Below are positions 1 through 64,000 of a DNA stretch of 64,000 nucleotides, piece by piece. The DNA comes from Sphingomonas bacterium. GTDB lineage: Bacteria > Pseudomonadota > Alphaproteobacteria > Sphingomonadales > Sphingomonadaceae. The notes under the pieces are model-generated. The model saw only the letters and a program-made list of their open reading frames with translations, did not search any database and was not told where the DNA came from. The position numbers were made by a program, and so were the translations under genes. Position 1 is the first letter of the stretch; each line of letters starts with the position of its first letter. The stretch spans positions 1-64,000 of the forward strand of contig NZ_JAQGKZ010000100.1 of the NCBI RefSeq assembly GCF_028289855.1. Reading direction: 5' to 3'.

Positions 1-243
1 CGGGCCGTTCTTCTTGACCAATTCGATGTCGGTGCCGCGCTCGCCCGACCCGTGGAGGAAGATCACCAACGGCCATCGCTGGTTGGCGTCGACGCCATAA
101 CCGCGCGGCAGGAACAGCTGATAAGGATAGCCACCGACGGGCGCGGGCTGGGCGGTTTGCACCCCCTCCGGCGGCAATGGTATCCGGGGTGCCTTGGTCG
201 CGGCGACGCTCGCCAGCGCGGCTAATGCCATGATCCACTTCAT
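1..243 (-). CDS. Alpha/beta hydrolase, N-terminal part only (runs off the left edge)
   Basis: The 81 visible codons give a short signal peptide-like start (MKWIMALAALASVAA) and then a PYQLFLPRGY stretch followed by LVIFLHGSGERG. The HGSGERG element is the oxyanion-hole region of the prolyl-oligopeptidase/carboxylesterase type of alpha/beta hydrolase. The serine, acid and histidine of the triad lie outside the window. The ATG overlaps the stop of the upstream permease gene (ATGA), so this is probably the last gene or a distal gene of the sugar ABC operon. A secreted esterase that deacylates a carbohydrate is a reasonable guess; the substrate is unknown. Confidence 0.7.
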   Translation of the reverse strand, partial: MKWIMALAALASVAATKAPRIPLPPEGVQTAQPAPVGGYPYQLFLPRGYGVDANQRWPLVIFLHGSGERGTDIELVKKNGP

Positions 244-1055
244 CCCTTCACGCTCCCCGCCATCAGCCCGGCAATGTAGTAGCGCTGCAGCAACAGGAAG
301 AGCAGCAACACGGGCAGCAGCGTCACCACGCTGCCCGCCATCATCAGCTCGACGTCCTGGACATGCTCGCGCGACAGGTTTGCGAGCGCGACCGGGAGGG
401 TCTGCTTGCTACTGTCGTTGAGGATGATCAGCGGCCACAGGAAATCCGACCACGAGCCGAGGAAACTGAACGTCGCCAAGGTCGCGAGGATCGGTTTGAG
501 CGTCGGCAGCACGATCGAGCGGAAGATACGCGCCTCGCTCGCGCCGTCGATCCGCGCCGCCTCGAGCATCTCGTCGGGTATCGACAGCGCATATTGGCGG
601 ACCAGGAAGATGCCGAATACCGAGGTGATCGACGGGATCAGCACCCCGGCGAAGCTGTCGACCACGCCGAGCATTTTGCAGATCAGGAACAGCGGGATCA
701 TCGCCACCTGCGCCGGGATGACGAGCGCGGTGAGCAGCAAACGGAAGATGCGGTCGCGCCCGGCAAAACGCAGCTTGGCGAAGGCGTAGCCCGCGGTGAC
801 GTTGAAGGTCAGTGACATGGCGGTTGCGAGCACCGCCAGCACCAAGCTGTTGGCGAGGTAACGCGCCATGTCGGTATCGGCGAATAGGCCGATGAAGTTG
901 GCGAACGTCGGGTGCGCGGGCAGCAGCGGCGGCGGGAAGCTCGAGGCTTCGCCCGGCGCCATCAACGACACCGACACCATCCACGCCAGCGGCGCCAGCG
1001 CGAAAAGCGCGATCGCCCACAGGGCGGCATTGGTGAGAACGCGTCCGCGCTTCAT
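240..1055 (-). CDS. Carbohydrate ABC transporter permease, MalG/LacG type
   Basis: Inner-membrane permease of a CUT1-type sugar importer, 271 residues, the usual length. It opens with one transmembrane helix after MKRGRVLTNAALWAI and has about six in total. The cytoplasmic EAA loop that contacts the ATPase reads EAARIDGASEARIFRSIVLP, close to the family consensus. A longer reading of this frame exists, but the methionine at 1055 overlaps the stop of the partner permease (ATGA) and gives the standard family N-terminus. It works with the permease at 1052-1927, the binding lipoprotein at 1924-3174 and the ATPase at 5553-6626. Confidence 0.93.
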   Translation of the reverse strand: MKRGRVLTNAALWAIALFALAPLAWMVSVSLMAPGEASSFPPPLLPAHPTFANFIGLFADTDMARYLANSLVLAVLATAMSLTFNVTAGYAFAKLRFAGRDRIFRLLLTALVIPAQVAMIPLFLICKMLGVVDSFAGVLIPSITSVFGIFLVRQYALSIPDEMLEAARIDGASEARIFRSIVLPTLKPILATLATFSFLGSWSDFLWPLIILNDSSKQTLPVALANLSREHVQDVELMMAGSVVTLLPVLLLFLLLQRYYIAGLMAGSVKG

Positions 1056-1927
1056 CGCGTCCACCGTTCGGACACGCGCAATTGCAGTATCGTCAGCGCG
1101 AACAGGATCGCGAACAGCACGAACGCGACCGCGGAGGCGAACCCCAGGTTCCACCATTTGAAGCCTTGTTCGTACATGAAATAGAGGATGCTGACGGTGC
1201 TCTCGCTCGGCCCGCCCTGCGTCATCACATAGGGCTCGGCGAACAGCTGGAAATAGCCCGCCATGGTCAGGATCGACACCACCAGCAGCACCGGCGCGAG
1301 GCCCGGCAAGGTAACATGGCGGAGCCGCTGGAAGGCGCTCGCGCCGTCGATACGCGCGGCCTCGTGCAGTTCCTCGGGGATGGTCTGGAGACCGGCGAGG
1401 ATGATGATCATGTTGTAGCCGAAATTCTTCCACACCGCGAACAGCACGATCGCCGGCATCGACCAATGCGGGTCGCCGAGCCAATCGATCGGCCCGACGC
1501 CTATCCCGCCGAGAACCCAATTGACCAACCCGTATTTGGTGTGGAGCAAATAGCGCCAGATCACCGCGACCGCGACGAGCGTGGTCACCACCGGCGCGAA
1601 ATAGACGGTGCGCAGGAACCCCTTGAACCGCGCGAGCTTGCTGTCGAGCAGCAGGGCGGCGGCGAGCGACATCGCGATCGACAGCGGCACGCCGAGCACG
1701 ACGAACCACGCAGTGTTGCCCAGCGCCGTCCAGAACAACGGCGTGCGCAGCAACTGGAGGTAATTGTCGAGACCGACGAAGCGGAGGTTGGAGATGTCGG
1801 CCAGTGCGTAGATGTCGAAATCGGTGAAGCTCAGCATCAGCGCCGCGATCACAGGCAGAAAGAAGAACAGCGCCAGCGCGGCGAGCGCCGGCGCGACGAA
1901 CCCCCAGGCGGCGGCTTCGCGGTTCAT
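1052..1927 (-). CDS. Sugar ABC transporter permease, MalF/UgpA type
   Basis: Second membrane subunit of the importer, 291 residues. The N-terminus (MNREAAAWGFVAPALAALAL) leads into the first of about six helices. The EAA motif is visible as EELHEAARIDGASAFQRLRH, and a motif typical of the family, MTQGGPSESTVSILYFMYEQ, lies in the periplasmic loop before the last helix. The start at 1927 overlaps the stop of the binding-protein gene by ATGA, which argues against longer readings of the frame. It forms a heterodimer with the downstream permease. Confidence 0.93.
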   Translation of the reverse strand: MNREAAAWGFVAPALAALALFFFLPVIAALMLSFTDFDIYALADISNLRFVGLDNYLQLLRTPLFWTALGNTAWFVVLGVPLSIAMSLAAALLLDSKLARFKGFLRTVYFAPVVTTLVAVAVIWRYLLHTKYGLVNWVLGGIGVGPIDWLGDPHWSMPAIVLFAVWKNFGYNMIIILAGLQTIPEELHEAARIDGASAFQRLRHVTLPGLAPVLLVVSILTMAGYFQLFAEPYVMTQGGPSESTVSILYFMYEQGFKWWNLGFASAVAFVLFAILFALTILQLRVSERWTR

Positions 1928-3174
1928 CGCCGGCCTCGCGACAGCATCCAGCGGCGCTTGGCGAGGATTTCGTCGGCGCGCTTGTCGAGCGCGGCGGCGG
2001 CCTGGCCGGCATTGATCTGGCCGCGCGCGGCTTGTTCGCCGACGGCCTTGATCACGTCGCCGATCCGCTCCCATTCGGGCACCTTTGGCGTCGCGCGGAC
2101 TCGGGTGAGCTGCTCGCCGAACGCGCGGGCATAGGGATCGTTGGCGAGCGCGGGGGTCGCCCACACGCTCCGGCGCGGCGGCAAGTCGCCGGTCAGTGCG
2201 TGAAACTTAACCTGGACGTCGGGCCGCGAAAAATACGCGACCAGTTTCCACGCCGCGTCCTTGTGCGTGGATGACTTGAACAGGACGAGGCTCGACCCGC
2301 CGGCATTGGACATACCCGGACCATCTGGCCCGGGCATCGGCGCGGTCATCCATTCGCTCTGGCGGTTCGCGGGCAAGCGGCGCTTGAACTCGCCGATCTG
2401 CCACGGGCCGGTGATGTAGAAGCTGAAGAAGCCGCGGTCGAACTCGTCCCAGACATTGGCGATCTCGGTATTTGCGACGACCGGTGCGAGGCGGTCGCGC
2501 CTCAGCCCGAGGTAGAAATCGAGCGCCCTGCGGAAACCGGGGCTGCGAAAATTGCCCTTCGCGCCATCGGTCACCATCGGGTCGCTCGATTGCAGCCCGA
2601 GGATTTCGAGCGGTTCGTATTCGTTGAGCGGAAGGAAAACGGCGTATTTACTCGGCCCGACCAATTGCTTGATCGCGACCATTTGTCGTCGCCACTCGCC
2701 CCAGTCGCGTGGTGGATGGTCGAAGCCGGCCTGCTTCAGGATATCGCGGCGGTAGAACAGCAATCGCGTGTCGACGTACCACGGCACGCCGTAGAGCGTC
2801 CCGTCGATCACGTTCGACTCCCAGATGCCGGGGAAATAGTCGGCTTTGGGCATAGCGGGAGTCGCGGCGACGCGCGCGTCGAGCGGCTCGAGCGCGCCCA
2901 ACGCGGCGAATTCGGGCACCCAGCTGTTACCGAGCTGCGCCATGTCGGGCATCGCATCGCCGACGAACCCGGTCAGCAATTTCTCGTGCGCGGCGGTGAA
3001 CGGGAGTTGCTGGACGCGCACCGTGACGCCGGGATTCTCGCGCTCGAATTGTGGGATGAGTTCGCCGATCACTTCGCCTTCGCGGCCCATCGCCCAGACG
3101 TCGAGCACGGTCTTGCCGGGCGCGGCGGTGCACGAGCCGAGGAGTAGGATCAGGAAGACCGCGAGCAGCCTCAT
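1924..3174 (-). CDS. ABC transporter sugar-binding lipoprotein (extracellular solute-binding family 1)
   Basis: Periplasmic binding protein of the importer, 416 residues. The N-terminus MRLLAVFLILLLGSC is a short lipoprotein signal with the lipobox LLGS-C, so the mature protein should be lipid-anchored. The rest matches family 1 binding proteins: ELIPQFERENPGVTVRVQQLPF, a DMAQLGNSWVPEF segment and a C-terminal KDAAWKLVAYFSRPDVQ segment. The start at 3174 is preferred because it overlaps the GH144 stop as ATGA; a methionine three codons earlier is possible. Its neighbour suggests it binds beta-glucan oligosaccharides; this is inferred. Confidence 0.9.
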   Translation of the reverse strand: MRLLAVFLILLLGSCTAAPGKTVLDVWAMGREGEVIGELIPQFERENPGVTVRVQQLPFTAAHEKLLTGFVGDAMPDMAQLGNSWVPEFAALGALEPLDARVAATPAMPKADYFPGIWESNVIDGTLYGVPWYVDTRLLFYRRDILKQAGFDHPPRDWGEWRRQMVAIKQLVGPSKYAVFLPLNEYEPLEILGLQSSDPMVTDGAKGNFRSPGFRRALDFYLGLRRDRLAPVVANTEIANVWDEFDRGFFSFYITGPWQIGEFKRRLPANRQSEWMTAPMPGPDGPGMSNAGGSSLVLFKSSTHKDAAWKLVAYFSRPDVQVKFHALTGDLPPRRSVWATPALANDPYARAFGEQLTRVRATPKVPEWERIGDVIKAVGEQAARGQINAGQAAAALDKRADEILAKRRWMLSRGRR

Positions 3175-4577
3175 CCCAACCATCCGCCGGTGAATCCGGC
3201 GCGCTGCAGACCGGCCCTGATCGCCGGTGATTTGCGCATGTAGTCCCAGACCAGCCCGCTGCGGTGGTTCTCGATCATCGCGACGATCGGGCCCTGGTCG
3301 AGGCCGAGATAGTCGCCGTCGACCCAGCCTGCCGTGGCGGTCACGCGCCCGTGCTGCACGGCGACGTCGCGCGCAGTGAAGCTGGGGTTGAACGAATCGA
3401 CGAAGCCGTACTGGCCGTAGATCGCACCGCCATAGCGCGTATGGAGCGCACGCGTGGCCGGCTCGACGATCTCGGGCGCGAACGGCAGCGAGCCAACCGC
3501 CGCCGTCGGCGCGATCGTCCCGTCGTCGAGCCCGTCGGGCTGGCCGACCGGCCCGCGCGCGGCATAGCCGTAAAACTGCCGGCCGCCGATCGCGATGTCG
3601 GCCGGGCCGTCGCACGGGCACAGTCCCCAGATGTCTTTCGCATAGCCGGTCCACCCGCCGGGGTTGGCGATGGCATAGGCGCGCTGGGCATAGGTCGCGC
3701 GGCGGCTGTTCTCGAAATAGTCGAACCCCGCCGTGCGCATCGGCGCATCGCGCACCCCACGCAGGTCGACCCAGCATTGGGTATATTGGTGCGCCATGTG
3801 CGGCCCGAACGCGAGCCAGCGGTTCGCCCCGCTGCCGCGCCAGCTGTCGGGATAGGTCGAGCACCAGGCGTCGTACGCGTCGCGGCCCAGCGCGAGATCG
3901 GGCGCGCCGAGCGCGAGGATGTAGAGGATCTGGCCCTCGGTGTAGCCGAACCACGGGCGTTCGATGAACCCGCTCTCCGGGTGCCAGCCCATCGACACGC
4001 GCTTGTCGGCCTGCTGGAACCAGCGCCAGTCGCAGCGCGCGTAGATATTGTGCGCCAGGTCGCGGATCTCGGCTTCGTCGGGACGGTCGAAATATTCCGC
4101 GGCGAACAGCATCCCGGCGAGCAGCAGGCTGGTGTCGATCGACGACAATTCGCAGCGGCTGAAACGCGAGCCCGACTGCATGTCGAGGAAGTGGTAGAAG
4201 AAGCCCTTGTAGCCGCTTACGCCGGTCGCGCCCGGTCCCTGCGGCGCGTTCCAGAAAAAACGCAACGTCGCCAGCATGCGCTCGGCCGCCTGTTGCCGGG
4301 TGATCCAGCCATGCTCGACCCCGACCGGATAGGCGGTCAGCGCAAAGCCGGTCGCGGCGATGCTGGAGAAGCTGGGCGAGGGCCAGCGGTCGGGCATCAG
4401 GCCGTTAGCGGGGTTGGCGCGGTCCCAGAAGAAGGCGAAGCTGCGGCGCTGGACGTCGCCGATCAAATCGGCAGGGCGCGGCGCGGGCGCGGGGGTACGC
4501 ACGAGCTTTTCAGCGCTGTCCTTCGAACACGCCCCCAGCGCTGCCGCGCCGAGCAGCAACTGGCGGCGATCAAGCAT
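3171..4577 (-). CDS. GH144-family (PF10091, glucoamylase-like) glycoside hydrolase, Tat-exported lipoprotein
   Basis: A 468-residue protein of the COG5368/PF10091 family. Characterised GH144 members are endo-beta-1,2-glucanases or sophorohydrolases. Visible family signatures are FFWDRANPANGLMPDR near residue 50, GYKGFFYHFLDMQSG with CELSSIDTSLLLAG around 120-150, a WFGYTEGQILYILALG segment, and C-terminal YGGAIYGQYGFVDSFNPSF. The N-terminus MLDRRQLLLGAAALGAC has both a twin-arginine motif and a lipobox, suggesting export by Tat and lipid anchoring. Its first eight bases overlap the end of the LacI gene, and its stop overlaps the binding-protein start. The family call is firm; the glucan linkage is inferred. 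Confidence 0.85.
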   Translation of the reverse strand: MLDRRQLLLGAAALGACSKDSAEKLVRTPAPAPRPADLIGDVQRRSFAFFWDRANPANGLMPDRWPSPSFSSIAATGFALTAYPVGVEHGWITRQQAAERMLATLRFFWNAPQGPGATGVSGYKGFFYHFLDMQSGSRFSRCELSSIDTSLLLAGMLFAAEYFDRPDEAEIRDLAHNIYARCDWRWFQQADKRVSMGWHPESGFIERPWFGYTEGQILYILALGAPDLALGRDAYDAWCSTYPDSWRGSGANRWLAFGPHMAHQYTQCWVDLRGVRDAPMRTAGFDYFENSRRATYAQRAYAIANPGGWTGYAKDIWGLCPCDGPADIAIGGRQFYGYAARGPVGQPDGLDDGTIAPTAAVGSLPFAPEIVEPATRALHTRYGGAIYGQYGFVDSFNPSFTARDVAVQHGRVTATAGWVDGDYLGLDQGPIVAMIENHRSGLVWDYMRKSPAIRAGLQRAGFTGGWLG

Positions 4578-5552
4578 GGCGGCGGCTCGACGCGCGGACG
4601 ACGAGGTGCGGAACCATCATTTCGGTCGACGGCGGCGCGTCGGGGTTTTCGGTCGCGGCGATCAGCCGCTCGACCGCGCGCTCGCCCAGTTCGGCGAGGT
4701 TGAGCGCCATCGTCGACAGCGCAGGCGTGACATATTGCGCGATCGGCACGCCGTCGAAGCCGATGATCGCGACGTCGGCCGGCGCGCGCATCCCGCCCTC
4801 GGCCAGCGTCGCCATGCACGCCACCGCCATCATGTCGTTGGCTGCGAACACCCCATCCACGTCGCGACACTCGGCCAGGATGCGGCGCGCGCCGGCGATC
4901 CCGGCTGCTTCGGTGAAATCGCCTTCGATCACCGTTCCCTTGCCGCCGGTCGCTTCCTCGAAACCCGCGCGGCGGGCGTCGGCATCGGCATTGCCGCGCG
5001 GCCCGGCGATGTGCGCGATCCGCCGACAGCCCTGATCGACCAGATGCGCGACCGCCTCGCGCGCGCCGGCAAGATTGTCGATCGCGATCGTCGGGTGCAC
5101 CCCGTCGGCAGCGGCGTTCATCACGATCGTCGGCAGCCCCTTGGGTAAGCTGCGGCCGAGAAAGTCGACATCGACCTGGGGCGACATCACCAACAGACCG
5201 TCGACTCGCCCGCGCATCGCGCGGATCGCGGCTTCGGTATCCTCGGCGCTGCCGTGCATGTTGGTCAGCAGCAATTGCAGGCCGCGCTGGTGCGCGGCGT
5301 AATCGATCCCGCGGATGATCTCCGAAAAGAATTCGCCGAACAGATCGGGCAGCACCACACCGATCGTGTTCGACCTCCCGCGCGACAAACTGCGCGCGCC
5401 GAGATGCGGTACGTAATCGAGCGCGCGCGCCGCGGCGAGCACGCGGTCGCGCGTCGCCGGGGTCACGTTGCTGTGATTGTTGAGCGCGCGGCTGGCCGAG
5501 GCGACCGATACGGCGGCGCGGCGCGCGACATCGCGGATGGTGATGGTCGACA

Positions 5553-5553
<1 letters not shown>
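4570..5553 (-). CDS. LacI-family transcriptional regulator
   Basis: A 327-residue repressor. The N-terminal helix-turn-helix reads TIRDVARRAAVSVASASRAL, followed by the hinge region TRDRVLAAARALDYVPH. The rest is a periplasmic-binding-protein-like sensor domain (TIGVVLPDLFGEFFSEII, then GVFAANDMMAVACM and DVAIIGFDGVPIAQYVTP). The gene lies inside the transport operon between the ATPase and GH144 genes: its start shares one base with the ATPase stop (TAATG). It therefore probably represses its own operon until a glucan oligosaccharide is bound. Likely operators are those at 6680-6693 and 11621-11655. Confidence 0.95.
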
Positions 5554-6626
<1,073 letters not shown>

Positions 6627-6679
6627 CTTCTCTCCCAGGCCAGCCGGTATGCGGTCTGTGCGCGCCAGCCTAACGATGA

Positions 6680-6693
6680 TGTAACCGTTTACG
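6680..6693. promoter_or_regulatory. Candidate LacI-type operator TGTAACCGTTTACG
   Basis: A 14-base imperfect palindrome with a central CG pair and GTAA/TTAC half-site cores, matching the general LacI/GalR operator pattern. It lies 54 bases upstream of the ABC ATPase start and 65 bases upstream of the divergent halogenase start, where a repressor could control both. The obvious candidate regulator is the LacI protein encoded at 4570-5553. Confidence 0.5.
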
Positions 6694-6757
6694 CAAGCGT
6701 GCTCGCCACGTTAAGGTGGCGTATGGACGCCCGGCCGAGGCGCCACGGGAGGACAGG

Positions 6758-8290
6758 ATGACCGACGCCGCGCCCCAACCGATCAAGACCGTCATCATCG
6801 TTGGCGGCGGCACGGCGGGATGGATGACCGCGGCGTTGCTGTCGCACGTTTTCCAGAGCTATCGCATCCGGCTGATCGAATCGGACGAGATCGGCATTAT
6901 CGGGGTGGGAGAGGCAACCATCCCCGCGATCCGGGATTATAACACTCTGGCCGGAATCGATCAGGTCGAAATGATCCGCGCGACCCAGGCGACGTTCAAG
7001 CTCGGGATCGACTTTGTCGGCTGGCGCGACGGCACGGACCGCTATTTCCACGGCTTCGGCAAGATTGGACAGGACTTCATGTGGCTGCACACGCACCAAT
7101 TATGGCTGCGTGCGCGGGCCGAGGGGGGCGGGGGCGCGGTCCGGCATTTCGATCATTATGCGCTCAATTGCCTGGCCGCGCGGCAGAACAGATTTACCTA
7201 TCCCGACCCGCGCAACCCGCTCTCTCCGCTCGCCGGGATCGACTATGCCTATCAATTCGACGCGTCGCTGTTCGCGCGCTTTCTGCGCACGCGGTCCGAA
7301 GCGCAGGGGGTCGAGCGGATCGAGGGGCGGATCGTCGATGTCGCGCTCGACGGCGAGAGCGGACATGTCGCGCACGTCGTGATGGCCGACGGGCGAACGG
7401 TCGGGGGCGACCTGTTCGTCGACTGTTCGGGGATGCGCGCGCTGCTGATCGGCGAGGCGCTCGGCGTGGCCTACGAGGACTGGAACCAGTGGCTGCTCAA
7501 CGATCGCGCGCTGGCGGTGCCGTGCGAGCGAGTCGAGCCGCTCACGCCCTACACCCGCGTGACGGCGCGCGATAATGGCTGGCAGTGGCGGATTCCGCTC
7601 CAGCACCGCACGGGCAACGGCCACGTCTATTCGAGCAATCATATTTCGGACGATGAAGCAGCCTCGGTGCTGCTCGCCGGCCTCGACGCCAGGCCGCTGG
7701 CCGATCCGCGTCCGGTGCGGTTCCGCCCGGGCAAACGCGCCAGGGCATGGGACAAGAACGTCGTCGCGATCGGCCTGTCGTCCGGATTTCTCGAGCCGCT
7801 CGAATCGACCAGCATCCATCTCATCCAGACGGGTATCATCAAACTGCTGGGGCTGTTCCCGCACCGCGGTTTCGCCGCCGCCGATATCGCCGAATACAAC
7901 CGCCAGCACGATTTCGAATTCACCGACGTGCGCGATTTCATCGTCGCCCACTACAAAGTGACCGAGCGCGAGGACACGCCGTATTGGCGATATCTCAGGA
8001 ACATGCCGATCCCCGACAGCCTGGCCGAGCGGCTCGACCTGTTCGCGTCATCGGGCCGCTTTTACAAGCGGGCGGCGGCGGAACTGTTCCGCGTGGAAAG
8101 CTGGGTACAGGTTTTGCTGGGGCAGGGGTTCGCGATGGGATACGATCCCAATGCGGCGCTGATGCCGGCCGACGTGCGGACGCCGTTCCTGGCCGATATT
8201 GAGGAAGTGATCGCCGATGTCGCGGCGCGCATGCCCGACCACGCCGCCTTCATCGATCAGCATTGCAAGGCGCCGCCGATCGCCGCCTGA
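6758..8290 (+). CDS. Flavin-dependent tryptophan/indole halogenase family protein
   Basis: A 510-residue protein of the PrnA-like flavin-dependent halogenase family. The FAD-binding motif VIIVGGGTAGW is near residue 10. The lysine in ATFKLGIDFVGW aligns with the catalytic lysine of PrnA. The halogenase signature WxWxIP is present as GWQWRIP, and FLEPLEST carries the glutamate of the PrnA active site. The ATG at 6758 follows a good ribosome site (GGGAGGAC); an in-frame GTG at 6716 has none. Related genes in Caulobacterales, Xanthomonas and sphingomonads commonly lie beside TonB receptor genes, as here; some brominate free indole in vitro. The natural substrate is unknown. Confidence 0.9.
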   Translation: MTDAAPQPIKTVIIVGGGTAGWMTAALLSHVFQSYRIRLIESDEIGIIGVGEATIPAIRDYNTLAGIDQVEMIRATQATFKLGIDFVGWRDGTDRYFHGFGKIGQDFMWLHTHQLWLRARAEGGGGAVRHFDHYALNCLAARQNRFTYPDPRNPLSPLAGIDYAYQFDASLFARFLRTRSEAQGVERIEGRIVDVALDGESGHVAHVVMADGRTVGGDLFVDCSGMRALLIGEALGVAYEDWNQWLLNDRALAVPCERVEPLTPYTRVTARDNGWQWRIPLQHRTGNGHVYSSNHISDDEAASVLLAGLDARPLADPRPVRFRPGKRARAWDKNVVAIGLSSGFLEPLESTSIHLIQTGIIKLLGLFPHRGFAAADIAEYNRQHDFEFTDVRDFIVAHYKVTEREDTPYWRYLRNMPIPDSLAERLDLFASSGRFYKRAAAELFRVESWVQVLLGQGFAMGYDPNAALMPADVRTPFLADIEEVIADVAARMPDHAAFIDQHCKAPPIAA

Positions 8291-8301
8291 TGCGCGTCGG
8301 C

Positions 8302-8336
8302 GGGCGGGGGAAGGGGCAGGCCGACGTGGCCCGCCC
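8302..8336. terminator. GC-rich inverted repeat between convergent genes, possible terminator
   Basis: Perfect 7-bp arms GGGCGGG and CCCGCCC separated by 21 bases lie in the 54-base gap between the convergent halogenase and receptor genes. There is only a short T-rich tail (TCTT), so it is a weak terminator candidate. Confidence 0.35.
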
Positions 8337-8344
8337 TCTTACAC

Positions 8345-11300
8345 CTAGAACTTGTACCGGGCGCCGATCTTGAAGTTGCGTCCCTGGCTCGCCACGCTGC
8401 CCGTATCCGGCGCGAGCGTCGGGCCGGGGCCACCGATGGCCTGGAAACCGCCACCCCACATCGAATAGTTGCGGTTGACGAAGTCGAAGGCGTTGAGCGC
8501 CTGGAAATAGACTGTCAGTTCCTGGTTCTTGGCGAACGGCATCTTGAACGTCTTCGTAATGTTGAAATCGACGTTCTTGTAACCGATGCCCTTGGGCCGA
8601 TAGATGCCGAAATTGGTCGTATAGCATCCGCCGCCGCCGGGCGCGGTGGCGGGCACGTTGCACACCACGCCGCCGTAAGACGGCCCGGAGCCCAGCGTCA
8701 CGAACGTCGTGGCGCGGATGTCGAACGGCAGCTTGACGGTGCCGGTCGCCACGAAGCGCCAGCGCTCGAGCCCATTCGAATTGCCCCAGCCTTGCTGGCC
8801 GATCGTCGGCGCGTCGAAGTTGAACGGATCGCCGATCGATCCGGTGTTGCGCGTGTCGTTCGACCGCGCGCTCGACAAGGTCAGCGTCGTGCTGAACCCC
8901 CAGCCCGACGCATCGGTATAGGGCTTGTCGGCCTGAAGGTACAAAGCGGCATAGCTCGCCTTGCCGTCGCTGTTGCCGATGAAGATGCTGCCGAACCCCG
9001 GCAGCGGCGCGTTGAAGATGGCCGAGCCGCCGTAGAAGATGCCGTCCGAATAAGGCACGCCGTTATAGACGTAGATCGGATTGCCGCCCGGGCTGTAGGT
9101 TCCGTTGGGGAGCCGGTTGCCGACGACTTCCTGATAGATGTTGTGCGACCGGATATAGGAAAACGTGATCGATGTGTTGACGCGCCCGAACCGCTTTTTG
9201 ACCGAGGCGTCGAATTCGTCCGAGAAGGGCACTTTGGTATTGTTGTTGAGCAAGTGCACTTCGCCGCCCTGCATCGCGGCCAGCGCGCGCAGCTGCTCGG
9301 GGTTCGTCGGGATCACCGCGACGCAACCTGTGCTCGGGATGGTGCAGTTCGGCGGCGTGTTGATGGTGGCCACCGATTCGTACATGTCCTTGATCGTCTC
9401 GATCGCGGAATCGATGAACAGCGAGCGGTTATAGTAACGCCCCCCCCCGACCGTGAACACGAGATCGCGGTCGCCCTTGACGTCATAGGAAATGCCCAGC
9501 CGCGGCTGGAACGCACCGTAGAAGCCCTTGCGATTGTTCCCGGTCGAAATGTAGTCGTCCGGGTTGATGCCGGCCGCCGCCCAGCCGGGATACGCGCGCA
9601 ACGCCGTCGCGATCGCGGCGGGCGTGACGAACTGCTCGTTGCGCGAATTTGATTCGTAATCCCAGCGCAGTCCGGCGCTGACCTGCCAATGGTCGTCCGG
9701 CTTCCAGTCGTCCTGGATGAACAGGCCGATCTCGGTGTTCTTGGCCGTGACCGGTTTGACCACGGCGCTGTTGATCGAGCCCGCATACGGTATCGAGGTG
9801 GCGCCGCCGATCCCGGTGAACGTGTTGGCGTCGAAGAAATAGGTGCCGCTGCCGTTGTTGTTCTCAAGCCGCTGCAACTTGGTGAAATTGACCTTGAAGC
9901 CGGTCTTGACGGTGTGCTGGCCGCCAAAGAACGTCAGATTGTCCTTGATCAGCGTCTGATACTGATGATCGTCCTGCGCGAAATTGGTGCCGCCGAGGAT
10001 CAGCACGCGGGAATTGCCGGTATTCGGCACGTTCGGCGTCGGGCACGTCACCGCGTTGAAGACGGTGCAGCCGCCATAGGTCACGACATAGGACGGACCC
10101 GCCACGTTGGGGACCGATCCGTTCGCCGCGGCATCGCGCGCCAGCGTGAATTCGTTGAGCCAATTGTCGCCGCGATGGTTCCAGGAGAGCTGATAGCGCC
10201 ATTCGTTGTTACGGTTGTTGGTCGATGCGTCGGTCGTCGTCACGCCGCCGTTGATCTGCAGATTGCGCTCGTTGCGGATGAACGCGCTGACGTTGATCGT
10301 GTCGCGCAGTGTCGCGAAGAACGTCAGCTTGCCGAAATACAGCTTCTCGTTGAACGTCGCCGGAAAGCTGCCGTTATATTGCGATCGGGCGGTTGCTGCG
10401 TAGGCCGCCGCGGGGGCGGGAAGCGCGCCCAGATTGCCCGCATAGACGTTGATATCGCTCGACGCGAAGGTCTTCTTGGTGCCTTCGAAATCGAGGAAGA
10501 AGGTCAGCTTGTCCTTGATGATCGGGCCGCTCAGATTGCCGCCGTAATATTTCGCGTCGAAATTGGGCTTGACCGCATACGGGGCGGTGGCGTTGTTCAC
10601 CTTGCCCGGGCGATCGAAATAGTTGCGGCTGATGAAGGCCTTGGGTTGCCATTCGCCGAAGAGTTCGCCGCTGAAAGTGTTGCCGCCGGTCTTGGTGATC
10701 GACGATATCACCGCCGAACCGGCTTGCTCATACTCGGCCTTGAAATTCTGCGTCTGGACATCGAACTGATCGACCGCAGAAGCCGGGAACGGGTTCCCCG
10801 ACGAATAATTCTGCCCCAGCGTACCGCCGTGGTTGACCAGATTCTTGATGCTGATGCCGTCGATGAAGGTATTGGTATTGTCCGAATTGATGCCGCCGGC
10901 CTGCACCTGGCGGGCGCGGCCGCCGAGCGTCGGCGGGGAGACGGTGACCCCTGGCGCCAGCGCGGCGAAATTCAGGAAGTTGCGGTCGCCGTTCGGCAAG
11001 TTTTCGAGCTGGAACCGCGAGATGTTGGTGCTGACCGTCGGCGTCCGCACATCGCGGGCGCGCGACGACGTGATGACAATGTCCTTGGTGGTATCCGCCG
11101 CGGCGACCAGATCGGCGGTCACGACCTGACCCAGCGGCACGACGACGGTGACGGACTTGTCACCCGAAGCGACGCGATAGGTGCTCGGACGCGCTCCGAC
11201 GAGGATGTAATCGCCGTTGGCATCGGCCTTGACCGTGTCCTGATGGCCGGTGGTCGTATCCGTCAGGACGACGGTGGTGCCGTCGGTGGCGCCGTCGACA

Positions 11301-11422
11301 TGGCCTTGAATGGTCGATGTGGTCTGCGCGGCGGCCGGCGCAGCGATCATCACCGCGCCTCCGGTCAGGATGGTCGTCGCCAGCGCCGCCCGCAGGCTCG
11401 CTTTCATCACCTTGTTCATCAT
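8345..11422 (-). CDS. TonB-dependent receptor, Oar-like with N-terminal carboxypeptidase regulatory-like domain
   Basis: Outer-membrane active transporter of 1025 residues. A signal peptide (MMNKVMKASLRAALATTIL up to PAAAQ) is followed by a small beta-sandwich domain of the carboxypeptidase regulatory type (about residues 35-110), then a plug with NISRFQLENLPNGDRNFLNF, and a large beta-barrel ending in ARYKF. This is the Oar-like layout common in sphingomonads and Xanthomonas for carbohydrate or polymer uptake. It is convergent with the halogenase and divergent from the GH3 gene, with operator-like palindromes in the shared upstream region. The coding strand contains nine consecutive Gs (9440-9448) within codons for VGGGRY. 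Confidence 0.92.
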   Translation of the reverse strand: MMNKVMKASLRAALATTILTGGAVMIAAPAAAQTTSTIQGHVDGATDGTTVVLTDTTTGHQDTVKADANGDYILVGARPSTYRVASGDKSVTVVVPLGQVVTADLVAAADTTKDIVITSSRARDVRTPTVSTNISRFQLENLPNGDRNFLNFAALAPGVTVSPPTLGGRARQVQAGGINSDNTNTFIDGISIKNLVNHGGTLGQNYSSGNPFPASAVDQFDVQTQNFKAEYEQAGSAVISSITKTGGNTFSGELFGEWQPKAFISRNYFDRPGKVNNATAPYAVKPNFDAKYYGGNLSGPIIKDKLTFFLDFEGTKKTFASSDINVYAGNLGALPAPAAAYAATARSQYNGSFPATFNEKLYFGKLTFFATLRDTINVSAFIRNERNLQINGGVTTTDASTNNRNNEWRYQLSWNHRGDNWLNEFTLARDAAANGSVPNVAGPSYVVTYGGCTVFNAVTCPTPNVPNTGNSRVLILGGTNFAQDDHQYQTLIKDNLTFFGGQHTVKTGFKVNFTKLQRLENNNGSGTYFFDANTFTGIGGATSIPYAGSINSAVVKPVTAKNTEIGLFIQDDWKPDDHWQVSAGLRWDYESNSRNEQFVTPAAIATALRAYPGWAAAGINPDDYISTGNNRKGFYGAFQPRLGISYDVKGDRDLVFTVGGGRYYNRSLFIDSAIETIKDMYESVATINTPPNCTIPSTGCVAVIPTNPEQLRALAAMQGGEVHLLNNNTKVPFSDEFDASVKKRFGRVNTSITFSYIRSHNIYQEVVGNRLPNGTYSPGGNPIYVYNGVPYSDGIFYGGSAIFNAPLPGFGSIFIGNSDGKASYAALYLQADKPYTDASGWGFSTTLTLSSARSNDTRNTGSIGDPFNFDAPTIGQQGWGNSNGLERWRFVATGTVKLPFDIRATTFVTLGSGPSYGGVVCNVPATAPGGGGCYTTNFGIYRPKGIGYKNVDFNITKTFKMPFAKNQELTVYFQALNAFDFVNRNYSMWGGGFQAIGGPGPTLAPDTGSVASQGRNFKIGARYKF

Positions 11423-11770
11423 GACTTCCCTTTGCGCACGGCATTTTTCGCCGCTGGTCGTTGAATGGAGTTGAAACCCGGGCGCAGTGAGCGCTCGTGC
11501 CGGTGGCCCGTTAAGCAGAATGGAAGAGCTGTGATGGCGGCGGTAGTCACGCCTGTTCGATCCTCTCTGCGTCCGGCGGCAATGCCGGAATGGTCGGCGT
11601 CCAGCCTCTTTCGGGCTGCGTAACCGGTTCCATGGCTTGCACAGTAATCGGTTTCATGCGCATTCGCCAAGCAGAAAAAGCGAGGGGCGGTGTTGCGCCA
11701 ATGTCGCACTATGCTTCGGCGCGACGGTGTTGGCTGGTCGCGCCGGAATGTTTGCCAGGAGAGTGCTGCC
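11423..11770. promoter_or_regulatory. Divergent intergenic region between TonB receptor and GH3 gene
   Basis: This 348-base region must hold the promoters of the receptor (leftward) and GH3 gene (rightward). It contains the operator-like palindromes at 11621-11655 and a ribosome site (CCAGGAGAG) just before the GTG at 11771. I could not assign -35/-10 hexamers confidently. Open reading frames here are short and lack recognisable starts or domains. Confidence 0.5.
11621..11655. promoter_or_regulatory. Two operator-like LacI sites, TAACCGGTTC and TAATCGGTTTCA
   Basis: AACCGGTT at 11622-11629 is a perfect 8-base palindrome inside TAACCGGTTC. A second related copy, TAATCGGTTTCA, follows at 11644-11655, about two helical turns downstream. 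Both resemble the core of the site at 6680-6693 (TAACC/GTTTA). They lie between the receptor and GH3 genes, so one repressor could coordinate them with the ABC operon. Confidence 0.45.
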
Positions 11771-14041
11771 GTGATTTCCTCCCCATCCCGCCGCGACCTG
11801 CTGAAGGGTGCCTCCGCGGTCGCGTTCGTTTCCGCTGCCCTCCCGGCTATGGCCAAGGCAGCACCCGCGAGCGATCCGTTCATCGAACGGTTGATCCGGA
11901 CGATGAGCGTCCAGCAAAAGGCCGGACAGTTGTCGATCTATTCGGACCCCGCGCGCACCGACGGTCCGGGAGTCAATCCGGGGCTGGTCGCGCAGAGCAT
12001 GGACCAGCTGAAGGCACGGATCGCGCGCGGCGAGATGGTCGGGCTGTTCAACGGCATCGGCACGGTGGCGGGGCGCGAGCTGCAAAAGGTCTCGGTCGAG
12101 CAGTCGCCGCACAAAATCCCGCTGATCTTCGCCGGCGACGTGATTCATGGGATGAAGACGACGTTTCCGGTGCCCCTCGGCGAGGCGGCCAGCTTCGATC
12201 CGGGCCTCGCCGAGCGCACCGCGCGCGCCGCGGCGGTCGAGGCGACGGCGAAGGGCATCATGTGGACCTTCGCGCCGATGGTCGACGTTGCGCGTGACCA
12301 GCGCTGGGGGCGTGTGGTCGAGGGGTCGGGCGAGGACCCGTGGCTCGGCGTCCAGTTTGCGAAGGCGCGTGTGCAGGGATTTCAGGGCGCGAGCCTGAAA
12401 GATGAAACCTCGATGCTCGCCTGTCCCAAGCATTTCGCGGCGTACGGCGCGGTGCAGGGCGGAATGGAATATAACACCGCCGACATTCCCGACACGACGC
12501 TGCGCGAAGTGCATTTGCCGGGGTTCAAGGCGGCGTTCGATGCGGGCGCGCTCAGCACGATGTCGAGCTTCAACGACATTGCCGGGGTGCCTTCGACCGG
12601 CAGCCATTACCTCCTCACCGATATCCTGCGCGGCGAGTGGGGGTTCAAGGGGCTGGTGGTCAGCGATTACACGTCGGAGGAGGAATTGATCCTTCACGGC
12701 TACGCCGCCGACGGCCCCGATGCGGTGGTCAAGGCGCTGACCGCGGGGTGCGACATGTCGATGCAATCGGGGCTGTACTGGAAGCATTTGCCCGATCTAG
12801 TGAAGGCGGGCCGCGTGCCGATGGCGGTGGTGGATACCGCGGTACGGCGGGTGCTGTCGGTCAAGAAGGCGCTCGGGCTGTTCGACAACCCCTACCGGTC
12901 GCTCGACCCGGCGCGCGAGCAGCGCGACGTGCGGCGGCCGGACGCGATCGCACTGGCGCGCGAAGCGGGACGCAAATCGGTGGTGCTGCTCAAGAATGAC
13001 GGCGATCTGCTGCCGCTGGCGAAGCGCGGCAAGATCGCGCTGATCGGCCCGGCCGTGTCGCAGAAAGGCGATTATCCGGGTCCCTGGGCGAGCTTTCCCG
13101 ACATCGACAGCTGCGTGACGGTCGAGGAGGGTTTCCGCGCCGCGCTTGGCGACAAGGCGAAGCTGAGCGTCACGCGGGGGTCGGATTACGAAGCGCTGAT
13201 CGACGGGGAGATCGACAAGGCGGTGCGGCTGGCGAAGGATGCCGACGTCGTCGTGCTGATGCTCGGCGAAAGCGCGAGCATGTCGGGCGAAGCGCAGGCG
13301 CGCGTCGATATCGGCATACCGGCGCCGCAAATGGCGCTGGCCGGGGCGGTGGCGGCGACCGGCAAGCCGATCGTCATACTGCTGCGCCACGGCCGCGCGC
13401 TGGCGCTGGCCGACGCGGTTCTCGAGGCGCCGGCGATCATGGCGACGTGGTTCCTCGGCTCCGAAACCGGCAACAGCATCGCCGACCTGGTGTTCGGCGA
13501 CTACGCGCCGCAGGGCCGCCTGCCGGTCAGCTTCCCGCAAGCGTCGGGGCAGGAGCCGTTCTACTACAACCACCGCCGCACCGGCCGGCCGCAACTCACC
13601 GACGACAGGAACTACAAGGCGCGCTACCGCGAAGTGACCGACGAGCCGCTCTATCCGTTCGGCCACGGCCTGACCTATTCGAGTGCAACCTATTCGCCAA
13701 CCGGGGTCAGCGCCGCGACGATGCCGTGGGACGGGTCGGTTACCGTCTCCGCGACGATCGCCAACACCGGCAAACGGCGATCCCATGAGGTCGCGCAACT
13801 CTATATCAACGACAAGGTCGCCAGCCTGACCCAACCGATCCGCGCGTTGAAAGGGATCAGGCACATCGACCTCGATCCCGGCCAGGCCGCGACGGTCAGC
13901 TTCACCCTGACGCGCGCCGATCTCGGCTTCGTCCACCCCGACCGCAAGAGTTACGCCGAACCTGGCGCGTTCGACGTGTGGATCGCGCCGTCGGCGACCG
14001 GCGGGGTACCGGCTCGATTCATTTTAAGTCCCGGTCGCTGA
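11771..14041 (+). CDS. GH3 beta-glucosidase (BglX-like), Tat-exported
   Basis: A 756-residue three-domain GH3 enzyme. The N-terminal TIM barrel includes GRVVEGSGEDPWLG and the KHFAAYG segment; the nucleophile aspartate is in KGLVVSDYTSEEE. The alpha/beta sandwich starts around residue 400 (SVVLLKNDGDLLPL), and the C-terminal fibronectin type III-like domain begins near 650 (HEVAQLYINDKV). The start chosen is the GTG at 11771 after a good Shine-Dalgarno; it gives a twin-arginine signal (SRRDLLKGASAVAF). GH3 enzymes release terminal glucose from beta-glucan oligosaccharides, so it would complete the work of the GH144 enzyme in the periplasm. Confidence 0.93.
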   Translation: MISSPSRRDLLKGASAVAFVSAALPAMAKAAPASDPFIERLIRTMSVQQKAGQLSIYSDPARTDGPGVNPGLVAQSMDQLKARIARGEMVGLFNGIGTVAGRELQKVSVEQSPHKIPLIFAGDVIHGMKTTFPVPLGEAASFDPGLAERTARAAAVEATAKGIMWTFAPMVDVARDQRWGRVVEGSGEDPWLGVQFAKARVQGFQGASLKDETSMLACPKHFAAYGAVQGGMEYNTADIPDTTLREVHLPGFKAAFDAGALSTMSSFNDIAGVPSTGSHYLLTDILRGEWGFKGLVVSDYTSEEELILHGYAADGPDAVVKALTAGCDMSMQSGLYWKHLPDLVKAGRVPMAVVDTAVRRVLSVKKALGLFDNPYRSLDPAREQRDVRRPDAIALAREAGRKSVVLLKNDGDLLPLAKRGKIALIGPAVSQKGDYPGPWASFPDIDSCVTVEEGFRAALGDKAKLSVTRGSDYEALIDGEIDKAVRLAKDADVVVLMLGESASMSGEAQARVDIGIPAPQMALAGAVAATGKPIVILLRHGRALALADAVLEAPAIMATWFLGSETGNSIADLVFGDYAPQGRLPVSFPQASGQEPFYYNHRRTGRPQLTDDRNYKARYREVTDEPLYPFGHGLTYSSATYSPTGVSAATMPWDGSVTVSATIANTGKRRSHEVAQLYINDKVASLTQPIRALKGIRHIDLDPGQAATVSFTLTRADLGFVHPDRKSYAEPGAFDVWIAPSATGGVPARFILSPGR

Positions 14042-14185
14042 TATTTGTCCAACTATCTGACGGATCAATTTTTTAGTTGCTGCATCGGCAACGGCAAGGT
14101 CGATCTGCCGCAACTATAGTGCCGCCGCATGCGAACTGGATCGCGAATTGGGCGCGGCCGGCGACGATTTGTGATTAACGGGTCT
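14042..14185. other. Intergenic stretch after GH3
   Basis: No gene is seen. It contains a T6 run without a convincing preceding hairpin, so a GH3 terminator is not clear. With the promoter and leader that follow, the gene-free gap before the first beta-helix gene is 312 bases. Confidence 0.5.
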
Positions 14186-14213
14186 TTGACCACGACGAAA
14201 TGAGTGATAGCCT
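14186..14213 (+). promoter_or_regulatory. Promoter of beta-helix gene 1 (TTGACC, 16 bases, TAGCCT)
   Basis: The hexamers TTGACC and TAGCCT with a 16-base spacer are identical in sequence and spacing upstream of all three tandem beta-helix genes, while the spacer itself differs. This is strong comparative evidence for a housekeeping-type promoter. The predicted transcript starts near 14220. Confidence 0.7.
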
Positions 14214-14219
14214 CCGCGA

Positions 14220-14353
14220 CGAACGTGTCCTCAGAGGCACGAGTCTTTCAGGGCCGGGAGGCATTCGCGACGCGATATCTTCCCGCTCGAGATGTTTAAT
14301 CCGTCCGCTGGCCCGATGAGGGGTCGTCCAGCGGACGTCAATGGAGAGCGGAA
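14220..14353 (+). other. Structured 5-prime leader of beta-helix gene 1
   Basis: Leader of about 134 nt. Hairpin I (14255-14285) pairs CGGGAGG with CTTCCCG and has an apical TCGC/GCGA stem separated by a TAT bulge. Hairpin II (14302-14337) pairs CGTCCGCTGG with CCAGCGGACG, a perfect 10-bp stem, with GGGGTCGT in its 3-prime side. Hairpin I has counterparts upstream of both sister genes, and hairpin II clearly in the second. A ribosome site (GGAGAGCGGA) follows. Confidence 0.55.
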
Positions 14354-15127
14354 ATGAAGAGATTGTTTGTAACATTGATGGCGGCGATGGTCGCCATGTT
14401 CGTGGCCAGTCCGGCGATGGCGCAGGCCACCCGGACCTGGGTGTCGGGTGTCGGCGACGACGCGAATCCGTGCTCGCGCACCGCGCCGTGCAAGACATTC
14501 GCGGGCGCGATTTCGAAGACCGCGTCGCCTGGTGAGATCGATTGCCTCGATCCGGGCGGGTTCGGCACGTTGACCATTACCAAGTCGATCACGATCGACT
14601 GCACCGGCACGTTCGGCAGCGTGTTGGCGTCCGGCACCATCGGCTTCAACATCAACGATTCCACATCGGCAACCCCCGGCACCGCCAGGGTCGTGCTCAA
14701 GGGTCTAAGCATCAACGGCGCGGGTACGACGTTGGGTACCACCGGCGTACGGGTCGTATCGGCACGCGATGTCGTCATCGTCAACTCGATCATCCAAAAC
14801 TTCTCGAACGCGGGGATCGAGGTCAACGGAACCACCCAGATTTCGGTGACGGTCGACGGAAGCTCGATCGTCAACGCCACCCGGGGCGTCAACGTGATTT
14901 CGACCGGCGGAAACGGTGCCGCCCGCGTCTACAACACGCTCATCACTGGCGGATCGACGTCGGGCATCACGGTATCGGGTGCCGGCAACAAGGCGGAGAT
15001 TTCCGGCAACACGATCATTCGCACGCCGAAGTCGCTGGACATCCAGGCGGGCGGGACGATCAGTTCGTACAACGACAACGTGTTGTCGCCCGGCGGCGAC
15101 GCGCCGACGATCATTCCCAGAGGCTGA
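14354..15127 (+). CDS. Secreted beta-helix-like protein, tandem paralog 1
   Basis: A 257-residue protein with a signal peptide ending in SPAMAQA. The mature N-terminus, ATRTWVSGVGDDANPCSRTA, with a second cysteine in PCKTFAGAISKTA, resembles the DUF1565/pectate-lyase-like cap that starts right-handed parallel beta-helices. About six degenerate coils of 20-25 residues follow (for example VVIVNSIIQNFSNAGIEVNG and ARVYNTLITGGSTSGITVSG). No catalytic motif was seen. The family is known only as hypothetical proteins to my knowledge; an adhesive or surface role is possible. It has its own promoter, leader and terminator. Confidence 0.8.
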   Translation: MKRLFVTLMAAMVAMFVASPAMAQATRTWVSGVGDDANPCSRTAPCKTFAGAISKTASPGEIDCLDPGGFGTLTITKSITIDCTGTFGSVLASGTIGFNINDSTSATPGTARVVLKGLSINGAGTTLGTTGVRVVSARDVVIVNSIIQNFSNAGIEVNGTTQISVTVDGSSIVNATRGVNVISTGGNGAARVYNTLITGGSTSGITVSGAGNKAEISGNTIIRTPKSLDIQAGGTISSYNDNVLSPGGDAPTIIPRG

Positions 15128-15174
15128 TCGACTTTCGGCGGATTTCTCGCGGGAACTCTACGACCAAGACGAAG

Positions 15175-15210
15175 AACCGCTCCCTGTCACGTGGCAGGGG
15201 GCGGTTTTTC
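15175..15210 (+). terminator. Intrinsic terminator of beta-helix gene 1
   Basis: A stem of AACCGCTCCCTG pairing with CAGGGGGCGGTT around a short loop is followed by a T-rich tail (TTTTTCTTTT). It lies 48 bases after the stop and is very similar to the terminator after gene 3. Confidence 0.85.
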
Positions 15211-15272
15211 TTTTCGAACCATATGATTTCCCGCGATTTTCGACGCTCACGACAATCACGATGAATGTATCG

Positions 15273-15300
15273 TTGACCATGGCGGGATGACTGCTAGCCT
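15273..15300 (+). promoter_or_regulatory. Promoter of beta-helix gene 2 (TTGACC, 16 bases, TAGCCT)
   Basis: Same hexamers and same 16-base spacing as for genes 1 and 3. It lies downstream of the terminator at 15175-15210, so gene 2 is transcribed independently. The gap of 308 bases between genes 1 and 2 is fully accounted for by terminator, promoter and leader. Confidence 0.7.
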
Positions 15301-15306
15301 TCGTCA

Positions 15307-15435
15307 ATCCAGTCGCCCGTAGAAGGCGAGTCTTTATTGAGGCCGGGGGTTTTCGCGCGACGATTTCTTCCTGTTTAAACCGTCCGTTGGCCCAATTGCA
15401 GGGTCGCCCAACGGCGCTGTATCGGAGAATGGCAG
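15307..15435 (+). other. Structured 5-prime leader of beta-helix gene 2
   Basis: Leader of about 129 nt. Hairpin I (15344-15373) is a weaker form with G-U pairs (CGGGGG against TTCCTG). Hairpin II (15384-15414) pairs CCGTTGG with CCAACGG: compared with leader 1 (CCGCTGG/CCAGCGG) both sides of one pair have changed together (C-G to T-A), and the inner CCC/GGG pairing is also kept. The shared element GGGTCG(T/C)CC is present. Confidence 0.5.
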
Positions 15436-16218
15436 ATGAGGAATTTGTTAGTCAGGATGATCGCGGTCGCGATCGCCGCATTTAGCGTTTATGCCACCCC
15501 GGCGATGGCGCAGGCCTCCCGGACCTGGATTTCGGGCGTGGGCGACGACGTCAATCCGTGTTCGCGCACCGCGCCGTGCAAGACCTTTGCCGGGGCTATT
15601 TCGAAGACTGCCGCGGGCGGCGAGATCAACGTGCTCGACCCCGGCGGGTTCGGCGGCGTGGTGATCACCAAGCCGATCACGCTCAAGTCGGATGGCGACC
15701 TTGGCAGCATTCTCGTGTCGGGTCAGTCCGGAATCACCGTCAACATCAGTTCGGCGACCTATCCGAACGCCAGAGTCGTTATCCAAGGGCTGGAGTTCGA
15801 AGGGCTCAATCAGACGGTCGGTCCGGGGATCAACGGCATAAACGTGATCGCCGCGCGTGACGTCATTGTCCTGAATGTATCGATCCGCGGATTCCCGACC
15901 GGCGTCTGCATCTGCGGTGCCGAAAAGGCGCGCGTTACCATCGACAATTCGAGCCTTGTCAGTAACGGGATCGGCGTCCTGATCAACAATTCGACTGGTC
16001 AGGGCAGCGCGAAGGTTTCGCGGAGCCTGTTCGCTTCCAATCAGACGTCGAGCATCCAGGTGTCGGGTGCCGGCAATACCGTCTCGATTAGCGCGAACCA
16101 GATGTACGGCTCGCCGAAGGGCCTCGACCTACAATCGGGCGGCGTGGCGACGACGTTCGGGAACAATTCGATCGGGACATCGGCCAGCGACGCGGCCGCG
16201 CCCGTCCCGCAGAGCTGA
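15436..16218 (+). CDS. Secreted beta-helix-like protein, tandem paralog 2
   Basis: A 260-residue paralog of the flanking genes. The signal peptide ends in TPAMAQA and the conserved module reads SRTWISGVGDDVNPCSRTAP followed by CKTFAGAISKTAAGGEINVL. The body is again a ladder of valine/isoleucine/asparagine-rich coils (VIVLNVSIRGFPTGVCICG, then SSIQVSGAGNTVSISAN). It has two additional cysteines in CIC, absent from the sisters. The C-terminal coil SPKGLDLQSGGVATTFGNN matches the end of the other two. No enzyme motif is visible. Confidence 0.8.
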   Translation: MRNLLVRMIAVAIAAFSVYATPAMAQASRTWISGVGDDVNPCSRTAPCKTFAGAISKTAAGGEINVLDPGGFGGVVITKPITLKSDGDLGSILVSGQSGITVNISSATYPNARVVIQGLEFEGLNQTVGPGINGINVIAARDVIVLNVSIRGFPTGVCICGAEKARVTIDNSSLVSNGIGVLINNSTGQGSAKVSRSLFASNQTSSIQVSGAGNTVSISANQMYGSPKGLDLQSGGVATTFGNNSIGTSASDAAAPVPQS

Positions 16219-16272
16219 GTTCCGGCGCTAAGATTCCGATCGGCGGCTGCGCCGCCGACGGTCGCTATGCCT

Positions 16273-16303
16273 AAGCCGCCCCGCCAATTGGCGGGGCGGC
16301 TTT
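16273..16303 (+). terminator. Intrinsic terminator of beta-helix gene 2
   Basis: AAGCCGCCCCGCC and GGCGGGGCGGCTT form a perfect 13-bp stem around the loop AATT, ending in TTTC. It lies 54 bases after the stop and ends just before the promoter of gene 3. Confidence 0.85.
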
Positions 16304-16319
16304 CGTCGTTAAGCGGTAT

Positions 16320-16347
16320 TTGACCATAGCGAATTGACTGATAGCCT
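16320..16347 (+). promoter_or_regulatory. Promoter of beta-helix gene 3 (TTGACC, 16 bases, TAGCCT)
   Basis: Identical hexamers and spacing to those of genes 1 and 2, starting 16 bases after the terminator of gene 2. Confidence 0.7.
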
Positions 16348-16353
16348 CCGCTC

Positions 16354-16479
16354 AAGGTGCCCTGAGAGGCGCGAGTCGAAACGGCGTGGGGCTTTCGCAA
16401 GCGATATCCTCCCGTTGCAATATTCACAGCGTCCGCGGGCGGAGGGGTCGTCCGTTGGAGCGCGAAGGGGAGAGCGACG
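16354..16479 (+). other. Structured 5-prime leader of beta-helix gene 3
   Basis: Leader of about 126 nt. Hairpin I (16385-16414) pairs CGTGGGG with CCTCCCG, with one mismatch, and keeps the apical TCGC/GCGA stem and the TAT bulge seen in leader 1. Hairpin II is less clear here, but GGGGTCGTCC is conserved. A ribosome site (AAGGGGAGAG) precedes the ATG. Confidence 0.5.
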
Positions 16480-17250
16480 ATGAAGACGATGGTGATGAAG
16501 GTGCTGGCTGGGGCGGTCGCTCTGCTCGCGGCCAGCCCGGCAATGGCGCAGGCGACGCGGACCTGGGTGTCGGGGGTCGGCGACGACGTCAATCCGTGCT
16601 CGCGCACCGCGCCGTGCAAGACTTTTGCGGGTGCCATTTCGAAGACCGCGGCGGGCGGTGAGATCAATGCGCTCGATCCCGGACCTTATGGTGCTGTATC
16701 GATTACCAAGTCGATCACGCTGCGCGGAGACGGCGAAGAGACTGGCGTGCTCGCGACGCTCGGCACGAACGGAATCATCATCAACGCCGCGGCGACCGAC
16801 AAGGTTATCATCGACGGGCTCGATCTCGAAGGTGCTGGCACAGGGCTCAACGGCATCAGGATCCTGTCGGCGCGCGACGTATTGATCGTCAATACCGCCA
16901 TTCGCGATTTCGCCGCGGCTGGCGGCAGCTGCGTATCGATCAATTCGGGCGCCCAGATCCGCGTTGTTGTGCGCGCATCGGTACTGTTCAACTGCGAAAC
17001 CGGCGTGTCGGTCGCAAGCACCGGCGGCGTGACAGCGAAAGCCAAAGTCTACAACTCGCTGATCCATGTCGCGGCGGTGGCCGGGATCACCGTCACGGGT
17101 GCGGGTAATTCGGCCGACATCAAGAACACCGAGATCGTGGGGACCCCGAAGTCGCTCAATCTGGTGAGCGGCGGTGTGGTCAATTCCTATGGCGACAACG
17201 TGCTCAATGGCACTGCGACGGATGCGCCCACGCCGATTGCCAAGCAGTAA
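16480..17250 (+). CDS. Secreted beta-helix-like protein, tandem paralog 3
   Basis: A 256-residue paralog with a signal peptide ending in SPAMAQA and the module ATRTWVSGVGDDVNPCSRTA followed by PCKTFAGAISKTAAGGEI. The N-terminal 45 mature residues are almost identical to the sister proteins, whereas the coils diverge (VLIVNTAIRDFAAAGGSCVS, KAKVYNSLIHVAAVAGITVTG). It has two extra cysteines in the central coils. The ending GTPKSLNLVSGGVVNSYGDN corresponds to the last coil of paralog 1. Function unknown. Confidence 0.8.
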   Translation: MKTMVMKVLAGAVALLAASPAMAQATRTWVSGVGDDVNPCSRTAPCKTFAGAISKTAAGGEINALDPGPYGAVSITKSITLRGDGEETGVLATLGTNGIIINAAATDKVIIDGLDLEGAGTGLNGIRILSARDVLIVNTAIRDFAAAGGSCVSINSGAQIRVVVRASVLFNCETGVSVASTGGVTAKAKVYNSLIHVAAVAGITVTGAGNSADIKNTEIVGTPKSLNLVSGGVVNSYGDNVLNGTATDAPTPIAKQ

Positions 17251-17283
17251 GCGCTGGCGCCGGCCCAGTCGGCATTAATGCAG

Positions 17284-17317
17284 AACCGCTCCCGCCCGCC
17301 GCGGGGGCGGTTTTGTT
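17284..17317 (+). terminator. Intrinsic terminator of beta-helix gene 3
   Basis: AACCGCTCCCGC and GCGGGGGCGGTT form a stem followed by TTGTTTTG. The stem is almost the same as that after gene 1, suggesting that whole transcription units were duplicated. Confidence 0.85.
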
Positions 17318-17351
17318 TTGTGTTCGGTAGAGACCGGGGCAGGATGGCGCG

Positions 17352-18479
17352 ATGACGCCCAGCCAGTATTTGCACGCCCATCTGATCGGCCAGCCGGGGT
17401 CGCGCGACCGGCTAAACACGCCTGCTTTGATCGTCGATCTCGACGCGCTGGAGGCGAATATCGCGGCGATGGCGGCGTTCGGGCAGGCGGCCGGCGTCGC
17501 GCTTCGCCCGCATGCCAAGACGCACAAAAGCGCCGATATCGGGCACATACAGGTCGCGGCGGGCGCAGTCGGGCTGTGCTGCGCCAAACTGGGCGAGGCG
17601 GAGGCGTTGGCGGCGGAAGGGATCGAGTCGATCCTGCTGACCTCGCCCGTCGTTACCTTACCTGCGATCGAGCGGCTGACGGCGCTCGCCGGGCGCATGC
17701 CCGACCTCGCGCTGGTCGCCGACCATCCGCAAGCCGTCGCCGCGCTAGCTTCCGCCAATAAAGGCGGCGCGATCCGCGTGATGGTCGATATCGATCCCGG
17801 CGTCCACCGCACCGGCGTCGCGTCGGCGCGGGATGCGGTCGCACTGGCGCGAGCGATCGCCGACGCGCCGCAACTGACCTATGGCGGCGTACAATTCTAT
17901 TGCGGGTCGCACCAGCATATCCCCGCCTTCGCCGACCGCCGCGCCGCGATCACCGACCGTACCATGTATCTGCAAACCGTGATCGCCGCGCTGGCCGATG
18001 CCGGGCTGGCACCGCCAGTAGTGACCGGTGGCGGCACTGGGACCCACCGGATCGACGGCGCGCTCGGCGTGCTGACCGAACTTCAGGTCGGGTCCTACAT
18101 CTTCATGGATCGCGAATATGGCGACTGTGACCTGGGGACGGCGTTCGCGACCGCACTGATGGCCGATACGCGGGTCATCAGTGCCAATCATCCGGGGATG
18201 GCGACGCTCGACGCCGGGCTGAAAGCGTTCGCGACCGAGGCGGGTGTGCCCGTGATCATGGCGGGCGCGCCGGTGGGCAGCTCCTATCGGTTCATGGGCG
18301 ACGAGCATGGCGCAGTGATCTTGCCCGATGGCGCGTCGCCGCCCGCGCTCGGCGCGCGCCTGACCGCGATGACCCCGCATTGCGACCCGACGGTCAATCT
18401 CTACGATGCCTATCACGTCGTGCGCGGCGATACGCTGGTCGCGATCTGGCCCGTCACCGCGCGGGGGCGGTCGGCCTAG
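17352..18479 (+). CDS. D-threonine aldolase / D-serine dehydratase-like PLP enzyme
   Basis: A 375-residue fold-type III PLP enzyme. The alanine racemase-like barrel begins with LNTPALIVDLDALEANI, and the PLP-lysine region reads RPHAKTHKS (Lys56 likely). Phosphate-binding GGGTGTH lies near residue 225. The C-terminal domain has HCDPTVNLYDAYHVV, whose His and Asp are the metal ligands of D-threonine aldolase and D-serine dehydratase. Expected reaction: cleavage of D-threonine or another beta-hydroxy D-amino acid to glycine and aldehyde, or deamination of D-serine; sequence alone does not choose. Its TAG stop overlaps the convergent hemE stop through a shared CTAG. Confidence 0.85.
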   Translation: MTPSQYLHAHLIGQPGSRDRLNTPALIVDLDALEANIAAMAAFGQAAGVALRPHAKTHKSADIGHIQVAAGAVGLCCAKLGEAEALAAEGIESILLTSPVVTLPAIERLTALAGRMPDLALVADHPQAVAALASANKGGAIRVMVDIDPGVHRTGVASARDAVALARAIADAPQLTYGGVQFYCGSHQHIPAFADRRAAITDRTMYLQTVIAALADAGLAPPVVTGGGTGTHRIDGALGVLTELQVGSYIFMDREYGDCDLGTAFATALMADTRVISANHPGMATLDAGLKAFATEAGVPVIMAGAPVGSSYRFMGDEHGAVILPDGASPPALGARLTAMTPHCDPTVNLYDAYHVVRGDTLVAIWPVTARGRSA

Positions 18480-19501
18480 CGGGCGCGGACGCGCGCGAGC
18501 AATTGCTCGACATGCGCGATCGGCGTGTCCTGCAGGATGCCGTGGCCGAGGTTGAAGACGTGCGGCCGGCCGGGGAAGGCCGCGAGCACGCGATCGATCG
18601 CGGCGTCGAGCGTCTCGCCGCCCGTAATCAAGGCAAGCGGATCGAGGTTGCCCTGTACGGGCACGCCTACAGGCAGCACCGCATTCGCCCATTCGGGATC
18701 GACCGTCTCGTCGAGTCCGATCGCATCGGCGCCGGTCTCGTTGGCATAAGCCGGCAACTTGCCGCCCGCGCCCTTGGGGAAGCCGATCATCGGCGTATCC
18801 GGGTGGCGCGTGTGCAGCGCGGCGATGATCCGCGCATTGGGGGCGATAACCCAGCGCTCGAACTGCGCGGGGCTCAAACTGCCCGCCCAGCTGTCGAACA
18901 ATTGCACGGCCTGCACGCCGCCTTCGATCTGCTTCGACAAGTAATCGACGGTCAGCTCGGCGATCGTGTCGATGATGTGCGCGAACGCCGCCGGGTCGCG
19001 ATAGGCGAAGCGGCGCGTCTCGCCCTGGTCCTTGCTGCCGTGCCCGGCGACCATATAGGTCGCGACGGTCCACGGCGATCCGGCGAACCCGAGGAAGGTG
19101 GTCTCCGGTAACAGCGCGGCGGCGACGCGGCGTACCGTGGCATATACCGGATCGAGCCGCTCGGGCACGCGCGTCAGGCCGTCGAGCGCATGATCGACGA
19201 GTGCTGGGGTCAGTATCGGCCCTTCGCCCGCACCGAAGCTCAAATCCTGCCCCAGCGCCCACGGCACCATCAAGATGTCGGAGAACAGGATCGCGCCGTC
19301 GAACCCGAAGCGGCGGATCGGCTGAAGCGTCACTTCGGTCGCGCTTTCTGGGTCGGTGGCGAGATCGAGGAAGCCGCCTTTCTCCGCCCGCAACGCGCGA
19401 TATTCCGGCAGATAGCGCCCCGCCTGGCGCATCAGCCAGACCGGCGGCGCGTCGAGCCGCTCGCCCTTGAGGACGCGCAGCAGTTTCGGGGTCACGCCCA
19501 T
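18476..19501 (-). CDS. hemE: Uroporphyrinogen decarboxylase
   Basis: A 341-residue enzyme that decarboxylates uroporphyrinogen III to coproporphyrinogen III. The N-terminal signature PPVWLMRQAGRYLPEYR is intact, as are AILFSDILMVPWALG and GFAGSPWTVATYMV. Its start overlaps the hemF stop by 10 bases, so translation is probably coupled. It is the last gene of the minus-strand hemC-hemF-hemE group. Confidence 0.97.
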   Translation of the reverse strand: MGVTPKLLRVLKGERLDAPPVWLMRQAGRYLPEYRALRAEKGGFLDLATDPESATEVTLQPIRRFGFDGAILFSDILMVPWALGQDLSFGAGEGPILTPALVDHALDGLTRVPERLDPVYATVRRVAAALLPETTFLGFAGSPWTVATYMVAGHGSKDQGETRRFAYRDPAAFAHIIDTIAELTVDYLSKQIEGGVQAVQLFDSWAGSLSPAQFERWVIAPNARIIAALHTRHPDTPMIGFPKGAGGKLPAYANETGADAIGLDETVDPEWANAVLPVGVPVQGNLDPLALITGGETLDAAIDRVLAAFPGRPHVFNLGHGILQDTPIAHVEQLLARVRAR

Positions 19502-20334
19502 GTCGCCACCGGGGGGAGGCTCATCAGGATGGCGTCGATATTGCCGCCGGTCTTCAGCCCGAACAACGTGCCACGGTCATAGACCAAATTGAATTCGGCA
19601 TACCTCCCGCGCCACGCATTGCGCTGGGCGATGTCGGCGTCGGTGAACGGCTCGGCCATGCGGCGGCGGACGATGCGCGGATAGACGTCGAGGAACGCCC
19701 GCCCGACATCCTGCGTGAACGCCAGGTTCGCGGCGAAATCGCCCTCTAGATGATCGTAGAAAATACCGCCCACCCCGCGATGGACTTGGCGATGGGGGAT
19801 GTAGAAATAGTCGTCGGCCCACTTCTCAAAGCGCGGATAATAGCCTTCGTCGTACCGGTCGCACGCCGCCTTCAACGTCGCGTGGAAATCGTCGGTATCC
19901 TCGGCTTGCGGCAGCGGCGGGTTGAGATCGGCGCCGCCGCCGAACCAGCGCTTCGTGGTAACGAGGAAGCGGCAGTTCATGTGCACCGCGGGGACGTGCG
20001 GGTTGGCCATGTGCGCGACCAGGCTGATCCCGGTGGCGAAGAATTGCGGGTCTTCGGCGGCGCCGTGGATCGACTTGGCGAACTCGCCCTCGAACGTCCC
20101 GCCGACGGTCGAGACGTTGACGCCGACCTTCTCGAACACCTTGCCCGTCATCACCCCGCGCACCCCGCCGCCGCCGGGCTCGCCAGAGGGGTCGGTGCGG
20201 TCCCACGCGATATAGTCGAAGTCGGTGTCCGATCCCGCCTCGCGCTCGATCGCGACGAATTCGGCGCAGATCAGGTCGCGGAGGTGTTCGAACCACGTGC
20301 GGGTGGCCGATTGTTCGTCGTCGAGCGGTTGCAT
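19492..20334 (-). CDS. hemF: Oxygen-dependent coproporphyrinogen III oxidase
   Basis: A 280-residue enzyme that converts coproporphyrinogen III to protoporphyrinogen IX using oxygen. Family signatures include GGGVRGVMTGKVFEKVGVN, VHMNCRFLVTTKRWFGGGAD and YNLV-type FNLVYDRGTLFGLKTGGN near the C-terminus. It is the aerobic enzyme, in keeping with an aerobic sphingomonad. It lies 21 bases after hemC and overlaps hemE. Confidence 0.97.
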   Translation of the reverse strand: MQPLDDEQSATRTWFEHLRDLICAEFVAIEREAGSDTDFDYIAWDRTDPSGEPGGGGVRGVMTGKVFEKVGVNVSTVGGTFEGEFAKSIHGAAEDPQFFATGISLVAHMANPHVPAVHMNCRFLVTTKRWFGGGADLNPPLPQAEDTDDFHATLKAACDRYDEGYYPRFEKWADDYFYIPHRQVHRGVGGIFYDHLEGDFAANLAFTQDVGRAFLDVYPRIVRRRMAEPFTDADIAQRNAWRGRYAEFNLVYDRGTLFGLKTGGNIDAILMSLPPVATWA

Positions 20335-20355
20335 TCGGTGTCCCTAGGCGAAAGA

Positions 20356-21231
20356 TCAGGCCGCGAACAACCGGCGGACGGTATCGGGCGCACGGGTCAG
20401 CAAGTCGTGCGCCAGCGCCGCCGGATCGCTCCCCGCGCCCACGACATGTTCGCTGCCGTCTTCAGTGAACAATTCGGCGCGGATCGATCCATCCACGCCC
20501 GCCAACGCCGCGACCGGCGAATGGCAATCGGCGTGGAGCGCGGCGAGCAGCGCGCGCTCGGCCAGCACGCGCGCATGCGTCGGGGCATGGTCGAGCGGTG
20601 CGAATAGCGCGCGTTCCGTGTCGTCGTCGGCGCGCACCTCGATCCCGACCGCACCCTGTGCCGGGGCGGGAAGCATTACGTCGAGCGGAATCGCGGTGCC
20701 AATATCGGGGCGCCCAAGCCGGTTGAGCCCGGCCGCCGCCAGCAAGGTCGCGTCGGCCTCGCCCGCCGCCAGCTTGGCGAGCCGCGTATCGACGTTACCG
20801 CGAAACCCGACGATCTCCAGATCGGGGCGTAGCCGTAGCAATTGCGCCGCGCGGCGTGGCGAGCTGGTGCCGACGGTCGCGCCATGCGGCAGTTCGGCGA
20901 CTGACGTCGCGCCGATGATCCGGTCGCGCACATCGGCGCGCTCCAGCATCGCGGCGATCGCGATTTCGGCCGGGCGAATCGTCTCGACATCTTTCATCGA
21001 GTGCACCGCGCAATCGATCTCGCGGTCGAGCAGCGCGCGGTCGAGCTCCTTGGTCCACAATGCCTTGCCGCCGATCTCCGCGAGCGGGCGGTCCTGCACC
21101 TTGTCGCCAGTCGTCCGGATCACAACGATCTCGACCGCGATGCCATGCGCGGCGATCAACGCATCGCGCACCATCCCCGCCTGGACGAGCGCGAGCGGCG
21201 AGCCGCGGGTGCCGAGACGAATGCTGGTCAT
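20356..21231 (-). CDS. hemC: Hydroxymethylbilane synthase (porphobilinogen deaminase)
   Basis: About 291 residues; joins four porphobilinogen units. The start IRLGTRGSPLALVQA, ALWTKELDRALL, DCAVHSMKDVE and GTSSPRRAAQLLRLRPDL are family hallmarks, and the dipyrromethane cofactor cysteine is in ADCHSPVAAL. I prefer the ATG at 21231; the ATG at 21243 adds MSVV. The frame stays open far upstream to 21870, but that part is antisense to ccmC and is not coding. First gene of the heme operon. Confidence 0.94.
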   Translation of the reverse strand: MTSIRLGTRGSPLALVQAGMVRDALIAAHGIAVEIVVIRTTGDKVQDRPLAEIGGKALWTKELDRALLDREIDCAVHSMKDVETIRPAEIAIAAMLERADVRDRIIGATSVAELPHGATVGTSSPRRAAQLLRLRPDLEIVGFRGNVDTRLAKLAAGEADATLLAAAGLNRLGRPDIGTAIPLDVMLPAPAQGAVGIEVRADDDTERALFAPLDHAPTHARVLAERALLAALHADCHSPVAALAGVDGSIRAELFTEDGSEHVVGAGSDPAALAHDLLTRAPDTVRRLFAA

Positions 21232-21321
21232 GACCACGCTCATGACGAAGCCGCGGCGCTTCGACAAGTTCGGCGCAAGCGGGACGTGGATTAAAGCTTC
21301 GATCTTGCGTATTGCCGCTGA

Positions 21322-22047
21322 GTGGTCAGTCTCCATGCCTTCGCCAATCCCACGCGATTCCTCAAGATCGCGCGACCGCTGACGCCGGTGCTGTTCTGGG
21401 CGGGCGTCGCGCTGATCGCGTTCGGTGCCTGGGCCGGGCTGACACAGACGCCGCCCGATTACCTGCAGGGCGACACCGTACGGATCATGTACATCCACGT
21501 CCCGACCGCGTGGCTCGGCATGGGCGGGTGGAGCGGGGTTGCGTTGGCGTCGATCGCCTATCTGGTCTGGCGGCATCCGCTGGCGCACGTCGCGGCGCGG
21601 GCGATCGCGTTGCCTGGCGCGTTGTTCGCGTTCCTGTGCCTCGCCACCGGGTCTATCTGGGGGCGGCCGACCTGGGGAACGTGGTGGCAATGGGACGGGC
21701 GGCTGACGTCGATGCTGCTGCTGTTCTTCGTTTATCTCGGCTATATGGCGCTGGCCCGCGCCGACGAAGACCGCGGCGGCGATGGGCGCATTCCCGCGAT
21801 CTACGGCGTGGCCGGGTCGGTGCTGTTGCCGATCATCCGCTATTCGGTGGTGTGGTGGAACACGCTGCATCAGGGCCAGAGCATCGGGCTGACGAGTTCG
21901 AGCATCGACGCCTCGATCCTGTGGCCGCTCTGGTTCACGCTCGGTGGGTTCACACTTTTCTTTGCCGGCATCGTGCTGATGCGGATGCGGACGATCCTCG
22001 CCTCGACCAAGGTCGAAGCGCGGATGCGCCGGATGGCAGCGGCATGA
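21322..22047 (+). CDS. ccmC: Heme exporter protein CcmC
   Basis: A 241-residue inner-membrane protein with six predicted helices. The heme-handling tryptophan-rich segment WGRPTWGTWWQWDGRLTS is present between periplasmic histidine regions MYIHVPTAWLG and WWNTLHQGQS. CcmC loads heme onto CcmE with CcmD. The annotated start is GTG with a weak ribosome site; no better start precedes the first helix. First gene of a six-gene ccm operon, divergent from hemC. Confidence 0.95.
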   Translation: MVSLHAFANPTRFLKIARPLTPVLFWAGVALIAFGAWAGLTQTPPDYLQGDTVRIMYIHVPTAWLGMGGWSGVALASIAYLVWRHPLAHVAARAIALPGALFAFLCLATGSIWGRPTWGTWWQWDGRLTSMLLLFFVYLGYMALARADEDRGGDGRIPAIYGVAGSVLLPIIRYSVVWWNTLHQGQSIGLTSSSIDASILWPLWFTLGGFTLFFAGIVLMRMRTILASTKVEARMRRMAAA

Positions 22048-22157
22048 GCGGCTGGTCGTTCGTCAGTGCGGCCTATGTTGTCACGGTGGTCGCCAGCGCA
22101 GGGCTTGCGCTGAGCAGCTGGCTGGCGATGCGCGCGGTGGAGCGGCGGTTGCCGTGA
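22044..22157 (+). CDS. ccmD: Heme exporter protein CcmD (37 residues)
   Basis: A very small single-helix protein (MSGWSFVSAAYVVTVVASAG, then a cytoplasmic RAVERRLP tail). Position between ccmC and ccmE, length, one helix and a basic C-terminus all match CcmD, which helps release holo-CcmE. Its ATG overlaps the ccmC stop (ATGA) and its stop overlaps the ccmE GTG (GTGA). Confidence 0.9.
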   Translation: MSGWSFVSAAYVVTVVASAGLALSSWLAMRAVERRLP

Positions 22158-22588
22158 AGGCCAAGAACCAGCGGCTGATGCTCGCCGCGCTCGCCATCGT
22201 CGCGGTGATCGCGGCCGGCCTGCTCGCGTTGTCGGGGCTGAAGGATCAGGCGGCGTTCTTCTATGCGCCGTCGGACGTGAAGAAGGACGGCCTGCCGCTC
22301 GGCAAGGCGGTGCGGCTCGGCGGGATGGTCGTCGACAAGTCGATTACGCGCGCCGCCGACGGCGTGACGATGCACTTCGTCGTCACCGACGGCCAGGCGA
22401 CCACGCCAGTCACCTTCAGTGGCATCGCGCCCGACCTGTTTCGCGAGAAATCGGGCGTCGTAGCCGAAGGGCAATTCCAGCCCGACGGCAGCTTCGTCGC
22501 GACCAATCTGCTCGCCAAGCACGACGAGAAATACATGCCGCCCGAACTTGCCGGCAAGATGCACGAAACCAAGAGTTTGAAGCAGTGA
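22154..22588 (+). CDS. ccmE: Cytochrome c maturation heme chaperone CcmE
   Basis: A 144-residue periplasmic heme chaperone with an N-terminal anchor helix (LMLAALAIVAVIAAGLLAL) and an OB-fold. The covalent heme site is the histidine in LLAKHDEKYMPPE, with the conserved tyrosine four residues later. The GTG start overlaps the ccmD stop. Confidence 0.97.
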   Translation: MKAKNQRLMLAALAIVAVIAAGLLALSGLKDQAAFFYAPSDVKKDGLPLGKAVRLGGMVVDKSITRAADGVTMHFVVTDGQATTPVTFSGIAPDLFREKSGVVAEGQFQPDGSFVATNLLAKHDEKYMPPELAGKMHETKSLKQ

Positions 22589-24510
22589 TCGCTGAAGCTG
22601 GACTCGCCGCTCTGTGGTTCGCCGCCGCGCTCGCCGCGCTGCAATTGGCCATGGCCGCGATAGGTATCGTTCAGCAGCGCGACGACGTGATGGCGGCGGC
22701 ACGCCCGGTCGCGTTCGTCCAGGGACTGCTCGCGCTCGTCGCGATGGGCTGCCTGATCGCGGTGTTCCTGCAATCCGACATGTCGGTGAAGCTGGTTGCC
22801 GACAACAGCCATTCGGCCACGCCGTGGCTGTACAAATTCGCCGGCGCCTGGGGCAATCACGAAGGCTCGATGCTGCTGTGGGTGACGATCCTGGGGCTGG
22901 CGGGCGGGACGGTGGCGTGGCTCGAGCGGCGGTTGCCCAAGGCGACATTGACCGCCACGCTGGGCGCGCAGGCGGCGATTGCGCTGGGTTTCTACGCCTT
23001 CCTGCTGTTCGCCTCCAACCCGTTCGCGCGGCTCGACCCGGCGGCGCCCGAGGGCAAGAGCCTCAATCCCTTGCTCCAGGACCCCGGCTTGGCGTTCCAT
23101 CCGCCGACGCTTTACATCGGCTATGTCGGGCTGTCGGTCGCCTTCTCGTTCGCGGTCGGGGCGCTGGTCACGCGCGACGTCGGGCCGGCGTTCGCGCGTG
23201 CGATGCGGCCGTGGATTTTGGGCGCGTGGATTTTCCTGACGCTTGGCATCACCGCCGGCAGTTACTGGGCGTACTACGAGCTCGGCTGGGGCGGTTGGTG
23301 GTTCTGGGACCCCGTCGAGAACGCCAGCCTGATGCCATGGCTGGCGGCGACCGCCTTGCTTCATTCGGTGACCGTGCTGGCGACGCGCGACGGGTTGCGC
23401 GCGTGGACCGTGATGCTGTCGGTGGTCGCCTTCTCGATGAGCATGATCGGCACGTTCCTGGTCCGCTCGGGCATCTTGACCAGCGTTCATGCCTTCGCGG
23501 TCGATCCGACGCGCGGGGCATTCATTCTCGCGCTGCTCGCCATCTATATCGGCGGGGCGCTGGCGCTGTTTGCACTCCGAGTCGGCACCGTCCGTGCTGG
23601 CAACACGTTCGACCCGGTCAGCCGCGAAGGCGCGCTGGTCGCCAACAATCTGCTGCTCACCGTGATCCTCGCGCTCGTATTGATCGGGACGCTTTACCCG
23701 ATCGTCGCGGCGGGGTTCGGGGTGCAATTGTCGGTCGGCCCGCCGTTCTTCGACAAGACGGTCGGCCCGATCGCGTTGATCCTGGCAGGCGTCATGTCGG
23801 CAGGGCCACTGCTGCGCTGGCGGCGCGACGACGGCAAGGATGTGCTCGGGCGGATGATCGCGCCGATCGCCATCGCCGCAATCACGCTCGCTTTGTTTGC
23901 CGCCTTCGGTGGCGGCGTCGGCATCTTGCCGCTGTTCGGCCTGTCGCTGGCGGCGGGACTCGCCGCGGCGAGCATCGCGCCACTATGGAAGCGTAACCTG
24001 CGCCGCACGCCACTGTTCGTGTACGGCATGGTAATCGCCCATTTTGGCATCGCGGTCAGCCTGGCCGGGATGGCGAGCGACAGCGCGTTCACCAAGGAGA
24101 CCCTGGTCGCCGCCAGGATCGGTGTGCCGTATCGCGTCGGGCCGTATAGTGTCACGCTCGACAGCATCGAACCGCGCGTCGGTTCGAACTGGTCCGCGCT
24201 CGAGGCCAAACTGACCGCACGCCGCGGCACTGGCGCGCCGTTTATCCTGCACCCGCAATCGCGCTTTTTTGCCGAGCCCGTGACGGTGACCAGCGAATCG
24301 GCGATCGCGACTCGGCTCGACGGCCAGCTCTACACCGTCCTTGGCCAGCAGGATGAGCAGGGGCGCTGGCAGCTCAGGTTGTGGTGGAAGCCGTTCGTAA
24401 CCTTGATCTGGCTGGGCGGCGCGTTGGTCGCGCTGGGCGGCGCGGTGTCGCTGCTCGGGCGGCTCGGCCGCGAACGCCGCGTCCGCCGGCGCGAGGAGGA
24501 ACTGGCATGA
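22585..24510 (+). CDS. ccmF: Heme lyase CcmF
   Basis: A 641-residue polytopic membrane protein (about 15 helices) that transfers heme from CcmE to apocytochrome c. The WWD heme-binding domain reads GWGGWWFWDPVENASLMPW. Conserved periplasmic segments include WGNHEGSMLLWV and HPPTLYIGYVGL. GTG start overlapping the ccmE stop. Confidence 0.97.
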   Translation: MIAEAGLAALWFAAALAALQLAMAAIGIVQQRDDVMAAARPVAFVQGLLALVAMGCLIAVFLQSDMSVKLVADNSHSATPWLYKFAGAWGNHEGSMLLWVTILGLAGGTVAWLERRLPKATLTATLGAQAAIALGFYAFLLFASNPFARLDPAAPEGKSLNPLLQDPGLAFHPPTLYIGYVGLSVAFSFAVGALVTRDVGPAFARAMRPWILGAWIFLTLGITAGSYWAYYELGWGGWWFWDPVENASLMPWLAATALLHSVTVLATRDGLRAWTVMLSVVAFSMSMIGTFLVRSGILTSVHAFAVDPTRGAFILALLAIYIGGALALFALRVGTVRAGNTFDPVSREGALVANNLLLTVILALVLIGTLYPIVAAGFGVQLSVGPPFFDKTVGPIALILAGVMSAGPLLRWRRDDGKDVLGRMIAPIAIAAITLALFAAFGGGVGILPLFGLSLAAGLAAASIAPLWKRNLRRTPLFVYGMVIAHFGIAVSLAGMASDSAFTKETLVAARIGVPYRVGPYSVTLDSIEPRVGSNWSALEAKLTARRGTGAPFILHPQSRFFAEPVTVTSESAIATRLDGQLYTVLGQQDEQGRWQLRLWWKPFVTLIWLGGALVALGGAVSLLGRLGRERRVRRREEELA

Positions 24511-25034
24511 GGCGCATGCTGCTCTGGGCACCGCTACTGACTTTCGTCGCTATAATTGGCATCGTCGCGCTGGGGCTGATCAAGCCCGCCGACCGCGATG
24601 TGAAGTCGGCGATGGTGGGCAAGCCGTTGCCCGATTTCGCGCTGCCGCCGATGCTCGCGACCAAGCCGACCGTCGCCAGTGCGATGTTCCGTACACGCCA
24701 GCCGCGCCTGATCAACGTGTTCGCCAGCTGGTGCGTGCCGTGCGTCGCGGAGGCCCCACAATTGCTCCAATTGAAGGACGCCGGGGTCAGGATCGACGGC
24801 ATTGCGATCCGCGACACCGGCCCGGCGATCCAGGATTTCCTGACACAGAACGGCGACCCGTACGAGGCGATCGGCAGCGACCCCGAATCGCGCGTCCAGT
24901 TGTCGCTCGGCTCGTCGGGCGTGCCCGAAAGCTTCGTGATCGACGGAAGCGGCAAGATCGTCCTCCAGCATATCGGTGAGATTCGCGCCGACGACGTGCC
25001 GGCGATCCTCGACGCGATCAGGAACGCTCGATGA
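24507..25034 (+). CDS. ccmG: Thiol:disulfide interchange protein CcmG (DsbE)
   Basis: A 175-residue membrane-anchored thioredoxin-like protein. One N-terminal helix is followed by a thioredoxin fold with the active site ASWCVPCVAEAP and the cis-proline loop SSGVPESFVID. It reduces the CXXCH cysteines of apocytochrome c. The ATG at 24507 overlaps the ccmF stop (ATGA) and is chosen over a longer reading. Confidence 0.95.
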   Translation: MRRMLLWAPLLTFVAIIGIVALGLIKPADRDVKSAMVGKPLPDFALPPMLATKPTVASAMFRTRQPRLINVFASWCVPCVAEAPQLLQLKDAGVRIDGIAIRDTGPAIQDFLTQNGDPYEAIGSDPESRVQLSLGSSGVPESFVIDGSGKIVLQHIGEIRADDVPAILDAIRNAR

Positions 25035-25435
25035 GGCGCCTCCTAGTCCTGGTTGCGGTGCTTGTCGTGGCTTCCCCCGCGCTCGCCGACAGCAATTTGC
25101 CGCCGGCGCGCTACGCCAATGTGCAGCTCGCCGACCCCGCCAAGGAAGCGCAGGCGCGCGCGTTGATGGCGGAACTGCGCTGCCTGGTATGCCAGGGCCA
25201 GTCGATCGCCGACAGCAATGCCGAAATGGCGGGCGACATGCGCTCGCTGGTCCGCACGCGGATCGCCGCAGGGGAAAGCCCCGACAGCATCCGCGCCTGG
25301 CTGATCCGCAGCTACGGCGACTATGTCACCTACGACCCGCCGTGGAGCGCGGTCACCGCGCCGCTGTGGATCGCGCCGCTGATATTGCTACTGATCGGAG
25401 GCTGGATCGCGCGACGAAGTTTGAAGCGGCGCTGA
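25031..25435 (+). CDS. ccmH: Cytochrome c-type biogenesis protein CcmH
   Basis: A 134-residue protein with a signal peptide, the redox motif LRCLVCQGQ and a C-terminal membrane helix (PLWIAPLILLLIGGWIA). CcmH works with CcmG to keep apocytochrome c reduced. It ends the operon; no TPR-containing CcmI follows, and ccmA and ccmB are not in this window. Confidence 0.95.
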   Translation: MRRLLVLVAVLVVASPALADSNLPPARYANVQLADPAKEAQARALMAELRCLVCQGQSIADSNAEMAGDMRSLVRTRIAAGESPDSIRAWLIRSYGDYVTYDPPWSAVTAPLWIAPLILLLIGGWIARRSLKRR

Positions 25436-25477
25436 CGGGCCGGGTGGCTCGCATGGGCCGCGCTTTATTTCAAGGCG

Positions 25478-26809
25478 TTACCGGTTTCGATAGTTTTTCG
25501 GCAAAATACCGTAACGGCTCATCTTGTCGTAGAAAGTTTTTCGCGGAATGCCGAGGTCGGCGATGACCTGCCCGATATTACCTTTTGCCGCGGATAGGGC
25601 GCTTCGTATCTCGTTGGATTCGTATTCGGCAACGCGCGCCGCGAGGGGCATCGACGGAGCTTCACGGGTGCCTGCCGCATTGTCGACGCCCAAGATGATC
25701 TCGATCGCGAAGTTGCGCAGTTCGCGGACGTTGCCGGGCCAATCGTGGCGGCGCAGATGGCTATTGGTCGCGGCGTCGATCCGCCAGTCTGCTTTGCCGA
25801 ATTGCTGCGCGGCTTCCCCAGCGAAGACCGCGAACAACGACAGCACGTCGTCGCCGCGCTCGCGCAACGCGGGCACGCGGATCCGCGCGATGCTGAGGCG
25901 ATAAAGCAAGTCGGCGCGAAACAGGCCGGCGTTCACCGCTTCGGCCAGATTCTGCTTGCTGGTCGCCACTACGCGCAAATCGACGGCGTGCGGCCGCTCG
26001 GCGCCAATCGGATGGACTTCACGCTCCTCGAGCACACGCAGCAGCCGCGACTGCATCGCCAGCGGCATGCTGTCGATTTCGTCGAGCAGCAGCGTCCCGC
26101 CCGACGAGGCCGCGACCTGACCGACGCGCGACAGGCGGGTGTGCGGCACACTGTCGGCGGCGTGGCCGAACAGTTCGATCTCGGCGAGCCCTTCGGACAA
26201 TGCGCCGCAATTGACCGCAATCAGCGGTCGGGCGCGCCGCGGACCCTGCCGGTGCAGCATCGTCGCGACGAGTTCCTTGCCGGTACCGGTCTCGCCCTCG
26301 ACCAGCACGTCGATATCGGCCTCGGCCAGTTGCCGGATCACCTGGCGCAGCCTCTGCATCGGCGGGCTGTCACCGATCAGCGGCTCGTCCGCGTCGGGCG
26401 CGTCGGCGAGCGCGCGGAGGTGGCGATTGTCCATCACCAGCGCACGATGCGCGAGCGAGCGGCGCACCGCGGCGGCGAGGTGGTCGGTGGCGAATGGCTT
26501 GGTCAGGAAATCGGCGGCGCCGTCGCGCATCGCGCGCACCGCCATCGCGATATCGCCGTGCCCGGTGATCAGGATGACGGGGATTTCGGGGTCGGTCGCA
26601 TGCACCGCGGCGAGCAGCTCGAGCCCGTCCATGTGGGGCATGCGGATGTCGGTCACGACGATACCCGCGAAGTCGCGCGTGATCGTGCCCACTACCTCGT
26701 CGGCGCGAGCGAAGGCGCGGACGTCGAACTCGGCCAGCTCGAGCGCTTGGACGGTCGCAATCCGAAGCTGGTCGTCATCCTCGACGAAGATCACCGGCGC
26801 GGCGGTCAT
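25478..26809 (-). CDS. dctD: DctD-like C4-dicarboxylate response regulator with altered GAFTGA loop
   Basis: A 443-residue response regulator: receiver domain with Asp54 as phospho-acceptor (VVTDIRMPHMDG), AAA+ domain with Walker A GETGTGKE near 172 and Walker B GGTLLLDEID, and a Fis-type helix-turn-helix at the C-terminus (GNIGQVIADLGIPRKTFYDK). The L1 loop that should carry GAFTGA, the contact with sigma-54, instead reads FGHAADSVPHTRLSRVG (about residues 214-230), so none of the key residues remain. This questions classic sigma-54 activation. Its start overlaps the dctB stop (ATGA), consistent with a DctB/DctD pair serving dctA. Confidence 0.88.
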   Translation of the reverse strand: MTAAPVIFVEDDDQLRIATVQALELAEFDVRAFARADEVVGTITRDFAGIVVTDIRMPHMDGLELLAAVHATDPEIPVILITGHGDIAMAVRAMRDGAADFLTKPFATDHLAAAVRRSLAHRALVMDNRHLRALADAPDADEPLIGDSPPMQRLRQVIRQLAEADIDVLVEGETGTGKELVATMLHRQGPRRARPLIAVNCGALSEGLAEIELFGHAADSVPHTRLSRVGQVAASSGGTLLLDEIDSMPLAMQSRLLRVLEEREVHPIGAERPHAVDLRVVATSKQNLAEAVNAGLFRADLLYRLSIARIRVPALRERGDDVLSLFAVFAGEAAQQFGKADWRIDAATNSHLRRHDWPGNVRELRNFAIEIILGVDNAAGTREAPSMPLAARVAEYESNEIRSALSAAKGNIGQVIADLGIPRKTFYDKMSRYGILPKNYRNR

Positions 26810-28578
26810 GCCGTCCGCAACGTCGCAACGAAGGTGGCGCCCGTATCGCCGGGGACGTGCGTGATATCGCCGTCGAATTCGCGCGCGATGTCGCGAGCGA
26901 TCGCAAGACCCAACCCGAGTCCCTCCGGCTTGCCCGACGTAAACGGCGTGAACAGCGTGGCGGCGATTGCCGGATCGAGGCCAAGGCCGTTATCGGCAAC
27001 CGCAAGATCGACAGCGTCATCGGTCGTTGCGGCACTAATTGTCACGCGCGCGCCGGCTTGGCCTTCGACAGCTTCGATCGCATTCTGGACGAGGTTGATC
27101 ACGACCTGTTCGAGCCGTGTCCGGTCGCCTGCCAGCGCCACGCCACGCAGATCAGCGGAGAGATCGACACGAACGACGCCGCGCGCACGTTCGCCAAGCA
27201 ACAGCATTACGCCATCGAGCACCGAGCCGAGCGTTGCCGTCCCGCCCGCGCCTGCGCGACGTCGGGCGAAAGCACGTAACTCGGCAGTGATCGTTCCGAT
27301 CCGCGCGGTCAGCTCGACGATCCGCGCCAAATTCTCGCGCGCCTTGCCGGGCGCGTTGCGCTCGATGAGCGTCACGCCATTCTCGGCAAAGGTCCGGATC
27401 GCCGCCACCGGCTGGTTGATCTCGTGCGCGACACCCGCGGTGATCTGACCGAGTGAGGCGAGTCGGTTGGCTTGGGCCAGTTCTTCGCGGGCGTTGCGGT
27501 AACGCCGGTCGGCCTCGGCGCGTTCATCGGATTCGACGACAAGTTGGGCGTTTGCATCGCGCAGCTCGGCGGTGCGACGAACGACCTCTTCCTCGAGCGC
27601 TGTGCGCGCTTGCGCCTGGAGTCGCCGTGTTTCGGTGGAGCGGATCAGCAGGCCCGCTCCTATCGCCGTCACGAGCAACAGCCCCAACCCAACGATCAAG
27701 GCCTGGCTTCGCGCTGCGGCTAGTGGCGGGTCGAGCGGCGACAAATGGAACAGCCGCCCGCCGGCGAGGGGTGCAGGCGCGATCGCCACGCGATACTGGA
27801 CCTTGTCGCCGACGACCGCGCGCGCGCCGTCGATCGACAAAGGTGCCGCCGCCGGTGGGTTGGCGCCGAACTGAAGCGTCCGGCGCAGCGCGGCAAGCGT
27901 TGCCGCATCGATCGGCTCGATCGCGCGAAACCGCCATTGCGGCATGCCGGTCACCAGCACGACGCCATGCGCATCGACGACGAAGCTCATCCCGGGCGTG
28001 CGCGCCCATGCCGCTTCGACGCCATCGAACTCGACCTTGACGACCACCACCCCGAGCGCGCGGCCGTCGCGGTCGATCCGCCGCGCGAGGTAGAGGCCGG
28101 GCCGCCCGCTGACCGTGCCCAGCGCGAAGAATTCGGAACTGCCCCGGGCCATTGCATCGCGGAAGTAGGGTCGAAAGCCGTAATTCTGTCCGACGAAGCT
28201 GGCCGGGCTGTTCCAGTTGCTGGCGGCCTGGGTCGTACCAGTCGAATCGACGACATAGATCGCGGCGGCATCGGTCCGTTGTGCGAGTTGCGCCAGTGTG
28301 CGGTCGAGCCGCGCACGTGCCGCAGCGCTACGATCGCCGAGCGTCGCCGCGGCGTCGGGATATTCGGCGAGCACGAGCGGGAGCAGGCGGAATTTCTGAA
28401 GCTCGCTCGACAGCAAGGCGACGTGCGTACGTGCGGCCTGCCCTGCCGCGGCGTCGGCGGCGGCTTCTGCCTGGCCGAGCGACCAGCGCAGTCCGGCCCA
28501 ACCGAGCGCGGCGATCAGTGCGATCAACAATAGCCCCGCGGCCAACGCACGACGCCCGGCTATGGCGGAAAACCGCAT
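26806..28578 (-). CDS. dctB: C4-dicarboxylate sensor histidine kinase DctB
   Basis: A 590-residue membrane kinase. The first helix (ALAAGLLLIALIAALGWAGL) and a second near residue 290 bracket a periplasmic double-PAS/Cache-type sensor domain with FVGQNYGFRPYFRDAM and GRPGLYLARRI, typical of DctB dicarboxylate binding. A coiled-coil linker precedes the dimerisation domain with the phospho-histidine in GVAHEINQPVAAIRTFAENG; the ATPase domain has NLVQNAIEAV and VADNGLGLDP. The ATG at 28578 follows AGAGGGGAT and gives the normal N-terminus. Confidence 0.95.
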   Translation of the reverse strand: MRFSAIAGRRALAAGLLLIALIAALGWAGLRWSLGQAEAAADAAAGQAARTHVALLSSELQKFRLLPLVLAEYPDAAATLGDRSAAARARLDRTLAQLAQRTDAAAIYVVDSTGTTQAASNWNSPASFVGQNYGFRPYFRDAMARGSSEFFALGTVSGRPGLYLARRIDRDGRALGVVVVKVEFDGVEAAWARTPGMSFVVDAHGVVLVTGMPQWRFRAIEPIDAATLAALRRTLQFGANPPAAAPLSIDGARAVVGDKVQYRVAIAPAPLAGGRLFHLSPLDPPLAAARSQALIVGLGLLLVTAIGAGLLIRSTETRRLQAQARTALEEEVVRRTAELRDANAQLVVESDERAEADRRYRNAREELAQANRLASLGQITAGVAHEINQPVAAIRTFAENGVTLIERNAPGKARENLARIVELTARIGTITAELRAFARRRAGAGGTATLGSVLDGVMLLLGERARGVVRVDLSADLRGVALAGDRTRLEQVVINLVQNAIEAVEGQAGARVTISAATTDDAVDLAVADNGLGLDPAIAATLFTPFTSGKPEGLGLGLAIARDIAREFDGDITHVPGDTGATFVATLRTA

Positions 28579-28775
28579 TATCCCCTCTGGATTGTGCGGA
28601 AATCCGCACATTTTTGATCGCGCGGTAAATGGTCTATTTCTAGAAAATCCATATTGTCCAACAGCTTGAGCCAATCATGCGAATTGCTGGTTGCTAGGCG
28701 CCGGTGCTGCAAGAATGCACGGCGAAGGCCCGGTGACAAGGGCCAGGCGGCACGTGCCGTCGCCAGAGAGGAAGT
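28579..28775. promoter_or_regulatory. dctB-dctA divergent intergenic region
   Basis: Contains a possible -24/-12 element TAGGCGCCGGTGCTGCA at 28695-28711, with GG and GC ten bases apart as required for sigma-54, though other positions match poorly. A perfect 12-base palindrome CGGCACGTGCCG lies at 28748-28759, 16 bases before the dctA ATG, and a ribosome site (GAGAGGAAG) follows. No gene is seen. Confidence 0.4.
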
Positions 28776-30116
28776 ATGAAGGTTCAACCCATCGAGGTTC
28801 CCGCGGGCGCGCCGCGCAAGCCATTCTATCGCCACCTCTATGCGCAGGTGCTCGCGGCGATCGTGCTCGGCGCGTTGCTCGGCTATATCTGGCCGGCGGC
28901 AGGCGAAGCGCTCAAACCGCTCGGCGACGGATTCATCAAGCTGGTCAAGATGATCATCGCCCCGGTGATCTTCCTCAGCGTGGTTGGCGGTATCGCGGGA
29001 ATGCGCGAGCTTGGCTCGGTCGGACGAGTCGCGGTCAAGGCGTTCGGCTATTTCCTGGTGTTCTCGACACTGGCGCTGATCGTCGGCCTGCTGGTCGCCA
29101 ATATCGTCCAACCGGGCGCGGGGATGAATATCGACCCCGCGACGCTCGATGCCAAGGCAGTGGCGGGCTATGCGCACGATGCGCACGAGACTACGATCAC
29201 CGGTTTCCTGATGGCGATCATCCCGACGACGATGGCGTCGGCGCTGACCGAGGGGTCGATCCTGCAGACATTGTTCGTCGCGGTCCTGTTCGGGATCGCG
29301 TTGACGCTGGTCGGCCGCCCGGCAGAGCCAGTACTCGAACTGATCGAGCGGCTGTCGCTCGTGGTGTTCAAGCTGGTCGGCATCCTGATGAAGGCGGCGC
29401 CGATCGGCGCGTTTGGGGCGATCGCCTTCACGATCGGCAAATATGGCGTCGGCAGCCTGGTCAATCTCGGCGCGCTGGTCGCTACTTTCTATCTTACGTC
29501 GCTGCTGTTCGTACTGGTTGTGCTCGGCGCGGTGGCACGCGCGCACGGCTTCTCGATCTTCAAGCTGCTTGCCTATCTCAAGGCCGAATTATTGCTCGTG
29601 CTCGGCACCTCGTCGTCCGAAGCGGCGTTGCCCAACCTCATGGTCAAGCTCGAGGCTGCCGGGTGCGACCGCGGCGTGGTCGGGCTGGTCGTGCCGACCG
29701 GTTATTCGTTTAACCTCGACGGCACCAACATCTACATGACGCTCGCCGCCTTGTTCATCGCGCAAGCGACCGGGGTGCATCTCTCCTTGGGCGACCAATT
29801 ACTGCTGATGGGCGTCGCGATGCTGAGCTCGAAGGGAGCGGCGGGGGTGACCGGCGCGGGGTTCGTCACGCTTGCCGCGACCTTGTCGATCGTGCCGTCG
29901 GTGCCGGTTGCCGGAATGGCGCTGATCCTCGGCATCGACCGCTTCATGAGCGAGTGCCGCAGCCTGACCAATTTCGTCGGCAACGCGGTCGCCGCGATCG
30001 TCGTCGCGCGCTGGGAGGGGAAGCTCGATCGCGCCGCGCTCGACCGCGCGCTCAACGAACGGCCGCCGATCGAAGACAATCTCGAAGCGGCGGTTGCGCC
30101 GCAAATCATCGCATAA
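28776..30116 (+). CDS. dctA: C4-dicarboxylate/cation symporter DctA
   Basis: A 446-residue inner-membrane transporter of the DAACS family that imports succinate, fumarate and malate. The re-entrant loop serine motif [14 protein letters not shown] and the substrate-site [20 protein letters not shown] are intact, as is the N-terminal [19 protein letters not shown]. It is divergent from dctB-dctD, its likely regulators, and is followed after 24 bases by a TonB receptor gene, probably co-transcribed. Confidence 0.97.
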
Positions 30117-30140
30117 AAAAGAAAAATGGGGAGAGAGACA

Positions 30141-33100
30141 ATGAACCGATCGATCACGCTGAAGGCGCTGGCCGCCGGGACCGCGCTGGGCGCGTTGCTG
30201 GCCGCGGCGCCAGCCCTCGCGCAGGATGCGCCTGCCGCGCCCGCGCCGCAGGATCAAACCGATGCCCCCGGTGCGGACAAGGACATCATCATCGTCGGCT
30301 CGCAGATCAAAGGCGCGAGCACGACCGCGGCGCTGCCGGTGACGGTGATCGGTGCCGACCAGATCGACGCGGCCGGCGCCGCCTCTGGCGACGATCTGTT
30401 CCGCTCGATCCCGCAGGCTGGCGACGTCACCTTCAACGAAAGCAACAACCCGCAAACCAGCAACGCCGCGCGGGGCGACGTCAGTTCGATCAATTTGCGT
30501 AACCTGGGCATCGGCAACACGCTGGTGCTGCTCAACGGCCGCCGCCTGGTCAGCCACCCGACCAGCCAGGCGGGCGAAGGCAACGTGCCGGTGCTCGGCT
30601 ACAACGCCAATGCACTGCCGGTCGCTGGACTCGAACGCGTCGAAATCCTGCGCGACGGCGCCGCGGCGATCTACGGATCGGATGCGGTCGCCGGCGTGGT
30701 CAACACGGTGACCAAGACCGACCTCGAAGGCGGGCGGTTCGACTTCCGTTTTGGCACGCCTCAGGGGACGTCGCGCCGCGATTACGAACTCACCGGCACC
30801 TACGGCAAGCAGTTCGGCGGCGGCCGCGGCAACATCTCGCTGTACCTCGATTACACGCGTCGCACCGCGCAGCAGGCCTCGGACGAGCCCTATACCGCGA
30901 CCGACAATCTGCTGTCGTTCTTCGCCAACGATCCGGCGTTCGCGGGCAATCTGACCGCCGACGGCCGCGCGACGCAATCGCCCTGGGCCAACCTCGCCGT
31001 CGTCGGCGGACCCGGCACGATCCGTCGCAGCCCGGGCAACCAGGCGCTGACCTCGTCGGCGGGCGCGTTCCACACGCAATCGATCCTCAACCCGGGGTGC
31101 CTGGTCACGATCAACGCCGATACGTGTCTGGGCAGCGGCACCCGCTCGACCGCGACCACCTTGCGCTCCGAACGGTTCGACACGCGTCCCGGAACGACGG
31201 TTACGCCGTCGATCAACCGTTACAACAGTTTCCTGTCGGCGCATTACGACGTGTCCGACCGCGTCACGCTCTATACCGAGCTCGGCTATTACCGCGCCGA
31301 TACGCAGCGCATCCAGCCGCCGACGATCAACCTCAACGCGATCACCATTCCGGCGTCCAACTATTGGAATCCGTTCGGCCCGGTGACCTTCGCCAACGGC
31401 CAGGCCAATCCCAACCGAATCCCGAACCTCACCAACGTGCCCGCCGCCGGCCTGCCGGTAACGCTCAGCACGTATCGCTTCCTCGACGCCGGGTATCAGG
31501 TGGTCAACACGGTCAACTGGCAGGATCGTTTCCTGGTCGGTGCCAAGGGCAAGATCGGCAGCTTCGATTTCGACACCGCGTTGCTCTATTCGGAAGCGCA
31601 GGCGACCGACAATTCGCCCGCGATCAACATGACCAAGCTGCAGCAGAATCTCGCGCTATCGACTCCCGACGCCTACAACCCGTTCAGCGGCGGTTGCTCG
31701 GCGACGCCGAGCCTCGGCGACTGCTCGCCAGCCAGCGCGTCGACGATCAATTCGTTCATGGTCAATTTGCGGCGCCGGTCGAAGACCACGCTCGGGCTCG
31801 CCGACTTCAAGATCTCCAAGCGCGACCTCGTCAACCTGCCCGCCGGCGGGCTCGGCATCGCGCTCGGTGTCGAAGGCCGGCGCGAGACCCAGCGCGACGA
31901 TCGCGACCCCAACCTCAACGGCACCAACACCTTCGTCGATATGGTGACGGGCGCGACCAACAACTCGAATATCGCCTCGGTCAGCCCGACGTTCAACACG
32001 AAGGGCGATCGAACCATATTTTCGGCGTTCGGCGAGCTCGCCGTGCCGCTGGTTTCGCCCGAGATGAAGGTGCCGCTGATCCGCCGCCTCGATGTCCAGC
32101 TCGCCGGCCGGTACGAACATTACAGCGATTTCGGATCGGTCGCGAAGCCCAAGATCGCCGCCGCCTGGGACCTGGTCGACGGCATCCGCCTGCGCGGATC
32201 CTATTCGAAAGGGTTCCGCGCGCCGAACCTCGAACAGCTCAACGCGGTCGCCTTCTCGCGCCTCAACACCAACACCGCGGCCAATACCGACTATTACCGC
32301 TGCGAAGCAGACGTGCGCGCCGGGCGGCTCGCCGCCAACGCCTTCCCGGCCTGCACGCGCCAGATCGGCTACTCGATCTCGGTCAGCGGCAATCCCGACC
32401 TCAAGCCCGAGAACAGCACCAACTGGACCGTCGGCGCGGTGATCGAGCCCAAGTTCATCCCCGCCCGGTTCGGCAAACTGACCTTCACCGCCGATTACTG
32501 GTCGATCAAGCAGACCGGGATCGTCGGCCAGTTCGGCCCGCAAAATGCGCTCGTGCTCGACTATCTCCTGCGCCTCCAGGGATCGAGCAACCCCAACGTC
32601 GTCCGTGCCGCACCGACCGCCGACGACACGGCGGTGTTCGCCGGGAGCGGGCTGGCGACAGCGGGCGCCGTGACGTTAATCAAGGACCAGTTCGTCAACC
32701 TCCTGCCGCAGACGGTGCGCGGATACGATTTGTCGATGAACTACACTGTCAGGACGGGTATCGGTCGCTTCAACCTCAACGTGAACGTCGCGCGGCTGAC
32801 CAAGTACAGCCGCACCACGCCGCCCGCTGTCCAGGCATTGTTCGACGCGCGCGCGGCGGGCACGATCAATGCCGCCACGCCGCTGACCGACGCCAGCAAT
32901 TTGATCCAGGTCAACGGCAAGCCCAAATGGCGCTGGTCGGGGTCGCTGACCTGGACGGCGGGCGGGTTCCAGCTTGGCGGCTATGCCGATTATATCGGCA
33001 CGGTCTACGACACCGCGTTTCTCGACGGGAGCGGCAATCCGTTCGTCGTCGACGGCCAGACCCAGTTCAACCTTTACGCGCAATACCGCATCAAGCACGG

Positions 33101-33242
33101 GCCGCTCGGCGGCACGAGTTACAAGATCGGTGCGAAGAACATTTTCGACAAACAGCCGCCGGTCGTCGACTCGGGCTATCTCGGATCGCTCTACGTGCCC
33201 TATGGGCGCTATCTGTACATGCAGGTCGGATTGAAGTTCTAA
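30141..33242 (+). CDS. TonB-dependent receptor downstream of dctA
   Basis: Outer-membrane receptor of about 1033 residues. After the signal peptide (to PALAQ) a TonB-box-like DIIIVGSQI appears, then a plug with TLVLLNGRRLV and RVEILRDGAAAIYGSDAVAG, and a barrel ending in MQVGLKF. The start chosen is the ATG at 30141, which follows GGGAGAGA; an ATG at 30126 has no ribosome site. It sits 24 bases after dctA and one base before the SGNH gene. The ligand is unknown; a dicarboxylate-bearing or esterified compound is a guess from context. Confidence 0.92.
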   Translation: MNRSITLKALAAGTALGALLAAAPALAQDAPAAPAPQDQTDAPGADKDIIIVGSQIKGASTTAALPVTVIGADQIDAAGAASGDDLFRSIPQAGDVTFNESNNPQTSNAARGDVSSINLRNLGIGNTLVLLNGRRLVSHPTSQAGEGNVPVLGYNANALPVAGLERVEILRDGAAAIYGSDAVAGVVNTVTKTDLEGGRFDFRFGTPQGTSRRDYELTGTYGKQFGGGRGNISLYLDYTRRTAQQASDEPYTATDNLLSFFANDPAFAGNLTADGRATQSPWANLAVVGGPGTIRRSPGNQALTSSAGAFHTQSILNPGCLVTINADTCLGSGTRSTATTLRSERFDTRPGTTVTPSINRYNSFLSAHYDVSDRVTLYTELGYYRADTQRIQPPTINLNAITIPASNYWNPFGPVTFANGQANPNRIPNLTNVPAAGLPVTLSTYRFLDAGYQVVNTVNWQDRFLVGAKGKIGSFDFDTALLYSEAQATDNSPAINMTKLQQNLALSTPDAYNPFSGGCSATPSLGDCSPASASTINSFMVNLRRRSKTTLGLADFKISKRDLVNLPAGGLGIALGVEGRRETQRDDRDPNLNGTNTFVDMVTGATNNSNIASVSPTFNTKGDRTIFSAFGELAVPLVSPEMKVPLIRRLDVQLAGRYEHYSDFGSVAKPKIAAAWDLVDGIRLRGSYSKGFRAPNLEQLNAVAFSRLNTNTAANTDYYRCEADVRAGRLAANAFPACTRQIGYSISVSGNPDLKPENSTNWTVGAVIEPKFIPARFGKLTFTADYWSIKQTGIVGQFGPQNALVLDYLLRLQGSSNPNVVRAAPTADDTAVFAGSGLATAGAVTLIKDQFVNLLPQTVRGYDLSMNYTVRTGIGRFNLNVNVARLTKYSRTTPPAVQALFDARAAGTINAATPLTDASNLIQVNGKPKWRWSGSLTWTAGGFQLGGYADYIGTVYDTAFLDGSGNPFVVDGQTQFNLYAQYRIKHGPLGGTSYKIGAKNIFDKQPPVVDSGYLGSLYVPYGRYLYMQVGLKF

Positions 33243-33243
33243 G

Positions 33244-34125
33244 ATGAAGAAGACGCTCGCCGCCTTGCTCGCCTTGTTGTCGTGCGCCGTCGTACCCGCG
33301 ACGGCGCAGACCGCGGCTGCCCCGGCCAAGCCTCGAACGATCCTGTTCGTCGGCAACAGCTTCACCCAGGGCGCGCATTCGGCGGTGCGCAATTACCGCG
33401 CCAACGTGGTGACCGACCTGAACGGCGACGGCTATGGCGGGGTGCCGGCGCTGTTCAAAACCTTCACCGAGGAAGCCGGGCTCGACTATGCCGTCAGCCT
33501 CGAGACTCAGGGCGGCAAGCCGCTCGGTTTCCACTGGTCCGAGCGGCGGCAATTGCTCGACAAGGCGTGGGACGTGGTCATCCTGCAGGAATTAAGCACG
33601 CTCGACCGCGACAAGCCGGGCGATCCCACCGACTACCGCACCTACGGCCCGATGTTCGCGGCGATGTTCGCGCGCGCCAATCCCAAGGTCGATGTGCAGT
33701 TGATGGCGACGTGGAGCCGCGCCGATTTGGTCTATCTGCCCGGCAGCCCATGGTCGGGCAAGCCGGTCGCCGCGATGGCGCTGGATTTGCGCCGCGCGAC
33801 CGATGGCGTGCGATCATTGTCGCCGGTGTTTCGCGGCGTGCTGCCCGTCGGCGAGGCGTGGAACCGCGCCATCGCCGCAGGGATCGCCGATCCGAATCCC
33901 TATGACGGGATCGCGTTCGGTCAGGTCGATCTTTGGGCTTACGATCACTACCATGCCAGCCCCTATGGCTATTATCTGGAAGCGCTGATCGTGTTCGGGC
34001 GCGTTACCGGGATCGATCCCACGACGCTGGGTGCCAAAGAGCGCGGGGCGGATGACCTCGGGCTGGATCCCAGGTTAGTCCCAATCCTGCAACGTATCGC
34101 GCGCGATCAATTGGCAGCGGGCTAG
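33244..34125 (+). CDS. Secreted SGNH-like hydrolase (DUF4886-like)
   Basis: A 293-residue protein with a signal peptide (to TATAQ). Block I of the SGNH fold reads ILFVGNSFTQGAH with the candidate nucleophile serine; the C-terminal YDHYHASPYGYYLEAL supplies a D-x-x-H pair like block V. A DLNGDGYGG segment resembles a calcium-binding loop. It starts one base after the receptor stop, so it is very likely co-transcribed with dctA and the receptor and may release acyl groups from the imported ligand. Confidence 0.75.
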   Translation: MKKTLAALLALLSCAVVPATAQTAAAPAKPRTILFVGNSFTQGAHSAVRNYRANVVTDLNGDGYGGVPALFKTFTEEAGLDYAVSLETQGGKPLGFHWSERRQLLDKAWDVVILQELSTLDRDKPGDPTDYRTYGPMFAAMFARANPKVDVQLMATWSRADLVYLPGSPWSGKPVAAMALDLRRATDGVRSLSPVFRGVLPVGEAWNRAIAAGIADPNPYDGIAFGQVDLWAYDHYHASPYGYYLEALIVFGRVTGIDPTTLGAKERGADDLGLDPRLVPILQRIARDQLAAG

Positions 34126-34248
34126 GCATTGGAGACAATAACCGCTTTCGGGAAGAGAGCGTTTAGGTTCGACAGCCCGCAGGTAGGCGCATGGCCGTCG
34201 AGGACGGGCAATGATTAGCTCCAAAATTAGTTCGCTCGTTCGACGCCG

Positions 34249-36288
34249 CTATTTTGGCATACCGGTGAGACCACTCGCCTCACGTAGCGCCGCGCCGTTC
34301 AATCGGTATCCGTCAAGGAACACAGTTTCGACATGGCGCAGATTGCCCAGGTCCTTCGACACGTCGCCGTCGACCAGGATGATGTCTGCCGTCTTGCCCA
34401 CGACGATCGACCCCACGCGGTCGGCCATACCAGTCATGCGCGCGGGGATGATGGTCGCCGTCTGCAATGCCTGCACGTTGGTGAGACCGGCAACTTCGTA
34501 GAGCTCGAGCTCGCGCACCAGCTCCAGCCCATAGCCGTCGGTGCCGGCCACGATCCGCACGCCCGCCTGATGCAGTTTGCCGACCAGCGCGACCATCTTG
34601 TCGAAACTCTTGCGGAAATCGTCGCGGGTCAGCCCGCCGAACAACGGATAGCCGCCGATCCTCCAGCCACGCACGACCGACGGTGGGGCGGCATCGGCGA
34701 ATGGCGCATATTCGGGCGACAATGCGCTGCCGTCCGACGTCATCAGCGGCTCCCATACGGTCAGGGTAGGATCGATGATCGTTCCCCGCTTCGCTAGCTC
34801 GGCGTAGAACGCCTTCATCATCGGTGAATCGAGATCGACATCCTTGCCGTACATCGCCGGACCCTCGAGCCGCGCGGCGGTATTGGCCTTATCGACGACA
34901 GATTGCGGCATTGCCTGCATCATGATGAAGTTGATGTGAGTCACTTCGTCATAGCCGGCGCGCACCGCATCGAGTGGCCGCATGCCGGCGGGCACATGAC
35001 CGTGGACGTGCAGCCCCAGCCGGTGCGCTTCCGCCGCGGCGGGAGCAATCCACGCCGGGTTCATCGAAGTGTAGAATTTGACGCCCCACAAACCGGCCGC
35101 CTTGATCTTGCGAACGGCGGCGATCGCTTCCGCCGCTGACGACACGGTGAGGGCGCCTTGGGCCGCGAGCGGATCCTTGCGGTCGATGATTACCGATACT
35201 TTGCCATCGGGCGCGAGCAGGTCGCCGGCCGCACGGCGCTTGTAGATACTCAGCGCCTCGTCGATGTCCGACCCCGGACTGCGATAGTTGGTCATGCCGG
35301 TGGCGACGTTCTGAAGCAGGTTCCAGTCGCCGCCGACGTGCTGGTGCGAGTCCCAGAGGCCCGGCAACAGCGTCTTGCCGCGCCCGTCGAGCCGCGTGGT
35401 GCCGGCCGGCGCCTTGAGGGTTCCCGCGGCGCCGACCGCGGTCACCTTTCCATTGGAAATCAGCACGGCGCGATTGGGCAGGTATCGACCGGCGACCGAG
35501 TCGAACAGCAGCACATTATCGACCAATGTCGGCGTGCGGTTGGCTGGCGCCAGGAAACGGTGCGCGATGTCGCGGACCATTGCGGCGGTTGCCTTGTCCT
35601 GGATGTCCTTCAGTTTCGGACCATCGCTCTCATAGCCCGCGGGCAACAGCGAGATCGTGCCAGCGTTGCCGAAGAAACGGTTGTCCGCATCGAGCCAGAC
35701 CGGGCTGGGCGAGAAGCCATAGCCACGGATGAAGGCGAGCTTGACCGTCTTTTTGCCGCCGGGCCCGTCGATCTGCACCGACTGGCCGATGCTGATCGCG
35801 GCATGGCCGGTCGGAAGCAGGTCGAGTCCCTTGTCCCCTGCGGCAACCAACGCATCGACGTCCATCTCGCTCGCCAGCCACGGGCCGCCATAAGTATTAT
35901 AGCGCTTACCGGCGAACGGCGCCGACCCGGCATCGACCGCGGTCTTCCACCGCGCGGTGCCGGTGCCATCGACGCTGAAATCTTCCGTCGCGTCGCCCGA
36001 ATCGGTGTAGCCGCGGATCGCGACAGCAGTTGGGCGTTGGTCGCCGCCCAGTGTTACAAGCTCGTCGGTCTCGGTGACCCAGCCGCGCAGCGACATCGAC
36101 ATGCGATAGGCAACGCGGCCATCGGGCAGCTTCCATGACCAGACGTCCCCATGCTTTCCTGCAGTGGAGCTGATCGTGAAATGCCGCGCGCCGGCGGGCG
36201 GGGCGAGCAGTTGCTCCTTCAGTGTTGACGCGCCGCCGGCAACGGCAGCTGAGGCGATGAGCAAGGAAGCTAGCAGGACGCGGCGCAT
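34249..36288 (-). CDS. Secreted amidohydrolase-family protein
   Basis: A 679-residue protein with a signal peptide and an unrecognised N-terminal domain of about 250 residues, then a composite amidohydrolase domain. Metal-site motifs are DSHQHVG, the GVKFYTSM segment, HVHGHVPAG and the aspartate in IVAGTDGYGLELVRELELY; the C-terminal part has VGKTADIILVDGD. Such proteins act on cyclic amides, dipeptides or imidazolone-like compounds; the substrate cannot be named. It is convergent with the SGNH gene across a 123-base gap holding no clear feature. Confidence 0.85.
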   Translation of the reverse strand: MRRVLLASLLIASAAVAGGASTLKEQLLAPPAGARHFTISSTAGKHGDVWSWKLPDGRVAYRMSMSLRGWVTETDELVTLGGDQRPTAVAIRGYTDSGDATEDFSVDGTGTARWKTAVDAGSAPFAGKRYNTYGGPWLASEMDVDALVAAGDKGLDLLPTGHAAISIGQSVQIDGPGGKKTVKLAFIRGYGFSPSPVWLDADNRFFGNAGTISLLPAGYESDGPKLKDIQDKATAAMVRDIAHRFLAPANRTPTLVDNVLLFDSVAGRYLPNRAVLISNGKVTAVGAAGTLKAPAGTTRLDGRGKTLLPGLWDSHQHVGGDWNLLQNVATGMTNYRSPGSDIDEALSIYKRRAAGDLLAPDGKVSVIIDRKDPLAAQGALTVSSAAEAIAAVRKIKAAGLWGVKFYTSMNPAWIAPAAAEAHRLGLHVHGHVPAGMRPLDAVRAGYDEVTHINFIMMQAMPQSVVDKANTAARLEGPAMYGKDVDLDSPMMKAFYAELAKRGTIIDPTLTVWEPLMTSDGSALSPEYAPFADAAPPSVVRGWRIGGYPLFGGLTRDDFRKSFDKMVALVGKLHQAGVRIVAGTDGYGLELVRELELYEVAGLTNVQALQTATIIPARMTGMADRVGSIVVGKTADIILVDGDVSKDLGNLRHVETVFLDGYRLNGAALREASGLTGMPK

Positions 36289-36698
36289 GATCGTTCCTTT
36301 CCAACCAAGTTGGAGAGACTGACAAGCTGGCTAAACATGCGCAAGCTGTTCGGTCGACTCCTGAAACGACATACCGGGCGCGGCTGCTTTTGTGTCTTGT
36401 CAATCAATCGCGGAACGCTGCGATTGGGCGCAGTGCCGACATCCCGATCGGAGCTTGGTTGGACGCTATTCTGTTTTGGGGCAATCAGCCCCGCCTGTCT
36501 TCGCTTGCCGGATCGTCGTATCGGTAAGTGCCATGTCCAGCCCTTTCATTCGCGCTTGCGGCGCTCGCTCGCAAAAGGCCCCAAGAAAGGTCCCCAAAGT
36601 ACAAGCTTGTCGGCGAACATCGGCAATCGACGCAGCATGCAAACTAACGGATTTCTGGGATTTTTCCGACCTTTCGCGTCCATTCGCGAATAGGTCCT
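36289..36698. other. Relatively AT-rich gene-free stretch next to tRNA-Leu
   Basis: About 410 bases without a convincing gene, visibly less GC-rich than the surroundings. A 127-codon open frame (36310-36693) has no ribosome site, domain or signal. Position directly 3-prime of a tRNA gene makes a remnant of an integrated element possible, but no integrase, direct repeat or att core could be shown. Confidence 0.4.
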
Positions 36699-36785
36699 TG
36701 GTGCCCGGAAGAGGACTCGAACCTCCACGCCCTTACGAGCGCCAGCACCTGAAGCTGGTGCGTCTACCAATTCCGCCATCCGGGC
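36699..36785 (-). tRNA. tRNA-Leu (anticodon CAG)
   Basis: The minus strand gives a cloverleaf with acceptor arms GCCCGGA and TCCGGGC, D-arm GCGGAATTGGTAGACGC, anticodon arm CCAGC-TTCAGGT-GCTGG with anticodon CAG, a long type II variable arm, and T-arm GAGGTTCGAGTCCTC. The discriminator A and an encoded CCA end are present. Confidence 0.97.
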
Positions 36786-36916
36786 CCCGGGAGACTTCAA
36801 CTCAGGTAGGCGGCGCGCTCTATTGGGGGTGCGGGGGGTTGTCAACCGCGCGGGCGGCTTGTCGCAGCAGGCGCGACGCGGCATGGGAAGACTTAGGTTT
36901 CGGCAGTGAGGCGCGC

Positions 36917-37852
36917 GTGAAGGACAAGCTCGTAACATTGATCGGCGGGGGCGGATTTCTCGGCCGCTATATCGCGCAGGAATTGTTGTCGGCGGGCGCA
37001 CGCGTGCGGATCGCCGAGCGCGATCCGCGGCGGGCATATTTTCTCAAGCCGCTCGGCGGGCTCGGCCAGACTCAGTTCGCTGCATGCGACGTGACCAAGC
37101 CCGAAACCATAGCGTGCGCGGTCGCAGGATCGGATGCGGTGGTCTATCTGGTCGGCACCTGGGGCCCGAACTTCAAGGGCATCCAGCAGGATGGGCTGCG
37201 CGCCGCGGCGGAAGCGGCTCGGGCGGCGGGCGCGGAGGCGTTCGTCGATATCTCGACGATCGGCGCCGATCCCGAATCGCCGTCCAAATATTACGCGACC
37301 AAGGGCGCGGGCGAGACGGCGGCGCGCGCGGCGTTCCCCGCCGCGACGATCCTGCGTCCGTCGGTGGTGTTCGGGCCCGAGGACAAGTTCATCAACCGCT
37401 TCGCCGCGATGGTGGCCGGGCTGCCGGTGGTGCCGGTGCTCAAGCCCGGTGCGCGGTTTCAGCCGGTTCACGTCGTCGATGTCGCCAAGGCGGTGGCGCG
37501 TGTGCTCGCCGATCCGGCCGCTCATGCCGGCAAGACCTATGAGCTGGCCGGTCCCGAAGTGGTTACGATGGGGGAACTGGTCCGCTGGCTCGCCACGTCG
37601 ATCGGCCGCTCGCCGGAGGTGGTCGAGCTTCCCGATGTCGCCGGAAATGCACTGTCGATGGTCGGTTTCCTGCCCGGCGCACCGATCAAGCGTGACCAGT
37701 GGAAGATGATGCAGACCGACAATGTCGCGACCGGCACGCTGCCCGGCCTGTCGGCGCTCGGCATCGTCCCGACGCCGATGGAAGCGGTCGCGGCGAGTTG
37801 GCTGGTGCGCTATCGCAAGGCCGGCCGGTTCGGCGCACGCGCCGCCGCCTGA
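36917..37852 (+). CDS. NAD(P)-binding oxidoreductase, NDUFA9/complex I-associated type
   Basis: A 311-residue atypical SDR. The nucleotide-binding motif GGGGFLGRYIAQELLSAG is at the N-terminus, and SDAVVYLVGTWG, ISTIGADPESPSKYYATKGAGE and ILRPSVVFGPEDKFINRFA match the NDUFA9-like family conserved in alphaproteobacteria. The active-site pattern YYATK is present. GTG at 36917 is the only suitable start; the frame upstream runs through the tRNA and is not coding. UppP follows 51 bases later. Confidence 0.88.
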   Translation: MKDKLVTLIGGGGFLGRYIAQELLSAGARVRIAERDPRRAYFLKPLGGLGQTQFAACDVTKPETIACAVAGSDAVVYLVGTWGPNFKGIQQDGLRAAAEAARAAGAEAFVDISTIGADPESPSKYYATKGAGETAARAAFPAATILRPSVVFGPEDKFINRFAAMVAGLPVVPVLKPGARFQPVHVVDVAKAVARVLADPAAHAGKTYELAGPEVVTMGELVRWLATSIGRSPEVVELPDVAGNALSMVGFLPGAPIKRDQWKMMQTDNVATGTLPGLSALGIVPTPMEAVAASWLVRYRKAGRFGARAAA

Positions 37853-37903
37853 TCTTTATCATTTCCGGCACACGAGCGTGCCGCGCCTGAAGGGGTATCC
37901 CGC

Positions 37904-38710
37904 GTGTCCGATATCATCGCCGCCATCATCCTAGGCATCGTCGAGGGCGTGACCGAATTCCTGCCGGTGTCGTCGACCGGGCATCTGATCCTGGCGAGCG
38001 CGCTACTCAAATACGACCCGGCTTACTGGGCGCTGTTCAACATCGTCATCCAATTGGGCGCGATCCTGGCGATCGTCGTGCTGTATTGGCGGACGTTCTG
38101 GGCGGTCGGGATGGGGCTGCTCAAGTTCGACCCGACTTCGATCCGGTTCGTTCGCAACCTCCTGGTCGCGTTCATCCCGGCGGCGGTGCTCGGCGTGCTG
38201 CTGCACAAGCAGATCGAGGCGATGCTGGGGTCGCCCGTCACGGTCGCGGTTGCGCTGATCGTTGGTGGCGTCGCGATCCTCGGGATCGAGCGTTGGACCG
38301 GCGAAGGGAATGTGAAGGGCGTCGCCGATATTCCCCTGCCCAAGGTTGTCGGCATTGGCTTGATCCAGTGCCTGGCGATGGTGCCGGGGGTCAGCCGGTC
38401 GGGCGCGACCATCCTCGGCGCGCTCAGCCTGGGTGTGGAGCGCCGGACCGCGGCGGAGTTCAGCTTCTTCCTTGCGATTCCAACGATGCTCGGCGCGACG
38501 GTGCTCGAACTTGTCAGCAAACGGCATGAACTAGCGGCGGCAAACAGTGTCGGGTTCGGGCTGATCGCGATTGGTTTCATTGTCGCGTTCGTCGTCGCGC
38601 TGGTCGTCGTACGCTGGTTCGTCGGGCTGGTCGGGCGGACCGGGTTCAGCCCTTTCGGTTGGTATCGAATCGCGATCGGTGGCCTTGCGCTGGCTTTATT
38701 GCTTAAATAG
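37904..38710 (+). CDS. uppP: Undecaprenyl-diphosphatase UppP (BacA)
   Basis: A 268-residue inner-membrane enzyme that recycles undecaprenyl diphosphate for peptidoglycan and polysaccharide synthesis. The two family motifs are intact: GIVEGVTEFLPVSSTGHLIL near the start, and MVPGVSRSGATILGALSLG near residue 165. About eight helices. The start is GTG. Overproduction of this family gives bacitracin resistance. Confidence 0.97.
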   Translation: MSDIIAAIILGIVEGVTEFLPVSSTGHLILASALLKYDPAYWALFNIVIQLGAILAIVVLYWRTFWAVGMGLLKFDPTSIRFVRNLLVAFIPAAVLGVLLHKQIEAMLGSPVTVAVALIVGGVAILGIERWTGEGNVKGVADIPLPKVVGIGLIQCLAMVPGVSRSGATILGALSLGVERRTAAEFSFFLAIPTMLGATVLELVSKRHELAAANSVGFGLIAIGFIVAFVVALVVVRWFVGLVGRTGFSPFGWYRIAIGGLALALLLK

Positions 38711-38725
38711 GGCCGGATCGATCAC

Positions 38726-38751
38726 AAATTAGGATCATTTGAACCTAATTT
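38726..38751. promoter_or_regulatory. AT-rich inverted repeat between uppP and gltD
   Basis: Perfect 8-bp arms AAATTAGG and CCTAATTT separated by ten bases, unusually AT-rich for this genome. It could be an operator for the glutamate synthase operon or a weak terminator for uppP (no T-run follows). A possible -10 (TATAAC at 38790-38795) lies downstream. Confidence 0.4.
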
Positions 38752-38866
38752 AGGCGCTCAGCTTGCAAACGCCTTGTAAATAGGACAGTATAACTGCCTC
38801 TATTGTTTGATTTCACGTGACGGCGATCCCCAATCGCGATATCGCCGCTCTTGAAAGGAGCGGGCG

Positions 38867-40306
38867 ATGGCCGGCGACATGCTCAAATTCGTCGATGTGA
38901 CGCAGGCCTATCCGGCCAAGCGTGACGCTTCGGCGCGCGCCACCGACTTTCAGGAAATCGCCGACCGTTACGCCGTGCCGACCGCCGAGGAGCAATCGGG
39001 CCGGTGCGCGCAATGCGGCGTCCCTTATTGCACGGTGCATTGCCCGCTGCACAATCACATCCCCGACTGGTTGCGCCTGACCGCCGAGGGGCGACTGCGC
39101 GAGGCTTATGAGCTGAGCAACGCCACTTCGACCATGCCCGAAATCTGTGGTCGCATCTGCCCGCAGGACCGACTGTGCGAAGGCAATTGTGTCATCGAAT
39201 TCTCCGGCCACGGCGCGGTGACGATCGGGTCGGTCGAGAAATTCATCACCGACACCGCCTGGGAAGAGGGTTGGGTAGAGCCACTGATGCCGGGGCGGCC
39301 GCGCGGCCAATCGGTCGGTATTATCGGTGCCGGACCCGCGGGGATGACCGCCGCCGAGTTGCTCCGTGTCGCCGGATATGACGTCCATATCTACGACCGG
39401 CACGATCGCGCCGGCGGGTTGCTGACCTATGGCATTCCCGGCTTCAAGCTCGAAAAGCCAATCGTCATGCGCCGCGTCGATCGGCTCAAGGCCGGCGGCA
39501 TCGTGTTTCACGAAGGGTTCGAGGTCGGGCGCGACGCGACACTCGAGGAATTGCGCGGCCGCCACGACGCGCTGCTGATCGCGACCGGCGTCTATAAAGC
39601 GCGCGCGCTGACGGCGCCCGGGATCGACGCGGGCGGTGTGGTCGAAGCGCTCGATTACCTGACCGCATCAAACCGCAAGGGGTTCGGCGATGCCGTGCCC
39701 CACTTCGATAGCGGTGCGCTCGACGCGGCGGGCAAGCGTGTGATCGTGGTCGGCGGTGGCGACACCGCGATGGACTGCGTGCGGACGGCGGTGCGCCAGG
39801 GCGCGGCGTCGGTCGCGTGCCTCTATCGCCGCGACCGCGACAACATGCCGGGATCGCAGCGCGAAGTCGGCCATGCCGAGGAGGAAGGCGTCGAGTTCGT
39901 CTGGCTTTCCGCGCCGCAAGCGTTCGGCGGGAAGGATTCGGTCGAGAACGTACTGATCGGCCGCATGCGTTTGGGTGCAGCCGACGCCAGCGGTCGCCGC
40001 TCGCCAGAGCCCGATGGGGCGGCGGGCGAAGTGCGCGATGCCGACCTCGTCATCAAGGCGCTGGGGTTCGACGCCGAAGATTTGCCGCGGCTGTTCGGCG
40101 CGCCGGAACTGGGCGTGACTCGCTGGGGCACGGTGCTGGTCGACAACGCCACGCTGATGACCAGCCTCGACGGCGTGTTCGCCGCCGGCGACATCGTGCG
40201 CGGGGCGAGCCTGGTCGTCTGGGCGGTGCGTGACGGGCGTGACGTCGCGGCGAACATCGATAAGTTTTTGCGTGCTAAGGCGCTGAGTGAGAGGAAGGCG
40301 GCATGA
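38867..40306 (+). CDS. gltD: Glutamate synthase (NADPH) small subunit
   Basis: A 479-residue FAD/NADPH subunit that passes electrons to GltB. N-terminal cysteines for iron-sulfur clusters are in RCAQCGVPYCTVHCPL and CGRICPQDRLCEGNC; the FAD site is VGIIGAGPAGMTAAELL and the NADPH site VIVVGGGDTAMDC. A good ribosome site (GAAAGGAG) precedes the ATG. It is unusual that a DUF2059 gene separates it from gltB. Confidence 0.97.
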   Translation: MAGDMLKFVDVTQAYPAKRDASARATDFQEIADRYAVPTAEEQSGRCAQCGVPYCTVHCPLHNHIPDWLRLTAEGRLREAYELSNATSTMPEICGRICPQDRLCEGNCVIEFSGHGAVTIGSVEKFITDTAWEEGWVEPLMPGRPRGQSVGIIGAGPAGMTAAELLRVAGYDVHIYDRHDRAGGLLTYGIPGFKLEKPIVMRRVDRLKAGGIVFHEGFEVGRDATLEELRGRHDALLIATGVYKARALTAPGIDAGGVVEALDYLTASNRKGFGDAVPHFDSGALDAAGKRVIVVGGGDTAMDCVRTAVRQGAASVACLYRRDRDNMPGSQREVGHAEEEGVEFVWLSAPQAFGGKDSVENVLIGRMRLGAADASGRRSPEPDGAAGEVRDADLVIKALGFDAEDLPRLFGAPELGVTRWGTVLVDNATLMTSLDGVFAAGDIVRGASLVVWAVRDGRDVAANIDKFLRAKALSERKAA

Positions 40307-41055
40307 TCGCGGCGTTGTTGTTCGCAGCGGTATCGATGGCGCCGCAAGTCACTGCACCCGTTGCCCCGCCAATCGTCGCCTCCGCCGATTCGATACGGCA
40401 TGGGAAGGCAGTTGAACTGGCGAAGCTGCTCAACCCAGAGAGCCGTTTGATCGATCCGAGCGGGGACGACTATGTCGCTAATACCAAAGCGGTATTGATC
40501 GCGCGCGGCAAGCTAAACGACCTAGAGGCGCAATATCCCGGTGTCATCGAGGCGATGTTGCGCGCCTCGGTGTCGACGATGAATACGCAAACTCGGCGGC
40601 GCGTCCCCGTCTTATGGGATCGGCTGGCCGACATTTACATGGCCGCCTTTACGAGTGCGGAACTCGACCAGATGCTGACCTTCTACGGCTCCCCCACGGG
40701 CCAGCGGATGATGGCGTCGCTGGATACGCGCATGAAGCCTAAGGCGATGATGGGCGACATGGTCAAGAATGATGACTTTTCGGTGTCCGTGGGATCGCTC
40801 CAGTCGGATCTCAGGGCGACCGTCCCCGGCGTGGTCGCCGACATGTCCGCGACCGACAAGACCGCGCTGTTGATCTTCATGCGCACGTCGGCTTTCGGCA
40901 AAATCGCTGCGACTTCCGGCAAGATTCAGCAGGAAACGCTCGCCTGGGCGCAGGAAATCGTGCCCAAGGATGACGACGAACTGCAAATCGTCATGATCGA
41001 GGCAATGCAGGCATATATCAAATCGAAAGACGCCAAATCGGGCGCGACGTCGTGA
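40303..41055 (+). CDS. DUF2059-containing protein between gltD and gltB
   Basis: A 250-residue protein with a signal-like N-terminus (MIAALLFAAVSMAPQVTAPV). The DUF2059 domain is seen in the middle: YMAAFTSAELDQMLTFYGSPTGQRMM. DUF2059 proteins are exported and of unknown function. ATG overlaps the gltD stop (ATGA) and its stop overlaps the gltB GTG (GTGA), so all three are probably translated together. Confidence 0.85.
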   Translation: MIAALLFAAVSMAPQVTAPVAPPIVASADSIRHGKAVELAKLLNPESRLIDPSGDDYVANTKAVLIARGKLNDLEAQYPGVIEAMLRASVSTMNTQTRRRVPVLWDRLADIYMAAFTSAELDQMLTFYGSPTGQRMMASLDTRMKPKAMMGDMVKNDDFSVSVGSLQSDLRATVPGVVADMSATDKTALLIFMRTSAFGKIAATSGKIQQETLAWAQEIVPKDDDELQIVMIEAMQAYIKSKDAKSGATS

Positions 41056-44000
41056 TCGACCAGCGCGCCCGCCTCGCCCGCGACGGCATGTATCGCCCCG
41101 AATTCGAATCCGACGCGTGCGGCGTGGGCCTTGTCGCGGCGACCGACGGCCAGCCATCCCGGCGCGTCGTGCAATCAGCGATCGATGCGCTGAAGGCGGT
41201 GTGGCATCGCGGTGCGGTCGATGCCGACGGCAAGACCGGCGACGGCGCCGGGCTGCACATCGACTTGCCGCACAAATTCTTCGATGAGGCGATCCAGGCG
41301 TCCGGGCATCGCGCGATGCCCAACCGGCTTGGGGTCGGCATGATCTTCCTGCCGCGCACCGATCTGGGCGCGCAGGAGGCGTGCCGGACGATTGTCGAGA
41401 GCGTCATCATAGAGGCGGGCTATACGATCTACGGTTGGCGCCAGGTGCCGGTCGACGTGTCGGTGATCGGCCGTAAGGCGCAGGAAACACGGCCCGAGAT
41501 CGAGCAGATCATGATCGCCGGGCCGCTGCCCGACATGCAGAGCGCCGAGGAGTTCGAAAAGGACCTCTACCTCGTCCGCCGCCGCATCGAAAAGCGCGTG
41601 ATCGCAGCGCAAATCCAGGGCTTCTACATCTGCTCGCTGTCGTGCCGCTCGATCATCTACAAAGGGCTGTTCCTCGCCGAATCGCTGTCGGTGTTCTATC
41701 CCGACCTCAAGGACTCGCGGTTCGAGAGCCGCGTCGCGATCTTTCACCAGCGTTATTCGACCAACACCTTCCCGCAATGGTGGCTCGCGCAGCCGTTCCG
41801 CTGCCTCGCGCATAACGGCGAGATCAACACGATCCGCGGCAACAAGAACTGGATGCTCAGCCACGAGATAAAAATGGCGGCGACCTCGTTCGGCGAAGCG
41901 TCGGAGGACATCAAGCCGGTGATCCCGGCGGGGGCGTCGGACACCGCGGCGCTCGACGCGGTGTTCGAGGCGATCTGCCGATCGGGCCGCGACGCGCCGA
42001 CCGCCAAGTTGATGCTGGTGCCCGAAGCATGGGGCGGCAAGGGCGAGATGCCCAAGCCGCATCTCGACATGTTCAAATATCTCGGCAGCGTGATGGAGCC
42101 GTGGGATGGCCCCGCCGCGCTGGCGATGACCGACGGTCGCTGGGCGGTGGCAGGAATGGACCGTAACGCGCTGCGGCCGTTGCGCTACACGCAAACCTCG
42201 GACGGGCTGCTGATCGTCGGGTCGGAAAGCGGCATGGTGGTCGTGCCCGAGACGATGATCGTCGAGAAGGGCCGGCTCGGCCCCGGCCAGATGATCGCGG
42301 TCGATCTCGACGAGGGTCGGCTGTTCCACGACCGCGAGGTCAAGGATCGCATTGCCGGTGAGCACGATTATGCCGCGATGATCGGCAAGTTCGTGACGCT
42401 CGACGATCTCAAGGCGCCCGCCAAAAAATCAGGAGGGGGCGATCACTTCACGCGTTTCGACCGCGCCGAATTGATGCGGCGCCAAGTCGCCGCCGGCCAG
42501 ACGATTGAGGATATGGAGCTGATCCTGTCGCCGATGGTCGAGACCGCCAAGGAAGCGATCGGGTCGATGGGCGACGACACGCCGCTCGCGGTGATCAGCG
42601 ACAAGCCGCGGTTGATCAGTCAGTTCTTCCGGCAGAATTTCAGTCAGGTGACCAACCCGCCGATCGACAGCTTGCGCGAGCGGCACGTCATGTCGCTCAA
42701 GACGCGCTTCTCGAACCTCGCCAACATTCTCGATACCGGGCGCGCGCAGGACGAGGTGCTGGTGCTCGAAAGCCCGGTGCTCGACGGGGCGGACTGGGCC
42801 AAGCTCAAGACGCATTTCGGCGGCGCGGCGGCGGAGATCGACTGCACCTTCGCCTCGGGGGGCGACCCGGAAATCTTGCGCGCCGCGATCCAGCGTATCC
42901 GCAACCAGGCCGAACAAGCTGTGCGCGAGGGGAAGAGCGAGTTGTTCCTGTCCGACCGCGCGATCGACGGGAACAAGGTCGGGATCGCCGGGGTGCTCGC
43001 GGCGGCCGCTGTGCATACGCATCTCGTACGGCGGGGATTGCGTTCCTATTGCTCGATCAACATCGAAACCGCCGAATGCCTCGACACGCATTATTATGCG
43101 GTGCTGATCGGGGTCGGCGCGACGACGGTTTATGCGTATCTCGCCGAAGCGGCGGTGGCCGACCGTCATGCCCGCGGGCTGTTCGGCGACCTGACTCTCG
43201 ACAAGGCACTCGCCAACCATCGCAAGGCGGTGGACGAGGGGCTGCTCAAGATCATGTCGAAGATGGGGATCGCCGTGATCTCCTCCTATCGCGGCGGCTA
43301 TAATTTCGAAGCCGTCGGGTTGAGCCGGAGCCTGGTCAACGACCTGTTCCCCGGCATGCCCGCGAAGATCTCGGGCGAGGGCTATGCCTCGCTCCATTTG
43401 AATGCTGAGCTCCGCCATCAGGCGGCGTTCGATCCAGGCGTCGTAACGTTGCCGATTGGCGGCTTTTATCGCCAGCGGCATACCGGCGAGGCTCATGCCT
43501 ATTCAGCGCAGCTGATGCACTTGCTGCAGACCGCGGTCGCGACCGACTCTTATTCGACCTACCAGAAATTCTCGCGCGGGGTCGCGGATTTGCCGCCCGT
43601 CTATCTGCGTGACTTGCTCCAGTTCAATTACCCCGACGAAGGGGTGCCAGTCGATCAGGTCGAGCCGATCACCGAAATCCGTAAGCGCTTCGTCACGCCG
43701 GGGATGAGCCTGGGCGCGCTGTCGTCCGAGGCGCACGAAACGCTGGCAATCGCGATGAACCGGATCGGCGCCAAGGCGGTGTCGGGCGAGGGCGGCGAGG
43801 ACAAGGTCCGCTACGAACCCTACGAGAATGGCGACAATGCCAATTCGGGGGTCAAGCAGATCGCCAGCGGGCGGTTCGGCGTGACGGCGGAATATCTCAA
43901 CGCCTGCGACGAGATCGAGATCAAGGTGGCGCAAGGCGCGAAGCCGGGCGAGGGCGGGCAACTGCCCGGCTTCAAGGTCACCAAATTCATCGCCAAATTG

Positions 44001-45578
44001 CGCCACGCGACGCCGGGGGTGACGCTGATTTCCCCGCCGCCGCACCACGATATCTATTCGATCGAAGACCTCGCGCAGCTCATCTACGACCTGAAGCAAA
44101 TAAATCCCCGCGCGCGCGTTTGCGTAAAGCTGGTCAGCTCGGCGGGAATCGGCACGGTCGCGGCGGGCGTGGCGAAGGCGCATGCCGACGTCATCCTCGT
44201 CTCGGGCCATGTCGGCGGCACCGGCGCGAGCCCGCAGACCAGCATCAAATATGCCGGCACCCCGTGGGAAATGGGGCTGTCGGAAGTCAACCAGACACTG
44301 ACCCTCAACGGCCTCCGCGGGCGCGTGAAATTGCGCACCGACGGCGGGCTCAAGACCGGGCGCGACATCGTCGTCGCCGCGATCCTCGGCGCCGAGGAAT
44401 TCGGCATCGGCACGCTCAGCCTCGTCGCGATGGGCTGCATCATGGTGCGGCAATGCCATTCGAACACCTGCCCGGTCGGCATCTGTACGCAGGACGAAAA
44501 GCTGCGCGACAAGTTCGGCGGGTCGCCCGAAAAGGTCATCAACCTGATGACCTTCATCGCCGAGGAAGTGCGCGACATTCTCGCGCGGCTCGGCTTCCGC
44601 AGCCTCGACGACGTGATCGGCCGCACCGAATTGCTCCGCCAGGTCAGCCGCGGGGCGGAACATCTCGACGATCTCGACCTCAACCCGATCCTCGCCAAGG
44701 TCGATGCCGATGACGACCAGCGCCGCTTCAGTCTCGATACCTGGCGCAACGAAGTGCCCGACAGCCTCGACGCGCAGATGATCAAGGACGCTGCGCATGT
44801 CTTTTCGCGCGGCGAGAAGATGCAGCTGACTTATTCGGTGCGGAACACGCATCGCGCGGTCGGCACGCGGTTGTCGTCGGAGATCACGCGCACGTTCGGA
44901 ATGGACACGCTCGCCGATGGCCACGTCACCGTGCGGCTGCGGGGGTCGGCGGGGCAGAGCCTCGGCGCCTTCCTGTGCAAGGGCATCACGCTCGAAGTGT
45001 TCGGCGACGCCAACGACTATGTCGGCAAGGGCCTGTCGGGCGGGACGATCATCGTCCGCCCGGTGGTCTCATCGCCGCTACACAGCCAAGAGAATACGAT
45101 CATCGGCAACACCGTGCTCTACGGCGCGACCAGCGGGCGGCTGTTCGCGGCGGGGCAGGCGGGCGAGCGGTTCGCGGTCCGCAATTCGGGCGCGACAGTG
45201 GTGGTAGAGGGCTGCGGCGCCAATGGCTGCGAATATATGACCAACGGCATTGCCGTTGTGCTCGGCCCGGTCGGCGCCAATTTCGGCGCGGGCATGACCG
45301 GCGGCATGGCGTTCGTCTACGACGCGAGCGAGAGTTTCGAGCGGCGCGCCAATGGGGAGTCGATCGTCTGGCAGCGTTTGAGTTCGGCGCATTGGGAAGC
45401 GGTGCTCAAGAACCTCGTCCGCGCGCATGCCGCGGCGACCGACAGCGCCTGGTCACAATCTTTGCTCGATGACTGGAACCGCGCTTTGGGTGCGTTCTGG
45501 CAAATCGTGCCGAAAGAAATGCTCGGCCGGCTGGCACATCCGCTCGACGACAGCGTTGAACTGGTCGCCGCGGAGTAG
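41052..45578 (+). CDS. gltB: Glutamate synthase (NADPH) large subunit
   Basis: A 1508-residue ferredoxin-like GOGAT alpha subunit that makes glutamate from glutamine and 2-oxoglutarate. The amidotransferase catalytic cysteine is in ESDACGVGL after a short propeptide. The FMN-barrel carries GEGGQLPG and the 3Fe-4S cysteines CIMVRQCHSNTCPVGIC. The C-terminal beta-helix domain is rich in glycine turns (GLSGGTIIVRP, GNTVLYGATSG). Full length. GTG start coupled to the DUF2059 gene. Confidence 0.97.
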   Translation: MIDQRARLARDGMYRPEFESDACGVGLVAATDGQPSRRVVQSAIDALKAVWHRGAVDADGKTGDGAGLHIDLPHKFFDEAIQASGHRAMPNRLGVGMIFLPRTDLGAQEACRTIVESVIIEAGYTIYGWRQVPVDVSVIGRKAQETRPEIEQIMIAGPLPDMQSAEEFEKDLYLVRRRIEKRVIAAQIQGFYICSLSCRSIIYKGLFLAESLSVFYPDLKDSRFESRVAIFHQRYSTNTFPQWWLAQPFRCLAHNGEINTIRGNKNWMLSHEIKMAATSFGEASEDIKPVIPAGASDTAALDAVFEAICRSGRDAPTAKLMLVPEAWGGKGEMPKPHLDMFKYLGSVMEPWDGPAALAMTDGRWAVAGMDRNALRPLRYTQTSDGLLIVGSESGMVVVPETMIVEKGRLGPGQMIAVDLDEGRLFHDREVKDRIAGEHDYAAMIGKFVTLDDLKAPAKKSGGGDHFTRFDRAELMRRQVAAGQTIEDMELILSPMVETAKEAIGSMGDDTPLAVISDKPRLISQFFRQNFSQVTNPPIDSLRERHVMSLKTRFSNLANILDTGRAQDEVLVLESPVLDGADWAKLKTHFGGAAAEIDCTFASGGDPEILRAAIQRIRNQAEQAVREGKSELFLSDRAIDGNKVGIAGVLAAAAVHTHLVRRGLRSYCSINIETAECLDTHYYAVLIGVGATTVYAYLAEAAVADRHARGLFGDLTLDKALANHRKAVDEGLLKIMSKMGIAVISSYRGGYNFEAVGLSRSLVNDLFPGMPAKISGEGYASLHLNAELRHQAAFDPGVVTLPIGGFYRQRHTGEAHAYSAQLMHLLQTAVATDSYSTYQKFSRGVADLPPVYLRDLLQFNYPDEGVPVDQVEPITEIRKRFVTPGMSLGALSSEAHETLAIAMNRIGAKAVSGEGGEDKVRYEPYENGDNANSGVKQIASGRFGVTAEYLNACDEIEIKVAQGAKPGEGGQLPGFKVTKFIAKLRHATPGVTLISPPPHHDIYSIEDLAQLIYDLKQINPRARVCVKLVSSAGIGTVAAGVAKAHADVILVSGHVGGTGASPQTSIKYAGTPWEMGLSEVNQTLTLNGLRGRVKLRTDGGLKTGRDIVVAAILGAEEFGIGTLSLVAMGCIMVRQCHSNTCPVGICTQDEKLRDKFGGSPEKVINLMTFIAEEVRDILARLGFRSLDDVIGRTELLRQVSRGAEHLDDLDLNPILAKVDADDDQRRFSLDTWRNEVPDSLDAQMIKDAAHVFSRGEKMQLTYSVRNTHRAVGTRLSSEITRTFGMDTLADGHVTVRLRGSAGQSLGAFLCKGITLEVFGDANDYVGKGLSGGTIIVRPVVSSPLHSQENTIIGNTVLYGATSGRLFAAGQAGERFAVRNSGATVVVEGCGANGCEYMTNGIAVVLGPVGANFGAGMTGGMAFVYDASESFERRANGESIVWQRLSSAHWEAVLKNLVRAHAAATDSAWSQSLLDDWNRALGAFWQIVPKEMLGRLAHPLDDSVELVAAE

Positions 45579-45645
45579 AAGCGCTTCAAATCGCGGCGCG
45601 AAAGTGGTATGGGAGCGCGCTCCCGAAACTGATCGGACCAGTATT

Positions 45646-46062
45646 ATGCGTAAAATTGCCCTGTGTGTGCTCGCCGCTACGGTCGCGACTCCGGCGCTCG
45701 CCCATGACCGATATGCTCCGCCGTCGCCACGCGAAGACCTGCGCGACGCAGCGCGCGTGCTGAGCGATCCGCGTGCGCAAGCGGGCGTTGCGGCTTTGGT
45801 CGATTCGCTGACGAACGCGGTGATGGAAACACGCGTCGGCCCGCTTGCCGACCTCGCACCCGATTCGGACATTCGCCGCAACGACACGCTCGCCGACATT
45901 CAGGCGCGGCGCGATCCGGCGTATCGCGCGAAATTGCGCAACGGGACCGTCGCGGCGATGGCGGTCGCCGGTCGCACCGCGCGCGACGCCGCCGCTATGA
46001 GCGACGAGGTCGATGCCGCGGTCCTCCGCTTGCGCCGGGTGATCGACGCCGTCGATCGGTAA
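45646..46062 (+). CDS. Hypothetical exported protein
   Basis: A 138-residue protein with a signal peptide (MRKIALCVLAATVATPALA). The mature part is charged and helical (SPREDLRDAARVLSDPRAQA; NDTLADIQARRDPAYRAK) and carries no recognised domain. Similar small periplasmic proteins are common in sphingomonads. The ATG at 45646 gives the signal peptide; the longer reading overlaps gltB. Confidence 0.7.
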   Translation: MRKIALCVLAATVATPALAHDRYAPPSPREDLRDAARVLSDPRAQAGVAALVDSLTNAVMETRVGPLADLAPDSDIRRNDTLADIQARRDPAYRAKLRNGTVAAMAVAGRTARDAAAMSDEVDAAVLRLRRVIDAVDR

Positions 46063-46114
46063 AGACTCCGCTGGTCGTTCCGCTACAAGCGGGCAAACGA
46101 CCGGGGAGAATTCG

Positions 46115-46672
46115 ATGCGACTGAGCCGTGCACGGATCGCGCCGCTTGCCGATGGTGAGCTCGACGACGAACAGCGCGAAGTGCTCGCGGGGTTCGGCGG
46201 GCATATCCTCAATATCTTCCGCACGATGGCGCGCGCCCCCAAGGCGCTCAAGCGGTTTAATTTGTGGGGCGGGTATATCCTGTCCGACCGCAATTCGCTT
46301 GGCGCCCGCGAACGCGAATTGCTGATCCTGCGCACCGGATGGCTGTGCCGGTCGGGCTATGAATGGGTCCAGCATACGCGGATCGGGCTGCAAACTGGAC
46401 TAACCCGCGAGGAGATCGACCGGATCAAGATCGGTCCAGACGCTAAAGGCTGGAGCGCGAGCGACGCCGCGTTGCTTCGCGTGGCCGATGATCTGGTGGG
46501 GGATTTCTTCGTCGGCGACTCAACCTGGGCCGGGCTTGCTGGCCTGAGCGAGAAACAACGCATGGATGCGGTGTTCACCGTCGGCCAATACACCCAAGTG
46601 TCGATGTTCCTGAACAGCTTCGGCGTCCAACTCGACGACGGGCAAGTGCTCGACGCGGATTTCCCGGCGTGA
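46115..46672 (+). CDS. Carboxymuconolactone decarboxylase-family protein (AhpD-like)
   Basis: A 185-residue all-helical protein of PF02627. It has the family core LGARERELLILRTGWLCRSGYEWVQH and DLVGDFFVGDSTWAGL. The CXXC of AhpD is not complete: one cysteine is followed by RSGYEW, so it is closer to the decarboxylase-like branch with a catalytic E/H environment. Its stop overlaps the SDR gene (GTGA), which suggests a joint catabolic role. Confidence 0.85.
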   Translation: MRLSRARIAPLADGELDDEQREVLAGFGGHILNIFRTMARAPKALKRFNLWGGYILSDRNSLGARERELLILRTGWLCRSGYEWVQHTRIGLQTGLTREEIDRIKIGPDAKGWSASDAALLRVADDLVGDFFVGDSTWAGLAGLSEKQRMDAVFTVGQYTQVSMFLNSFGVQLDDGQVLDADFPA

Positions 46673-47457
46673 CTGGGCGCGTCGCGGGCAAGACCGCGTT
46701 GGTGATGGGCGCGGGGCAGTCGCCGGGCGAGACGATCGGCAACGGCCGTGCCATCGCCACGTTGCTTGCCCGCGAAGGCGCGCGCGTGCTGTGCGCCGAC
46801 CGCGACCTTGTGCGCGCCGAGGAAACGGTTGCGGCCATCGCTGCCGGGGGCGGGCTGGCCGAAGCGGTCACCTGCGACGTCACCAGCCGCGCCGATTGCG
46901 AAAGGGCGGTCGTGGCGGCCGGCACGCTCGACATCCTGGTCAACAATGTGGGCATCGGCGGTGGTGACGGTCCCGCACACACAATCGCGGAAGACGCCTT
47001 CGACCGTATCCTGTCGGTCAACCTGAAGGGCGTACTCAACGGTATCGCCGCCGCCGTGCCGGGAATGCGCGAGCGGCGATCGGGCGCGATCGTCAGCATC
47101 TCATCGCTCGCCGGGATCGCCGGCTGGCACATGGTCGCCTACGAAACATCGAAAGCCGCGGTGAACCGGCTGACTCAATCGACCGCGCTGGCCAACGCCA
47201 AATACGGTATTCGCGTCAACGCCGTCGCCCCTGGACTGATGGACACGCCGATGGCGATCGACGGCATCGCCCGGGCGCGCGGATTGGATCGCGAGGTCGT
47301 GCGCGCTGAACGTGCCGAACGTGTGCCGCTGCTAGCGCAGATGGGCGATGCCTGGGACACAGCCTATGCGACGTTGTTCCTCTGTTCGGACGAGGCGAAG
47401 TTCGTGACCGGCGTCATCCTGCCGGTCGATGGCGGGATGGGCGCGCGGATCGGCTAG
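46669..47457 (+). CDS. SDR-family NAD(P)-dependent oxidoreductase
   Basis: A 262-residue classical short-chain dehydrogenase. The Rossmann motif is expanded (VMGAGQSPGETIGNGRAIA), then LVNNVGIGGG, the catalytic serine in VSISSLAG, and YETSK with the tyrosine-lysine pair; the C-terminus ends FVTGVILPVDGGMGARIG. GTG start overlapping the upstream CMD-family stop. Substrate unknown. Confidence 0.92.
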   Translation: MTGRVAGKTALVMGAGQSPGETIGNGRAIATLLAREGARVLCADRDLVRAEETVAAIAAGGGLAEAVTCDVTSRADCERAVVAAGTLDILVNNVGIGGGDGPAHTIAEDAFDRILSVNLKGVLNGIAAAVPGMRERRSGAIVSISSLAGIAGWHMVAYETSKAAVNRLTQSTALANAKYGIRVNAVAPGLMDTPMAIDGIARARGLDREVVRAERAERVPLLAQMGDAWDTAYATLFLCSDEAKFVTGVILPVDGGMGARIG

Positions 47458-47473
47458 GCGCCGACGGTCACTA

Positions 47474-47815
47474 CTATTTGCGGGCCTTGCGAGCGGCGTA
47501 GCGCGCATCGCGGGCCGCCTTCAGCTCGGCCGCGCTTGGCACCACGATGGGCGCCCGCTCGGTCAAGGCCCGCTTCGCCGCCGCAGCTTCCTCAGCCGCC
47601 GCTTTCTTGTCGGCTTTCGCCTGCTCTTCGGCGGCGCGTTTCGCGGCGCGACGCTCGGCCTCGGCGGCTTCCTTGGCCTCGCGCGCGGCTTGCCGGGCTG
47701 CAACAGCGGCGGGATCGGGCGCGGGCTTGTCGCGCAGCAATTCGAGCGCGCGCTGCTTCGCCGCGCGCGCGGCTTCGGCCCGCTCGTTGAAATCGGGAAC
47801 TTTGTAGGCGGCCAT
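47474..47815 (-). CDS. DUF6481 family protein
   Basis: A 113-residue protein very rich in Ala, Arg, Lys and Glu. The start MAAYKVPDFNERAEAARAAK is typical of DUF6481; the rest is a long predicted coiled coil (AAEAERRAAKRAAEEQAKAD). Function unknown. Convergent with the SDR gene. Confidence 0.85.
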   Translation of the reverse strand: MAAYKVPDFNERAEAARAAKQRALELLRDKPAPDPAAVAARQAAREAKEAAEAERRAAKRAAEEQAKADKKAAAEEAAAAKRALTERAPIVVPSAAELKAARDARYAARKARK

Positions 47816-47896
47816 TGTCTATCCGTTGTTGGGGCAGGTTCGGTGCGGGCGCCTAGCACCTTCTTGGCGCGACGGCACCCGATTTCGCGCGACGCC

Positions 47897-48352
47897 TCAA
47901 TCCCCGGCCGGCGCCCTGCTGCGCTTCCACAGGAAAAAGGTCGAGGCCGTCCGCGTCGGCGGTATCCCGGTGAGCACGATGATCGGCAAGACCAGCAATG
48001 CGACATACCATGCGGGTGGCGTGTCGATCACATACATCGGGATCAGTACCAGGAACGAGACTACCAGGATGACCGGATACAGCCATCGTTGCCCCAGCAA
48101 ATAGGGCCGGATCGCGGCCGGCTGTTCCGCCACCTCGGCCAGCATGTCGAGCGCATCATCGACGCATTCGGGATGGACTCGGACGTGAAAGCCGTCGAGC
48201 GCCATGATCAACGTGGGGTTGATCGACGCGTGCCAGCGCCCCGTCGCGTAGGCCGGGATGCCATAGAATTCGAACATCGACAGCATCACCCCGGCTTCGG
48301 GCTGGCTCCACGTCACCGCGACCGTTTCGAATGCATCCCGATCCAAAGCCAT
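47897..48352 (-). CDS. Small membrane protein with DUF2007-like N-terminal domain
   Basis: A 151-residue protein. The first 80 residues (FETVAVTWSQPEAGVMLSMF, then IMALDGFHVRVHPECVDDAL) resemble the DUF2007 putative signal-transducing domain. Two helices follow (VILVVSFLVLIPMYV; YVALLVLPIIVLTGI). The start is placed at 48352 after GGGGGAAG. Divergent from fzlA. Confidence 0.7.
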   Translation of the reverse strand: MALDRDAFETVAVTWSQPEAGVMLSMFEFYGIPAYATGRWHASINPTLIMALDGFHVRVHPECVDDALDMLAEVAEQPAAIRPYLLGQRWLYPVILVVSFLVLIPMYVIDTPPAWYVALLVLPIIVLTGIPPTRTASTFFLWKRSRAPAGD

Positions 48353-48389
48353 CTTCCCCCGCCGACCGCCAGCCCCTAACACTGGCCAA

Positions 48390-49061
48390 ATGTGGCAGCT
48401 CTATCAATTCCCGCTTTGTCCGTTCTCGCGCAAGGTCCGGCTGCTGCTGGGCGAGAAAGGCGTCGGCTACACCTTGGTACGCGAAAATCCGTGGGAGCGG
48501 CGCGACGAGTTCATCGACATGAACCCGGCGGGGCAGACCCCGGTGATCGCCGATGCGGAGCGCGACATCCGGCTGATCGATTCGCTCGTCATCTGCGAAT
48601 ATTTCGACGAGACGGTCGACAAGGCGCAGATGATCAACGGCACCGCGGTGCAGCGCGCCGAGATCCGGCGGCTGTCGACTTGGTTCGACACCTATTTCTT
48701 CCGCGACGTGACCGAACGGCTGCTCGGCGAGCGGATGATCAAGCGCGTCGTCACCAAGGGTGCGCCCGACGCGAAGGTGCTGCGCGAGGCGATGAAGTCG
48801 GCGGTCGAATATCTCGATTACACCGATTATCTGCTCGATCGGCACAATTGGATGGCGGGGGCGACGCTCAGCCTCGCCGATCTGGCGGCGGCGGCGCAGA
48901 TTTCGGTGGTCGATTATCTCGGCGGGATCGACTGGCGCAGCCACGAGGCGACCGCGCGCTGGTACTCCGGCATGAAAAGCAGGCCCAGCTTCCGCCCTTT
49001 ATTGAGTGAGCGGATGGAAGGAATTCCACCCGCGCCGCATTATGACGACGTGAATTTCTGA
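48390..49061 (+). CDS. fzlA: FtsZ-binding protein FzlA-like, glutathione S-transferase fold
   Basis: A 223-residue GST-fold protein. The N-terminal thioredoxin-like part reads LYQFPLCPFSRKVRLLLGEK, then NPAGQTPVIAD; the helical domain has NWMAGATLSLADLAAAAQIS. The C-terminal tail PPAPHYDDVNF and overall pattern resemble Caulobacter FzlA, a GST-like protein needed for constriction that binds FtsZ rather than glutathione. A generic GST remains possible. Only two bases separate it from csaA. Confidence 0.7.
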   Translation: MWQLYQFPLCPFSRKVRLLLGEKGVGYTLVRENPWERRDEFIDMNPAGQTPVIADAERDIRLIDSLVICEYFDETVDKAQMINGTAVQRAEIRRLSTWFDTYFFRDVTERLLGERMIKRVVTKGAPDAKVLREAMKSAVEYLDYTDYLLDRHNWMAGATLSLADLAAAAQISVVDYLGGIDWRSHEATARWYSGMKSRPSFRPLLSERMEGIPPAPHYDDVNF

Positions 49062-49063
49062 CG

Positions 49064-49435
49064 ATGCACGTGACGCACGACGCGGCCGCGCCGACGGCGG
49101 ACACGATAAGCTTCGACGATTTCCTCAAGGTCGATATCCGCGTCGGGACGATCGTCGCCGCCGAGCCGTTCCCGGAGGCGCGCAAGCCGGCGTTCAAGCT
49201 GACGATTGATTTCGGCGCGCCGGTCGGGATGAAAAGATCGTCGGCACAGATCGCCGAACATTATGCGATCACCGACCTCATCGGGCGGCAAGTCGCCGCT
49301 GTGGTCAACTTCCCGCCGCGCCAGATCGGGCCGATGATGTCGGAGGTGCTGACGCTCGGCTTCCCCGATAAGGACGGCAAGGTCGTGCTGATCGGCCCGA
49401 GCTTGCCTGTGCCCGATGACGGGCGGCTGTTCTGA
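49064..49435 (+). CDS. csaA: tRNA-binding protein CsaA
   Basis: A 123-residue OB-fold protein. The features FLKVDIRVGTIVAAEPFPEA, KLTIDFG and AAVVNFPPRQIGPMMSEVLTLGF match CsaA, described as an export-related chaperone and as a tRNA-binding protein. Its stop appears to overlap a CTG start of the next gene. Confidence 0.92.
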   Translation: MHVTHDAAAPTADTISFDDFLKVDIRVGTIVAAEPFPEARKPAFKLTIDFGAPVGMKRSSAQIAEHYAITDLIGRQVAAVVNFPPRQIGPMMSEVLTLGFPDKDGKVVLIGPSLPVPDDGRLF

Positions 49436-50142
49436 CGATCCGCGTCGGCACCGCTGGTTGGTCGATCCCGCGGGCGGTGGCGGACCGCTTCGATAATGGT
49501 GAGAGCAATCTCGCGCGCTACGCGACGCGGTTCAACGCGGCCGAGATCAATTCGAGTTTCTACCGCCCGCACAAGTCCGAAACCTATGCCCGCTGGGCGG
49601 CGAGCGTGCCCGATGGGTTTCGCTTCGCTGTCAAGTTGCCCAAGGCGATCACGCACGAGCGGCGGTTGGTCGATTGCCTAGAGCCGGTCGCGACATTCGC
49701 GGCGCAGACCGGCGAACTCGGCAACCGGCGCGGGCCGGTGCTCGTGCAGCTACCGCCGACCCTCGTTTTCGATGCGCAAATAGCGGCCCGCTTCTTCGAT
49801 GGTCTGCGCCACGCGCTCGGTGATGCCGCGATCGTGTGCGAGCCGCGCCACGCCAGTTGGTTCGCCCAGGACGCCGATCAGGCGTTGATCCATCACCATA
49901 TCGCCCGCGTCGCCGCCGATCCCGCCAAGGTGCCTGAAGCGGCGAATCCCGGAGGCTGGCCGAGCTTGCGCTACACCCGGCTGCACGGGTCGCCGCGCAT
50001 CTATTATTCGTCCTACGATGCCACGACCATCGCCCGACTTGCCGACGAAGCGGCGGCGAGCGATGTCGAAAGCTGGACGATCTTCGACAACACCGCCTCG
50101 GGCGCGGCGATCGAGAACGCGCTGGCGATGATCGAGGCCTAG
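49432..50142 (+). CDS. DUF72 domain-containing protein, probable CTG start
   Basis: About 236 residues, TIM-barrel DUF72 family. The family start is normally MTIRVGTAGWS; here the frame reads CTG-ACG-ATC and then RVGTAGWSIPRA, with CTG overlapping the csaA stop as CTGA. No ATG, GTG or TTG lies in frame between the upstream stop codon and the GTG at 49477, which would remove the conserved N-terminus. Other family features follow: EINSSFYRPHKSETYARWA, RFAVKLPKAITHERRL and YTRLHGSPRIYYSSY. Function unknown. Its TAG stop overlaps the convergent pepN stop through CTAG. Confidence 0.82.
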   Translation: MTIRVGTAGWSIPRAVADRFDNGESNLARYATRFNAAEINSSFYRPHKSETYARWAASVPDGFRFAVKLPKAITHERRLVDCLEPVATFAAQTGELGNRRGPVLVQLPPTLVFDAQIAARFFDGLRHALGDAAIVCEPRHASWFAQDADQALIHHHIARVAADPAKVPEAANPGGWPSLRYTRLHGSPRIYYSSYDATTIARLADEAAASDVESWTIFDNTASGAAIENALAMIEA

Positions 50143-52739
50143 CCGTTCAGGCTCCTCGACGCTTGCTCGAACAAGTCCTTGCTCAATCCAGGCATCGCCA
50201 GGATGCGTTCGAGTTCAGCCTTCATCAGCTCGGCCCGCGCTGGTTCGAACCGACGCCAGCGGCCCAGCGGGGGGAGCAGCTTCGCCGCGGTCTGCGGATT
50301 GAGCTTGTCCAGCGCGATCAAATGGTCGGCAAGGAACCGATACCCCGCGCCGCCGGCCGTGTGGAACGCCCGCTGGTTGACGCTAAACGCACCGATCAGC
50401 GACCGCGCGCGGTTGGGGTTGGCCAGGCTAAAATCGGGATGTCGCGCGAGGTCCGCCACCACTGCGGGCGTATCGTCGCGCGCCGACAATGCTTGGGTCT
50501 GGAACCATTTGTCGAGCACCAAAGCGTCGGTCGAATAGCGGTTGTAGAAGATATCGAGCGCGGCGACTCGTTTGTCCAATGTTCCGTTGGCGAGCGTGGT
50601 CAGCGCGCCTTGGCGGTCGGTCATGTTGTCTGCCGCTTCGAACTGCGCGAACGCCAAGTCGGCGGCGTCCTCTGCGCCCGACGCGGCGATATAGCCGAGC
50701 GCGACGCTGCGCATCCGGCGGGCGGCCTTGGCAACGGGCGAATAAACGAACGTGCCGGCCTGACTCGCCTCAATATAGACCGAGCGCCATAGCACCGTGA
50801 GCGACTTCCCTAGATCGCGGCGCAGCGCTTCACGGGCGCGGAACACCGCGTCCGGATCGACCACTTCCAACTGGTCGCCGATGAACGCGTCCGACGGCAG
50901 CAGCACTGCCTCGGCGACGAACGCGCGGTCGAGCGTCGGATCCTCGAGCGTGCGGCGTACCGCTTCGATCACCGCGTGATGGTCGGCGCGGCCGAGTTTC
51001 ACCGTGGTCACCAGCGTGTCGAGCATCAATTGCTGCATCGCTTCATACCGCGCGAACGGATCGTCGTCGTGCGCCGACAGGAACGCGAGCTCGTCGGCCG
51101 ATCGGTCGCTTTCGATGATCACCGGCGCCGAAAAGCCGCGGTTGATCGACAGCACCGGGCGCTCGGTAATACCGTTGAACATGATCTCGCTCGACGGCTG
51201 GTCGAGCATATAGAGCTGCTGTTCGCTCAGCGCCGCGCCGGTCGCGCTGCCGAACAGCTTGATCCGCAACGGCAGCACGAATGGCTCCTTGCCGCTCTGC
51301 CCGGGCGTCGGCGGGGTACGCTGCGCGAGCCGCAAGGTCGCGCGGCCCGACGCACTGTCGTGATCGAGCGCGGCGGCGACGCGCGGCGTCCCGGCCTGGC
51401 TGTACCAGCGGCGGAACTGAGTCAGGTCGATCCCGCTGCCGAATTCCATGCAGCGCACGAAATCGTCGCACGTCGCCGCTGTCCCGTCATAGCGGTCGAA
51501 ATACAGATCGGTCGCCGCGCGGAAACTCTCGGGGCCCAGGATCGCCGCCATCATGCGGATCACCTCGGCGCCCTTGTTGTAGATGGTGGCGGTGTAAAAG
51601 TTGCTGATCTCGATGTACGAATCGGGCCGGATCGGATGCGCGAGCGGGCCGGCATCCTCGGGGAACTGGGCGGCCCGGAGCCCGCGCACATCTTCGATCC
51701 GCTTGACCGCCGCCGATCCCTGGTCGGCGGAAAATTCTTGGTCGCGGAAAACGGTGAAGCCTTCCTTCAGGCTCAACTGGAACCAGTCGCGGCACGTCAC
51801 GCGATTGCCCGACCAGTTATGGAAATATTCGTGCGCGACCACGGCGGCGATCGCGTCGTAATCCATGTCGGTCGCGGTATCGGGATCGGCGAGGATGTAG
51901 CGGCTGTTGAAGATGTTCAGCCCCTTGTTCTCCATCGCGCCGAAGTTGAAATCGTCGACCGCGACGATGTTGAACACGTCGAGGTCGTATTCGCGGCCGT
52001 ACACACGCTCGTCCCATGCCATCGCGGTCTGGAGCGCGGACAGCGCGTGCTCGGTCTTGGGAAGATCGTCGGCGCGGACCCAGATGCCGAGTTTCACCTC
52101 GCGGCCCGACATCGTGGTGAAGGATGCGCGGTTGGCCGACAGGTCGCCCGCCACCATCGCGAACAGATAACACGGCTTGGGAAACGGATCGCGCCATTCG
52201 GCCCAGTGTCTACCATCGGGCAGATTGCCTGAAGCGATCGGATCGCCGTTGGCCAGCAGCACCGGGAAGCGCGTCCTGTCGGCGGTCATCTTGACCGAAT
52301 AGCGCGCCAGCACGTCGGGCCGGTCAGGGAAGAAGGTGATGCGGCGGAATCCTTCGGCCTCGCATTGCGTGCACAGATTTCCGCCCGACGCGTATAATCC
52401 CATCAATTGCGTGTTGCGGTCGGGGTGGATCTCAACCTCGGTCTCGATGCGGTGCTCGCTGCCCGAAAGCTCGATCTCGAGCGTGTCGCCGTCCATCCGC
52501 CAATCGTTGTGCGCGGCGCCGTCGACCAGCACGCGGAGCGGCACTTGGCCGTCGCTATCGAGCCGGAGCGGCCGGTCGTGCGCGCTCGACCGAGTCACGT
52601 CGAGCACCGCCGTCACGCGCGTCGTGGCGGGATCGAGGTCGAAATCGAGCGCGATGTCGGGAACGAGCCAATCCGGCGGTTGGTAATCCTCGCGCCGCTT
52701 GACGGTCGGCGTGGCGAGAGCGGACTGGGCGTCGATCAT
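50139..52739 (-). CDS. pepN: Aminopeptidase N
   Basis: An M1 metallo-aminopeptidase of 866 residues. Substrate-recognition GAMEN is at about 267-271, and the zinc site HEYFHNW begins at His303 with the third ligand in LKEGFTVFRDQEF. Bacterial PepN-type C-terminal domains follow to the end. Start placed at 52739 after ACGGAAAAAGA; an ATG 12 codons earlier is possible. Divergent from the M28 peptidase gene. Confidence 0.96.
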   Translation of the reverse strand: MIDAQSALATPTVKRREDYQPPDWLVPDIALDFDLDPATTRVTAVLDVTRSSAHDRPLRLDSDGQVPLRVLVDGAAHNDWRMDGDTLEIELSGSEHRIETEVEIHPDRNTQLMGLYASGGNLCTQCEAEGFRRITFFPDRPDVLARYSVKMTADRTRFPVLLANGDPIASGNLPDGRHWAEWRDPFPKPCYLFAMVAGDLSANRASFTTMSGREVKLGIWVRADDLPKTEHALSALQTAMAWDERVYGREYDLDVFNIVAVDDFNFGAMENKGLNIFNSRYILADPDTATDMDYDAIAAVVAHEYFHNWSGNRVTCRDWFQLSLKEGFTVFRDQEFSADQGSAAVKRIEDVRGLRAAQFPEDAGPLAHPIRPDSYIEISNFYTATIYNKGAEVIRMMAAILGPESFRAATDLYFDRYDGTAATCDDFVRCMEFGSGIDLTQFRRWYSQAGTPRVAAALDHDSASGRATLRLAQRTPPTPGQSGKEPFVLPLRIKLFGSATGAALSEQQLYMLDQPSSEIMFNGITERPVLSINRGFSAPVIIESDRSADELAFLSAHDDDPFARYEAMQQLMLDTLVTTVKLGRADHHAVIEAVRRTLEDPTLDRAFVAEAVLLPSDAFIGDQLEVVDPDAVFRAREALRRDLGKSLTVLWRSVYIEASQAGTFVYSPVAKAARRMRSVALGYIAASGAEDAADLAFAQFEAADNMTDRQGALTTLANGTLDKRVAALDIFYNRYSTDALVLDKWFQTQALSARDDTPAVVADLARHPDFSLANPNRARSLIGAFSVNQRAFHTAGGAGYRFLADHLIALDKLNPQTAAKLLPPLGRWRRFEPARAELMKAELERILAMPGLSKDLFEQASRSLNG

Positions 52740-52847
52740 TCTTTTTCCGTTATCGTTGATACTTGGCAGAACCATCCACGTCGCACGTTGTTGCCAAGCG
52801 TTTGAGCCGTGCTACGCGTGGCCGACGGGACAGCCAAGAGGAAAGCC

Positions 52848-54512
52848 ATGTTCAGACTGATCGGCGCGGTCGCGTTGACGCTCGCCGCCGGCGCCGCGAT
52901 TGCGCAAACGACGCCTAAAGAGAACGCCGCAACGATCAACGCGCGCGTCACCGCGCCGCTCCCCGCCGACCAGGCGGCGATGAAGGCGCACGTGATGTTC
53001 CTGGCGTCGGACGCGATGCGCGGGCGCGAGGCGGGCAGCGCGGAATTCGACATCGCCGCCCAGTATGTGGCCGCACAATTCTACGCTGCCGGGCTGCGGC
53101 CGGGCGGGGACGATGGCGGCTACCTCCAGCGCGTGCCGCTGGTCGGCTACATGCTCGCCGACAAGGGCAATTTCGTCTGGACGCCAGCAAAGGGCGCGCC
53201 GCAGCCGCTGGTGTTCGGCGGCGACTTCGCGCCGTCACCCAACGCCGCCAAGGCGGAAACCAGCCTGAGCGCGCCGATCGTGTTCGTCGGCTACGGCATC
53301 GTCGCGCCCGACTATAGGCGCGACGATTATCGTGGCATCGACGTGAAGGGGAAGATCGTCGCCTATATCGGCGGCGCGCCCAAGAACTACGACGGCGAGG
53401 AGCGCGCGTTCTTCTCCAGCGCCGGGACCAAGGCGGCGATTGCCGCACAGCATGGCGCGGTTGGCGCGATCCAGATCGAAAGCCCGCGCCCCGGGCGCGG
53501 CGCGACGCCGTTCGCCTTTTCGTTGCGCCAATATGATCGCGAGCGCGTGACCTGGTCGCGCCCCGACGGCAGCGGCAAGAATGACGGCATCCCACTGCTG
53601 GGGACGATCTCGATGGCAGGCGCGGCCAAGTTGTTCGCTGGTGCCCGGATGTCGTGGGATCAGGTCAAGAAGGCCGCCGAAAGCGATGACGCCAAATTCA
53701 CGTCCTTCCCGCTCGCCGGCATCTTGTCGGTCGCGATCAAGACGGTGATGCGACCGATGCCCTCGTCCAACGTCATCGGTATCATCCCCGGCATCGACCC
53801 CGCATTGAAGGATCAGGTCGTCATCCTGTCGGCGCATCTCGACCATATCGGCGTGGGGCGCCCCGACAAGACCGGCGATACGATCAACAATGGCGCCGAG
53901 GACAATGCGATCGGCATCGCCAGCCTGATCGAGGAGGCGAAGCGGTTCGTCGCGTCCGGCAAGCCGCCGCGCCGCACCGTCATGTTCCTCGCTGTGACGG
54001 CGGAGGAGAAGGGGCTGATCGGCTCCGATTATTTCGCCAACAATCCGACCGTGCCGCTCAAATCGATCGTCGCGAACGTCAATCTCGATATGCCGCTGAT
54101 CACCTACAAGTTCGAGGACATGGTGGTTTTCGGCGCACCGCGATCGACCCTGGGGCCGATCGTCCAAAAGGCGGTCGAGAGCGTCGGCGTCGGCCTCGCG
54201 CCCGATCCGATGCCCGATGAAGGGCTGTTCGTCCGCTCGGACCATTTCCGCTTCGTCCAGAAGGGCATACCCTCGGTGTTCCTGTGGCCGGGCTATAAGG
54301 GCGGCGGCAAGGCGGCGTGGGAGGAGTTCATGAAGAACCACTACCACCAGCCGTCCGACGAGATTTCGCTGCCGCTCGATTGGGAACAGGGCGTGCGGTT
54401 CGTCACCGTCAACTACACGATCGCGCGTGAGATCGCCGATACCGATGATCGCCCGCGCTGGAACAAGGGCGATTATTTCGGCACGTTCTACGGCGGGTAT
54501 GGCGCCAAATAG
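52848..54512 (+). CDS. Secreted M28-family metallopeptidase with PA domain
   Basis: A 554-residue exported peptidase with a signal peptide (to AAIAQ). An inserted PA-like domain spans about residues 140-260. Zinc-binding residues are in VILSAHLDHIG, NNGAEDNAIGIASL and VTAEEKGLIGSDYF, with a distal histidine in HYHQPSDE. Likely a di-zinc aminopeptidase. The chosen ATG follows AAGAGGAAAG. Confidence 0.93.
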   Translation: MFRLIGAVALTLAAGAAIAQTTPKENAATINARVTAPLPADQAAMKAHVMFLASDAMRGREAGSAEFDIAAQYVAAQFYAAGLRPGGDDGGYLQRVPLVGYMLADKGNFVWTPAKGAPQPLVFGGDFAPSPNAAKAETSLSAPIVFVGYGIVAPDYRRDDYRGIDVKGKIVAYIGGAPKNYDGEERAFFSSAGTKAAIAAQHGAVGAIQIESPRPGRGATPFAFSLRQYDRERVTWSRPDGSGKNDGIPLLGTISMAGAAKLFAGARMSWDQVKKAAESDDAKFTSFPLAGILSVAIKTVMRPMPSSNVIGIIPGIDPALKDQVVILSAHLDHIGVGRPDKTGDTINNGAEDNAIGIASLIEEAKRFVASGKPPRRTVMFLAVTAEEKGLIGSDYFANNPTVPLKSIVANVNLDMPLITYKFEDMVVFGAPRSTLGPIVQKAVESVGVGLAPDPMPDEGLFVRSDHFRFVQKGIPSVFLWPGYKGGGKAAWEEFMKNHYHQPSDEISLPLDWEQGVRFVTVNYTIAREIADTDDRPRWNKGDYFGTFYGGYGAK

Positions 54513-55323
54513 CCTTCTGGTCTTCGGGCTAGGCTATGCCGCAAGCGCCATCGTCGCGCGGCTCAATGACTGGGCCATCACCGCGACGGGAAGCGCGGGC
54601 GACCTCGATTTCGACGATCGCGCGGGCGTGATCGCGGCGATCGATGCGGCGACGCATGTCCTGTCGTCGGTGCCGCCGGGCGAGGTTGATCCCGTAATCG
54701 CGCGCTACGGGGCGGCGCTGGCCGATGGCGGTAAGTGGCTCGGCTATCTGTCGTCGACCGGCGTCTATGGCGATATCGGCGGTGCGTGGGTCGATGAAAG
54801 CGCGCCGATCAAGGGACGGCGCGGCGGCCGCAACCGGGCCGATGCCGACTGGCTGGTGCTGGGTGCGCGGGTATTTCGGTTGCCCGGCATCTACGGCCCC
54901 CACCGCTCGCCGCTCGACCGCGTGCGCGACGGCAAGGCGCATCGCACGGCCCAAGCCGGGCAAGTGTTCAGCCGCGTGCACGTCGATGATATCGCCAGCG
55001 GCGTCATCGCCGGGTTCGATTCGCCGCCGGGCGCCTACAACCTGTCCGACGACCTGCCGGCGCCGCAGGACGCGGTGATCGAATTCGCCAGCGGACTGCT
55101 CGGGCAACAGCCGCCGCCCATCGTATCATTGGAATCGCTGTCGCCCGAAGCGCGCGCTTTCCACGCCGAAAACCGCCGCGTCGCCAACGGCAAGGCGAAG
55201 CGCGTGCTCGGCTGGCGGCCCGTATACGCCGACTACCGGTTGGGCCTGCGCGCTCTCAATGCGATGACCAATCCCGCCGCGGCCAGCGTCGCGCCCGCGA
55301 CCGCCAGCCCCGACCAGCGATAG
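54499..55323 (+). CDS. NAD-dependent epimerase/SDR family protein
   Basis: A 274-residue atypical SDR similar to YeeZ-like proteins. The nucleotide motif is LLVFGLGYAASAIVARL, followed by LSSTGVYGDIGGAWVDE and VFRLPGIYGPHRSPLDRV. The start overlaps the M28 gene by 14 bases. The last 20 or so residues (after LGLRALN) are low-complexity and lie antisense to the DMT gene, as though the original stop was lost. Confidence 0.85.
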   Translation: MAPNSLLVFGLGYAASAIVARLNDWAITATGSAGDLDFDDRAGVIAAIDAATHVLSSVPPGEVDPVIARYGAALADGGKWLGYLSSTGVYGDIGGAWVDESAPIKGRRGGRNRADADWLVLGARVFRLPGIYGPHRSPLDRVRDGKAHRTAQAGQVFSRVHVDDIASGVIAGFDSPPGAYNLSDDLPAPQDAVIEFASGLLGQQPPPIVSLESLSPEARAFHAENRRVANGKAKRVLGWRPVYADYRLGLRALNAMTNPAAASVAPATASPDQR

Positions 55324-56156
55324 CCCTCGAACAGCGTGGACAGGCACATCGCGATGACCGGCACGATCACGCTCGAATAGGCCGCCTTGGCCGGGCCGAT
55401 CGTCCTGAGCACGCCGAAATAAAGCGGAAACGCGAGCGCCGAGGCGAAGAGGCCGAGATAGAGGATGCCCGCCCAATAGGCCGCACGATATTCGATGACG
55501 GGCGGTCCGGCCGTGGCGTACGCGAACAGCGCATCGAACGCCGCGCCCGCCAGCATCGCGACCGCGAGCATCGACCCCATCGGGTATCGCGCCGCGGTCG
55601 GCGTTGCCTGCATCACGTTGGCGGTCGATGCCGACAGCACGCCGCACAAGGTAAAGCCGACGCCGGCCAGCACTTGCCACGGCCCGTGCGGATCGACTCG
55701 CGCTTCGCGCATGAACAGCAAGACGATCCCGGCCATCGCGACCGCCGACCCGATCAGCAACTGGCGGCCGAGTTTCTGGCCGAGGAAAATACGGCCCAGC
55801 ACTGCGTTGGGTATCAGCAGCATCGCGAACACCACCGACACCAGTCCCGAGGTGATATGCTGTTCGGCGCGATAGACGAAATTGAAGTTGAGGCAGAATT
55901 GCGCGAAGCCGAGCAAGGCCGCGAACCCCAATCCGCTTGCACCGAGCCGCCAGCTGTCGCGCTTCCAGAGCGCATAGCCCGACATCGCGATTCCAGCGAC
56001 GAGGAAGCGGTATGAGACCGACCAGCTCGGCGGCACCACGCCCAATTGATCGCGGATCACCAGCCAGGTCGATCCCCAGATCAAGGTGACGATGCCGAAC
56101 GGGATCAGCACGGCGAGACGCGCGGATTGCGGCTTGGCGGAAGGTGGCTGGAGCAC
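55233..56156 (-). CDS. EamA/DMT-family transporter
   Basis: A 307-residue inner-membrane protein with ten predicted helices in two EamA repeats (VTLIWGSTWLVIRDQLG in the first; GVGFTLCGVLSASTANVMQ opening the second). Exports or imports small metabolites; substrate unknown. GTG start. Its last 91 bases, encoding the final helix, overlap the convergent SDR gene. Confidence 0.92.
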   Translation of the reverse strand: MLQPPSAKPQSARLAVLIPFGIVTLIWGSTWLVIRDQLGVVPPSWSVSYRFLVAGIAMSGYALWKRDSWRLGASGLGFAALLGFAQFCLNFNFVYRAEQHITSGLVSVVFAMLLIPNAVLGRIFLGQKLGRQLLIGSAVAMAGIVLLFMREARVDPHGPWQVLAGVGFTLCGVLSASTANVMQATPTAARYPMGSMLAVAMLAGAAFDALFAYATAGPPVIEYRAAYWAGILYLGLFASALAFPLYFGVLRTIGPAKAAYSSVIVPVIAMCLSTLFEGYRWSGLAVAGATLAAAGLVIALRARRPNR

Positions 56157-56223
56157 GCGCCCGCCATATCGTTACGGGGCCGTCCGACAACCCTGCTTCT
56201 GCTTGTGGGGTGAGAAGGTCAGC

Positions 56224-57228
56224 CTATGGAAGCGCGGCGATCGCGTCGGCGAGCGGCTTGATCGCGGCCTCTTGCTGGTCCCAGCACGTCACCAGCCGCA
56301 CCTCGCCCGGCGCCCAATCGTAAAAATCGAATCCGAGTGCGCGAAGGCCTGCGGCTTCTTCCGGGGAAGCGCGCAGGAACACCTCGTTGGCCTCGACGGG
56401 ATAGACCAAGCGGTCGCCAGCCGCCTTCGCCAGCATCGTCGCGCCGGCATTCGCCGCGCGGGCGTTGGCCAGCCACAGATCGTCGTCGAGCATCGCGAGG
56501 ATTTGCGCGGCGAGGAAGCGGCCCTTCGACAACAGCAGCCCAGCCTGCTTGCGGCGGTACAAAGTCGCGTCGGCGAGTTCGGGCTTGAAGAAGACCAGCG
56601 CCTCGGCGTTCATCCCGCCATTCTTGACGAAGCCGAAGCTCAGCGCATCGACCCCGGCGCGCCAGGTCAGATCGGCGACGTCGCAGCCGAGATGCGCGAC
56701 CGCGTTCGCGAAGCGTGCGCCGTCCATGTGAAAGCCCAGCCCCTTGGCCTTGGCGAGATCGCCCAGCGCCGCGACCTCTTCGGGGGTATAGGCCAAGCCG
56801 TATTCGGTCGCATTGGTGATCGACAGCGCGTGCGCCTGGACCTGGTGTACGTCGTCGCGGATGCCGGCGACCACGTCCGCCACCGCGTCGGGGGTCAGCT
56901 TTGCGCCCGGTCCGTCCGCGAGCAGCAATTTGGCGCCGTGGAGATAGAAACCCGGCGCGCCGCATTCGTCGTTCTGGATATGCGCGTCGCGGTGGCAAAT
57001 GACCGCACCGTGGGGCTGGCACAAAGCGGCGAGCGCGAGGCAATTGGCGGACGTGCCGGACGGCGTCCACAGCACGCGTACCGCCGTCCCGAACAGGTCG
57101 GAGAAGCGGCCGTCGAGCTGCTGGCTCCACTTGTCGCCGTCATACGCGGTATCAAGCGTGTTCGCCGCGGTGATCGCGTCGATGACTTGCGGGCAAGCGG
57201 GGGCGGCGTTGTCGGAGAAGAAGCGCAT
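56224..57228 (-). CDS. ltaE: Low-specificity L-threonine aldolase family protein
   Basis: A 334-residue fold-type I PLP enzyme (beta-eliminating lyase family). The N-terminus is MRFFSDNAAPACPQVIDAI; PTGTAAN-like PSGTSANCLAL binds PLP phosphate; HMDGARFANAVAHLG carries the Asp-Gly-Ala-Arg motif, and the PLP-lysine is in SFGFVKNGGM. It cleaves L-threonine or L-allo-threonine to glycine and acetaldehyde. A start at 57309 would run through the REP-like repeat and is rejected. Confidence 0.9.
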   Translation of the reverse strand: MRFFSDNAAPACPQVIDAITAANTLDTAYDGDKWSQQLDGRFSDLFGTAVRVLWTPSGTSANCLALAALCQPHGAVICHRDAHIQNDECGAPGFYLHGAKLLLADGPGAKLTPDAVADVVAGIRDDVHQVQAHALSITNATEYGLAYTPEEVAALGDLAKAKGLGFHMDGARFANAVAHLGCDVADLTWRAGVDALSFGFVKNGGMNAEALVFFKPELADATLYRRKQAGLLLSKGRFLAAQILAMLDDDLWLANARAANAGATMLAKAAGDRLVYPVEANEVFLRASPEEAAGLRALGFDFYDWAPGEVRLVTCWDQQEAAIKPLADAIAALP

Positions 57229-57283
57229 GGCGGTTCTTAGTCGCGTTGTGCCCGTCGCCTCAATCCATTCCATCACACAACCG

Positions 57284-57315
57284 CCGTCATGCTGAACTTG
57301 TTTCAGCATCCATCG
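57284..57315. repeat. REP-like palindromic repeat
   Basis: ATGCTGAA and TTCAGCAT form a perfect 8-bp stem at 57289-57309 with a 5-base loop, inside a GTCATGCTGAACTTGTTTC sequence that I recognise as a dispersed intergenic repeat of sphingomonads. It lies between the pbp and ltaE genes. Confidence 0.6.
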
Positions 57316-57329
57316 CGCAAAAGGATGGC

Positions 57330-59417
57330 TTAATTGTCCGGTCGCTGCGCCGCCGGCGGTTTTGGCGGGCGGTCGCCTGTATCCGGCGCCGGGGTCAGCT
57401 TGATCGTGCCGTCCTTCTTGACCTGCAGATTGACGCCCAACCCTTCGATGCTGCCCTCGATAGGCAACGGACCGGTACCCGGGTCGATGGTCACATTACC
57501 GTCGGTGGAATTGGCAATGTTGTCGGTAGCCTCAACCACCGGCGGGGGCGGCGGCGCGATGCCCAGCGCGGCTTGCATGAAATCCTTCCACACTCGTGCC
57601 GGAACCCCACCGCCCGACAGGCCGGCATTGGGGCTGTTGTCGTCGTTGCCGACCCACACCCCGACCACCAGGTCCTTGGCGAACCCGACGAACAGTGCAT
57701 CGCGCGAATCCTGCGTCGTCCCGGTCTTGCCATAGGTCGGCACCGACAGCGCCGCCTCGCGCCCGGTGCCGCTGGTCGCGGAAGCGGAGAGCAGGTCGAG
57801 CATTTCGTCGCGGACCTTGTCGCCGAACGCGCTGCGCGTGCCGACCAGCCGGTCGTACCAGCCCTTGTTGTCGCTCGCTTCGATCCCCCGCGCGCCAACG
57901 GGATATCCGTCCCCGGCGACCGCCGCGAACGCGCTGGTCAGTTCGAGCAGCGAGCCGGTCGCGGTGCCGAGCGCGATCGTCGCCTCGTGCGGCAACGGGG
58001 TGGAAATGCCAAGGTCGCGCGCCGCCTTGATCACCGCATCGACCCCGACCTTCTGGATCAGCCGCGCGGCGGCGACGTTGGACGATTTCTGGAACGCGCG
58101 GCGTAGCGTGATCTTGCCCTCGTACTTGCCGTCGCTGTTCTTCGGGCTCCACCCGGCAATCGTGATCGGCTCGTCCTCGATCGTGTCGTCGGGTGTCAGG
58201 CCGCTCCGCATCGCCGCGAGGTAGACGAACAGCTTGAACGCCGATCCCGGCTGGCGCCGCGCCTGCGTCGCTCGGTTGAACGGGCTGGCCTTGTAATCCT
58301 TGCCGCCGACCATTGCGACGACTCGGCCATCGGGGCGCATCGCAACAATCGCGATCTGCGCCTGTCTCAGCCCCGCGCGCCGCGCCGCGCGCTCGGCGGC
58401 GCGTTGCAGGCGCAGGTCGAGCGTGGTGGTGACGGTCGTTTCCTGGCTGAGGTCGCCCGCGGTGTCGCGCGCTTCGGGCAGCACCCAGTCGGCGAAATAG
58501 GTGCCATCAGGCACCAGCTTGACCGGGCGCGGGCGGGGAGTGGCGGGCTTGACGGCGGCCGCCTGCGCCTTGGTGATTGTGCCGGTATCGACCATCGTCG
58601 CCAGCACGATTTTCTCGCGGTCGCGCGCACCTTTCAGATTGCCCGTTGGCGCCAGCTTGGACGGCGCCTTGACCAGCCCCGCCAGCATCGCCGCCTGGCT
58701 GATCGTCAGCTCGCCCGGCTCGCAATCGAAATAATGTTCCGCCGCCGCGGTCAGGCCATAGACGTTGTCGCCGAAATAGACGTTCGACAGATAGCGCGAC
58801 AGGATCTCGTTCTTCGACAGCCACGCTTCGAGCCAGAACGAGATCAGGATCTCGCGGCCCTTACGCAACACGGTGCGGTCCGAATCGAGAAAGGAATTCT
58901 TGGCGAGTTGCTGCGTGATCGTGCTCGCACCCTCCCGCACACCGCCCGCGCCGACGTTGCGGACCAATGCGCGGCCCATGCCCCACGGATCGATCCCCCA
59001 ATGCGAATAGAATCGCCGATCCTCGACCGAAATGAATGCGCCGGTGACATATTTGGGCAGCTTTGCCGCATCGACCGGCTTGCCGACGATCGCGCCGCGC
59101 TTGGCGATCGGGGTGGTGCCGTCGGACGCCAGCAAGGTAACCGAGGGCGGGGTGGGGGGCTGAAGCGACTTGGAGAGCGGTGCGGTGACCGCGAGCCAGC
59201 CGACCAGGATGACGAACAGGATGACCATCGCCGCCAGACTGCGGACGATGATGCGACCCCAGCGGCGCCTTTTCTTCGGCGGTTGCGTGGCACCAGGATA
59301 ATCGAGCGGCGGAATGCCCTCGAGCGGATTTGCCGGCTCGTCCATCGCCGGATACGCCGAATGCGCTCCCCAACGGGGGTCGGGCTTGCGGCCGGGGTCC
59401 AACGGGTCGTCACGCAT
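57330..59417 (-). CDS. Class A penicillin-binding protein (PBP1a family)
   Basis: A 695-residue bifunctional peptidoglycan synthase. A proline-rich cytoplasmic tail and one helix (IIVRSLAAMVILFVILVGWL) precede the GT51 glycosyltransferase with SVEDRRFYSHWGID and ASTITQQLAKN. The transpeptidase has SAFK (GSAFKLFVYLAAM), SSN (KSSNVAAARL) and KTGTT. The C-terminal tail is proline-rich. Confidence 0.95.
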   Translation of the reverse strand: MRDDPLDPGRKPDPRWGAHSAYPAMDEPANPLEGIPPLDYPGATQPPKKRRRWGRIIVRSLAAMVILFVILVGWLAVTAPLSKSLQPPTPPSVTLLASDGTTPIAKRGAIVGKPVDAAKLPKYVTGAFISVEDRRFYSHWGIDPWGMGRALVRNVGAGGVREGASTITQQLAKNSFLDSDRTVLRKGREILISFWLEAWLSKNEILSRYLSNVYFGDNVYGLTAAAEHYFDCEPGELTISQAAMLAGLVKAPSKLAPTGNLKGARDREKIVLATMVDTGTITKAQAAAVKPATPRPRPVKLVPDGTYFADWVLPEARDTAGDLSQETTVTTTLDLRLQRAAERAARRAGLRQAQIAIVAMRPDGRVVAMVGGKDYKASPFNRATQARRQPGSAFKLFVYLAAMRSGLTPDDTIEDEPITIAGWSPKNSDGKYEGKITLRRAFQKSSNVAAARLIQKVGVDAVIKAARDLGISTPLPHEATIALGTATGSLLELTSAFAAVAGDGYPVGARGIEASDNKGWYDRLVGTRSAFGDKVRDEMLDLLSASATSGTGREAALSVPTYGKTGTTQDSRDALFVGFAKDLVVGVWVGNDDNSPNAGLSGGGVPARVWKDFMQAALGIAPPPPPVVEATDNIANSTDGNVTIDPGTGPLPIEGSIEGLGVNLQVKKDGTIKLTPAPDTGDRPPKPPAAQRPDN

Positions 59418-59604
59418 GGTCGTAAAAAATCCACTCGGCGCACCGGCCGCTAGGCGTATTACTCATATAACACAGATGGTGCAACCCGCCGCATCCGCGC
59501 CGTTTACCCCAAATGGCAGGCATCGCACAGTGCGTGGATTGAGGGAGCGCGCTCGGGCGGCTATCGCTACCGCGTCGCCCTCCCGCGACGCGGAGATCGA
59601 ACGC

Positions 59605-60183
59605 ATGGCCGACGCGCCGCTGGTGGTAGGAATTGGCGGAACGATCGGCGCGGTGTCGTCGACCGAGCGCGCGCTGAAGATCGCGCTCGATGCGGTCGAG
59701 CGCGAGGGGTTCCGCACGCGCTTGTTCGGCGGCGAGGATATGGCGCGGCTGCCGCTCTACGATCCCCGCACGACGACGCGGACGCATCACGAGAAGGATT
59801 TCGTCGAGGCGGTGCGCGGTGCGTCGGCGCTGATTATCGCCAGCCCGGGTTATCACGGCAGCATCTCGGGCGTGGTCAAGAACGCGCTCGATCTGCTTGA
59901 GGAAACCGCCAAGGACGCGCGGCCTTACCTCGCCGACATGCCGGTCGGGCTGATCGCCACCGCCTATGGCTGGCAGGCGACCGGCAGCACGATCGCCGCG
60001 CTTCGCTCGATCGTCCACGCGCTGCGCGGCTGGCCGACGCCGTTCGCCGCGGCGATCAATACGCAGATTACCAAATTCGACGACGCCGGCGGCGCCACCG
60101 ACCCCGCGGTGATCGAGCAGCTGTGCCTGGTTGGAAAGCAAGTCGCGCGGTTCGCGCCGTTGGTTGATCGCACCAGCACCTGA
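59605..60183 (+). CDS. NADPH-dependent FMN reductase
   Basis: A 192-residue flavodoxin-fold protein. The FMN phosphate loop is GIGGTIGAVSSTERAL, and the flavin-contact segment is ASPGYHGSISGVVKNALDLLEE. It could deliver reduced flavin to other enzymes; it lies too far from the halogenase to assign a link. The ATG at 59605 follows GCGGAGATC. Confidence 0.9.
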   Translation: MADAPLVVGIGGTIGAVSSTERALKIALDAVEREGFRTRLFGGEDMARLPLYDPRTTTRTHHEKDFVEAVRGASALIIASPGYHGSISGVVKNALDLLEETAKDARPYLADMPVGLIATAYGWQATGSTIAALRSIVHALRGWPTPFAAAINTQITKFDDAGGATDPAVIEQLCLVGKQVARFAPLVDRTST

Positions 60184-60237
60184 TCCAATTCGGCGTTTGC
60201 GCGTATTTGCCGCAGACGACGGTCACACGGAGAGCGC

Positions 60238-61521
60238 ATGAGCCTGCTCAAGCACGACAAGCTGCACCTCGCGCCGGACGCCACGCGCACCGTCATCCGC
60301 CCGTTCGACCCGCAATATCCGCAAGCCTTCGCCGATACCGAACCGTCGCGCACCGAACGGATCGTCGACACGATCCTGGCGATGGATGAGGACCAGCTCG
60401 GATCGGACCAGGAAGCGGTGATTGCGCCGCTCCAGAAACGCCATCGCGCCCTCGATGCCCTGTTGCTACGCCGTTACGACGAAATCGCCGCAATCGTTCC
60501 CGCCGCGAAAGGCGCGTCGGACGCCGCCAAGCTCGTCATTGGCGCCTATTTCAGCGAGGAATATTCGTTCGAGGCGGCCGCCTTGTTCAATCCCAGCATG
60601 GTGATTCACCCCGACGATGAGGATGTCGGCGACGGCAACGTTCGCTTCCTGCTGTCGCTGCGCGGGATCGGCGAGGGGCATATATCATCGGTGACGTTCC
60701 GCACCGGGCATTGGACCAAGGAAGCCGGGTTCAGCATCGACCCGGTCAGTAACCAGGCCGTCTCGCCGCGTATCGAGGATGCGGACGTGGCGGGCGATGG
60801 CGTCACGCGGATCATGTGCGAGGGCAGCCGCGATCCTTCCGAAAGCGTGCTGTTCCCGGTCACCCCCAGCCAGCGCCAGGGGATCGAGGATTTGCGGATG
60901 TGCCGCTTCGTCGAGGACGACGGCAAAGTCGACTATCTCGGCACCTATACCGCGTTCGACGGGCGCGACGCGCGGTCGGAAATGTTGCGGGGCGTCGGGA
61001 TCAGCGATTTCGAGATGCGCGAGCTGACTGGATCGGCCGCGGCGGCCAAAGGGATGGCGCTGTTCCCGCGGCGGGTCGATGGGCAATATGTGATGCTCGG
61101 GCGACAGGATAATGAGAATATCTGGCTGCTGCGGTCGGACGATCTCTACACCTGGGAAGGCGGCGAAAAGCTGATCGAGCCTAAATTCTCTTGGGACTTG
61201 TGTCAGATGGGCAATTGCGGGTCGCCGATCGAGATCGCCGAAGGTTGGCTGGTGATCACCCACGGCGTCGGGCTGGTGCGCAACTACGCGATGGGCGCGG
61301 CGTTGCTCGACAAGGACGACCCATCGAAGGTGCTCGCGCGCACCCCCGAACCGATCCTGCGCCCCAGCCCCAAGGAGCGCGACGGCTACGTCCCCAATGT
61401 CGTCTATAGCTGCGGCGCGATGGTCCACGGCCGCACGCTGCTTTTGCCCTACGGCATCGCCGACAATTTCGCGGCGTTCGCCAGCGGGTCGGTAGATGAA
61501 TTGTTGGGAGTGATGAACTGA
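60238..61521 (+). CDS. GH130-family glycoside phosphorylase/hydrolase
   Basis: A 427-residue five-bladed beta-propeller enzyme. GH130 features seen include FNPSMVIHPDDED, GIGEGHISSVTFRTG, YLGTYTAFDGRDARSEML and a C-terminal CGAMVHGRTLLLPYGIADN. The family comprises beta-mannoside phosphorylases and beta-1,2-mannosidases; without the phosphate-binding residues confirmed I cannot say which. It has a ribosome site (CACGGAGAG) and no sugar transporter nearby. Confidence 0.9.
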   Translation: MSLLKHDKLHLAPDATRTVIRPFDPQYPQAFADTEPSRTERIVDTILAMDEDQLGSDQEAVIAPLQKRHRALDALLLRRYDEIAAIVPAAKGASDAAKLVIGAYFSEEYSFEAAALFNPSMVIHPDDEDVGDGNVRFLLSLRGIGEGHISSVTFRTGHWTKEAGFSIDPVSNQAVSPRIEDADVAGDGVTRIMCEGSRDPSESVLFPVTPSQRQGIEDLRMCRFVEDDGKVDYLGTYTAFDGRDARSEMLRGVGISDFEMRELTGSAAAAKGMALFPRRVDGQYVMLGRQDNENIWLLRSDDLYTWEGGEKLIEPKFSWDLCQMGNCGSPIEIAEGWLVITHGVGLVRNYAMGAALLDKDDPSKVLARTPEPILRPSPKERDGYVPNVVYSCGAMVHGRTLLLPYGIADNFAAFASGSVDELLGVMN

Positions 61522-61523
61522 AG

Positions 61524-62363
61524 TCAGCGTGGGCCGGTACGCCTGCCGAGCACTGCGCCGACATAGTTGATCGGGGCATGATCGGCGAACCGGCGCGACA
61601 GCGCGTTTTTCAGCGGGTCGCGGCGACATGGCGCGTAGTCGGCAATGGCCTGTGCGACGTCGGCCTCGGTCGGGCCCGCGCCGGGAAACCGAACGATACC
61701 GTCCGGATCGATGAAATGCAGTCCCTCGAGATGCTGGTAATAGACAGGCGGGACGGTGGTCACGAAGTCGATCGTGTCGACATACCGGCGGACACACCGT
61801 CCCGCGAACGCGTCGGCAAAGGCGCGATTGCCGACCAGCGGCGACCCGAACGTGACAAGCTCGGCGTCGGCCTTGAGTCCCGCGAGCAACGTCGCCATCG
61901 CCGCGCCAAGGCTGTGCCCGGTGATCGTGAGCCGCTTGATCGCGGGATCGGCCAGCCACGTCTCGACTTGCCCTAGGATCGAGCGAAGCGCTTTCCAGAA
62001 CCCGTCATGGACCCGTCCGGCGCCGGGCCAGCGCCGGGGCCAGATCCCGAGATCGATGATGATGTCCCATGGCGTGTCGATCTGCGTGCCGCGAAATGCG
62101 ATGATGGCGTGGCCATCGCGATCGACCGCGCCGAACCCGGCCGACCCGATTTTCCACCATCCCGGATCTTCGCTGGCAAAGAATGTCGGTTTACCGAAGC
62201 CGAGCGGCGCGACGGCATCGGCCACCGTCGTGCCGGTTTGCGCGAAATAAGCCAGCCGGCTGAATTCGGCGCAGACCGCATCGATCGGCCAACGCGCATC
62301 CATGACAAGCGGCGGCTGCGACTCCGGATGGGTAAGCGCCGCGTTGGTTGGATTGTATTTCAT
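61524..62363 (-). CDS. Class 3 (fungal-type) lipase family protein
   Basis: A 279-residue alpha/beta hydrolase of PF01764. The nucleophile elbow is ITGHSLGAAMATLLAG, preceded by AFRGTQIDTPWDIIIDLG; the acid is probably in YVDTIDFVTTVPP and the histidine in GLHFIDPDG. No signal peptide is visible with the ATG at 62363. Convergent with GH130. Confidence 0.88.
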   Translation of the reverse strand: MKYNPTNAALTHPESQPPLVMDARWPIDAVCAEFSRLAYFAQTGTTVADAVAPLGFGKPTFFASEDPGWWKIGSAGFGAVDRDGHAIIAFRGTQIDTPWDIIIDLGIWPRRWPGAGRVHDGFWKALRSILGQVETWLADPAIKRLTITGHSLGAAMATLLAGLKADAELVTFGSPLVGNRAFADAFAGRCVRRYVDTIDFVTTVPPVYYQHLEGLHFIDPDGIVRFPGAGPTEADVAQAIADYAPCRRDPLKNALSRRFADHAPINYVGAVLGRRTGPR

Positions 62364-62477
62364 TCGGTGCCCCCGACGGGTCAGTCTAGTCGTATCGGGA
62401 CCGAAGGGAAAATGGTGCGCCACGCAGTCTGCAGAAAGCTAGCAGCTCAGCATTGATTCGACCGTCGGCGAGTCCGA

Positions 62478-63743
62478 TCAATCGCCAGCCGGGCCGATGT
62501 AGCCACTACCATAAACCGCCGCGCGGATGTCGTGGTGCAGGGTTCCGTCGAACGGCGTTACCTGGACGAAGAACACTGCCGCCAAGTCGTTGGCCGGATC
62601 GACCCAGAACAACGTCGTCTCGGCGCCGTCCCAGAAAAACTCGCCGACGGTGCCCCGGTTCTCTGTCGCGTTGCGCGGCTGCGCGATGCGCACCGCGAAA
62701 TCGAGGCCGAACCCGACCGCGCCCTTTTCGGGGAGGAAGAAGCGTCGCGTGATGCGCGGGTCGAGTTGATCGGTGGACATCAGCCGGATCGTCGACGGTT
62801 TGATAATACGCGTACCGTCAAGCGTGCCGCGTCCAAGCAGCATGCGCGCGAACCGCATGTAGTCGTCGAGGGTGGAGGCTAGGCCCGCGCCGCCCATCGT
62901 CAGCTTGCGGCGGCCGAAATTCAGCATGCGCGCTTTTTCGTCGGGCACGCGCGCGAGCGTGCCGTCGGCCTGCTTCGCATAACTCGCGGCGAAGCGCGGT
63001 AGACGATCGGCGGGTTGCGTCCAGCCGGTATCCTTCATCCCCAGCGGATCGAGGATCGCCTTGCGCACGTGCGGCTCGAACGCGTCGCCGGTCAGATGCT
63101 CGATCAGCAGCGCCTGGACGTCAACGCCGGTGCTGTAACTCCATTCCATACCCGGATCGAACAGCAATGGCACCTGTGCGAGCTTGTCGCCGAACTCCTC
63201 GAGGCTGTTGGTCAGTGCGAGGGGATTGATGTCGTGGAAAATCTTGTCTGCGGCGGTGTCGCGCATGCCGTAAGAGAAGCCTGCGGTATGGCGCATGATG
63301 TCGCGGATCGCGATCGGCCGGACCGGCGCGCACAGCACCGGTTTGCCGTCGACCCCGGGTTCGCCGAGCACCTTCACGTTGCCGAACGCCGGCAGATAGC
63401 GCGCCAGCGGATCGTCAAGTCCGAACTTTCCCTGTTCCCACAATTGCATCAGGGCGACGCCGGTGACCGGCTTGGTCATCGAAAAGATCTGGACGAGAGT
63501 GTCGCGCGCCATCGGCCGCTTCGCCTCGCGATCGGCGTCGCCGAACGCGCCGAAATAGCGTTCGACGCCGCCTTGCCAGACCAGCGCCGAGGCGCCCGCC
63601 GCGCGCTTGGCAGACACCATCTGACGCAGCGCGGCGTCGATCCGGGCCTTGTCGATCGTGAAACCGGCGGCGGGCCTGCTCCACGCAAGGCCGGGCGCGG
63701 TGAGGCCCGCCACGATCGCCGCTACTGCGCTCCGTCGGTCCAT
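62478..63743 (-). CDS. Beta-lactamase-fold serine hydrolase (class C-like)
   Basis: A 421-residue exported protein (twin-arginine-like MDRRSAVAAIVAGLTAPGLA start). SMTK supplies the SxxK nucleophile, YSTG the tyrosine motif, and a late FFWDGAETTLFW the third motif region. Such proteins are usually esterases or peptidases rather than true beta-lactamases. Divergent from the GH16 gene across a 61-base gap. Confidence 0.88.
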   Translation of the reverse strand: MDRRSAVAAIVAGLTAPGLAWSRPAAGFTIDKARIDAALRQMVSAKRAAGASALVWQGGVERYFGAFGDADREAKRPMARDTLVQIFSMTKPVTGVALMQLWEQGKFGLDDPLARYLPAFGNVKVLGEPGVDGKPVLCAPVRPIAIRDIMRHTAGFSYGMRDTAADKIFHDINPLALTNSLEEFGDKLAQVPLLFDPGMEWSYSTGVDVQALLIEHLTGDAFEPHVRKAILDPLGMKDTGWTQPADRLPRFAASYAKQADGTLARVPDEKARMLNFGRRKLTMGGAGLASTLDDYMRFARMLLGRGTLDGTRIIKPSTIRLMSTDQLDPRITRRFFLPEKGAVGFGLDFAVRIAQPRNATENRGTVGEFFWDGAETTLFWVDPANDLAAVFFVQVTPFDGTLHHDIRAAVYGSGYIGPAGD

Positions 63744-63765
63744 GGGCCCTCCTTGTCTGACGTAA

Positions 63766-63779
63766 TGATAACGTTCACA
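63766..63779. promoter_or_regulatory. Candidate LacI-type operator TGATAACGTTCACA
   Basis: Half sites TGATAAC and GTTCACA meet at a perfect central AACGTT, a strong LacI/GalR pattern (TGnnAAC/GTTnnCA). It lies 25 bases before the GH16 ATG and 22 bases upstream of the divergent serine hydrolase start. Confidence 0.5.
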
Positions 63780-63804
63780 ATGCGCGTGGCAAGGAGAGGA
63801 TCGA

Positions 63805-64000
63805 ATGGCCGGTTTCGTCCTGGCAATCGCGCAGGCGGTCAGCCTAGCCGCAACGAACTATTCGGTCGACGTGCCGATGGCGCCGCCCGCCGCCGCGCCG
63901 AGTTGGGCCGACGAGTTCGACGGCAAGACGATCGACACGCGCGCCTGGCGGTTCGACACGTCGCGCAACAAGCAGGGCTGGTTCAACAACGAGCTGCAAT
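63805..64000 (+). CDS. GH16-family beta-glucanase, N-terminal part only (runs off the right edge)
   Basis: The first 65 residues include a signal-like start and then WADEFDGKTIDTRAWRFDT and GWFNNELQ, the N-terminal signature of GH16 laminarinase/lichenase-like enzymes. The catalytic ExDxE lies outside the window. A strong ribosome site (AAGGAGAGGA) and an operator-like palindrome precede it, suggesting a repressor-controlled polysaccharide locus continuing to the right. Confidence 0.82.
   Translation, partial: MAGFVLAIAQAVSLAATNYSVDVPMAPPAAAPSWADEFDGKTIDTRAWRFDTSRNKQGWFNNELQ

Follow-up and report, generated by a model that had tools for sequence, protein, structure and literature searches.

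A conserved promoter and candidate structured RNA leader shared by three tandem beta-helix genes of a sphingomonad

Three tandem beta-helix genes of a sphingomonad are each preceded by the same promoter and by an alignable leader of 132–140 nt, measured from the −10 hexamer to the gene. In a related species, G028, a single gene of this kind occupies the corresponding chromosomal position, and its leader has been retained far better than the protein it precedes; on this sequence comparison, the leader therefore probably has a regulatory role. RNA structure of the leader is moderately supported. An earlier note on this DNA had described three tandem beta-helix genes, each with a common promoter and a structured cis-acting leader that might be a thermometer. 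The arrangement is as described, and there is good support for a conserved cis element ahead of each of the three genes, one kept better in G028 than the gene that follows it; the thermometer proposal gained no support.

Within the window (the whole 64,000-nt stretch analyzed), the genes lie on the plus strand at 14354–15127 (copy 1, 257 aa), 15436–16218 (copy 2, 260 aa), and 16480–17250 (copy 3, 256 aa), each with its own promoter, leader, and end hairpin. The three proteins form one family (48–56% alike), and Pfam and NCBIfam gave none of them a match above the curated cut-off; for copy 1, Pfam Beta_helix scored 21.4 bits, under the cut-off of 25.9, and the AlphaFold2 model has a mean pLDDT of 84. 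A signal peptide was judged by eye in copy 1, and the products of the three genes are probably secreted. Gene order around the locus is TonB receptor, GH3, beta-helix (one gene in G028, three in the window), aldolase-like, and uroporphyrinogen decarboxylase.

The promoters, TTGACC-N16-TAGCCT, occupy 14186–14213, 15273–15300, and 16320–16347 on the plus strand, with the identical hexamers and 16-base spacing that had been claimed. Their spacers were said to differ, which is true of only half of each: all three copies agree at 8 of the 16 positions, among them a TG that lies one base 5′ of the −10 and makes an extended −10 arrangement. No further TTGACC/TAGCCT pair (at most one mismatch, spacing 15–18) was found on either strand of the whole window, and the exact pattern TTGACN{17,18}TAGCCT occurs four times in the 3.1-Mb genome, three of the four being these promoters. 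An E. coli-type promoter scan found no promoter at the locus. The hexamers do fit the Zymomonas model TTGNNN/TANNNN, as given in PMC7566282: The TTG and TA hexamer starts are common to Zymomonas housekeeping sigma promoters and to those here, and the Zymomonas median leader of 114 nt is near the present lengths, whereas the commonest Zymomonas spacer is 17 nt rather than 16. The promoters here also differ in their conserved TG before the −10 and in the rarity of their hexamer pair in its own genome. Sphingomonad EcfG general-stress promoters carry a GGAAC or GCAAC −35 and a CGTT-like −10 (PMC7083833); with TTGACC and TAGCCT as hexamers, an EcfG promoter is ruled out.

Strong hairpins follow all three genes on the plus strand, in agreement with the proposal of one terminator per gene, although the T run after copy 2 is short. 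Terminator hairpins lie at 15171–15210 after copy 1 (−33.1 kcal/mol, z −8.1) and at 17280–17316 after copy 3 (−30.5 kcal/mol, z −5.6); copy 2 is followed by a terminator-like 30-base palindrome at 16273–16302 (fold of 16262–16310: −31.6 kcal/mol, z −5.0). Only the copy 3 hairpin is listed among the three by a consensus terminator scan, whose total of 5 is unremarkable against a shuffle mean of 3.0 (sd 1.9).

Conservation in G028 carries the argument for function. Copy 1 and G028 are identical at 124 of 140 aligned leader positions (14214–14353, plus strand) and at 27 of 28 promoter positions, compared with 67% DNA identity and 61% protein identity across the gene. Four-fold sites agree at 298/405, 125/209, and 130/182 in three flanking orthologues (553/796 in total, 69%) and at 56/96 within the beta-helix gene, so that the leader exceeds the flanking, neutral level (Fisher P ~1e-6, for one species pair). 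Identity over 30 columns is 0.73–0.93 across promoter and leader and 0.07–0.50 upstream of the conserved block, in which conservation extends beyond the leader to the promoter, its spacer, and ~15 nt 5′ of the −35. Because the leader outlasts its gene, the flanking four-fold sites, and the decayed upstream spacer, it is under selection and more than a relic of duplication.

Common ancestry alone, meaning duplication of the units with a functionless leader carried along, would be consistent with the shared syntenic position of all clear members in the two related species and with the weak upstream likeness of copies 2 and 3, which share only 36 nt (the promoter) and a 10-mer by the blastn measure also applied to the control tandem loci (copies 1 and 3, 155 nt; copies 1 and 2, 84 + 34 nt). 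The interspecies comparison of sequences largely refutes this account, which we consider improbable, and two controls also bear on it. In the first, a small one, 140-nt stretches upstream of listed ORF starts were compared with G028; values were obtained for 16 of the 35 listed genes, the other 19 having no hit, an unaligned N-terminus, no start found, or a position too near an end. Five of the 16 stretches lay outside other listed genes, at 0.39, 0.52, 0.62, 0.82, and 0.82 per column. Of the two stretches at 0.82, one is the beta-helix leader itself and the other lies before an ORF that stays open further upstream; the 0.62 stretch, before the aldolase, contains 39 nt of copy 3 because copies 2 and 3 are absent from the gene list. 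The second control covered nine other tandem loci, each holding two or three complete copies (we omitted L117, whose second copy is a 140-aa fragment). Nine of 11 pairs lacked such upstream similarity; the two that were similar over most of 250 nt upstream encode proteins of 80% and 98% identity.

Gene conversion could also have kept the 5′ ends alike, if the copies traded a cassette of promoter, leader, signal peptide, and N-terminal motif and the 3′ bodies were left to vary. Third positions of shared residues do agree more often over alignment codons 1–70 than beyond codon 100 (copies 1 and 3, 38/51 v 33/74; copies 1 and 2, 34/49 v 28/59; copies 2 and 3, 34/51 v 29/57), but a like gradient separates copy 1 from G028 (45/61 v 43/76), where inter-copy conversion does not act. 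Pairwise, the leaders of copies 1–3 are only 62–67% alike, so any exchange between them would be old, and we regard conversion as unlikely.

The leader holds three candidate hairpins, P1–P3, which in copy 1 lie at 14225–14240, 14255–14285, and 14304–14335. In copy 2 (leader 15301–15435) they fall at 15313–15329, 15345–15371, and 15383–15415, and in copy 3 (leader 16348–16479) at 16357–16372, 16385–16414, and, as a P3-like hairpin whose upper part pairs in a shifted, alternative register, 16429–16463; all are on the plus strand. The copy 1 transcript is expected to start near 14220, given the 6-nt discriminator in PMC7566282. P1, which begins 10–13 nt after the −10, would then start at about +4 to +7; the leader lengths of 126–134 nt quoted earlier likewise presuppose an assumed start. 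P2 is the hairpin with TCGC/GCGA described in the earlier note; its copy 2 form carries a C-A mismatch. P3, its hairpin II, contains GGGTCGTCC in copy 1 and shows the paired change already noted, C-G to U-A, between copies 1 and 2, and the GGGTCG(T/C)CC segment is invariant in all four sequences (three copies and G028). P1 was absent from the original list and has the best covariation of the leader hairpins.

All five P1 pairs are retained in all four sequences (20/20 cells, two species), with two pairs changed on both sides, a result reached in 21 of 1,000 column shuffles. P3 has one compensatory pair, and P2 is conserved in sequence with no both-side change. The whole consensus structure is 95.2% paired with three both-side-changed pairs, matched by 18 of 500 shuffles of these four sequences, whereas slid-structure controls were 42–59% paired with zero or one such pair. 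No variation at all occurs in 16 of 27 consensus pairs; 3 of the 16 substitutions between the copy 1 and G028 leaders fall within the 54 paired columns and all three keep pairing, a depletion that is not significant (P = 0.17). The alignment behind these counts was fitted to the model, and P1 also appears in a free MAFFT alignment. Local z scores for copy 1, G028, copy 2, and copy 3 are −1.9, −1.9, −3.5, and −1.1 for P1 and −4.3, −0.6, −1.3, and −1.9 for P3; P2 scores −2.1 in copy 1, but the energies do not favor it in copies 2 and 3 (+0.65, −0.34). Whole-leader folding energy is ordinary (z −1.50, +0.83, and +0.79 in copies 1, 2, and 3), and copy 2, folded to minimum energy, lacks the consensus structure.

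We searched for further copies with a covariance model of the leader, R1. Across 295 genus, 396 order, and 385 class genomes, R1 gave, besides the strong match in G028, only three weak matches that we read as chance; the search of sphingomonad genomes proposed earlier thus yielded one strong further member and nothing else strong. Beyond the three copies, the genus search returned G028 and, weakly, G033 (28.6 bits, E 5.8e-4), where the match and an opposite-strand TonB-receptor gene overlap at the gene's 5′ end; no new match came from the order genomes. G998 (30 bits) and G677 (28 bits) have unrelated neighboring genes judging by ORF lists; the L072 (19.7 bits) and L051 (16 bits) matches are on the minus strand, and the rest were weaker. 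Clear leader copies are thus known from two species only, a small set for a strong covariation test, and since no other strong match occurs in the genus, order, and class genomes, the leader looks like a local element and not a regulon signal. Among the 150 of 2,045 first-look candidates scored in its own genome, R1 found the three strong matches, a next best of 19.5 bits (E 0.07), and no copy of the element before unrelated genes. Rfam release 15 has no family at gathering score in the region, its sole match in the window being a tRNA; a permissive scan of 14000–17400 returned five sub-threshold matches, the best of which, RcsR1 (25.1 bits vs 60), spans the end of copy 2 and its terminator. 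None of four viral contigs with GGGTCGYCCANCGG-N13-GGAGA matched R1, plasmids searched with the leader DNA and phages searched with the copy 1 protein gave no match, and our literature search, which covered one paper collection, found no paper on the leader or on control of the beta-helix gene family.

A function at the DNA level would predict the same conservation as one in RNA: Inverted repeats (TTCGC-N-GCGA and others) and the block around the promoter would be putative transcription factor sites. The joint conservation of leader, promoter, spacer, and ~15 nt upstream suits this account, as do P2, kept more in sequence than in energy, and the invariance of GGGTCG(T/C)CC. Operators, however, seldom need the ~130 nt over which the leader is conserved, and P1 pairing persists through base changes. 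No wider regulon is visible either, since R1 has no other strong copy among the candidates scored in its own genome. DNA-level control is a serious competitor, although we consider it rather unlikely.

Other readings of the leader itself fare less well. A leader peptide has in its favor a frame starting MFNPSAGP that crosses P3 in copy 1 and G028, but leader indels of 1, 1, and 3 nt between these two break the frames, the ATG is missing from copies 2 and 3, and the frame ends where the gene begins in copies 1 and 2 yet reads on into the coding sequence in copy 3 and G028; it is rejected on frames, and we give it almost no credence. A thermometer or metabolite riboswitch, compatible with the leader's length and hairpins, is very unlikely. 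Predicted AUG accessibility does rise from 15 to 48 °C in copy 1 (0.47 to 0.69) and copy 3 (0.67 to 0.80), with no rise in copy 2 or G028. The unpaired probability of the SD over the same range, however, shifts by at most ~0.1 and falls in three of four leaders (copy 1, 0.54 to 0.44; copy 2, 0.64 to 0.72; copy 3, 0.55 to 0.47; G028, 0.38 to 0.34). In favor of a device of either kind, P1 of copy 2 is followed by GTCTTTATT and is terminator-like in the terminator scan; against one, the P1–P2–P3 part of the model has no multi-branch junction, and no Rfam family reaches its gathering score in the region.

The best fit, which we hold tentatively and with a little less than even confidence, is a duplicated transcription unit whose leader selection has kept as a cis-acting RNA resembling the ompA 5′UTR. 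A beta-helix gene with a sigma-70-type promoter, structured leader, and terminator would have been duplicated as a whole, after which protein bodies diverged while selection held promoter and leader. The leader would act as RNA in cis, with P1 ~4–7 nt from the expected 5′ end, two further stem-loops, and a ribosome site directly before the ATG. Against this reading, predicted ensembles leave the SD only about half unpaired (0.34–0.69 at 37–42 °C). It may, like ompA, set mRNA lifetime and translation, and a protein or small RNA could read its conserved loops. The ompA leader is ~133 nt long. Stabilizing 5′UTR stem-loops are established in mRNA, among them that of the enterobacterial ompA 5′UTR (Emory, Belasco and others; PMC7509114). 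The candidate leader is of similar length, precedes a probably exported product, would place one stem-loop close to its expected 5′ end with more hairpin structure after it, and has its ribosome site directly upstream of the gene. The present case differs in its three hairpins, three tandem paralogues, and sphingomonad host. Structured RNA candidates from comparative genomics (PMC2864571, PMC6429828) are also conserved before one gene family; support here is weaker, with four sequences from two species.

A noncoding leader that outlasts its protein clearly points to an element at work, and one that RNA libraries would miss because it is present in so few species. Three paralogues in one cell offer a natural triplicate for separating leader effect from protein effect, and the leader opens a first way into the regulation of a beta-helix family widespread in Proteobacteria. 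More speculatively, and in our estimate possible rather than probable, it may be a new, lineage-specific RNA element that co-controls fast-diverging secreted beta-helix proteins, with promoter, leader, signal peptide, and N-terminal motif as a fixed 5′ cassette and 3′ bodies left free. If so, new protein variants would inherit the same post-transcriptional control.

The conserved cis element is real and under selection, and its main parts are as the earlier note described them. It precedes each of three tandem genes of 256–260 codons (copies 1–3; window 14354–15127, 15436–16218, and 16480–17250), whose neighbors on the two sides, in a 3.1-Mb genome, are genes for a GH3 beta-glucosidase and an Ala-racemase-like/hydroxyaspartate-aldolase-like protein. 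The three products share 48–56% mutual identity, and by eye each appears to carry a signal peptide ending in AMAQA. AlphaFold2 predicts a beta-helix fold (mean pLDDT 84, with residues 20–45 at the N terminus poorly predicted). Foldseek against the PDB returned weak matches alone (best E 1.9e-3), pectate lyases and phage tailspikes among them, and Pfam Beta_helix matched copy 1 and its relative in G028, a genome of the same genus, below the cut-off. The copies share an N-terminal motif, RTWVSGVGDD.NPCSRTAPCKTFAGAISKT, with relatives whose records, among the matches listed, are labeled with several phyla and include many metagenome bins.

The promoter is the same throughout: TTGACC-N16-TAGCCT stands before each copy. 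The spacers, said in the earlier note to differ, do so at 8 of 16 positions but have the other 8 in common, including TG before the −10. The hexamers fail the E. coli consensus filter of a promoter scan; they match the TTGNNN/TANNNN model built on mapped Zymomonas starts, and the same study gives a median 5′ UTR of 114 nt, a discriminator of 6 nt, and a commonest spacer of 17 nt (PMC7566282). An EcfG stress promoter was considered and rejected, the hexamers being unlike those of such promoters in Sphingopyxis (PMC7083833). Upstream of the −35, the three copies (14171–14185, 15258–15272, and 16305–16319) and G028 have a stretch RTKAANNNRT in common, a possible activator or UP-like site.

Each gene had also been credited with its own hairpin terminator; a strong hairpin does follow each copy, but a terminator scan named the third alone. 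Because each gene has such a hairpin after it and its own promoter before it, each copy probably forms a transcription unit of its own; certain other tandem pairs of the family differ in being closely spaced (about 50 nt at locus L025, about 26 nt at L052). Copy 2 is followed by a hairpin that forms a perfect 30-base palindrome (16273–16302) and ends 17 bases before the copy 3 −35.

Tandem copies of the family recur in several lineages (loci L025, L043, L052, L067, L083, L090, L093, L102, and L119). Across nine other tandem loci, 2 of 11 pairs were similar for most of the 250 nt preceding the gene; these two had protein identities of 80% and 98%, and pairs at 46–79% had no such similarity. By the same measure the window copies are unequally alike—155 nt between copies 1 and 3, 84 + 34 nt between copies 1 and 2, and 36 nt, the promoter only, between copies 2 and 3—so it is the comparison between species that carries the case for selection.

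G028 has a single copy in the same place, in the order TonB receptor, GH3, beta-helix gene, aldolase-like gene, uroporphyrinogen decarboxylase. Its leader is identical to that of copy 1 at 124 of 140 aligned positions, excluding indels of 1, 1, and 3 nt (119/145 columns with both cut to 140 nt), and its promoter at 27 of 28. The gene itself is 67% identical in DNA, with 158/257 residues and 56/96 four-fold sites matching; the flanking genes keep 298/405, 125/209, and 130/182 four-fold sites. The leader exceeds the flanking four-fold sites at Fisher P of about 1e-6 and those of its own gene at 1e-7, an argument for selection that is independent of any folding.

Identity per 30 columns is 0.07–0.50 5′ of the conserved block, which starts near 14171, and 0.73–0.93 across promoter and leader. 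The block continues within the gene as far as about 14640, dipping once to 0.60; beyond that point the gene stands at 0.33–0.77. The 5′ part of each gene encodes the signal peptide and N-terminal motif, and exceeds the 3′ part in conservation even at third positions, between copies and between species (14354–14640 versus 14640–15127 in copy 1; similar in copies 2 and 3). In a small control, five 140-nt upstream stretches of the same contig outside listed genes scored 0.39, 0.52, 0.62, 0.82, and 0.82 per column, where one 0.82 is the beta-helix leader itself and the 0.62 stretch contains 39 nt of copy 3. The other 0.82 stretch may be coding, since the frame of the downstream ORF stays open upstream. 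An operator acting at the DNA level, instead of an RNA leader, is possible because the promoter spacer and the bases 5′ of the −35 are conserved along with the leader.

Evidence that the leader acts as a structured RNA is suggestive, short of proof. R1, a covariance model of the four leaders (copies 1–3 and G028), contains three hairpins and an outer pairing; the latter, being broken in copy 3, was not counted. P1 lies near the expected 5′ end; P2, with TCGC/GCGA, and P3 recover the two hairpins already noticed, one P3 pair being changed on both sides as reported, and the GGGTCG(T/C)CC segment is invariant. P1, the best supported, had been missed. Of the cells in the model alignment, 95.2% are paired, a share that falls to 42–59% when partners are slid; 16 of 27 pairs are invariant and three are changed on both sides (two in P1, one in P3). 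With four sequences, 18 of 500 shuffles reached the observed values. When helices formed by every one of the four sequences were sought blindly, P1 ranked first; of 1000 column shuffles, 21 held a helix with 5 or more pairs, 2 or more of them compensatory. Local folding beats the shuffle mean in all four for P1 (z −1.1 to −3.5) and P3 (z −0.6 to −4.3); for P2 it is not better in copy 2 and hardly so in copy 3. Whole-leader folding energy is ordinary in copies 1–3 (z −1.5, +0.8, +0.8), and the upper half of P3 in copy 3 pairs in a shifted register. Copy 1/G028 substitutions number 3 in 54 paired columns versus 13 in 91 unpaired (P = 0.17, not significant). In copy 2, P1 followed by GTCTTTATT (15313–15338; absent from the other copies) was flagged as terminator-like, possibly by chance.

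With a transcript start 7 nt after the −10, the first base of P1 would fall between about +4 and +7 in all the copies. Leaders of the ompA type carry a 5′-terminal stem-loop, with additional hairpins ahead of the ribosome site, and from such a start the beta-helix leader would share this layout. With modest confidence, this analogy favors an mRNA-protecting role, as described for ompA among other stem-loop leaders (PMC7509114). A protein or small RNA reading the invariant GGGTCG(T/C)CC and the P2 loop would be compatible with protection. The thermometer proposed earlier is not supported: the Shine–Dalgarno sequence fails the temperature test made by folding prediction. In two of the four leaders the AUG is nevertheless predicted to open on heating.

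The proposed covariance search of sphingomonad genomes recovered copies 1–3 and G028, but otherwise one weak match among the 295 species genomes of the genus set. That match, in G033, was rejected as a leader: it coincides with the beginning of a TonB-receptor gene that runs on the opposite strand. R1 found the same two genomes among 396 sampled from the order, and its own genome plus two weak matches of 28–30 bits among 385 from the class; these samples overlap, and the stricter filters applied above 40 genomes lose weak matches. The promoter pattern, with up to two mismatches, occurs in 2 of the 295 genus genomes, and protein-profile matches, some weak, in 41. Over 36 genus loci with protein relatives and 80 further loci (79 from GTDB, among the matches listed, and one from G028), R1 found the leader in G028 alone, the next-best match being 19.7 bits on the minus strand. 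At L083 (Bradyrhizobium), the tandem copies share, upstream of 3649 and 4968, a different stretch that contains an inverted repeat of the GCGTTCCTTCGGGAACG type, and other lineages may carry leaders of their own.

As far as searched, the leader appears confined to one locus of one small lineage, far narrower than a regulon. It belongs to an already known kind, the structured 5′ leaders; what is unusual is that it outlasts the sequence of its own gene.
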